A DNA stretch of 41,053 bases, from NCBI GenBank assembly GCA_002869405.1, contig PKSY01000121.1, positions 1-41,053 on the forward strand, read 5' to 3'. The position numbers and the translations under genes were made by a program. The notes beneath the pieces were generated by a model. That model saw only the letters and a list, made by a program, of their open reading frames with translations, did no database searches and was not told where the DNA came from. The stretch's first letter is position 1; the number at the start of each line of letters is the position of its first letter. Positions 1 to 41,053 of the stretch are shown one piece after another. The DNA comes from Marinilabiliales bacterium (GTDB lineage: Bacteria > Bacteroidota > Bacteroidia > Bacteroidales > BM520).

Positions 1-119
1 TACAAAAATGTTCGGACTACAAAAATGTTCGGGCTACAAAAATGTTCGGACTACAAAAATGTTCGGACTACAAAAATGCTCGGACTACAAAAATTATTGG
101 ACGTTAAAATGCTCGGGGG
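1..119. repeat. Tandem 17-bp repeat block (consensus TACAAAAATGTTCGGAC), six copies plus one degenerate copy, truncated by the window start
   Basis: Direct reading: tacaaaaatgttcggac | tacaaaaatgttcgggc | tacaaaaatgttcggac | tacaaaaatgttcggac | tacaaaaatgctcggac | tacaaaaattattggac | gttaaaatgctcggggg. Confidence 0.95.
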
Positions 120-285
120 TTATATTGCATCACATCGCCGATTGGATTGAATTACGATTCATCGTGATTTGGGATTATATCATATCATACCGCCCATATC
201 CACAATAAAAAATTACTCTCTGGACTATTCGATTATCCCAGACGCGATAAATCGAGTCTCTCCGGAACATGTCATTTGGCCTGGA

Positions 286-307
286 GAGCCACGATTCATC
301 GTGGCTC
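286..307. repeat. REP-like perfect hairpin GAGCCACGAT-TC-ATCGTGGCTC
   Basis: 10-bp perfect inverted repeat with a 2-nt loop. Related cores are at 154-165 (acgattcatcgt) and 245-254 (cgataaatcg). Confidence 0.8.
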
Positions 308-311
308 GGAC

Positions 312-396
312 TACAAAAATGCTCGGACTACAAAAATGTTCGGACTACAAAAATGCTCGGTCTACATAAATTTACGGACAGCAAAATTCCTCAAAC
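312..396. repeat. Second block of the same 17-bp repeat, three good copies then decaying copies
   Basis: tacaaaaatgctcggac (312-328), tacaaaaatgttcggac (329-345), tacaaaaatgctcggtc (346-362), tacataaatttacggac (363-379), agcaaaattcctcaaac (380-396). Confidence 0.92.
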
Positions 397-419
397 AACA
401 AAATTGAGCAAGATAAAAA

Positions 420-446
420 AACCCGACCGGAATTTCCGGACGGGTT
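420..446 (-). terminator. Rho-independent terminator of the DUF1015 gene
   Basis: AACCCG-a-CCGGAA / TTCCGG-a-CGGGTT hairpin; on the minus strand it is followed by TTTTTTT. Confidence 0.85.
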
Positions 447-468
447 AATATTTTAATAATCGGTATTT

Positions 469-1719
469 TTAATCCAATTCATGGATTACAAGCCCACTGC
501 GGAGTTTAGGCTCGAACCATGTGGTTTTGGGTGGCATGATGTTGCCGGTGTCTGCAATATCAATAAGCTGCTGCATTGAAACAGGGTACAGTGCAAAGGC
601 AGCTGCCATTTCACCGCTGTCAACGCGCTTACTTAACTCCCCAAGACCACGTATGCCTCCAACAAAATCAATGCGCTTGCTGGTGCGAAGGTCTTTAATA
701 TCAAGAAGTTTGTCGAGTACAAGATTTGACAGAATCGTAACATCAAGAACTCCAATGGGATCATTGTCGTCGTAGGTTCCCTCTTTTGCAGTCATCTTAT
801 ACCATTTCCCTTCAAGGTACATGCTGAACTGATGAAGCTCTTCAGGTTTATAAATTTCAGTTCCCATCTCTTCAACAACGAATGACTCGTTAAGCTTCTC
901 CATAAGCTCTGACGGAGTCATTCCGTTCAGATCTTTCACAACACGGTTGTAATCAATAATCTGAAGCTGGTCGTCCGGGAAATGTACGGCAAGAAAATAG
1001 TTGTATTCTTCCTCTCCGGTATGGTTTGGATTATTCTCTTTTTTCTCCAGGCCTACACGTGCAGCAGCTGCGGTACGATGATGACCGTCAGCTACATATG
1101 TTGCAGGAATCTCTTCCTTAAAAATGCGTGTAATCTCTGCAATTGTCGCATCATCTTCAATCACCCAGAAATGGTGACCAAAACCTTCATCCGCAGTAAA
1201 ATCATATACAGGTTCTTCATCACGGATAATATCATTTACTATTGCATCAATCTTATCATTCGCCGGATAAGTAAAGAACACAGGCTCAATGTTAGCATTA
1301 TTGCGACGTACATTAATCATACGGTCTTCTTCCTTTTCAGGGCGTGTTAGCTCATGCTTCTTAATTACTCCGTCGAGATAATCCTGAGTACTTGCGGCAG
1401 CAACCAATCCATACTGAGTACGTCCGTCCATGGTTTGTGCATAGATATAGTATTTTTCCTTCTCATCCTGCACAAGCCAGTTTTTATCTTTAAACATTTT
1501 ATAGTTGTCAACTGACTTCTGATAAACGGGTTCAGTATGCTCATCGATACCCGGCTCCAGGTCGATTTCTGCTTTCGTGATATGAAGGAGGGTATAAGGG
1601 TTGCCTTCTGCTTCAACACGTGCTTCCGCTGAATTTAATACATCATAAGGCCTTGCAGCTACTTTTTCTGCCAGTTCCATTGGAGGCCTCACACCTTTAA
1701 AAGGTTTAATAATTGCCAT
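469..1719 (-). CDS. DUF1015 family protein (ParB/SerK-like DGHHR motif)
   Basis: 416 aa; MAIIKPFKGVRP N-terminus and YVADGHHRTAAAARVG motif typical of DUF1015; downstream of serC-serA. Confidence 0.85.
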   Translation of the reverse strand: MAIIKPFKGVRPPMELAEKVAARPYDVLNSAEARVEAEGNPYTLLHITKAEIDLEPGIDEHTEPVYQKSVDNYKMFKDKNWLVQDEKEKYYIYAQTMDGRTQYGLVAAASTQDYLDGVIKKHELTRPEKEEDRMINVRRNNANIEPVFFTYPANDKIDAIVNDIIRDEEPVYDFTADEGFGHHFWVIEDDATIAEITRIFKEEIPATYVADGHHRTAAAARVGLEKKENNPNHTGEEEYNYFLAVHFPDDQLQIIDYNRVVKDLNGMTPSELMEKLNESFVVEEMGTEIYKPEELHQFSMYLEGKWYKMTAKEGTYDDNDPIGVLDVTILSNLVLDKLLDIKDLRTSKRIDFVGGIRGLGELSKRVDSGEMAAAFALYPVSMQQLIDIADTGNIMPPKTTWFEPKLRSGLVIHELD

Positions 1720-1809
1720 AACTATATTCTTATTGTGGGGTTATTTTTATATCCGTATGGGGAAACTCTTGTGTTTGCCCTTCATCCGGACAAACACACA
1801 GGTTTATCC

Positions 1810-2736
1810 CTACTTATTTACTTTAAACGTTACATCTCCTTTTTCAAAGAAATTGATAATCTGCTCTGCACCTGCAACTCCGGCATTAATATTTGCTTCT
1901 GCAGTTTGTGCACCCATCTTCTTGGGAGTGAAGAAAAAGCGACCTTCATATTTTTCAGCAAAAACATCTTTGCAATCAGGAGCAATGTCGCTGAGATATT
2001 TGAAATCAGGGCGTTCTTCCATAAGTTCGAGCAGGCTGTCCTCGTTAATTACCTCCTTACGGGCAGTGTTTACCAGCACTGCACCTTCGGGCATTGTTGA
2101 CAGGATAGCTTTACCGATTGATTTTTTGGTTTTATCATTTGCAGGAATATGCAGTGAAATATACTGACATGTCTTATAGAGCTCTTCCGCAGAATTCAGC
2201 GCAATAACACCATCAGCTTCGATAGCTGCTTTTTCTACGAATGGATCAAAAGCATATACTTCCATGCCAAAACCTGTGGCAATTCGTGCCAAATTCTTAC
2301 CAACATTACCATAGGCATGAATACCGACTTTTTTCTCTTTCAACTCTGTTCCTGACTTACCATTGAAACAACCACGGGCCATAAACACCATCATTCCCAG
2401 TGCCAGTTCAGCAACAGCATTGGAATTCTGTCCGGGAGTATTCATTGCCACAACATTATTATCAGTACATGCCTGAAGATCGATATTATCGTAACCGGCA
2501 CCTGCACGAACAATTACCTTCAGGTTTTTTGCTGCTTCAATAACTTCGCGGGTTGCTTTATCCGAACGGATGATCATTGCATCTGCATCAGCAACAGCTT
2601 TAAGTAACTGAGCTTTATCAGTATACTTTTCAAGAAGTGCTAATTCATAACCTGCAGCAGCATCAACGACATTCCTGATGGCATTCACAGCAGCTGGTGC
2701 AAAAGGCTTTTCAGTGGCTACTAATATTTTTTTCAT
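1810..2736 (-). CDS. serA: D-3-phosphoglycerate dehydrogenase, short form without an ACT domain
   Basis: 308 aa; VRAGAGYDNIDLQA, GIHAYGNVGKNLARIATGFGMEVYAFDPF Rossmann motif; adjacent to serC. Confidence 0.88.
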   Translation of the reverse strand: MKKILVATEKPFAPAAVNAIRNVVDAAAGYELALLEKYTDKAQLLKAVADADAMIIRSDKATREVIEAAKNLKVIVRAGAGYDNIDLQACTDNNVVAMNTPGQNSNAVAELALGMMVFMARGCFNGKSGTELKEKKVGIHAYGNVGKNLARIATGFGMEVYAFDPFVEKAAIEADGVIALNSAEELYKTCQYISLHIPANDKTKKSIGKAILSTMPEGAVLVNTARKEVINEDSLLELMEERPDFKYLSDIAPDCKDVFAEKYEGRFFFTPKKMGAQTAEANINAGVAGAEQIINFFEKGDVTFKVNK

Positions 2737-2770
2737 AATTAAGTTTTTTTGTGGGTTTAATAAAAATGAA

Positions 2771-2813
2771 AATGAAGACTCAGGCAGTATTATTCCTACT
2801 GTGAGTCTTCATT
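2771..2813 (-). terminator. Long hairpin between serC and serA (terminator or attenuator)
   Basis: aatgaagactca...cagta-ttattcc-tactg...tgagtcttcatt inverted repeat with a weak T-rich tail on the minus strand. Confidence 0.55.
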
Positions 2814-2836
2814 GTATTTTTCATAAGAATTCAATC

Positions 2837-3916
2837 TTATTTATTTTTTGCTTCGAACTCCCTGAGTACTGAAACAAGTGCTTCTACGCTCTCTTTTTCA
2901 AGCGCATTATAGCAGCTTGCGCGGAAACCGCCAACACTTCTGTGACCTTTGATACCTGAAATATTATTTTCTGTAGCGAAAGCCAGAAGATCAGCCTGGA
3001 GATGCTCATATTTTTCTTCCATTACAAAACAGATATTCATTAAAGAACGATCCTCTTTGGCAACTGTACCTTTAAACATCTCGCTGTTGTCAATGTAGTT
3101 GTAAAGGAGGTCTGCTTTTTCAATTGCTCTTCGCTGCATCTCTTTTACACCACCTTGTGATTTGACCCACTTCAGGGTTTCGCCAACAACAAAAATGTTC
3201 ATTGCAGGAGGAGTGTTAAACATTGAACCTTTACTCACGTGAGTGCTGTATTTTAGCATCGTTGGAATAGGACGGTCAACAACTTTATCCAGCATTTCAT
3301 CCTTAATGATTACGAATGTAACACCTGCAGGCCCGAGGTTTTTCTGCGCTCCGCCATAGATCATTGCATACTTACTGACGTCAACCGGACGGCTCATAAT
3401 GTCAGAAGACATGTCTGCAATCAATGGAACAGGTGAATCATAATCTTCATGAATCTCTGTTCCTTTAATAGTGTTGTTGGTTGTGATGTGGAAAAAATCT
3501 GCATCGGCAGGAATCTCATACCCTTTAGGAATGTAAGAGAAATTCTTGTCTTCCGAAGAACCAACCAATGCAACTTTCTCTTTACCGTATAATTCTGCCT
3601 CTTTTATCGCTTTTGTCGACCATGTGCCGGTATTCAGGTAAGCCCCTTTCTTGTTAAGGAAATTTGCAGCAATCATTGCAAACTGTGTACTCGCTCCACC
3701 ACCAAGGAATAGTACAGAATAACCTTCAGGGACACCCAGGAGCTCTTTCATGAGATCTACGGTTTCATCCATAATTGCCTGGAATTCTTTACTCCTGTGA
3801 CTTACTTCCATGATTGACATGCCAATGCCATTAAGGTCAAGTACTGCTTTTGCTGTGTTTTCGCGTGCAGGGTCAGAAAGGATACAAGGACCTGCATTAA
3901 AGATATGCTTTCTCAT
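2837..3916 (-). CDS. serC: Phosphoserine aminotransferase
   Basis: 359 aa; [41 protein letters not shown]-lysine motif. Confidence 0.95.
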
Positions 3917-4128
3917 AGCGATAAATATTTAGGTTTATACGTTTATTGTTACATATTGATTTGTATTGCAAATGTATAATATTTTTTAGATGCGCATGCC
4001 TTTATTTACCTCTTAGATACTAAATAATTCATATGAAAACTTATGGGATGATATGTTATAAGTTTTAGCTTTGTAACAAACAGGCTATAATTGCGTTTTT
4101 GCTCAGGTATATCATTAAATCATACAAA

Positions 4129-5697
4129 ATGAAAAAACAAATACTATTTACACTGTTTATTGCTATTTTCAGCATCTTATCTGTTGCACAACAGCCAATT
4201 ACACAAAAAGAAGTAAGGAAAGTAGTTGAAGATGCCATGGAGCAGTTTGATGTTCCCGGAATAGCAGTAGCGATTGTTAAAGATGGAGAAATAGTGCTTG
4301 AAGAAGGCTATGGAGTCCGATCTTTAAAAAACAATAAACCCATGAATGAACACACGCTTTTTGGTGTGGCCTCCAACAGCAAGGCATTTACCGGTGCAGC
4401 GCTTGGATTGCTTGTCGAGGAAGGATTGCTGGACTGGGATGATAAAGTTGTGGATTATATTCCCGAATTCAGGCTCTATGACCCATATGTAACCATGGAC
4501 TTTACTATTCGTGACCTTCTGACGCACAGAAGTGGCCTGCCATTGGGTGCCGGTGATCTTATGATTTTTCCCGACGGCCATGATTTTACTACCGAAGATA
4601 TAATTCATAACCTAAGGTATCTTAAACAATCTTCTCCTTTCCGGTCTAAATTTGATTATGATAACCTGTTATACATTGTGGCGGGAGAGGTGCTTCACAG
4701 AATTACCGGACTTACCTGGGCCGAATTTGTGGAGAAAAATATCATGCAGCCGTTGCAAATGGAGAATAGCGCAGGAAACTATTCGCGTCTTAAGGACAGA
4801 TCAAATATTATTGATGCCCATGCCCCCGTCAACGGAGAGGTAGTGCCAATTGAACGTTACAAGAGTAATATTATGGATCCTGCCGGCGGGATTTACAGTT
4901 CGGTGCACGACATGGCTCTATGGTGCAGGATGTGGCTTGATAATGGCATCTATATTATAGATAATGACACGCTTACACTTCTTAAAGAAGAAACAATAAG
5001 AGAGATTACAACTCCCGTGACACCACTGCCGGCAAGCAGTTACGAAGGATTTATAAATAATTTCAGCGGTTATGGACTTGGGTGGTTTCTCAGAGATGTA
5101 AACGGTCATTTTCTTATGACTCATACGGGTGGTTTGAGTGGAATGGTAACTCAGGTAACGATGATTCCTGATCTTGAGCTGGCAATCATCGTGCTTACAA
5201 ACCAGCAGAGTGGACTGGCTTTCTATTCAGTAACCAACACAATCATGGAAGCCTATCTGGGGTTGGAAATCACAGACTGGGTTTCAAACTACAAAAAACG
5301 TGAAACCCGGTATAAAGAATATGTTGATGCAATGGTTGGAAAGATTTGGGATGAAATTAACACACAATTGGAAAATAATGCTTCCGAAGTTGATGTGACT
5401 GCATATACCGGAACTTATCAGGATGACTGGTTTGGCCAGGTAAGTATTGAACAGGAAAATGATAAATTACGGTTCATTGCACAGCGGTCATCAGCGCTAA
5501 AAGGAGATGTCTTTTACTATAAAGCGAATACATTTGTAGTAAAATGGGATGATCGAAGCCTCGATGCTGATGCCTTCATGATTTTTGAACTCGATAAAGA
5601 TGGAAATGCTGTGGGTTTAAAAATGGAAGCTGTCAGCCCCATGACAGATTTTAGCTACGACTTCCATGATCTGGATCTTCGCAGAGCTGATCCTTAA
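4129..5697 (+). CDS. Secreted serine hydrolase (class C beta-lactamase-like/AmpC family) with a DUF3471-like C-terminal domain
   Basis: Signal peptide MKKQILFTLFIAIFSILSVAQQ; catalytic GVASNSKAFTG (SxxK), YDN, HTGG motifs. ATG at 4129 preferred over the ORF start at 4099. Confidence 0.88.
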   Translation: MKKQILFTLFIAIFSILSVAQQPITQKEVRKVVEDAMEQFDVPGIAVAIVKDGEIVLEEGYGVRSLKNNKPMNEHTLFGVASNSKAFTGAALGLLVEEGLLDWDDKVVDYIPEFRLYDPYVTMDFTIRDLLTHRSGLPLGAGDLMIFPDGHDFTTEDIIHNLRYLKQSSPFRSKFDYDNLLYIVAGEVLHRITGLTWAEFVEKNIMQPLQMENSAGNYSRLKDRSNIIDAHAPVNGEVVPIERYKSNIMDPAGGIYSSVHDMALWCRMWLDNGIYIIDNDTLTLLKEETIREITTPVTPLPASSYEGFINNFSGYGLGWFLRDVNGHFLMTHTGGLSGMVTQVTMIPDLELAIIVLTNQQSGLAFYSVTNTIMEAYLGLEITDWVSNYKKRETRYKEYVDAMVGKIWDEINTQLENNASEVDVTAYTGTYQDDWFGQVSIEQENDKLRFIAQRSSALKGDVFYYKANTFVVKWDDRSLDADAFMIFELDKDGNAVGLKMEAVSPMTDFSYDFHDLDLRRADP

Positions 5698-5724
5698 GAT
5701 TAAAATACACAAAGCATTAATATA

Positions 5725-5761
5725 ACAAGAGCGCAAGGGGAAAACTCCTTTGCGCTCTTGT
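5725..5761. terminator. Bidirectional terminator between convergent genes
   Basis: ACAAGAGCGCAAgg...cctTTGCGCTCTTGT hairpin between the + stop at 5697 and the - stop at 5797. Confidence 0.75.
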
Positions 5762-5771
5762 ACATTTTCTT

Positions 5772-5792
5772 TGCGCCTCTGCGCCTTTGCGG
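5772..5792. repeat. Short tandem repeat TTGCGCCTCTGCGCCTTTGCGG (9-bp unit TGCGCCTYT)
   Basis: Direct reading at 5769-5792: ctttgcgcctctgcgcctttgcgg. Confidence 0.7.
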
Positions 5793-5796
5793 TTTA

Positions 5797-6294
5797 TTAG
5801 AATGGCCAGAAACTATTGTCATTCCAGACCTTCTCCTTCAACTCCTGATCAAGTTTAAATAATACCTGATGATGACCTCTTTCCCAATCGGCCAGCCAAT
5901 TGTAGAATTTTTTCTCTTCAGGATCTGTCGCTTCTTTCGAACGCCCGTCATAGAGGGCAATTGCCTTGTTCTCCATTTCGATTGCTGAGGCTATGGCAGC
6001 AGCTTCAAAACTGGCGGCGTTAATCTTATCCGCCATCTTTTCAGAGAGTACCTCATCGGCAATAGTCGAATCAGCAGGAACTTCCATGTCAGCGAACTTT
6101 CCGCCTTCCTCGTAACTCTTATATTGCTTTGCCAAAAACTTCACATGCTCGGTCTCTTCTTCAGCCATTGCTGTAAAAATATGCTTTACGTCCGGATCAT
6201 CGCTTTTTTCAGCTGCAGTAGTGTAAAATGCTTTACCTCTTTTCTCAAGAAGAATCGCCTGCTTAAGAATCTCTAATGTCTTTGTGGTTTCCAT
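5797..6294 (-). CDS. Rubrerythrin/ferritin-like diiron protein
   Basis: 165 aa; ExxxxxFYTTAAEKSDDPDVKHIFTAMAEEETEHVKFL four-helix diiron motifs; no C-terminal rubredoxin cysteines. Confidence 0.85.
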   Translation of the reverse strand: METTKTLEILKQAILLEKRGKAFYTTAAEKSDDPDVKHIFTAMAEEETEHVKFLAKQYKSYEEGGKFADMEVPADSTIADEVLSEKMADKINAASFEAAAIASAIEMENKAIALYDGRSKEATDPEEKKFYNWLADWERGHHQVLFKLDQELKEKVWNDNSFWPF

Positions 6295-6353
6295 AGTTTA
6301 TTTGTTGGGTTATTATGTTTTTCAGTACCCTAACAAAATCAAATTAAATAAGT

Positions 6354-8417
6354 TTAAAGCGGAAACAATGCAATTGCAAAACCACCGCCTTCTGCTAAAT
6401 GAATTTTCAATATATCTTCTGAATCTATATCAAGTTCTTCAATTATATACTCTTCCGGATTATCATCCCAATGTGCGTCAACCCCGTCCCGGTATATTTC
6501 AGCCCTGAATTTCTTCCCTTCCGGCAGAAAATCAAAATTAATCTCCATATCACGACTTATTTCATTGGTGATACCACCTACAAACCAGCGCTCTCCATCC
6601 CGTTCCTGACGGGCAATTGTTACAAATTCCCCCACTTCGCCATTTAATACAATTGATTTTTCCCAGTCAACAGCGACATCCTCAATAAATTTGAATGCAG
6701 GATGACCTTTGTAATTGTAGATCAGGTCAGCAGCCATTTGTATTGGGCTGTAAATAACAACATAAAGAGCCAGCTGATGCGCCAGGGTTGTGTTTATTTG
6801 ATTATCGGGCCGATACGGATTGAGCTTCATATCAAAGATTCCCGGGGTAAAATCGATTGGGCCTGCAAGCATGCGAGCAAAAGCAACGGTGGGCAAGTGG
6901 GAGGGGGGATTGCCGCCGTCTTCAGCCCAGGCATTGAACTCCTGTCCGCGTAAACCTTCTCTGGCAATAGCATTAGGGTAAGTTCTCCGCTTTCCTGTGG
7001 CCTTAATGGGTTCATGTGCATTGATGGCCACCTGATACTCCAGTCCTTTCTCCAAAACCATGTGGTAATGGTTAACCATATATTGTCCGTGATGAAACTC
7101 TCCCTTAGGAAGAATTTTCCCTACATAACCCGTTTTTACCGAATGAATTCCCAGTTCATTCATGAGACTGAATGCGGTGTCGATCTGCTTCGAATAGGTC
7201 TCAGTGGCAGCACTGGTTTCGTGATGCATAATCAGTTCCACTCCCTTTTCTTTTCCATATCTGACCACTTCAGATAAATCATAATCAGGATATGGAGTTA
7301 CAAAGTCAAATACACCTTCCCGGTCTTCAAATCCTATCCAATGCTCCCAGCCGTTATTCCAGCCCTCAACCAATACACCACCAAAGCCATGTTCAGCAGC
7401 AAAATCCATCAGCTCTTTCGTGTATTCCGTTGTTGCACCATGATTTCCGCTGGCATAATCCCAGGTTCTGCGATTCAGGTGCATGTCCCACCAGATACCT
7501 ATATATTTCATGGGTCGAATCCATTCCGTATCATCAATAACAGAAGGCTCATTCAGATTTATAATAAGATTGGATTCAATCAAACCACCGGCTTCCTCTG
7601 AAACCTGAATTGTTCTCCACGGTGTTTCAAACGGCGTAGTGCGCTTTACTTTATATGTATGATTTTCGCTTCCAACAAGGCAACTCACAAAACCATTTTT
7701 TGCGGCATTCAACATCAAAGTCATGCCTGAATAATCAGTTAAATCAGCTTCATGGATACTGATATGTGTTCCGGCAGGAGTAATCATGGTGACCGGTGTT
7801 GCAACAGCATTATTAGGAATATAGGTTTGTGCCAAATTCAGATTTGTGTACTTAAAGGCATCAATTTCAGAAACTTTTGATTTTGTGTAAAGATGCTCAT
7901 AAATATCCCAGTCTCCGGGAATCCAGAATGCAGTATTATCACCGGGGAAGTTAAATGCGGTATTCTCTTCATTAATAAGAACTTCATTGAGATTTTCCTG
8001 CTCAGGAAACAGATACCTGAAGCCAACACCATCATCGAAGGCTTTTACCTCGATGCTAAATTTCCGAAATGGTTCCACCGTTTCTTCAATATCGGCAATC
8101 ATACGATTATAAACTTCATCAACTACTCTGTTCTCTCCCCATGGCATATCCCAGCTTCCGGCATAGGAATCCATATGAATATTGACAATTTTTAGCTTTT
8201 CCAGCACAGGCATCCCGTCAAGATCAAACGATATTTGTGATGGCGAAATAATTACCTCATCCTTATACTGAACTGAATATGACAGAGTCCCGGATTCATC
8301 CATTAATGAAAATTTTAAATCTGCAGAAGGAGAAAGAACCTCGCAGTTTTTTAGGTTATTACATGCTGCAATTCCAACTAATATTATTGCCATAAGAAGA
8401 CTAATTCTGGTTTTCAT
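6354..8417 (-). CDS. Glycoside hydrolase family 97 protein (SusB-like alpha-glucosidase/galactosidase)
   Basis: 687 aa; lipoprotein-type signal (GIAAC), GH97 N-domain, GIWWDMHLNRRTWDY, INAHEPIKATGKRRTYPN, REGLRGQEFNAW, AGPIDFTPGIFD. Confidence 0.92.
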   Translation of the reverse strand: MKTRISLLMAIILVGIAACNNLKNCEVLSPSADLKFSLMDESGTLSYSVQYKDEVIISPSQISFDLDGMPVLEKLKIVNIHMDSYAGSWDMPWGENRVVDEVYNRMIADIEETVEPFRKFSIEVKAFDDGVGFRYLFPEQENLNEVLINEENTAFNFPGDNTAFWIPGDWDIYEHLYTKSKVSEIDAFKYTNLNLAQTYIPNNAVATPVTMITPAGTHISIHEADLTDYSGMTLMLNAAKNGFVSCLVGSENHTYKVKRTTPFETPWRTIQVSEEAGGLIESNLIINLNEPSVIDDTEWIRPMKYIGIWWDMHLNRRTWDYASGNHGATTEYTKELMDFAAEHGFGGVLVEGWNNGWEHWIGFEDREGVFDFVTPYPDYDLSEVVRYGKEKGVELIMHHETSAATETYSKQIDTAFSLMNELGIHSVKTGYVGKILPKGEFHHGQYMVNHYHMVLEKGLEYQVAINAHEPIKATGKRRTYPNAIAREGLRGQEFNAWAEDGGNPPSHLPTVAFARMLAGPIDFTPGIFDMKLNPYRPDNQINTTLAHQLALYVVIYSPIQMAADLIYNYKGHPAFKFIEDVAVDWEKSIVLNGEVGEFVTIARQERDGERWFVGGITNEISRDMEINFDFLPEGKKFRAEIYRDGVDAHWDDNPEEYIIEELDIDSEDILKIHLAEGGGFAIALFPL

Positions 8418-8497
8418 AGCTGTGATAGTTTGTTTTTAAAACGCTAAGATATGAAATCCATCCCGATTGATAAGAAATTAAAACTCAATCATATTTC

Positions 8498-8528
8498 TTT
8501 GGTTTTTTAATCATTTGTTATAAATTTG
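8498..8528 (+). promoter_or_regulatory. Bacteroidota-type promoter (TTTG-N19-TAAATTTG) for the DUF3857 pair
   Basis: TTTG at 8498-8501, 19-nt spacer, TAAATTTG at 8521-8528; matches -33/-7 consensus TTTG...TAnnTTTG. Confidence 0.75.
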
Positions 8529-8572
8529 GCTGCCAGAAAAACCAGACTAATTTCTATCAAAAAATTATTAAT

Positions 8573-10435
8573 GTGAAACAACTACTCCTAACCCTCATTA
8601 TTACAGGATTATTATTCCCTGTTTTTAGCCAGAAAGCACCCATAAAATTTGGTAAAGTTGAAAAAAAAGATCTTCTCATGGATGTATATGAACCTGATAC
8701 TTCTGCTCCGGCTGTTGTGTTATGCGAATATGGATTCTTTGATGGTAATGATCTTGATTTCAATCATATTATCAGGGTGAAGATTCTTAAAAACAATGGT
8801 TTGCAATATGCCGACTGGAAATTCGTAACAGGCAATAAAGCTATGATTAAGGGGAAAACTTTTAATCTTGTAAATGGCGATATTGAAGTAGAAAAACTAT
8901 CAAAATCTGATATCCACAGAACAAGATTTCATGATGCATACTATGTTCAGAGTATTGCAATGCCGGCAGTGAAAGTAGGTTCAGTGATAGATATTCAGGT
9001 TACTTACCCGTTGATTCCGTCAGAGTGGTATTTTCAGCGTGATATTCCCGTTGCACACAGCGAACTGATTCTGACTTCCAATCAGTATATCGCCTTCAGA
9101 AAGAATTTTTTCGGACTTGAATACCTTACTTCATCAACTGATGACAGGTATATCGCGAAAAACATGCCGGCCTTTAAAGATGAGCCATATATGTCATCTA
9201 AAGAGAATTATATTACCAAGTTTGAATTTGATATTCTTGATATTAAAATTGAAAACTATTATAAGGCATATACTAAATCATGGGAACATCTTTCCGAGTT
9301 CCTTGAAAAGCATGATTACTTTGGCTTAGCTTTAAACAGCAATTATAATATCCTACAGAAAATTAAAGAAATTGAGGATAACTCATCTTCTGAAAAAGAA
9401 AAAATAATTGCTGCTTACAGGGAGGTTCAGAAAATGCATTTCAATGACTGGCACTATCTTTTCACTACCGAAAGAAGCCTCGGACCTGTATTTGACAATA
9501 AAGAAGGAAACTCTTCGGATATCAACCTCCTGCTATACCTGATGTTGGATAGAATGGAGCTGAACCCTGATATTGTTGTACTTAGTACAAGAAGTAATGG
9601 TATGCTTTCACCGGTTTTTCCCAGTCTGGAAAGACTCAATCACTGCATTGTAAAAATTGATGTTGATGATGAGACTTTTTTACTTGATGCTACAGATCAC
9701 TATACTCCATACTATCTTCTACCCAAAAAAGATTTGAATGGAAAGGGTAGATTAATCAACCGCAAGAGTAGCGGGTGGGTTGATCTTTTTCCACAAAAGA
9801 AACATACTACAAAGAAATTATTACGGCTCGAACTTTCTGAGGATGGAGTAATAAAAGGAACAAAAAGCTGTGTTTATGAAGACTATTCAGCAATCGAATT
9901 CAGAAGTAACTTCGCAGGCTTTGAGAATCGTGATGCTTTTATTCAATCACTCCTAAAATCTAACCCGGGGCTTTCAATATCAGATTTAAAAATTGAAAAC
10001 CTCTCAGAAAATGAGTTGCCGGTGAAGTTAAATTGTGAATTGGAAATAACAGAAAAGACAATGGATCTTGGCTCTGAAATGTATCTTTTCCCTTTCCTTT
10101 GCGAGCAAATAACTGAAAATCCTTTCGAAACACCATATCGAAAAACACCGGTAGATTTCATTTACCAAATTGAAGATGGAATGACAGTTTCAATACAGAT
10201 TCCTGAAGGATGGGAAGTTGCTGAAGCTCCACAACCGGTAAATATGTCTCTTCCCGGTAATGCTGCATCTGTTCTCTGTCAGGTTGCTGCCTTCGGTAAT
10301 ACAATCAATATGACTTATCGCTTTATGATGAATCAGACCCTTTATACAAAAGACCAATATCCTGATTTAAAAGCCTTCTATGAACAGGTTCTTAAAATTC
10401 AGGAACAACCTATACTTTTGAAAAAGGCTGAATAA
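8573..10435 (+). CDS. DUF3857 domain-containing protein, transglutaminase-like fold (GTG start)
   Basis: 620 aa; signal peptide; DUF3857-type region (VKILKNNGLQYADWKFVTGN...DIEVEKLS); GNSSDINLLLYLML...LNHCIVKI...FLLDATDHYTPYYLLP. Confidence 0.82.
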   Translation: MKQLLLTLIITGLLFPVFSQKAPIKFGKVEKKDLLMDVYEPDTSAPAVVLCEYGFFDGNDLDFNHIIRVKILKNNGLQYADWKFVTGNKAMIKGKTFNLVNGDIEVEKLSKSDIHRTRFHDAYYVQSIAMPAVKVGSVIDIQVTYPLIPSEWYFQRDIPVAHSELILTSNQYIAFRKNFFGLEYLTSSTDDRYIAKNMPAFKDEPYMSSKENYITKFEFDILDIKIENYYKAYTKSWEHLSEFLEKHDYFGLALNSNYNILQKIKEIEDNSSSEKEKIIAAYREVQKMHFNDWHYLFTTERSLGPVFDNKEGNSSDINLLLYLMLDRMELNPDIVVLSTRSNGMLSPVFPSLERLNHCIVKIDVDDETFLLDATDHYTPYYLLPKKDLNGKGRLINRKSSGWVDLFPQKKHTTKKLLRLELSEDGVIKGTKSCVYEDYSAIEFRSNFAGFENRDAFIQSLLKSNPGLSISDLKIENLSENELPVKLNCELEITEKTMDLGSEMYLFPFLCEQITENPFETPYRKTPVDFIYQIEDGMTVSIQIPEGWEVAEAPQPVNMSLPGNAASVLCQVAAFGNTINMTYRFMMNQTLYTKDQYPDLKAFYEQVLKIQEQPILLKKAE

Positions 10436-12336
10436 TGAGATATTTCCTGCTTATAATCGCTTTTCTGCCGTTTGGGAGTATTGCTCAGAAAACAATTTTG
10501 CCTCTCATTACCATTGATAGTGCTCTAATGCACAATGCAAATATAGTTGTGCGTAGCTCCAATACTGATTTTGAAATTAATTCAGCCCGAAAAGCAACAT
10601 TTGTTGTGAATAATACGATTGCGATCTTCAATAAGAAGGGATACAATGACGTGAAGTTTTCAGTTGTAAGCGACAAATTTAAAAGCTTTAAACTGAATTT
10701 TATGGATATTTACGATGCTCAGGGTAATTTTGTCTGCTCCACTACCGATGAGGCTCATTCGAAACACCCTGTCATAACTGCTGGTGATGTATTTATTGAT
10801 GGAGACGTTAATAATGTTGAACCGGCCTACCATAAATTTCCCTATACAGTGTCATATCGCTATACAATTACCATGCATCAGGTTGTTGAATATCCTGATT
10901 GGTTTCCTGTTATCGATTATAATGTATCTGTTGAAAAAGCCAAACTATCGCTTTCACATCCTGATGATCTGGTTGTACGTATTAATGGTTCAATCGACTC
11001 GGTAAAATATTCGGAAAATCATTTGGCCTCGGGCACAATCAAAACATGGGAGATTAACAATTACCAGGCTGTGAATAAACTTCCTGTTGCATTGCCACAG
11101 ACTCAGGTTTTCCCCTTTCTGGAATTGTCACCTACAAAATTTAAAGCATCAGGATTTGAAGGTGATTTGAGCTCATGGAATTCTTTCGGACTTTGGGTGA
11201 ATGATTTGAATAAAGATCTCCAGAGCCTTTCTGAAGATACAAGATTAATAGTAAAAAGAACAACAGAAAATTTCTCTGAACCACGAGAAAAAGCAAAAGC
11301 CTTATATGAGCTTTTGCAGGAAAATACAAGGTATGTAAGTGTGCAGATTGGGATTGGTGGATGGCAACCTGCTTCTGCTGAAGATACCTGGGAGACTGGA
11401 TGGGGTGACTGTAAAGCACTTACAAACCTGATGCGGGCACTTTTGGCAGAGGCAGGTATTAATTCTCATTATTGTATAATTCGTGCCGGTGATCCTGATT
11501 TCAGAGTTGATCCTCTGTTTCCTGCCAATAACTTTAATCATGCTATTCTGTGTATACCTTTTGAAAATGATACTTCATGGCTGGAATGTACTTCTCAAAC
11601 TTCGCCTTTTGGATATCTGGGCAGTTTTACATCTGACCGCAATGTGCTCATTGTCACAGATAGAGGAGGTGTTCTTACAAAAACGCCTGCGTTTTCAGCG
11701 GATCAAAACAGTATTAAATTCAGCGCAAATATAGTTATTGACCATAGTAATAGCGGGACTGTATCTATGGAATTAAGCGCTTCAGGTGATAAATTCGGAT
11801 CTTTTAGCGTTGGATTCAATAATCTTGATGAACAGGAACGACAAGAGGCCCTAATCGATATTCTTCAGCTGTCAGGGGTTGATTTTCAAAGTATTTCAAC
11901 ATCCGTATTAAATGAAAACATGAATCCTGTATTCATTATATCAGGCGATTTTTACATGAATAATCCCCTGATATCTTTAGGTAACAGATTGATAGTTTCT
12001 CCCTCTATGTTCTGTGCCCGGAATACTGCTGTTTTAAAGGATATTCCTTTGCAGAAATTTATGATTTCTGAAGATTATTCAACTGTAAATGAACTTACCT
12101 TTACATTCTCGGATAATGTTAAAGGACTGAATATACCGGAGAATATGCATTTAGAATATGAGTTTGGTTTGTTTTCAGTTACTTATGAGTTAACCGAAAA
12201 TCTATTAAAATACACAAGGACATACAAGCAAAATAAAGGCATCTATCCTGAAGAAAAATTAAATGATTACCTCACATTTAAAGAAGAAATACGAAAAAGT
12301 GATGCAATAAAAATTGCATTGCAAAAGACTGAATAA
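10435..12336 (+). CDS. DUF3857/transglutaminase-like domain protein
   Basis: 633 aa; signal peptide; PYTVSYRYTI; WETGWGDCKALTNLMRALLAEAGI...FNHAILCI...SWLECTSQ; ATG overlaps the upstream TAA by 1 nt (TAATG). Confidence 0.88.
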   Translation: MRYFLLIIAFLPFGSIAQKTILPLITIDSALMHNANIVVRSSNTDFEINSARKATFVVNNTIAIFNKKGYNDVKFSVVSDKFKSFKLNFMDIYDAQGNFVCSTTDEAHSKHPVITAGDVFIDGDVNNVEPAYHKFPYTVSYRYTITMHQVVEYPDWFPVIDYNVSVEKAKLSLSHPDDLVVRINGSIDSVKYSENHLASGTIKTWEINNYQAVNKLPVALPQTQVFPFLELSPTKFKASGFEGDLSSWNSFGLWVNDLNKDLQSLSEDTRLIVKRTTENFSEPREKAKALYELLQENTRYVSVQIGIGGWQPASAEDTWETGWGDCKALTNLMRALLAEAGINSHYCIIRAGDPDFRVDPLFPANNFNHAILCIPFENDTSWLECTSQTSPFGYLGSFTSDRNVLIVTDRGGVLTKTPAFSADQNSIKFSANIVIDHSNSGTVSMELSASGDKFGSFSVGFNNLDEQERQEALIDILQLSGVDFQSISTSVLNENMNPVFIISGDFYMNNPLISLGNRLIVSPSMFCARNTAVLKDIPLQKFMISEDYSTVNELTFTFSDNVKGLNIPENMHLEYEFGLFSVTYELTENLLKYTRTYKQNKGIYPEEKLNDYLTFKEEIRKSDAIKIALQKTE

Positions 12337-13320
12337 TCAGTATAATCGCGCATTTTCTTCAATACGCTCTTTTAGTATCCGTATATATTCCTGGGTGGTA
12401 TTATACTTTTTTGTCTGATAAGAATCGCGAAGCCATTCCAGGGCTAAATCATATTCACCCTGCAGCTCACAAATTACAGCCATATTATATTTTGACAATG
12501 CTGAGATTCTGTCATTCTGATGTTCTGCATAGTTCTTAAAGATTCTTGCAGCTGTCTCAAAATCATTATTTAATAATGCATTAATGGCTTTGTCGTATCC
12601 CTGATTAGGAAGATGATAATATAACCTGCTTCTGTCCTGCCACGTAGGAATGTATTTCTCTGCAAAAATCCGACCCGTCTCCCAACTTAATTCAGCAATA
12701 ACATCTTCGGTATTTGGGAGTTTGTCCTGCGTTGCGCTTATAAAGAATCCTGTCTCAGTATATGATAAGGTGTCAATAGTAATATCATCCTTAATAACTG
12801 TTTGTTCCTTTGGATCAATGATAACCCACCTGTTCGCAATAAGAAAATCCTTCCAGGCTTCCACATAACCCTGATCATTGAAAAAGAGATCGCTCTTAAC
12901 ACTTAAATCAGATGCATCTAAGATCAGAATGATATCCGAGTCCCGCCTCTTTGCTGCGCTGTCAAGCTTCTGCCAGTCATATATTGTAAGCTTTCCTTCT
13001 TTATTAATGCGCACTGCCATTGAGGAATCTATATCATAGGGTATGTTGCCATAATCTGCCAGAGAAAACAGAAACCCTTCCAGCGCATATCTGTGAATAG
13101 TATCAATCTGACTTTGTTTCACTGTATCTGTTGATGTTCGATAACTGTTTTGCAGAATAGTAACCTTACGGTTTTGCATGATTGTATTCTTCTCAGGCGG
13201 TGTTAGCACCTGAATGCTTTTGTATCCGTAATAAGTGCATCCGTTAAGTACAAAGACCAGAATTAGAAGAAGAAATCTTTTACCGGCTTTTATATGGTTT
13301 AAAGGAATCATAAATTTCAA
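12337..13320 (-). CDS. Predicted lipoprotein of the DUF6340-like family with C-terminal TPR-like repeats
   Basis: 327 aa; lipobox VLNGC; C-term DFETAARIFKNYAEHQNDRISALSKYNMAVICELQGEYDLALEWLRDSY. Confidence 0.65.
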   Translation of the reverse strand: MKFMIPLNHIKAGKRFLLLILVFVLNGCTYYGYKSIQVLTPPEKNTIMQNRKVTILQNSYRTSTDTVKQSQIDTIHRYALEGFLFSLADYGNIPYDIDSSMAVRINKEGKLTIYDWQKLDSAAKRRDSDIILILDASDLSVKSDLFFNDQGYVEAWKDFLIANRWVIIDPKEQTVIKDDITIDTLSYTETGFFISATQDKLPNTEDVIAELSWETGRIFAEKYIPTWQDRSRLYYHLPNQGYDKAINALLNNDFETAARIFKNYAEHQNDRISALSKYNMAVICELQGEYDLALEWLRDSYQTKKYNTTQEYIRILKERIEENARLY

Positions 13321-13393
13321 ATCGTGTATTGAATATACTTTTAAAGTGCCAAATTACGAAAAAGGTTAATTTAGCAGGTTCAAAACGGAGAAA

Positions 13394-14311
13394 ATGATCA
13401 AATTTAATGCCGGATGTAACTTTTGTCCGCATCACTGTAATACCGACAGAGCCAATGGAGAAAAAGGCATTTGCAATCTGGATGACAAAATATATATAAG
13501 CTCAATATGTAGTCATATGGGAGAAGAACCACCGATTTCAGGTGATTCAGGAATTTGTAACGTCTTTTTCTCCCATTGTAATCTGCAGTGTGTTTATTGT
13601 CAAAACCATCAGATAAGCAATAATGAAATAGAAATTGAGTCTGTATCTCTCGAAAAGGTTATAGAACAAATAACTAAAATCCTGGATACAGGTGTCCGCA
13701 GCCTTGGTTTTGTCAGTCCTTCGCATCAGATTCCTCAGATGACAAGAATTATTGATGCAATAAGAGCTAAAGGGTATAATCCGATAATAGTTTACAATAC
13801 AAATAGTTATGATACTGTTGAAACAATAGCACTCCTTGAATCTTATGTTGATGTATATCTTGCAGATTTTAAATATGCAGATAATTCCCTTGGTGAAGAA
13901 TTATCAGGAATAAAAAAATATGCAGATTTTGCCACACTGGCTATCCGGGAGATGATTACTCAGAAAGGAACATCACTTTTGCTTGATGACCAGGGAATTG
14001 CATTAAAAGGTGTAATCATACGTCACCTGGTTTTACCGGGGCACCCGGAAAACAGCATTGAAGTACTCAACAGGCTTGCTGATATGTCGGATTCAAAAAT
14101 TACATTATCTTTAATGTCGCAATATTACCCGGCTTACAAAGCAATGGAATTTCCAGCGCTTAACAGAAGTCTGCAACAAAAAGAATATCAACGTATTGTG
14201 GATTATCTTGATTGCCTTGGATTTAAAAATGGCTGGATTCAGGAGCTTGAAAGTCAGGATACATATCAACCGGATTTTAACAATGAACATCCGTTTGAAA
14301 AGACCAACTAA
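13394..14311 (+). CDS. Radical SAM protein, COG1313/PflA-like
   Basis: 305 aa; N-terminal cysteine cluster CNFCPHHC..GEKGIC, HMGEEPPISGDSG, CNLQCVYCQN (CX3CX2C). Confidence 0.88.
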   Translation: MIKFNAGCNFCPHHCNTDRANGEKGICNLDDKIYISSICSHMGEEPPISGDSGICNVFFSHCNLQCVYCQNHQISNNEIEIESVSLEKVIEQITKILDTGVRSLGFVSPSHQIPQMTRIIDAIRAKGYNPIIVYNTNSYDTVETIALLESYVDVYLADFKYADNSLGEELSGIKKYADFATLAIREMITQKGTSLLLDDQGIALKGVIIRHLVLPGHPENSIEVLNRLADMSDSKITLSLMSQYYPAYKAMEFPALNRSLQQKEYQRIVDYLDCLGFKNGWIQELESQDTYQPDFNNEHPFEKTN

Positions 14312-14334
14312 AAAAATAACCAAATCGCAGCACT

Positions 14335-15267
14335 ATGTTCGACAATCTGGAAGTACTCGACACTATTACGCTAAACTTTAGCCAACAAGGACTCTTTATG
14401 CTGAACATAACCATTGCATTTATTATGTTTGGTGTTGCTCTCGACATCAGGCTGTCCCAATTTAAAGAGCTTCTTAAAAGACCTAAGCCGGCAATTATTG
14501 GTATCATAAGCCAATGGATTCTTCTGCCTGCATTAACTTATCTTTTAATTGTGATTATACAGCCTTCAGCAGCAGTAGCTTTGGGGATGTTGCTGGTTGC
14601 CTCATGCCCGGGAGGAAACATATCCAATTTCATCAGTTCTCTGGCCAAGGCTAATGTGGCATTATCGGTTAGTATGACTGCATTCAGTACCCTTGCATGT
14701 ATTGTACTTACACCACTGAACTTTGCATTCTGGGGCGGGCTCTACGCAGCATCATCACCATTGCTTGTGCCTATTACGATCGATCCTGTGGAGATGATTA
14801 AAACAGTCGCAATCCTCCTGGGTCTTCCCGTTTTGCTTGGAATGACTTTCGCCTGGAAGTTTCCCAATACTACTAAACGAATCCTTAAAGGAGTCAGAAT
14901 CGCTTCAATGTTTATTTTTATGGGTTTTGTTGTCGGTGCCTTTGCTGCCAATTATGATCATTTTCTGAATTACATCAGTTATATATTTATTATTGTACTC
15001 TTGCATAATGGTATTGCCTTGCTCGGTGGTTATAACTTTGCCCGCATCTTTAAACTTAATCAAAATAATCGTCGTACCATTGGCATTGAAACAGGAATTC
15101 AGAACTCCGGGCTGGGCCTTGCCCTGATATTTAACCCGAATATCTTCGACCAAAGTCTGAACCTCGGTGGTATGGCATTTATCGCCGCATGGTGGGGGAT
15201 ATGGCACATCCTGTCCGGAATGACCATCGCATGGTGGTGGAATAGAAAACCAATCAGATTAGATTAA
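14335..15267 (+). CDS. Bile acid:sodium symporter (BASS) family transporter
   Basis: 310 aa; multiple TM; MFGVALDIRLSQFKELLKRPKPAIIG, LLVASCPGGNISNFISSLAKANVALSVSMT, ETGIQNSGLGLAL. Confidence 0.9.
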   Translation: MFDNLEVLDTITLNFSQQGLFMLNITIAFIMFGVALDIRLSQFKELLKRPKPAIIGIISQWILLPALTYLLIVIIQPSAAVALGMLLVASCPGGNISNFISSLAKANVALSVSMTAFSTLACIVLTPLNFAFWGGLYAASSPLLVPITIDPVEMIKTVAILLGLPVLLGMTFAWKFPNTTKRILKGVRIASMFIFMGFVVGAFAANYDHFLNYISYIFIIVLLHNGIALLGGYNFARIFKLNQNNRRTIGIETGIQNSGLGLALIFNPNIFDQSLNLGGMAFIAAWWGIWHILSGMTIAWWWNRKPIRLD

Positions 15268-15270
15268 ACT

Positions 15271-16620
15271 ATGACAAAAATTATTCAGGATTACGACTTC
15301 CGGTACACCCTTGGCCGGAAACTGTCAAATATTGTGATGCGCCTGTATCATCGTGAAATATGGGTTAGCGGCACAGAAAATATCCCTAAAAATACTCCGG
15401 TTGTTTTCGGACCAAATCACCAAAACGCACTAATTGATGCACTGGCATTAATCTATGCTGTTCCGGGACAACCTGTTTTCCTTGCACGTGCAGATATCTT
15501 CCAAAAAGGTTTCCTGCGATGGGCTTTCCGTGGAATGAAAATTCTTCCTGTATATCGAATCCGCGATGGAAAGGATAATCTTGCAAATAATGATGGCGTT
15601 TTTGATGAAGCAAAAGGCGTTCTGGTAGATAAAAAATTCCTGGCACTCTTCCCTGAAGCTTCTCACAATCCTTTACGCCGACTTTTACCCTTAAAAAAAG
15701 GAATTCCAAGGATTGTTTTTCTTACCGAACAGGATCATAATTTTGAGCTGGGAACTGTTGTGGTTCCTGTTGGAATTTACTATAGCGACACCGATCACTT
15801 CGATGAAACATTACAGATACAATTCGGAAAACCTATTCCTGTCGGACAATTTAAAGAGCTTTTTGATAAAAATCCACAAAAAGCCCATATTGCGCTCCGT
15901 GATGCAATGGCTGAGGGAATGCGCCCTCTTATGATCGACATCCGGGATAAGGAGTACTATGAAATGTATGAACTTCTCCGCTATCTGTATAATCGACCAA
16001 TGCGCCAACGGCTGGGATTGAAACACCGGAAGCAACCTGACAGATTCAGGGCAGATAAGGCCATAATTAAAATGATTGATGACCATACAAAGGATAACCC
16101 TGAACTTAAAGAGGAAATAAATACCAAAACCTCTCGCATCAATGAAATTCTGGCCAGACACCATATGGAACCAAGAGAATTTTATCCTTCCGTAAAGAAA
16201 ATCCTGGCGCCTCTTAGAGCAATTACAGGAATTTTGTTGTTCCCGTTTTTTGCTTATGGTGGTCTTAATCACATCTTTCCGATTTTTATTGGTATCTATG
16301 TTTCCAAAAAAATTCCGGATCCACAATTTATCTCTTCCATAAAATTTGGCGTTGGTCTATTCCTGACTCCTTTATTTTATATTATTCAGTTCTTTGTTTT
16401 TCAGGCTTTTATGCATAACTGGCGTATCTCATTGGCATACCTTGTTTCTTTGCCAGTTTCATTTATCCTGTTTAAACACTCACGACGCTATTACAAAACA
16501 ACTCAGAAATTGCGAAAGACACATATCCTGCGTCGCCGCTATTCCCCTGAATGGGATGAAATAGGATCTCTGACAGATGAGCTGAAGGAAATTCTTAACA
16601 AGATGTCACTCCGGCAATAA
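15271..16620 (+). CDS. Glycerol-3-phosphate/1-acylglycerol-3-phosphate acyltransferase-like (PlsC domain) with a membrane C-terminal extension
   Basis: 449 aa; NHQNALIDALAL, VYRIRDGKDN, LFPEASHNPLRRLLPLKKG; C-terminal TM helices. Confidence 0.82.
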   Translation: MTKIIQDYDFRYTLGRKLSNIVMRLYHREIWVSGTENIPKNTPVVFGPNHQNALIDALALIYAVPGQPVFLARADIFQKGFLRWAFRGMKILPVYRIRDGKDNLANNDGVFDEAKGVLVDKKFLALFPEASHNPLRRLLPLKKGIPRIVFLTEQDHNFELGTVVVPVGIYYSDTDHFDETLQIQFGKPIPVGQFKELFDKNPQKAHIALRDAMAEGMRPLMIDIRDKEYYEMYELLRYLYNRPMRQRLGLKHRKQPDRFRADKAIIKMIDDHTKDNPELKEEINTKTSRINEILARHHMEPREFYPSVKKILAPLRAITGILLFPFFAYGGLNHIFPIFIGIYVSKKIPDPQFISSIKFGVGLFLTPLFYIIQFFVFQAFMHNWRISLAYLVSLPVSFILFKHSRRYYKTTQKLRKTHILRRRYSPEWDEIGSLTDELKEILNKMSLRQ

Positions 16621-16638
16621 ATCACTTTTAATTCTACT

Positions 16639-16674
16639 TTTTCGGCTTTTGGTTGTTATGCTAAAAGCCGAAAA
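16639..16674. terminator. Perfect 12-bp stem hairpin between the acyltransferase and ccsBA genes
   Basis: TTTTCGGCTTTT-ggttgttatgct-AAAAGCCGAAAA. Confidence 0.55.
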
Positions 16675-16687
16675 TAATTATTAGCAT

Positions 16688-19600
16688 ATGAAGAAATTTC
16701 TGAATACCCTGTTTTCCATGAAAGTCGCCGGAATAATACTTGTTTTTCTGGCTGTAATACTTGCTGTTGCTACATTTATTGAGAATGATTTCGGTGCCCG
16801 ATACGCTAAAGAAGTGGTTTATGCATCATGGTGGTTTGAACTACTGCTGTTTGTTCTGGCCATAAATCTCACCGGGGCTGTTTTTAAATATCAACTATAT
16901 AAAAAAGAGAAACTTTCACGGGGAATTTTTCATATCTCCTTTGTAATTGTGCTTGCCGGTGGTTTTTTTACAAAACATTTTGCTGTTGAAGGTATGATGC
17001 ACATCAGAGAGAATGATTGTGCGGAAGAAATTCTTATGGAAAATATGAACCTTTACACAGAGGTCTCTGTTGATGAAAATGTTGTCAGCCAACAATTTGA
17101 GGTTGATAACAGTATGTTTTATAAAGTAGGGGAGGTGGCTCCTGATAACAAGGAGGATTTTAAAGTTGATATCTACCACTATCCTGTAGCTCATGTGCCT
17201 GTTTTGTACGAATCTGAATCCGGGTCACCGGTTATGCTGCTAATGTTTGCCTCTCAGTTTCGCTCATACGCCTTGCCGGTTTTCGAAGGGCAGGAGTTTT
17301 TTATTGATAATATTAGAATAGGGTTTAATGTTTCAACACCTGAAGGCTTAAAATTTGATTTCCGGCAGGATTCACTTTCTGTAACTTATCCTGAAGAGAT
17401 GATGATCAGACGAATGATGGGGGGAAGTGGTGAGAATATACTGGAAGCAAATACACCACATGCTCTTAATGCTTATACAATTTATGAAACAGAAGATTTT
17501 CGGTTTGTTTTGACGGATTTTATGCCTGAGGCTATTGTCAGATATGAACAGGATAACTCGCAGCAAAATCCTGGGGCAGAAATTTTAATGGTGATTCAAA
17601 GTGACACAAAAACGCTGTTCTTCCCGGTAGTAAGATCTGAGGTGGCTATGCCAGCCAATAAAATGAGTTTTGAAGACGTGGTAGTAGAGGCAACATGGCA
17701 ACCGGCAACAATAGACATTCCTTTCTCAGTTTGCCTTAAGGATTTTCAAATTGAGCGCTATCCCGGCTCAGAAAGCCCTTCAGAATACAGAAGTTTTGTA
17801 GAACTCACTGACAGCAGGGAAGATATCTCTTTCCCCTTTGAGATATACATGAATAACATACTCAAATACAATGGATATCGTTTCTATCAGAGCTCCTTTG
17901 ATCAGGATGAAAAGGGGACTGTTCTTTCTGTCAGGAAAGATCGTACCGGGACATTTCTTACCTATCTGGGGTACTTTTTAATGATCTTTAGTATGATCTG
18001 GGCGCTTGCTGATAAAAACAGTCGTTTCAGACTACGGCTCCGCTCACTGTCAAATGCAAAAACCGTATTACTTATTCCTGGATTGATAATCCTTGCCCTG
18101 ATTCAACCTCAGGAGTTAAAAGCACAAAATAAGCCTGTGGAACCCGATAAAGAGATTGCAGCATCATTTGGGCAACTGCAGGCTCTGGGAGCAAATGGAC
18201 GTTTAATGCCTGTTAATACTCTTTCGGATGAAGTTTTAAGAACACTCTACGGAAAAAGCAAATACCAAAATATGAATTCCGACCAGGTATTGCTCTCAAT
18301 GATTGCAGACCCGCAAAACTGGATGGGAGAAAAGATTCTGAAAGTAAAATTTGAAGACCTGAGGAAACGACTTCAGATAAAGGAATCCTACGCTTCTTTT
18401 AATGACATCGTGGACCCTGGTACTGGTCAGTATTTATTAAGTAAAGATATTGAGGAAGCATATAATAAGAAGCCGGTATACAGAACAAAATATGACAGGG
18501 AGGTAATAAAAATCGATGAGAGACTTAATGTCTTCTATCTTATCCTTACCAACAGATATATTAAAATGTATCCTGTTGACGGAGAGAGCGGTTCTGTATG
18601 GCTGGCAGCTGAACATAACCTGCAGAACCTGAGTAGTATGGATTCTTTATTCATTACTAATGCTGAAGCAACACTTGGCGAAGCTCTTATCAGTAATAAT
18701 AATGTAAAAGCCCAAAAAGTTATCAATGATATTGATAGTTTTCAGCACAAAAACGCCTCTGTTGATATTATTCCCGATAATAAAATAAAAGCTGAAATTT
18801 TTAGTAACAGGGCCGATGTCTTTAACCGGCTTTGGCGCTTTTACAGCACATTTGGCTTTTTCATGATTATTGTCTTTATCATTAACGTGGCCCGGCCTTT
18901 CCGCAGATATGCATGGATGAGCAAAGTAGGGTTTATCCATTTACTGGTGGCATTTATTATTCATACTGCAGCTTTGGGACTCAGATGGTATATCAGCGGG
19001 CATGCGCCATGGAGTAATGGCTATGAATCCCTGGTATTTATGGCGTGGTCGGCAATGCTGGCAGGTTTGCTATTTTATAAACGGGAACCATTTGCACTAT
19101 GGTCCACATCCGTTTTGACAGCCATGGTACTTATGGTAGCACATCTCTCATGGATGAATCCACAGATTTCAAACCTGGTGCCAGTGCTTAAGTCGGTTTG
19201 GCTTACAATTCATGTATCTGTCATTACATCAAGCTATGGATTTCTGGGGCTGTCGGCAATAATTGCGCTCTCGGCAATAATTCTTCAGATTGCTGCAGGA
19301 ACTACATTTAAAGAGAATATTGAAAATGCCATTAAACGATTAACCGCAATTTCAGAAATTATTATGATTCCGGGATTATACTTGCTTACTATCGGTACTT
19401 TTCTTGGTGCAATCTGGGCTAATGTTTCCTGGGGAAGGTATTGGGGATGGGATCCCAAAGAAACCTGGGCGCTGATTACAATTCTGATTTATGCTTTCGT
19501 GATACATCTGAAATATATTCCCGGACTTAAAGGTCGTTATTTCTTTAATGTCATGACAGTAATAGCATTTTTCAGCATTCTTATGACATACTTCGGTGTA

Positions 19601-19744
19601 AACTACTATCTGTCAGGGTTGCATAGTTATGCCGGTGGAGATCCGGTGCCAATACCTGCTTGGCTTTATTTTGCAGTTGGCTCACTATTCCTGATCTTTA
19701 TTGCCGGAAATTTTATGTATAAAAGCAGCAGGCCAAAAGAATAA
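16688..19744 (+). CDS. ccsBA: Fused cytochrome c biogenesis protein ResB-CcsA (CcsBA)
   Basis: 1018 aa; N-terminal ResB-like part, C-terminal CcsA with [29 protein letters not shown] haem-handling motif. Confidence 0.93.
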   Translation: [1018 protein letters not shown]

Positions 19745-19773
19745 ACAATAAAACGATTCGTTACATTTGTGAT

Positions 19774-20565
19774 ATGAAAAGAGCCTGGTTCATTGTGATT
19801 TGCCTATTGCTGATAATTCCATTTGCAGGAATTTCTCAGGATGTGAATGTATTTGATGATGACGAGAACAGCAAAAGCTTTTTCGGTGTTAATGCCGGAT
19901 TTAGTTTTCCTGCCGGAAATTACTCTTCGGTAAATTCAGGAAGCACAGGTTTTGCACTGCCCGGTCCGGGCGCGTCAGCAGAGGGAGCTATCTTTTTTAG
20001 CAAATTTTTTGGCGCCGGATTACGCCTTGACTATAACAGGCATTTTGTTGCCGATAATAAGATTGTGGAAATAAATGCCCAAACTATTCCTGAAAATGCT
20101 GTTTATGATGTGAAAAGCACCGGTATGTACGAAATCGCTTCCTTGATGACAGGATTATATACTTCAATGAGTATTAACAACTGGCTTCAGATTAATGGTA
20201 AAGCACTTTACGGGCCGCATCTGGCGCGTATCCCGGAATTTGAAATCTCCTATTACCGCGAATATGAGTTTAACGGGCAGGATATTGTTGATGACTGGAC
20301 AGAGCTGCATGAAGCTGCAGGAGACTGGCAGTTTGGATACCTCGTTGGTTTTGGAGTACGGCTTAATCCTTCTCGAAGCTGGGCATTTAACATTAGTCTC
20401 GATTATGCTGAATCCTATCAGGAAATAGAATACATCTCCAATGAATCAGGTGTTATACATGATGAAATAGGAACTGCCTATTACGGAGCAGGGGTGACAA
20501 CCGGGTTCTTCGACCAAAAGTTTAGATACATGCTTCTTACAGGCGGTCTGAGTATATTTCTTTAA
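19774..20565 (+). CDS. Outer-membrane beta-barrel protein
   Basis: 263 aa; signal peptide; alternating aromatic/Gly strands (FFGVNAGFSFPAGNYSS, GAGLRLDYNRHF, QFGYLVGFGVRLNPSRSWAFNISLDYAESY). Confidence 0.65.
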   Translation: MKRAWFIVICLLLIIPFAGISQDVNVFDDDENSKSFFGVNAGFSFPAGNYSSVNSGSTGFALPGPGASAEGAIFFSKFFGAGLRLDYNRHFVADNKIVEINAQTIPENAVYDVKSTGMYEIASLMTGLYTSMSINNWLQINGKALYGPHLARIPEFEISYYREYEFNGQDIVDDWTELHEAAGDWQFGYLVGFGVRLNPSRSWAFNISLDYAESYQEIEYISNESGVIHDEIGTAYYGAGVTTGFFDQKFRYMLLTGGLSIFL

Positions 20566-21719
20566 CTGCCTGTCATCTCCAGCCTTTCTCCAGAGTTATC
20601 GCGTTGTAGTATCTTTACCAGTGGTTTAAAATGATGTCGGATGGTGTGCCACTTATCAGGGTAGGTATGTAGCAATTGAACCATCTGATTCCCGTATTTT
20701 GTGAGCCATTGAGATATTGCTGAAGGGGTGATGGGTGGGTTCATCACTTCGCCCATCGAAGCACCTGTTAATTTACCCCCGGCTGTATGAATAATACTTC
20801 CTGCATCCTCAAGTCTGTCAAGGTAGGATGTTGCTTCAGAAAGATTCTGCATGGTGACCAGTTTCCGGTTATTCTCACTATTAATCTCCTTACTGTGCTG
20901 TATGTGAAAGTCCTTTATTAAAAGGGGAGAGGTGGCGTCATCAGACAGACTCTCAGCGAAAAAAACAGCATTTGATATTATCTCATACAGCGCTGCAATA
21001 TCTCCTGTATACAACAATAACTTCTTTTTTGAAGAATCATGAAATGTGACAGTTCTGGATTTTTCATCACTTATAACTTTCAGGCGATCAATGCAATACT
21101 TAAATATCCGTTCCTGGTTTTCCATTTTTACCTCCGACAGGCTGTGACGTAAATGTTCTACTTCGACTGAAACGCCTTTAATAAGTCGTTTAAACCTGGA
21201 GTTTTGAATATCTCTTTCAGCCTCTTCATAAAACATCTCTGTGAAAATGCCGGAAAGAAGAGAACCTATGGCATCTTTAGTCTGACGGAAAAAATGTTCA
21301 TCATTTTTTTGAACTGGATTCAGATAGCTGACATTACCACTAAAAAACAAATATAATAAGTCGAAATCTGTTGAGCTTCCCGTAGGCAGAAAAAGCAACA
21401 GCACACTTTCGGAGAGCGGGGTCAGCAAATTGTTTTCCTCAGGGCGAAAACGCTTTTGGTCAAACTCTAACTGATTACGGTCGTACCACATCCAACGTTG
21501 AGGCCCGCCGGTTCGTTTCCGGCGCAGTGAATCAATATTGACTTTATCAGGCAAAATAGAAGTCTGATATATCATTGATCGATCAGTATAGGCAGCAGCA
21601 ATACTATTGTTATCACCACTTCGATAAAACAGTATCGCCTTTTCCAGCCCATTTAAATAACGACAAATCCTTGGTAATAGGTTGCTTAAATAAAACTTAC
21701 TGGCATCTGTTGTTCTCAT
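20562..21719 (-). CDS. Hypothetical protein, possible sensor/regulator
   Basis: 385 aa uninterrupted ORF, no signal peptide; C-terminal PPITPSAISQWLTKYGNQMVQLLHTYPDKWHTIRHHFKP region. No family recognised with confidence. Confidence 0.6.
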   Translation of the reverse strand: MRTTDASKFYLSNLLPRICRYLNGLEKAILFYRSGDNNSIAAAYTDRSMIYQTSILPDKVNIDSLRRKRTGGPQRWMWYDRNQLEFDQKRFRPEENNLLTPLSESVLLLFLPTGSSTDFDLLYLFFSGNVSYLNPVQKNDEHFFRQTKDAIGSLLSGIFTEMFYEEAERDIQNSRFKRLIKGVSVEVEHLRHSLSEVKMENQERIFKYCIDRLKVISDEKSRTVTFHDSSKKKLLLYTGDIAALYEIISNAVFFAESLSDDATSPLLIKDFHIQHSKEINSENNRKLVTMQNLSEATSYLDRLEDAGSIIHTAGGKLTGASMGEVMNPPITPSAISQWLTKYGNQMVQLLHTYPDKWHTIRHHFKPLVKILQRDNSGERLEMTGS

Positions 21720-21963
21720 ACAGGCTCTTTTGGGTTAGTCTTACAAATATACACTTTTTTAAGTTATTAAGTCAATAGCTAAATAAATTTAGATTGTTGA
21801 ATATTTTTTTAGAATGTATTGATCATGCTTTTTAAGCTGCTAAACTTGTGCTAAAATCTTTAAACTACATTTTTTTGAGGCTTAATATTATTGATATACA
21901 ATGACATATGAGAGTATTTTTGTCTTCTAGCAACGGGATAATTATAATAACAAACCTTCAACG

Positions 21964-22632
21964 ATGAGCTCACTTCTATCAATTATTAAAAAAATCAGGA
22001 TCATTTTTAAGTACCTCTTTAAATTGCTTTTAGAATTTTTAAAGCAGGTATTTAAGAAATTCAAAGGGTATTCCGAAAAGTTAATCCTGATTGTACTTGG
22101 GTATGGAATTCAGATTTTCAAAGCAGTGTGGGCGCAAATTGAAAAATGGGGAGACTCGATTTTTGATGAGCAGGATTCCGGCTTGAACAGGGTAGAGGCG
22201 CAATATCTTATTGAAGTCAAATCAAAAGAGATGTCAAATGGCATTGAATGGTTTTATGAAGCTTCCGATGATGCGCTATTGAATTTAAAGTGTAAAACTC
22301 AAAACACTCTGAAACTTTATTTAATGGAGATGGAAAGAAAATTTTTTGTGAGTTTTAACAACGCCAGACTGCTCGTATTATTAAAGAAAAAACTACATGA
22401 AGTTAAAAAGGAGAGATATCCTCATATTGAAGATCACCATGTAGTTTTTATACCAAATGCAATAGAATTTAAAGACCAATTAATATCGTTTATTAAGGCT
22501 GTAAAAGATTATCTGTATATACTCTTTTTAAGTGATATAAATATTGATCACGGTATTGTAACGCCACAAAACAAGCCGGTTGATTCATATTATCACTTTA
22601 TCAAAGAAGAGCAGTATAACCGCAGAGAATGA
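21964..22632 (+). CDS. Hypothetical protein with amphipathic/hydrophobic basic N-terminus
   Basis: 222 aa ORF; N-term SSLLSIIKKIRIIFKYLFKLLLEFLKQVFKKFKGYSEKLILIVLGYGIQIF; no recognised domain. Confidence 0.55.
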   Translation: MSSLLSIIKKIRIIFKYLFKLLLEFLKQVFKKFKGYSEKLILIVLGYGIQIFKAVWAQIEKWGDSIFDEQDSGLNRVEAQYLIEVKSKEMSNGIEWFYEASDDALLNLKCKTQNTLKLYLMEMERKFFVSFNNARLLVLLKKKLHEVKKERYPHIEDHHVVFIPNAIEFKDQLISFIKAVKDYLYILFLSDINIDHGIVTPQNKPVDSYYHFIKEEQYNRRE

Positions 22633-22744
22633 TAAAAGATTTTGGTTCTGCCATCCGTTATATTATTTTATCTTTACAGGGAAATGCACTGCTTAATAGC
22701 ACTGTATAACTAATTTAAGGCTTTGTAATACAATAATTTAACGT

Positions 22745-23704
22745 ATGGAAATCTACCCGGTTTTTCATCAGATACTATTATTACTGATAATGATTTCTGC
22801 CGGTTATATTGGCGGAAAAACCACAATCCTTGGTAAAGGCTCCGACGATGTAATTGCAAGATTGGTTTTTAATATCACTCTTCCATGCCTTCTTCTAACA
22901 TCCATTACAGGTATGGATATGACACCGGAGATATGGAGAAATGGAGTAGGGGTTATTCTTTTTTCTGCAATGATACACGGAATTCAGATGCTTATTGGGT
23001 TTTCGTCCTCCAGAATCCTGAAACTATCTGAGAGAAAGCAGGTTATTCATATCATCCATACATTCAAGGGAAACACTATCTTTATTGGATTTCCGTTACT
23101 GGATGCATTATTTCCCGGTGGGGAAGGATTGTTATATGCTGCGCTATATAATTTCGCCAGTAACATCATTATGTGGACCATAGGTGTAATGTTTCTTGAT
23201 AAATCCAAAAGAAGCTCACCACTAAAGAATCTGTCTAAACTTATTAATATCAATACAATATCGTTATTAATAGGGTTGTCACTGTTAATTGCAGGAGTTA
23301 AAATGCCTGATCTGGTAACCGGCAGTATTGGTCGGTTAGGATCCGCAACCAGTCCGTTGGCAATGATATTTATTGGTTTGAAATTTTCTACCATTAAAAT
23401 CAGGGACATTGTTACAGACAAATCCGTATGGGTGTACAGCTTTAATAAATTGATATTCATTCCGATAATTGCCGGAGCATTTGTATTTATGATGAGAATG
23501 ATCCCATTTTTCAATATTAGTGATACTGCGAGCATGTGTGTACTGATGCAGGCATCAACACCAGGTTTTGCCATGATGATGATCATCGCCAAGATTTACA
23601 ATGCAGATACAGATACCGCAGCTAAGAATTTTTTCCTAAGTACACTGCTGAGTATTTTATCTTTACCGGCCATGTATTTTATCTTAGATGTAATGTTTTT
23701 CTAG
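22745..23704 (+). CDS. AEC family transporter (auxin efflux carrier-like)
   Basis: 319 aa; ~10 TM; ISAGYIGGKTTILGKGSDDVIARLVFNITLPCLLLTSI. Confidence 0.88.
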   Translation: MEIYPVFHQILLLLIMISAGYIGGKTTILGKGSDDVIARLVFNITLPCLLLTSITGMDMTPEIWRNGVGVILFSAMIHGIQMLIGFSSSRILKLSERKQVIHIIHTFKGNTIFIGFPLLDALFPGGEGLLYAALYNFASNIIMWTIGVMFLDKSKRSSPLKNLSKLININTISLLIGLSLLIAGVKMPDLVTGSIGRLGSATSPLAMIFIGLKFSTIKIRDIVTDKSVWVYSFNKLIFIPIIAGAFVFMMRMIPFFNISDTASMCVLMQASTPGFAMMMIIAKIYNADTDTAAKNFFLSTLLSILSLPAMYFILDVMFF

Positions 23705-23878
23705 GATTTGGCAAGCAGTAGAGTAGCAGTACAAAACACCAACTTAACATAATATTAATTATCGGACAAATGCAGTACTGTGTAAATACTGATTACCAGT
23801 GAGTTAGATTTTTATCTTAAATCCAGTAAATTAATTATTGGTTATTTAATAAAATGCGCTGATAATAAATGAATTAAA

Positions 23879-23918
23879 AAAAAGAGTTGCAGCACTTTGC
23901 AATGTTGCAACTCTTTTT
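23879..23918. terminator. Bidirectional terminator between AEC and SatP genes
   Basis: AAAAGAGTTGCA gcactttgcaatg TTGCAACTCTTTTT hairpin between convergent stops. Confidence 0.75.
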
Positions 23919-23974
23919 AAATCCAATACTTCTTATAATATTATGTCGGATTGACTGATACCTGAGGATTTATC

Positions 23975-24574
23975 TTACGCCCTCTTCTTCAAGAATACCA
24001 TTTTAAATGTTTCCCGCTGAGCCAGAGCTTTGCCATTTCTAAGTACTTCTTTTCCGGCAAGGTCGTTTAGAATTATAACGCTCATCATGTACCATGCTGA
24101 AAGTGCACAGAAAATAAGAACATAACCTGCCACAACGTTCATTTGAGGATAACCAAAATGCCCAAGATCCAGGAGAATAAATCCGGCCAGCAAACTTCCG
24201 AATGTGACACTCATCGCCCTGTGGATATAAAACGACCCTACAAAGAAGATTAACGTAAGGAACGTCCAGGCCAACAGATATAGCCCAACTTCACGTGTTG
24301 TTGATGTAAAAACACCATAATGGTTTAGAACCCAGATAATACATAGCCCCATCCAAAATGCTCCGTAACTGGTAAAAGCTGCAAATCCGAAATTATTTCC
24401 GGTTTTCTGTTCCATGAATCCGGCAATAAACTGCGCCAGACCTCCAAAAATCACACCCATGGCTAAAACAGGACCAAGTCCGCATATACCAATATTGTGA
24501 AACTGTAATAAAAGTGTTGTCAGCCCAAATCCGGCAAGACCAACAACTGCAGGGTTTCCAAGTTTGTTGTTCAT
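23975..24574 (-). CDS. satP: GPR1/FUN34/YaaH (SatP) family acetate/succinate transporter
   Basis: 199 aa; MNNKLGNPAVVGLAGFGLTTLLLQFHNIG, GGLAQFIAGFMEQKTGNNFGFAAFTSYGAFWM. Confidence 0.93.
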   Translation of the reverse strand: MNNKLGNPAVVGLAGFGLTTLLLQFHNIGICGLGPVLAMGVIFGGLAQFIAGFMEQKTGNNFGFAAFTSYGAFWMGLCIIWVLNHYGVFTSTTREVGLYLLAWTFLTLIFFVGSFYIHRAMSVTFGSLLAGFILLDLGHFGYPQMNVVAGYVLIFCALSAWYMMSVIILNDLAGKEVLRNGKALAQRETFKMVFLKKRA

Positions 24575-24676
24575 TGTTTTTCTTTAAAAAAAGTTTAGTT
24601 TTCCGAAGCCGCGAAAATACTCCAAAAACCAGAATGTACAACAGGTTTTATCACTCTTAACAATTTCTTACAAAAA

Positions 24677-24703
24677 AGGCTGCCTACTCGCAATAGGCAG
24701 CCT
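24677..24703 (-). terminator. Rho-independent terminator of the TPR protein gene
   Basis: AGGCTGCCTA ctcgcaa TAGGCAGCCT; minus-strand T-run from caaaaaa. Confidence 0.85.
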
Positions 24704-24727
24704 CGAAAAAAGTAACGATTCGCAGTA

Positions 24728-25996
24728 TTAACGCTCAAGACGAGCATTAATTTCTTTTACTTTATCATACATCTTTAAGCGAGAATATATCTCTTTCAAA
24801 GAGTTAAGTGTATACTGATCATCAGGTTGAATTTCATCAGCTTTCTCAAGATATGGAAGTGCCTGCTTAAGGAAATCTTCCATTTCAGTTTTCTTGGCAT
24901 TGTATTCATCAACGGCATCAAGAGGAAGTGCATTCATTTTTTCCTGAATTTCAGCAGCTTTATTTACATAAAGAGCACCAAGGTTGTAATTTGGATCAAA
25001 GTAGTCAGGATCTAGTTCGATTGCCTTCTTATATGCTTCCATTGCCTTTTCATTGTTTCCAAGAACATCGTACGAAGCACCTGCCGCGAAGAATATTGAT
25101 GGGTTTTTATCATCAATAGTCATAAGATATTCGAGTGTCTTAACTGTATTCTCGTTATCTTCCAGCTTCAGATAAATGTTTGCCTCTGTAATAATAAGAT
25201 CTATATCTTCCGGGAATTTTTCTTTTGCAATATTTGCAACTTCAAGAGCTTCCTCATACTGCTCAGCATCAAATTTCTCCTGAACAGCAAGTTTATATGC
25301 CAGATTTGCATTATTAAGTGACGAAGAATCAACAGTTCCAAGCTTATCGAGGATATCATAAGCTTTTTCAAACGCTGCTGCTGCCTTCAAATAGGCTTTT
25401 GCATTGTACTGAGCTACTGCGTCATTGAATACGTTATCATAGATAACACCCATATTACCAAGGGCTTTCTGGCGAAGATCCTCATCTTCTTCATTAAATT
25501 TGATTGAATTCATCAGCGCTTCTTCTGCTTCACTGATAAAGTCACGATCAGCAAATTTTCCATCAGTAGGCTCAGTAACTTCAACAAGTTTATCATCAGC
25601 ACTAAAGATGAAGTTTACATCATACTTATAAGTGACTTTACGGCCTTTAGATCCGTCATCAAATTTATGTTTTCTGTCTGATTCAGGTTTAACCGGTTGG
25701 AACTGATTTCCAAAAGTAGCCATTTTAGCTTCTACTTCTGCCTGGCTCATGCCAAGTTCACAGCTGTTTGCCCATTTGTACATGTTATTAATCTCAAGAC
25801 ATATAGCTCCTTTATAAAACCAAGCCTTATAATACTGCTTTGTGTCTTCATGTACTATAGCCTTGTCTGCTGCCTCAATAGCTTTACCCAACTGTTCATT
25901 TCTCAGATAGTTTGATGCATTTTGCACCTCTACCTTTTGCGCAAATGTTACTGAGATACTTAGTAACAGCACCGCGGTTACAAAAATCTTTTTCAT
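24728..25996 (-). CDS. Secreted tetratricopeptide repeat protein with a BamE/SmpA-like insert
   Basis: Start at the MKKIFVTAVLLLSISVTFAQ signal peptide (25996) rather than the ORF start 26068; TPRs such as AMEAYKKAIELDPDYFDPNYNLGALYVN; insert GMSQAEVEAKMATFGNQF...FIFSADDKLVEV. Confidence 0.82.
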   Translation of the reverse strand: MKKIFVTAVLLLSISVTFAQKVEVQNASNYLRNEQLGKAIEAADKAIVHEDTKQYYKAWFYKGAICLEINNMYKWANSCELGMSQAEVEAKMATFGNQFQPVKPESDRKHKFDDGSKGRKVTYKYDVNFIFSADDKLVEVTEPTDGKFADRDFISEAEEALMNSIKFNEEDEDLRQKALGNMGVIYDNVFNDAVAQYNAKAYLKAAAAFEKAYDILDKLGTVDSSSLNNANLAYKLAVQEKFDAEQYEEALEVANIAKEKFPEDIDLIITEANIYLKLEDNENTVKTLEYLMTIDDKNPSIFFAAGASYDVLGNNEKAMEAYKKAIELDPDYFDPNYNLGALYVNKAAEIQEKMNALPLDAVDEYNAKKTEMEDFLKQALPYLEKADEIQPDDQYTLNSLKEIYSRLKMYDKVKEINARLER

Positions 25997-26088
25997 GGGG
26001 AAAAATTTAAGTTTCGTATTTAAGATTCTATTTATTGTTTTATTAATTACCATACAATTAGATAACAAATGTAAAACATCTGGATAAA

Positions 26089-28626
26089 CTAATCAATATT
26101 TGTACCATTTTCCGGTTCGGCAGCTTCCTCTCCAGGGTTTTGAACCTGTTCAGAATCCTCAACTGCATCCACATCTTCTTCATTTTCAACAACATCTACT
26201 TTTGTAACTGCTGCGATTGAATCATCTTCACGAAGGTTGATCAGACGTACACCCTGAGTAGCTCTTCCCATTGTGCGTAATTCTGAAACTGCCAGACGAA
26301 TGGTGATTCCCGAGCGGTTAATAATCATCAGGTCATCACTATCGACCACACTATGAATTGAAATCAGATCACCTGTTTTCTCAGTAATACTTATGGTTTT
26401 CACACCTTTCCCGCCGCGGTTTGTGATACGATAATCCTCAAGAACAGATCTTTTCCCATATCCGTTTTCAGATACTACAAGCACATTATGTGATGGATCA
26501 TTTATACATATCATACCAATAACTTCGTCATTTTCAGATGCAAGCGTGATGCCTCGAACACCGGCAGCATTTCGGCCCATGGGGCGAACATTCTCTTCAT
26601 TAAAGCGTATTGCTCTGCCTGAACGCAATGCCATAAGTACTTCATTAGAGCCATCTGTCATTCTGGCCTGTAACAACTCATCCCCTTCCCTGATGCTGAT
26701 TGCATTGATACCATTCTGTCTTGGGCGCGAGTATGCTTCCAGTGAAGTTTTTTTGATGACGCCCTTTTTGGTGCAGAGGATAATATAATTGTTATTGATA
26801 TATTCTTCGTCTTTAATATCCTTAAGGTTGATAAAGGCTTTAACCTTATCATCCGGTGGTATGGATATTACGTTTTGAATCGCTCTTCCTTTAGAGGATT
26901 TTCCGCCTTCCGGAATTTCAAACACCCTCAACCAGAAACATTTTCCATTCTCTGTAAAGAAAAGCATATAATTATGCATTGAGGCAATAAAAAGGTATTC
27001 CACAAAATCATCACCCCTGATTGATGATCCCCGTGCACCGATTCCTCCCCTTCCCTGACGACGATACTCAGCAAGTGGAGTACGTTTTATATAGCCAAGG
27101 TGGGAAATTGTCACAACAACATCCTCATCAGCAATGATATCTTCTATTCTGAAATCCTGTGCAGAATACTCAATCTCGGTGCGGGTTTCATCGCCATACT
27201 TCTCTTTTATTTCAAGAAGTTCATCCTTGATAATCTGCATTCTGCGTTCTTTGCTTTCAAGTATCGATTTAAGGTCTTTAATAAGATTCATGAGTTCATC
27301 ATATTCAGCTCTTATCTTATCCTGTTCAAGACCTGTGAGTTTTTGCAGGCGCATATCCAGGATTGCTCTGGCCTGAATCTCAGTTAGGTTAAAACGCTCC
27401 ATTAATCCGGTACGGGCTTCCTCCGGAGTTTTACTGGCTCTGATAAGTTCAATGATTTCATCGAGGTTATCGAGCGCGATAAGTAATCCTTCAAGGATAT
27501 GGGCTCGTTTCTCAGCCTCTCTGAGTTCATACTCAGTTCGTCTTGTAACCACGTCATGACGGTGCTCGACGAAGTATTTAATAATCTGCTTTAGGTTAAG
27601 AAGCATTGGCCTGCCATTAACCAAGGCAATATTATTAATACTAAAGGAAGTTTGTAGTGCCGTATATTGATACAATTTATTAAGCACGACATTAGAGATG
27701 GCATCTTTTTTTAGTTCATATACGATGCGCATTCCTTTTCTGTCGCTTTCATCACGGATATCCGAAATGCCTTCAATTTTCTTTTCATTAACCAGGTCGG
27801 CAGTTTTCCTAATCATTTCTGCTTTATTGACCTGATAAGGAATTGATGTTACGATAATGGTTTCCCGACCATGCGCATTTTCTTCAATTTTCGACTCTCC
27901 CCTCATCACAACTCTACCCCTGCCGGTTTCATAAGCGTCTCTTACGCCCTCATATCCATAAATAATTCCTCCTGTTGGGAAATCAGGGGCTTTGATATAC
28001 TTCATCAATCCTGCTATATCGATTTCATTATCATCGATATAAGCAACAGTTCCGTCAATAACTTCTGTCAAATTATGCGGAGCCATGTTGGTAGCCATAC
28101 CTACAGCGATTCCGGAAGCTCCATTCACAAGGAGTTGTGGGATTCGTGCGGGAAGTACTGTAGGTTCTTTAAGGGAGTCATCAAAGTTAAGCTGAAAATC
28201 CACGGTATCTTTATTGATATCGGATAGCATCTCTTCAGCAGTTTTTCTGAGACGCGCCTCTGTATAACGCATTGCTGCGGGGCTGTCGCCGTCTATGGAT
28301 CCGAAGTTACCCTGACCATCGACAAGGGGATAACGTAGTGACCAGGGCTGAGCCATTCGCACCATTGAATCATACACTGCACTGTCGCCATGTGGATGAT
28401 ACTTTCCAAGCACCTCCCCTACAATTCTGGCTGACTTTTTATAGGGTTTACCCGAAGTAATCCCTAACTCATTCATTCCAAATAATATACGACGATGAAC
28501 AGGTTTTAATCCATCCCTTACATCCGGTAATGCGCGACTTACAATTACACTCATTGAGTAATCGATATAAGCCGCTTTCATTTGGTTCTCAATATTAACC
28601 TTTACAATCCGTTCTCTATCTTGCAT
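26089..28626 (-). CDS. gyrA: DNA gyrase subunit A
   Basis: 845 aa; [80 protein letters not shown], GyrA-box-like QGRGGIG. Confidence 0.98.
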
Positions 28627-28889
28627 ATCTACACCTTTAATTCATTCATTTCCAAGATGTTAAAAATAACTTACATAAATGACGAATTTACAAAAATATC
28701 CCGTTCATCCGACATTAAAATACGACATATATTACTAACATCTGTTTGTTGATAAATCCGGGGCTCTAAAGCCCGTCATTTCTGGTTTGGTACTATATTT
28801 GATATGAGATTTCGGTTTGGTGATAAATTGAAGTCTTAATCAACCAAAACGAATATTCATTGTTTTGATAATAATAAATAAACGAATAT

Positions 28890-31481
28890 ATGGAAGCAAA
28901 ATTTTCTCAACGTGTTAAAGATGTTATTTCATACAGTCGAGAAGAAGCATTACGTTTAAAGAATGGCTATATTGGAGTTGAGCATCTTTTTCTGGGCATG
29001 ATAAGGGATGGCGAAGGTGTTGCTATACAAATACTTAAATACCTTGGTGTTGACCTCGTTGAGACGCGCCGGCATATTGAGCAGTCGGTGGCTGAATCAA
29101 TGACTGAAAACAGTTCGATTGAAAAAGATAATCTACCATTAATCAAGCAGGCCGAAAGAGCACTGAAACTTACATATCTCGAGGCTCGTACTTTTAAGAG
29201 CGAAGTAATCGGTACAGAGCATCTGCTGCTGGCTATCCTTAAAGATAAAGATAATATCGTATCATCGTCACTGTCGCAATTTGGTCTTCATTACGATAAT
29301 GTTAAAGAAGAGATAATTGCCACTATCTCTAATAAACCGGAAGCTAAAAAGTATAAAACCGGTGAGGATCAGATAATGAATGAATTATCTGATGATGCTG
29401 ATGATATTGAATATGAAAATCCCGGATCTTCAGGGCGTAAATCATCTAAAACACAGGATTCAAAAACAAAAACCCCTGTTCTTGATAATTTTGGCAGGGA
29501 TATTACAAAATCCGCTGAGGAAGGCCGCCTTGATCCTATTGTTGGACGGGAAAAAGAGCTCGAGCGAATAGCTCAGATTCTAAGCCGCAGAAAGAAAAAT
29601 AATCCGATATTGATTGGCGAACCGGGTGTAGGTAAATCAGCTATTGCTGAAGGTCTGGCGTTGAGGATTGTAGGTCGTCAGGTTTCAAGAGCACTGTTTA
29701 ACAAACGTATTTATACACTTGACCTGGCGTCTGTTGTTGCAGGAACAAAATATCGCGGACAGTTTGAGGAGCGCCTGAAAGCTGTATTGAATGAGCTGGA
29801 GAAGAATCCTGATATCATTCTTTTCATTGATGAGATTCACACTATTGTTGGCGCTGGAAATGCCAGCGGAAGCCTGGATGCTTCCAATATCTTTAAGCCG
29901 GCTCTCGCCCGTGGTGAGATTCAATGCATCGGAGCTACTACGCTGGATGAATATCGACAGTATATTGAAAAGGATGGAGCACTGGAGCGTCGTTTTCAGA
30001 AAGTTCTCGTAGATCCTACTTCTCCTGAAGAGACTGTGGAAATCCTTAATAATATCAAGGAAAAATATGAGGATCATCACCTTGTATCATACACTGATGA
30101 GGCTGTTGAAGCGTGTGTATCATTAACAACGCGCTACATATCAGATCGTTATCTTCCCGATAAGGCTATTGATGCGATGGATGAGGCAGGTGCCAGAGTA
30201 CATATTAAGAATATCAATGTTCCGCCGGAAATCATCAATATTGAAAATGCCATTGAAGAGACCCGCATAAATAAAACTAAGGCCATCAGTTCGCAGAAAT
30301 TTGAGGAAGCTGCGCAGTATCGTGATATTGAAAGAAAACTTCAGGAAGATCTCTCAATAGCTAAAAAACGTTGGGAAGAGGATTCCATGATACACCGTGA
30401 AGCAGTTACAGAGGAAAATGTGGCAGAAGTTGTTGCCATGATGACAGGTGTTCCTGTACAGCGTATTGCAGAAAATGAAAGCAACAGACTGATAAATATG
30501 GAATCGGAACTTCAGGGTTCGGTGATAGGTCAGGATGATGCTATTAAAAAAGTAGTAAAAGCAATTCGTCGTAACAGAGCCGGATTAAAAGACCCCAACA
30601 AACCTATCGGAACATTTATCTTCCTGGGACCAACAGGAGTTGGTAAAACTCATCTTGCAAAGATCCTTGCTGAACGTTTGTTTGACTCACAGGATGCCCT
30701 GGTTCGGGTTGATATGAGTGAATACATGGAAAAATTTGCTGTTTCAAGACTCGTGGGAGCGCCTCCCGGATACGTTGGATATGAAGAGGGTGGTCAGCTT
30801 ACTGAAAAAGTTAGAAGAAAACCCTACTCTATCGTACTTCTTGATGAGATTGAAAAGGCGCATCCTGATATTTTCCACTTGCTGTTGCAGGTTCTTGATG
30901 ATGGTGTTTTAACCGATAGTCTTGGCCGTAAGGTTGACTTTAAGAATACTATCATCATAATGACCTCCAATATAGGATCCCGTCAACTTAAGGATTTTGG
31001 CAAAGGTGTAGGGTTTAATACAAATGCACGACAGGCTGCCAGTAAAGATTATGCTCGCTCGGTGATTGAAAATGCATTGAAGAAATCCTTTGCTCCGGAA
31101 TTCCTGAACCGAATCGATGATGTGGTGATATTTGAAGAGTTGCAACGCGAATCAATACATAAAATTATTGATATTGAACTGTCACACCTGCTCAATAGAA
31201 TTAAAAATATGGGCTTCACGCTTGAAGTTTCTGAGCCGGGTAAAGATTTTATTGTTGAAAAAGGCTGGGATAGTCAGTTTGGCGCGCGTCCGTTAAAACG
31301 GGCTATTCAGAAATACGTTGAGGATCCACTTGCTGAGGAGTTAATAAAAGGCTCCATCAATCCGGGAAGTACGATTCATGCCGATTACAAAGAAGGTCAG
31401 GAGGAATTGATAATAAAAATTACACCTCCGGTTAAAGAACTCAGGGAACCGGAAAGTGATAAGCTTCCCGAAAAGAAATAA
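28890..31481 (+). CDS. clpC: AAA+ ATPase ClpC
   Basis: 863 aa; two Clp-N repeats, GEPGVGKSAIAEG and GPTGVGKTHLAK Walker A motifs, UVR-like EEAAQYRDIERKLQED. Confidence 0.96.
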   Translation: MEAKFSQRVKDVISYSREEALRLKNGYIGVEHLFLGMIRDGEGVAIQILKYLGVDLVETRRHIEQSVAESMTENSSIEKDNLPLIKQAERALKLTYLEARTFKSEVIGTEHLLLAILKDKDNIVSSSLSQFGLHYDNVKEEIIATISNKPEAKKYKTGEDQIMNELSDDADDIEYENPGSSGRKSSKTQDSKTKTPVLDNFGRDITKSAEEGRLDPIVGREKELERIAQILSRRKKNNPILIGEPGVGKSAIAEGLALRIVGRQVSRALFNKRIYTLDLASVVAGTKYRGQFEERLKAVLNELEKNPDIILFIDEIHTIVGAGNASGSLDASNIFKPALARGEIQCIGATTLDEYRQYIEKDGALERRFQKVLVDPTSPEETVEILNNIKEKYEDHHLVSYTDEAVEACVSLTTRYISDRYLPDKAIDAMDEAGARVHIKNINVPPEIINIENAIEETRINKTKAISSQKFEEAAQYRDIERKLQEDLSIAKKRWEEDSMIHREAVTEENVAEVVAMMTGVPVQRIAENESNRLINMESELQGSVIGQDDAIKKVVKAIRRNRAGLKDPNKPIGTFIFLGPTGVGKTHLAKILAERLFDSQDALVRVDMSEYMEKFAVSRLVGAPPGYVGYEEGGQLTEKVRRKPYSIVLLDEIEKAHPDIFHLLLQVLDDGVLTDSLGRKVDFKNTIIIMTSNIGSRQLKDFGKGVGFNTNARQAASKDYARSVIENALKKSFAPEFLNRIDDVVIFEELQRESIHKIIDIELSHLLNRIKNMGFTLEVSEPGKDFIVEKGWDSQFGARPLKRAIQKYVEDPLAEELIKGSINPGSTIHADYKEGQEELIIKITPPVKELREPESDKLPEKK

Positions 31482-31488
31482 ATAAAAT

Positions 31489-31513
31489 AGGCGGTATCTG
31501 AAAAGTACCGCCT
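31489..31513 (+). terminator. Terminator downstream of clpC
   Basis: AGGCGGTA tctgaaaag TACCGCCT followed by TTATTGT. Confidence 0.75.
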
Positions 31514-31539
31514 TTATTGTATCTATTTGTTTTATAGGC

Positions 31540-33246
31540 TTACATTCTGAAATCGTCAAGGTCCTTAACCTGAAAATTATTAATATAGCTTACAGAAGAG
31601 ATATTCTCGGCTTTACCTTTACGGATAAAAATCTCAGCAGACTTCTCATAATCTCCTCCCCTGTTTGAATCCAGAAGCAGAAGATAACCCATAATGATAT
31701 TTCCTGCCATCTCAACCAGTCTTCTTGACATAAATGTGAGGTAATCTTCAGTATCCTCGGCTATTTCAAGCACCTTTGCAACTGTTTTTTCATACTGATC
31801 GGTCATCTTTACCAAGGTACGATACAGGTATTCGAACTCAGGCTTAATCTCAGTCTCAGCATATTCATGCATTTTCTTTAGATAGGCACCATTTGTAACA
31901 CCCCTTATAGCAGCAACAACCTGAAGTTGGGAAGTTCCTTCATAGATATTGGTAATACGAGCATCTCTGAAAATACGCTCGACAGGATAATCTTTCATAT
32001 ATCCACTGCCCCCATGAACCTGCAATGCGTCGTATGCCACCTGATTACAATATTCTGATGCAAAGAGTTTCAGCAGAGGAGTAAAAACATCAGCATTTTT
32101 CTGATAGTATTTCATCTCTTTGCGCTCTTCCGGATCAAGCTTGCGTTCTTCCAGCACAAATCCATAGGCTTTATACATATCAACCATACGACTTGTTTCA
32201 TAAAGAAGCGTTCTGGCTGCGTCAGTTTTTACCTTCATCATTGTAAGCATTTCATAAACGGCAGGGTACTGAATGATAGCTTTACCAAACTGTTCGCGCT
32301 CTTTCGCATATGCCAGCGCTTCGCGGTATGCAGCTTCAGCAATACCAACAGACTGTGCACCAACACCCAGGCGGGCAGAGTTCATCAGCGCCATTACATA
32401 CTTGATAAGACCCATTTTACGGTCACCAACAAGTTCTGCAGGGGCATCTTTAAATACCAGTTCACAGGTAGGGCTACCTTTGATACCAAGTTTATTTTCA
32501 ATACGTCGCACAATAACTGACTGATGAGCCTTATCATAAACGAAAAGCGATAAACCCCGGGCATCAGATGTTCCTTCTTCGGAACGTGCCAGCACGAGCG
32601 ATACATCCGCATCACCGTTGGTGATAAAACGTTTCACACCATTGAGCAGCCAGGTGCCTTTTTCTTCGCTATATTCAGCTTTTAGCTGAACTGCCTGAAG
32701 ATCAGATCCGGCATCCGGTTCAGTAAGATCCATGGCTGCCGTGGCACCCTGATTGAATCTTGGAAGATACCTATCTTTAATCTCATCTGAAGCAAACTCA
32801 TGCAGTGTTTCTGCACAGTCCTGCAATCCCCAGATATTGGCAAATCCGGCATCTGCACGTGAGACAATCTCTGCTGACATCACATAAGGTACAATGGAGA
32901 AATTCAATCCATTGTATTTACGTGGCAGGCTAAGGCCTACAACGCCGGCTTCGGTTAATTTATCATGATTTTCCTGAGTACCTCTTGCATAAGCAACAGC
33001 ATTATTCTCAAGCTTTGGTCCCTCGGCATCCACCGATTCAGCATTAGGAGCGATTGTATCACCGGCAATTTCACCAATAATTTCCAGTACTTTCTCATAG
33101 GAATCCATAGCATCCTCAAAGTCCAGCGGAGCATGCGGATACTTTTCCTTGTCGATGTAATCGTTTTCCTTCAGTCTTACAATTTTCTCCATCAACGGAT
33201 GTTGAAGGTGAAACAGTAGGTTTTCATTATCTGTAAAGAAATTCAT
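31540..33246 (-). CDS. Acyl-CoA dehydrogenase (long form, 568 aa)
   Basis: AMDLTEPDAGSDLQAVQLKA, NGVKRFITNGDADVSLVLAR, DALQVHGGSGYMKDYPVERIFRDARITNIYEGTSQLQ; etfBA upstream on the same strand. Confidence 0.95.
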   Translation of the reverse strand: MNFFTDNENLLFHLQHPLMEKIVRLKENDYIDKEKYPHAPLDFEDAMDSYEKVLEIIGEIAGDTIAPNAESVDAEGPKLENNAVAYARGTQENHDKLTEAGVVGLSLPRKYNGLNFSIVPYVMSAEIVSRADAGFANIWGLQDCAETLHEFASDEIKDRYLPRFNQGATAAMDLTEPDAGSDLQAVQLKAEYSEEKGTWLLNGVKRFITNGDADVSLVLARSEEGTSDARGLSLFVYDKAHQSVIVRRIENKLGIKGSPTCELVFKDAPAELVGDRKMGLIKYVMALMNSARLGVGAQSVGIAEAAYREALAYAKEREQFGKAIIQYPAVYEMLTMMKVKTDAARTLLYETSRMVDMYKAYGFVLEERKLDPEERKEMKYYQKNADVFTPLLKLFASEYCNQVAYDALQVHGGSGYMKDYPVERIFRDARITNIYEGTSQLQVVAAIRGVTNGAYLKKMHEYAETEIKPEFEYLYRTLVKMTDQYEKTVAKVLEIAEDTEDYLTFMSRRLVEMAGNIIMGYLLLLDSNRGGDYEKSAEIFIRKGKAENISSVSYINNFQVKDLDDFRM

Positions 33247-33268
33247 TTTCCTGATTTTTAATTAACAC

Positions 33269-34291
33269 TTACTTAGAGTTCGCTTTAAAGAAACGAATCA
33301 TCTTTGGGATTACATCTTCGGCTTTCCCCACAATGCTGTAATCTGCTATTTGGTTTAACGGGGCATTGGGATCAGTATTCACAGAGATAATTTTTGCGCT
33401 CTGGTCCATACCTGCTCTGTGTTGCACTGCACCACTAATTCCAAAACCAATATATAGTTTCGGCCTGACAGTTACGCCTGTTTGACCGACCTGGCGTTCA
33501 TGACCAACAAAACCGGCATCTACCGCTGCACGAGAGGCGCCCACCTCACCACCAAGCAGATCGGCGAGTTCAAAAAGCTTATTAAAAGCATCCCGTGAAC
33601 CCACGCCATAACCTCCGGCGATAATAACACCTGATTTTTTGATATCTACTTTCGGCGGTTCAATATGACGTTCAATAATCTCAATAGCAAAATTTGACGG
33701 GTCGACAATTTTGTCAACATCAAGATTCACAACTTCCGGGTTCGTAGCTTTCTCTGTGGGTTCATTTTTCATTACTCCTTCCCTGACTGTAGCCATTTGA
33801 GGCCTGGTATCAGGATTAATAATTGTAGCAATGATATTTCCACCGAAGGCCGGACGAATCTGGTACAGGAGATTATCATACTGAGTATCAGTTTTCTTTT
33901 CATAATGATCGCCATATACGAGACTGGTACAATCAGCAGTAAGACCGCACTTCAATTCAGAAGCGACCCTTGGAGCCAGATCTCTTCCAACAGGCGATGC
34001 ACCCACAAGCGCTATCTGTGGATCAGTTTCACGGCAAACATGCGCCATAAGAGCAGCATGAGGCTGTGTTGTATATGGGAAGAGCCTGCTGTCATTGGCG
34101 GCAAACACTGTCGAAACACCGTAAATACCGCAGGTTTCCAAAAGGTTTTCAGTTTTTTCACCAAATAGAACTGCATCCAGTTTAACACTCTGTTCTTCAG
34201 CCAGTTTTCGGCCTTTTGACAGCAACTCAAGGCTAACATCAGCGATATTACCTTCTTCAGTTATCTCACAATAAACTAATATATTCTGCAT
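33269..34291 (-). CDS. etfA: Electron transfer flavoprotein subunit alpha
   Basis: 340 aa; IIAGGYGVGSRDAFNKLFELADLLGGEVGASRAAVDAGF...QVGQTGVTVRPKLYIGFGISGAVQHRAGM. Confidence 0.96.
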   Translation of the reverse strand: MQNILVYCEITEEGNIADVSLELLSKGRKLAEEQSVKLDAVLFGEKTENLLETCGIYGVSTVFAANDSRLFPYTTQPHAALMAHVCRETDPQIALVGASPVGRDLAPRVASELKCGLTADCTSLVYGDHYEKKTDTQYDNLLYQIRPAFGGNIIATIINPDTRPQMATVREGVMKNEPTEKATNPEVVNLDVDKIVDPSNFAIEIIERHIEPPKVDIKKSGVIIAGGYGVGSRDAFNKLFELADLLGGEVGASRAAVDAGFVGHERQVGQTGVTVRPKLYIGFGISGAVQHRAGMDQSAKIISVNTDPNAPLNQIADYSIVGKAEDVIPKMIRFFKANSK

Positions 34292-34316
34292 AATAGTTAT
34301 TTTTCAATATTAAATA

Positions 34317-35189
34317 CTAACCAAGAACATGGCTGTCAATAAGATCTTTCATCATACCGTCGATATCGTCATCGCTGTCGGAGAGCACTCGTGTTTCCTT
34401 AGCTTTAAAGACAACATTCTCGATCTTTTTTACTTTTGTTGGCGAGCCGCTTAATCCAAGGTTGGCAACATCTGCGTTAACATCTTCCACCGACCATTCC
34501 TGAATGGTAAGATAAGGGCGCTGATCAAACAGTTCGGTATAGTCGCGTGATTCTTCCTGCAGTTCAGTAACTGTTCTGGAGTGTTTGAATTGCATAACTC
34601 TTTTGGCATGCCTTGGCCGACACTCTTCAGCGGAGGCATTCACTGTAATAAGAACAGGCAGCGGACTTTTAACAGTTTCCACACCTCTTTCCAGGCGACG
34701 CTTTACAGATATTGACTTTTCGTCGATATTTTCCAACGTTTCAGCATAAGTGATTTGTGGAAGATTTAGTTTTTCAGCAGTTTGTGGACCTACCTGAGCA
34801 GTATCTCCGTCAATTGCCTGACGACCAGCAATTACAATATCATAAGGTTCAAGCTTTCTTATTGCCATTGATAATGCATAAGATGTTGCCAGAGTGTCTG
34901 AGCCGGCAAATTTCCTGTCTGTTAACAGTATCCCGCTGTCAGCACCCCGGTACATTGCCTCACGAATAATTCCTGCTGCCCGCGAGGGTCCCATTGTGAC
35001 AACAACAATTTCAGCACCTTCTACCCGGTCTTTAATTTTAAGTGCAAATTCCAGTGCATTGAGGTCTTCAGGATTATAAATCGCCGGTAGCGCACCACGA
35101 TTTACTGTCCCGTCAGCCTTCATCGCATCTTTCCCTACATTTCTTGTGTCAGGGACCTGTTTTGCCATTACAATAATTCTAAAACTCAT
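34317..35189 (-). CDS. etfB: Electron transfer flavoprotein subunit beta
   Basis: 290 aa; VMAKQVPDTRNVG, NPEDLNALEFALKIKD, DIVIAGRQAIDGDTAQVGPQTAEKL. Confidence 0.96.
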   Translation of the reverse strand: MSFRIIVMAKQVPDTRNVGKDAMKADGTVNRGALPAIYNPEDLNALEFALKIKDRVEGAEIVVVTMGPSRAAGIIREAMYRGADSGILLTDRKFAGSDTLATSYALSMAIRKLEPYDIVIAGRQAIDGDTAQVGPQTAEKLNLPQITYAETLENIDEKSISVKRRLERGVETVKSPLPVLITVNASAEECRPRHAKRVMQFKHSRTVTELQEESRDYTELFDQRPYLTIQEWSVEDVNADVANLGLSGSPTKVKKIENVVFKAKETRVLSDSDDDIDGMMKDLIDSHVLG

Positions 35190-35267
35190 GCTTATAGTTT
35201 TTTTGAATGAACGACAAAAATACCAAAACTATTTAAACAATAAATCTGAATTTTTATTCAATTAAAA

Positions 35268-35302
35268 AACCCTGCTGGCAGAAAATTTCCACCAACAGGG
35301 TT
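35268..35302 (-). terminator. Terminator downstream of the acidic secreted protein gene
   Basis: AACCCTG-ctgg...cca-CAGGGTT hairpin; minus-strand T-tract (forward ttaaaaaacc). Confidence 0.75.
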
Positions 35303-35342
35303 ACGCCTGATACTGTATGGTATATAATTCTATATCAACACT

Positions 35343-36365
35343 TTACAAAAGCTTAATTACTTTTGTATAACATGACCTGCCTTTTACAATTTGTAAATAA
35401 AAAATCTTATGGTTACCGGGAATATCCACAGTACGGTCATATGAACCGGCTGACATTGAGAAATTCTCTTCCAGGACAGGAGTGAAATCCTCATTTAGAA
35501 GTAACACATTATAATCATCATTTGGAGTTACATTGAAGCTTAGTTTTAATGCATCATTGTGAGGTTTTCTTTCAATAGAAATATCCATAGGAGTAAAAGT
35601 GTTCTTACAGCTTTTATATCCTCGTTCATCAAAATACTTCCACTCCTCTTCACTGAGATCCCCGATTTTTACAAAATGCTCTCCTGAAGTGTAGAAGTTA
35701 AAGTGTTTGTTGTGTCCTTTTGAGTCATAGAAATAGATACCTTCATCATCAAATCCGGGTTCCGACATATAAATATGCAGGTCTTCCAGCTCTTTGCCAA
35801 GAGTTTCCATTTCCGCATTTATTCGAAGTGTAATACTGTCATTATCAGCATTTATCCATTGTATGCCATCTTTTCCCAAAGATTCCATAACAATTTTTAT
35901 CTCCTCTTCATTCACCTTAACAGCTTCCATTGCTTCATCAATAGCTGCAGAAACAGACATGGTAATTGCGCCTTTTTCATCAATGAGAATATCCTCAGAA
36001 TCAAGGTCAATAGTGATAACTTTTGCCTTTTCTCCCTTTTTCCCATCTGCTTTGACAATAATGGACCTACCTTTGACTGTATCATGCGTGGCAGTCATAA
36101 AGATCATCTGCTTACCGTCTTCATTGATTTCCACATCCATATCCATATCAATGGAGATTTCTTCATCAACACCAAGATCTTTAAGCAGGACATCAATTTC
36201 ATGCTGACCTCCTTTGATTATGGTATCAACAACAACAGTTTCCCCATTTACATTTTTAACGATTTTGACTTTTGCTTCTTTTTTCGCTTCCTGAGCAAGA
36301 GCCGAAGCAAAAAATCCCAATGAGAGGATGACGAGAATAATGGTTCGTAAATTTTTCATACGCAT
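35343..36365 (-). CDS. Secreted acidic hypothetical protein with possible T9SS-like C-terminal domain
   Basis: 340 aa; signal peptide (VILSLGFFASALAQE); Asp/Glu-rich middle; C-term DYNVLLLNEDFTPVLEENFSMSAGSYDRTVDIPGNHKIFYLQIVKGRSCYTKVIKLL. Confidence 0.7.
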   Translation of the reverse strand: MRMKNLRTIILVILSLGFFASALAQEAKKEAKVKIVKNVNGETVVVDTIIKGGQHEIDVLLKDLGVDEEISIDMDMDVEINEDGKQMIFMTATHDTVKGRSIIVKADGKKGEKAKVITIDLDSEDILIDEKGAITMSVSAAIDEAMEAVKVNEEEIKIVMESLGKDGIQWINADNDSITLRINAEMETLGKELEDLHIYMSEPGFDDEGIYFYDSKGHNKHFNFYTSGEHFVKIGDLSEEEWKYFDERGYKSCKNTFTPMDISIERKPHNDALKLSFNVTPNDDYNVLLLNEDFTPVLEENFSMSAGSYDRTVDIPGNHKIFYLQIVKGRSCYTKVIKLL

Positions 36366-36435
36366 AGTTTTTAAGTTTCAGAGCAAAACTATTACAATGC
36401 ATTTTTGAAAACGGTTAATGCTTTGTTAACCTGTG

Positions 36436-37335
36436 TTAAGGAGTGTTAACAGGCTCTGGATTTACGAGAAATACTTTACCCTTTTTAACTCTTTCAACTT
36501 CGCATAACACCATTGAACAGCCCTCAAATTCTTTCAGAGGTTCACGGCAATCAGGAATTACCATTATACTATTATTGTAGATATCAGTTACAAAGAGTAC
36601 CCACTCGTTTCTATCATTAAAGGATTCGGTATATTCGATGCTAATGAGCTTAAATAAATATTGGTTGCCGGGTACATAGTTAGGATGTATAGGTTCCAGC
36701 GTACATCTTCCTGATTCATTTTGTTTTACTACTGTGCATTGAATTGTATCTCCCTGTTTAAAGTTATAATGGAGGTAATTCTTAACAGGCAGAATATGTG
36801 ACCGGGCATTAACATCTTTCAAAAAGAAGCACTCTCCACACTCAGGAGTGGTTTTTATATCTTCAATAAAGAATGGATAATTCTCCCCTTCGGCAAACCA
36901 CTTTGAAACTTCTGTTTCAGGGTCGGAAAGGTAAAGCTTGCCTTTTTTTATCCTGTCGACCCGACAATTCACATATTCGACAGGTTTAGCAGACAATACA
37001 AGAGTATGTACATCATTAAAAGCATCTGTGACATGCACAATAAAGCGATCATTAAACTGCTCAAAGGATAGTACACTAAAACGGAAAATTTCACCTTTAC
37101 GATACTGAGGGTTAGGAGGCTCAAGGAATATTTTTCCACTGCAGTTAATTTTATCGACCTTGCAGTGCATTGTCATTCCGGGTTCTATGGGATAATGAGT
37201 ATAAAACTCAGCATTAAGCATCTGGCGGAAGCCAAAGGGGTCTTCTAAAATCCAAAATCGGCCTCCCTCCTCGAGCGAGACCGATTTTATGACTTTAAAG
37301 TCGTAATATTTACCCTGTTCCAGTTTTCCCTTCAT
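36436..37335 (-). CDS. Hypothetical protein with internal A-B-A-B repeats, predicted OB-fold/S1-like
   Basis: 299 aa; repeat pairs KINCSGKIFLEPPNPQY/KQNESGRCTLEPIHPNY and CRVDRIKKGKLYLSDPE/CEVERVKKGKVFLVNPE; 15 nt downstream of ftsY on the same strand. Confidence 0.75.
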   Translation of the reverse strand: MKGKLEQGKYYDFKVIKSVSLEEGGRFWILEDPFGFRQMLNAEFYTHYPIEPGMTMHCKVDKINCSGKIFLEPPNPQYRKGEIFRFSVLSFEQFNDRFIVHVTDAFNDVHTLVLSAKPVEYVNCRVDRIKKGKLYLSDPETEVSKWFAEGENYPFFIEDIKTTPECGECFFLKDVNARSHILPVKNYLHYNFKQGDTIQCTVVKQNESGRCTLEPIHPNYVPGNQYLFKLISIEYTESFNDRNEWVLFVTDIYNNSIMVIPDCREPLKEFEGCSMVLCEVERVKKGKVFLVNPEPVNTP

Positions 37336-37350
37336 GAATCCGGAGTAAAA

Positions 37351-38319
37351 TTATTCTCCGAAGAGAGACTTCACAAATTCTTCTTTGTCAAATATTTGCA
37401 GGTCGGACATTTTTTCTCCGATACCGATATACTTCACCGGAACCTTAAACTGATCGGAGATTCCAATTGCGACACCGCCTTTTGCAGTTCCGTCAAGCTT
37501 GGTGAGTGCAAGGGCATTTACTTCAGTTGCGGCAGTAAACTGTTTTGCCTGTTCGATTGCGTTTTGACCTGTGGACGCATCAAGAATCAGAAGGATTTCA
37601 TGGGGTGCATCGGGAAGCACCTTTTGCATGACTTTCTTAATCTTGGAGAGTTCATTCATCAGATTAACCTTATTATGCAACCTTCCGGCAGTATCAACAA
37701 TAACCACATCAGCACCACTGGATTTCGCTGAGCTAATAGTATCAAAAGCCACCGAAGCAGGATCTGCGCCCATTCCCTGGCTTACGATCTGGACCTCTGC
37801 CCTTTGGGCCCAAATATTCAGCTGATCAACAGCTGCAGCTCTGAAAGTATCGGAAGCACCCAGCACTACTTTTTTCCCGGCAGCCTTATACTGATGCGCA
37901 AGTTTTCCAATAGTGGTGGTTTTCCCCACACCATTAACACCAACCACAAGAATTACATAAGGGTCTTCACGTTCGGGAAAGTCAAAACCACTAATAAGCT
38001 TATCATTGTCGTTTTCAGCGAGAAGAGCAGCAATTTCTTCACGAAGGATCATATTAAGCTCTGAAGTTCCAAGATATTTATCCTTAGCAACTCGTTCTTC
38101 AATGCGTTCGATAATTTTCACTGTTGTGGAAACGCCGACATCAGAGGTTATCAGTACCTCTTCCAGATTATCCAGCACTTCATCATCGACCTTGGATTTT
38201 CCGGCAACGGCTTTTGTAAGTTTGGAAAAGACACTTGTTTTAGTTTTTTCCAATCCTTTATCAAGGTCTTTTTTTATCTCTTCTTTATTCTTTTTAGAGA
38301 ATACGGACAGTAATCCCAT
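37351..38319 (-). CDS. ftsY: Signal recognition particle receptor FtsY
   Basis: 322 aa; VVGVNGVGKTTTIGKLAHQYK, GASDTFRAAAVDQL, VDTAGRLHNK, TKLDGTAKGG. Confidence 0.98.
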   Translation of the reverse strand: MGLLSVFSKKNKEEIKKDLDKGLEKTKTSVFSKLTKAVAGKSKVDDEVLDNLEEVLITSDVGVSTTVKIIERIEERVAKDKYLGTSELNMILREEIAALLAENDNDKLISGFDFPEREDPYVILVVGVNGVGKTTTIGKLAHQYKAAGKKVVLGASDTFRAAAVDQLNIWAQRAEVQIVSQGMGADPASVAFDTISSAKSSGADVVIVDTAGRLHNKVNLMNELSKIKKVMQKVLPDAPHEILLILDASTGQNAIEQAKQFTAATEVNALALTKLDGTAKGGVAIGISDQFKVPVKYIGIGEKMSDLQIFDKEEFVKSLFGE

Positions 38320-38348
38320 AGCAATTAAATTTTGATGGGTAAAAATAC

Positions 38349-38384
38349 AAAAAAAGCTTTCTTCTTAGTGTGAAAAAAGCTTTT
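38349..38384. terminator. AT-rich hairpin between DUF4295 gene and ftsY
   Basis: AAAAAAAGCTTT cttcttagtgtg AAAAAAGCTTTTT inverted repeat. Confidence 0.4.
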
Positions 38385-38412
38385 TCTCCAACGTCGGATA
38401 TCGTAAAAGATA

Positions 38413-38568
38413 TTATTTCTTAGCCAAAAAGTCTTTAACCTGATCAGAAGGAACAATAGTCTCTTTAAAAGTGTATGCACCTGTTTTTGGTGATTTTTCT
38501 GAACGGATCACTTTGGCAAAATCTTTACCTGACGAAGTTCTCAGTGTTGCAACGGTTTTCTTTGCCAT
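38413..38568 (-). CDS. DUF4295 family small protein (missing from the supplied ORF track)
   Basis: Minus-strand translation MAKKTVATLRTSSGKDFAKVIRSEKSPKTGAYTFKETIVPSDQVKDFLAKK*; between rpmG and ftsY as usual in Bacteroidota. Confidence 0.9.
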   Translation of the reverse strand: MAKKTVATLRTSSGKDFAKVIRSEKSPKTGAYTFKETIVPSDQVKDFLAKK

Positions 38569-38576
38569 AATTCAAA

Positions 38577-38765
38577 TTATTTAATTTCTTTATGAATAGT
38601 CATTTTTTTCAGGATCGGATTGTATTTTTTAATTTCAAGACGATCCGGGGTGTTTTTTTTGTTTTTGGTAGTGATATACCTTGATGTACCGGGCATTCCG
38701 CTTGTTTTGTGCTCAGTACATTCCAGGATTACCTGGATTCTTGCATCTTTACTCTTCTTTGCCAT
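38577..38765 (-). CDS. rpmG: 50S ribosomal protein L33 (zinc-independent C- form)
   Basis: 62 aa [62 protein letters not shown]; no paired CxxC motifs. Confidence 0.95.
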
Positions 38766-38910
38766 TTGTTTACCCTCTTTAATTTCAGGACGGCAAAAGT
38801 ATAAAATTAATCATAAGATACCTAATTCGGCTTAAAAAAAATTATTAAAAACTGATGGTTTATAACTTTACAGTTCAGCCTATTGCACATTAATATTATC
38901 TTTACAAACC

Positions 38911-39819
38911 ATGAAGTGGGAAGAATTACAAAAGGGATACAGAGTTTGGCTGATGTTGGAAAAAGGTCTGTCAAAACTAACCGTCAAAGCATATATTGCT
39001 AATATACAAAGCTTTATACTATACGCCAGTAACTCAGGTATAAGCAATCCGCAAAAGATATCCAGGAAGGATCTGGAAGAATATTTGGCAAACCTAAACG
39101 AGTTATCACTTTCTGTTGCTACTCAATCGAGGATAATATCCGCATTACGAAGTTTTTTTAATTATCTGTTAATCGAAAATGAGGTCGAATCAAATCCGGC
39201 AATGCTGTTGGATCTACCTGCCAAAGGAGTACATCTTCCGGATGTTCTTTCTGTTGAAGAGGTTTTTGACATAATAGCTGCGATAGACCTGAGTAAACCC
39301 AATGGTGAACGTGACAAAGCTATTCTTGAAACGCTTTATGGATGCGGGCTCAGAGTTTCGGAATTAATAAATCTCAAAATATCAGATATCTTTTTCCGTG
39401 AAGAGTTTCTTCGTATAACCGGCAAGGGCGACAAAGAACGTCTTGTTCCCATGGGAAAAAATGCCCGTAATCAGATTCAGCGTTACCTTAAATATATACG
39501 CAACAATATCAGGGTAACTAAAGGATATGAAGATTATGTGTTTTTAAACCGTTCCGGAAAAATGTTATCCAGAGTATCGGTGTATAATATGGTAAAACAC
39601 TATACAGCATTAAGCGGAATCAGAAAAAGCGTTAGTCCTCACTCCTTCCGACACAGTTTTGCCAGCCATCTGATAGAAGGAGGCGCTGATTTGCGCGCTG
39701 TACAGCAGATGTTAGGGCATGCTTCAATAACCACAACCGAGATATATACTCATGTAAGCAACAGATATCTGCGGGACGCCATACTCAGGTTTCATCCGTT
39801 GGAAAGCGGTAAAATTTAG
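38911..39819 (+). CDS. Tyrosine recombinase XerC/XerD
   Basis: 302 aa; N-term SAM-like domain; ETLYGCGLRVSELINL, GKGDKERLVPM, SPHSFRHSFASHLIEGGADLRAVQQMLGHASITTTEIYTHV catalytic R-H-R-H-Y. Confidence 0.94.
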   Translation: MKWEELQKGYRVWLMLEKGLSKLTVKAYIANIQSFILYASNSGISNPQKISRKDLEEYLANLNELSLSVATQSRIISALRSFFNYLLIENEVESNPAMLLDLPAKGVHLPDVLSVEEVFDIIAAIDLSKPNGERDKAILETLYGCGLRVSELINLKISDIFFREEFLRITGKGDKERLVPMGKNARNQIQRYLKYIRNNIRVTKGYEDYVFLNRSGKMLSRVSVYNMVKHYTALSGIRKSVSPHSFRHSFASHLIEGGADLRAVQQMLGHASITTTEIYTHVSNRYLRDAILRFHPLESGKI

Positions 39820-40274
39820 AGATCTTCTACCTCTCCCTCTTCATTTACAAGCACACCCCAGTTAATGGAAGTGAGCTCATCGCCACTGAAATAAAAATCT
39901 ATCAGACCATCTTCGAATGAGATTCTTTTTTCTCCCCACTCTTCTTCTTCTACGTCAAGGTCATCAAGGCCGTTCTCTTTAACATGAGCTACCAGTTCAG
40001 CCTGATTCATTTCAAAAATCTTTTTTCCGAAGAGTTTACAGTTTTTATTATCCACCTCCAGGCAAGACAGAACAGGAGCATCTACGCCCTCAAAGAAAAT
40101 ACTTATTCCTGCATCGCTATAATTCAATACAGTAGTATTAAAATCATCGTCATCGACAATATCTTCAATTTCGTCAGCTTCGCCCATGATTTCAGACATC
40201 TCTTCCATAGGCATTCCAAAATACAGATCCCCAAGACCTTTTAGGGGAAGCACATTTAACTCAAGTGTTTTCAT
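39816..40274 (-). CDS. Small acidic hypothetical protein
   Basis: 152 aa from ATG at 40274 (MKTLELNVLPLKGLGDLYFGMPMEEMSEIMGEADEIEDIVDDDDF); strongly acidic; the upstream part of the 227-aa ORF looks spurious. Confidence 0.65.
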   Translation of the reverse strand: MKTLELNVLPLKGLGDLYFGMPMEEMSEIMGEADEIEDIVDDDDFNTTVLNYSDAGISIFFEGVDAPVLSCLEVDNKNCKLFGKKIFEMNQAELVAHVKENGLDDLDVEEEEWGEKRISFEDGLIDFYFSGDELTSINWGVLVNEEGEVEDL

Positions 40275-40413
40275 ACAATAATAATGTGTTAATGGGATAA
40301 AGATATACAAAATGTATAGAGTGCAAAGACAAAGTGAAAAAAAACTGAGACCTTCCCTGTATAACAGGAAGAATAGCAGTAAAATTTGTACATTTGAAAC
40401 AACTGAAGATAAT

Positions 40414-40875
40414 ATGAGCAGATCAAAGAAAAAGACAATATCCGGTGCATCATTTCCTGAATTACCCGAATATCCGGGTGGAAAAAAAGCTTTTACCACA
40501 TTTTTAACGGAAAATATGCGATATCCAAAAAGGGCTGTTGAGAATAATGTTGAAGGAGATGTTTATGTGCGTTTCAATATAAATGACAATGGAGCGGTGG
40601 AAGAGGTAAAAGTTGAAAAAGGCATTGGATATGGTTGCGATGAAGAGGCTATAAGGCTGGTGAAAATGTTGGAATTTGGCAGTGCTCGTAACCGCGGATA
40701 TAAATTATCAGTATCAAAAAAGATAAAAATCAGGTTTCGTTTAAAAAATATTAAAAAGAGCCTTTCATATACCTATTCCAGTAAAGCTTCTAAAAATCAA
40801 AATGATACCTCTAATGAGGGCATAGCAAAGGCTCCGACAGTTTATGAATATTCAATTACGGTGCCTAAAAAATAA
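40414..40875 (+). CDS. TonB C-terminal-domain protein without a membrane anchor
   Basis: From ATG 40414: MSRSKKKTISGASFPELPEYPGGKKAFTTFLTENMRYPKRAVENNVEGDVYVRFNINDNGAVEEVKVEKGIGYGCDEEAIRLVKML. Confidence 0.75.
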   Translation: MSRSKKKTISGASFPELPEYPGGKKAFTTFLTENMRYPKRAVENNVEGDVYVRFNINDNGAVEEVKVEKGIGYGCDEEAIRLVKMLEFGSARNRGYKLSVSKKIKIRFRLKNIKKSLSYTYSSKASKNQNDTSNEGIAKAPTVYEYSITVPKK

Positions 40876-40884
40876 CTATTGCCA

Positions 40885-40915
40885 TTTGGAGATAAGGAAA
40901 ACAAGCGTATATTTG
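40885..40915 (+). promoter_or_regulatory. Consensus Bacteroidota promoter for the tRNA operon (TTTG-N19-TATATTTG)
   Basis: TTTG 40885-40888, 19-nt spacer, TATATTTG 40908-40915, 32 nt upstream of tRNA-Thr. Confidence 0.8.
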
Positions 40916-40947
40916 CAGCCCTGAAAGAGAGTCGTTCTTTATTTTTT

Positions 40948-41021
40948 GCCGATGTAGCTCAGTTGGCCAGAGCAGCTGATTTGTAATCAGCCGGTCGGCG
41001 GTTCGAATCCGTCCATCGGCT
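40948..41021 (+). tRNA. tRNA-Thr (anticodon TGT)
   Basis: GCCGATG...CATCGGC acceptor stem; anticodon arm GCTGA-TTTGTAA-TCAGC; T-loop GGCGG-TTCGAAT-CCGTC. Confidence 0.96.
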
Positions 41022-41030
41022 CTCCAAGTT

Positions 41031-41053
41031 GGGGAGATTCCAGAGCGGTCAAA
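41031..41053 (+). tRNA. Partial tRNA, probably tRNA-Tyr, cut by the window end
   Basis: GGGGAGATTCCAGAGCGGTCAAA matches the 5' part of a class II (long variable arm) bacterial tRNA-Tyr; Thr-Tyr order is common in Bacteroidota. Confidence 0.7.

Follow-up and report, generated by a model that had tools for sequence, protein, structure and literature searches.

A Bacteroidales-centred protein family with a predicted OB-barrel repeat, seen from a four-barrel member encoded behind ftsY

The window analysed here, a 41,053-nt stretch of contig PKSY01000121.1 from a Marinilabiliales bacterium (assembly GCA_002869405.1), carries on its minus strand a gene for a 299-aa protein, hereafter the OB gene, after the fold predicted for its product (Table 1). 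Its open reading frame has its ATG at 37335, and its stop codon ends at 36436; the first-pass annotation had given the same ends and had placed the gene, correctly, 15 nt behind ftsY on the same strand, which is the minus strand. The ftsY gene was identified by TIGR00064 (362 bits, E 1.5e-108), and the genes for DUF4295 and L33 (rpmG), identified by Pfam, lie upstream of it. Downstream of the OB gene come a secreted-looking 340-aa ORF, for which Pfam and NCBIfam gave no match, and then etfB, etfA and an acyl-CoA dehydrogenase gene; the slot of the 340-aa ORF is occupied by other ORFs in a congener, G001. A relative of the tyrosine recombinase of the window also adjoins ftsY in G001, so the recombinase is probably of the housekeeping XerC/D type.

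Table 1. Features of the window, with loci of other genomes that are referred to in the text
Feature	Position	Strand	Basis or remark
Gene for 299-aa protein with four predicted OB barrels	36436..37335	(-)	ORF; relatives; AlphaFold2 model, pLDDT 93.8
Predicted OB module A1, residues 3-79	37099..37329	(-)	Near-gapless alignment of 78 sequences
Predicted OB module B1, residues 80-140	36916..37098	(-)	hhalign to B2 and A1; model
Predicted OB module A2, residues 144-221	36673..36906	(-)	hhalign to A1; model
Predicted OB module B2, residues 222-296	36448..36672	(-)	hhalign to B1; model
ftsY (SRP receptor), upstream neighbour	37351..38319	(-)	TIGR00064
340-aa ORF	35343-36365	(-)	Signal-peptide-like N-terminus; gap of 70 nt to the OB gene
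Terminator-like hairpin, 16 pairs	35302-35268	(-)	3' of the 340-aa ORF
Weak terminator-like hairpin, 16 pairs, 3 G-C	38349-38387	(-)	Between DUF4295 and ftsY
Tyrosine recombinase gene	38911-39819	(+)	PF00589 and SAM-like N-terminus
tRNA-Thr(TGT)	40948-41022	(+)	
RSH with broken HD beside an OB gene	L039, L041-L043, L047, L071, L074, L083, L092, L093, L095, L123, L150, L159, L160, L164 and others		
Long proteins with OB pair and SLFN_AlbA_2	L209:842-4468, L210:955-4521, L218:1112-4510, L178:127-1896		

No above-threshold match to the protein was found in Pfam or NCBIfam, and sequence searches of the PDB, with the single sequence and with a profile, returned chance-level matches only; the earlier remark that no named family could be recognised in it is thus borne out, and on these sequence searches the family is a new one, absent from both Pfam and NCBIfam. 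The protein does not match S1 (PF00575) at the curated cut-off. Among 32 members of the family, weak S1-like matches were obtained, the best being to OB_RRP5 (E 0.0038); the weak OB/S1 models that appear for individual members (TEBP_OB2, S1_RRP5, OB_RRP5, S1_2, Spt6_S1 and TRAM) stand among unrelated ones. Since PHROGs gave no significant match to the family, no member was found in phages or viral contigs, and four members had no match in PADLOC, the gene is not among known phage or defence genes.

A scan of genome contigs with the single sequence found no relatives; these emerged with an alignment. Of the 393 Bacteroidales genomes sampled, 97 (roughly one in four) have strong profile matches and 99 have matches at E<=0.001, the two additional ones being SLFN-type proteins; counting all matches, 88 of the 326 good Bacteroidales genomes are positive. 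Samples at class and phylum level outside Bacteroidales yielded one weak match, itself an SLFN fusion, and the family is nearly restricted to Bacteroidales. Of the weak order-level matches (E 0.004-0.4), two that were inspected, a histidine-kinase-like ORF in G366 and Dxr/RseP-like ORFs in G311, were taken as chance and set aside. Member lengths are bimodal: A-B forms of about 150-180 aa and A-B-A-B forms of about 290-325 aa. The half-length members match the half profiles of the family and keep the same motifs (12 of 13 score better with the half-1 profile), and on a tree built from half-1 units no fewer than 11 changes between the two lengths are required, a rough count because numerous forks of that tree are unresolved. 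Conservation is highest in A1 at residues 58-78, which read C58-x-[IV]-D-K-I-N-C65-x-G67 ... E72-P73-x-x-P76-x-Y78. In the family alignment A3 (79 proteins), F13, C58, D61, N64, C65, G67, E72, P73, P76, F86 and D104 are invariant, partly by selection, as part of the motif served as a search pattern in gathering A3; in a set gathered without the pattern, a relaxed motif is found in 37 of 42 full-length and 9 of 13 short members. The end of the motif, E-P-x-x-P-x-Y, stands at the close of both A modules, where it forms the junction with B; in A2 it reads E-P-x-H-P-x-Y (residues 214-220).

The A-B-A-B repeat proposed in the first-pass annotation is real. The two halves of the protein align with a Smith-Waterman score of 184, against 29 +/- 5 for shuffled sequences, none of 2000 reaching that score, and family profiles of half 1 and half 2 align in hhalign with a probability of 100% (E 4.6e-51, 148 columns), the highest probability among 40 column-shuffled controls being 1.2%. 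When A3 was cut into the four segments of that annotation, A1 matched A2 at 99.9% and B1 matched B2 at 99.6%; the A segments also matched the B segments in all four combinations (97.2-97.9%, E 3e-13 to 3e-11; A1 with B1, 97.9%). Because the A and B alignments are significant too, the four segments are, as judged from their sequences, copies of a single unit of about 70 aa, arranged as two A-B pairs.

AlphaFold2, run with the family alignment, predicts four five-stranded barrels with a mean pLDDT of 93.8 and a pTM of 0.73, the latter meaning that the mutual placement of the barrels is less certain. In the model, A1 (pLDDT 87.3 when modelled separately) has the strand order b1-b2-b3-(helix)-b4-b5 of an OB fold, the helix after strand 3 being short; the strands of B1 are E83-94, E97-103, E109-114, E121-130 and E133-137. 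A Foldseek comparison of the whole model with the PDB gave OB folds as its named top matches (p204 HIN, Teb1, ModG/DiMop, the cold-shock domains of Unr, telomere end-binding protein and RNase R), and the best matches among viral models are S1 proteins (E 4e-9). For A1 alone the matches include PrgE, which is the best, S1 subunits of the exosome (TM about 0.6), the S1 domain of Spt6, CsaA and aIF1A; none reaches E<0.001, and some of the chains listed, being parts of large complexes, count as putative OB matches. The named OB matches of the whole model and of A1 are mostly nucleic-acid binders. The case for an OB fold is strong, although the fold is predicted, and the barrels and their structural matches uphold the OB/S1-like resemblance first noticed in the sequence alone.

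From the computed repeat, predicted fold, family, distribution and genomic contexts we infer the binding, the ligand and the process as follows. The protein would be a stand-alone, probably cytoplasmic one, with two S1-like A-B barrel pairs forming four barrels in a row. The A-B pair may be the working unit, since half-length members consist of one pair and E-P-x-x-P-x-Y joins A to B. The ligand of the barrels would be a single strand of nucleic acid, RNA (tRNA, rRNA or mRNA) being the most likely, held by the barrel faces together with the beta4-beta5 hairpin of A1 and its invariant DKINCxGK; the protein would act without catalysis in translation or the stringent response. We put at about even the chance that the protein is such an accessory, condition-dependent RNA-binding factor. 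The OB/S1 structural matches, the weak OB/S1 matches in Pfam, the loci with RSH (RelA/SpoT) genes and the OB pair of SLFN proteins point this way. However, proteins, oxyanions and small molecules are ligands of OB barrels as well, no genomic context is common to all clades, the A1 matches stay above E 0.001, and the protein of the window, with a pI of 5.7 and a net charge of -6, is weakly acidic. Nor is the family basic throughout (pI 5.4-9.5, median 8.3). Genuine S1 proteins can be acidic too, and net charge does not decide nucleic-acid binding. Four other readings were weighed, here in falling order of likelihood: a partner of RSH, a single-stranded-DNA binder, an oxyanion binder and a link to the SRP.

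The contexts of the OB gene are clade-specific, and the most scattered of them is a long RSH gene, found at the OB gene in 20 of 117 unique loci with eight family codes. On the tree this label needs 11 changes, at least 6 of them forced by well-supported branches. In most cases the RSH gene directly precedes the OB gene in the same orientation (gaps of about -38 to +109 nt), but it lies downstream in L083 and L095 and across an opposite-strand gene in L040, and the adjacency occurs with full and half-length OB members. In several of these loci the RSH gene follows flotillin-like genes, named from sequence. The four RSH copies scanned have HD_4, RelA_SpoT, TGS and ACT domains, and all 24 adjacent copies that were aligned have a broken HD pair, with Asp, His or both replaced; bifunctional-type paralogues keep LLHDVVED, where an OB-adjacent copy reads, for example, LLHNVVD. 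A Bacteroidetes RSH paralogue with a diverged HD domain has been described as RshB (PMC3153485), and by resemblance to that description, not by a tree, the adjacent copies are probably RshB. The OB protein could then be a partner or regulator of RshB, binding it or delivering RNA or tRNA to it and so tuning (p)ppGpp synthesis; the scatter of the adjacency, its persistence with both lengths of OB protein and in both gene orders, the consistently broken HD pair and the domain make-up of the RSH copies all speak for this. Yet 97 of the 117 loci, that of the window included, are not at an RSH gene; three genomes (G009, G013 and G025) have such an RSH and no OB gene; and the scattered linkage may be an ancestral gene position kept by descent, not a functional tie. 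The genome of the window has its RSH genes elsewhere, so that in this lineage the OB protein would have to act in trans or have been re-purposed, and we consider the partnership possible but unlikely.

A second context, the pncB-pncA pair, is found at 28 loci in one clade, with 3 changes on the tree, and is therefore read as an inherited position. In this clade (L054, L065, L069, L098, L107, L110, L111, L118, L124 and others) the OB gene directly follows the pair, whose functions, nicotinamidase for pncA and NAPRT for pncB, were read from sequence; it then converges on a DUF721/DciA-like gene, often with an overlap of 8-14 nt, after which comes recF (both also named from sequence). This neighbourhood bears on the possibility that the protein is a single-stranded-DNA-binding accessory of replication or repair, comparable to HIN-200, Teb1, telomere end-binding protein and PrgE. 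Several of the best structural matches do bind DNA (p204 HINab with dsDNA, E 1.5e-5; Teb1 AB; the O. nova telomere end-binding protein), and PrgE is the best match of the single domain. Against this, the whole-chain TM by query is 0.15-0.2, so that only parts superpose; the OB gene lies on the strand opposite recF; and linkage to replication or repair appears in no other context. We judge a DNA-binding role of this kind quite improbable.

The molybdenum-cofactor context comprises 20 loci of one clade with 2 changes, where the OB gene lies amid MoaC, MOSC/MoaB-like and MobA genes (named from sequence). Together with the structural matches to ModG and ModE DiMop (E 2e-3 to 1e-2), and to MopII for A1, it could suggest an oxyanion or molybdate binder of the Mop/DiMop kind. 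However, the protein of the window has no TOBE/Mop match, TOBE/Mop is absent among the 25 of 38 Pfam families listed for 32 members, and the OB gene is on the strand opposite its moa neighbours. This reading is very improbable and was rejected for its missing sequence match and its opposite-strand, single-clade context.

It is equally hard to credit a role in the SRP/FtsY pathway, in which the protein would be co-expressed with ftsY and aid co-translational targeting, a reading favoured in the window by the 15-nt same-strand gap and by the lack of a terminator-like site there in a pattern scan, but largely refuted by comparative data. In the 28 relatives L003-L030, no FtsY-like ORF occurs within roughly 1.5 kb of the OB gene. 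The congener G001, whose FtsY is 90% identical, lacks the OB gene, and its ftsY and etfB-etfA-acd lie in the same neighbourhood with other ORFs between; in four further genomes of the same taxonomic family (G003, G004, G005 and G007), which lack the OB gene too, ftsY is likewise followed by other genes. In another congener, G002, the OB gene directly precedes etfB and the contig ends before the position of ftsY. The linkage is thus seen in this genome only among those examined, with the contig of G002 stopping short. Of the three outcomes that the first-pass annotation had named as refuting, a lack of conserved linkage to ftsY is what this comparison gives, and the predicted structure and the alignment of the halves came out in favour; a functional tie to the SRP receptor is not supported. 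Co-expression with rpmG and DUF4295 is also doubtful: the weak hairpin between DUF4295 and ftsY argues against one rpmG-DUF4295-ftsY-OB transcript, though such matches are not commoner in the window than in shuffles. On the comparative data an ftsY operon was rejected, and we read the position of the OB gene after ftsY as local, not as part of a functional operon with the SRP.

To return to RNA binding and translation, an N-terminal OB pair was also found in long AlbA_2 proteins of Bacteroidia (G216, 1208 aa; G239, 1188 aa; G518, 589 aa; G144, 1132 aa), in three of which AlbA_2 (PF04326) was found by Pfam and in G144 read from sequence. The N-termini of these four sequences align with the OB family in hhalign at 96.5% (half 1) and 97.9% (half 2), the shuffled maximum being 4.3%, and on this alignment the profile matches in the four genomes are real and represent SLFN fusions. 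The three fusions tested have no match in PADLOC, and the protein of the window has no match to PF04326. AlbA_2 is the domain of the SLFN box, which in SAMD9L and Schlafens has been linked with the binding of nucleic acids and the control of translation, and in eukaryotic Schlafen/SAMD9L with RNA cleavage (PMC11221667); some prokaryotic Argonautes carry AlbA_2 and some carry OB domains (PMC6299218). A more speculative proposal, which we regard as decidedly improbable, is that the Bacteroidales di-/tetra-OB family works together with RshB within the stringent response, as an arm that senses RNA or is linked to the ribosome, and that long bacterial Schlafen (AlbA_2) proteins, too, use the OB pair to recognise nucleic acids. 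If so, one recognition module would be common to the stringent response and to Schlafen-type translation control. The family as defined here is marked by a clear motif, and its members form a natural series from one OB pair to two; it leads to two groups, the poorly understood Bacteroidales RSH paralogue with a broken HD pair and the Schlafen-type proteins. Should the protein prove to bind RNA, it would act in translation or stress as a factor peculiar to its lineage; otherwise an orphan gene still gains a predicted fold and a family.

The predicted modules resemble the S1 domain (PF00575) and ribosomal protein S1 in their five-stranded barrel, the helix between strands 3 and 4 and the tandem copies, with a TM of about 0.6 to S1 domains and E 4e-9 to viral S1 proteins; they differ from S1 families in having no above-threshold sequence match and a motif of their own, CxVDKINCxG...EPxxPxY. 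The half-length members recall ModG/DiMop, in which two OB-like domains of about 70 aa make up a chain of about 145 aa, but they fit their own half profiles and lack a TOBE/Mop sequence match. Serial OB barrels are likewise a feature of HIN-200 HINab, Teb1 and telomere end-binding protein alpha, which give the best E-values in the PDB; to these eukaryotic tandem-OB DNA binders, however, identity is about 8-14%, the whole-chain TM 0.15-0.2 and a relation in sequence undetectable. With the N-terminus of the Bacteroidia SLFN_AlbA_2 proteins the family shares the tandem A-B pair itself, together with the conserved pattern '[YF]-x-x-G-x-x-Y-x-F' at the junction and the pattern 'I-x-C-x-V ... L-x-L' at the end. 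In those fusions the pair is joined to other regions and to AlbA_2 in chains of 589-1208 aa, whereas the protein of the window consists of two OB pairs and nothing else.
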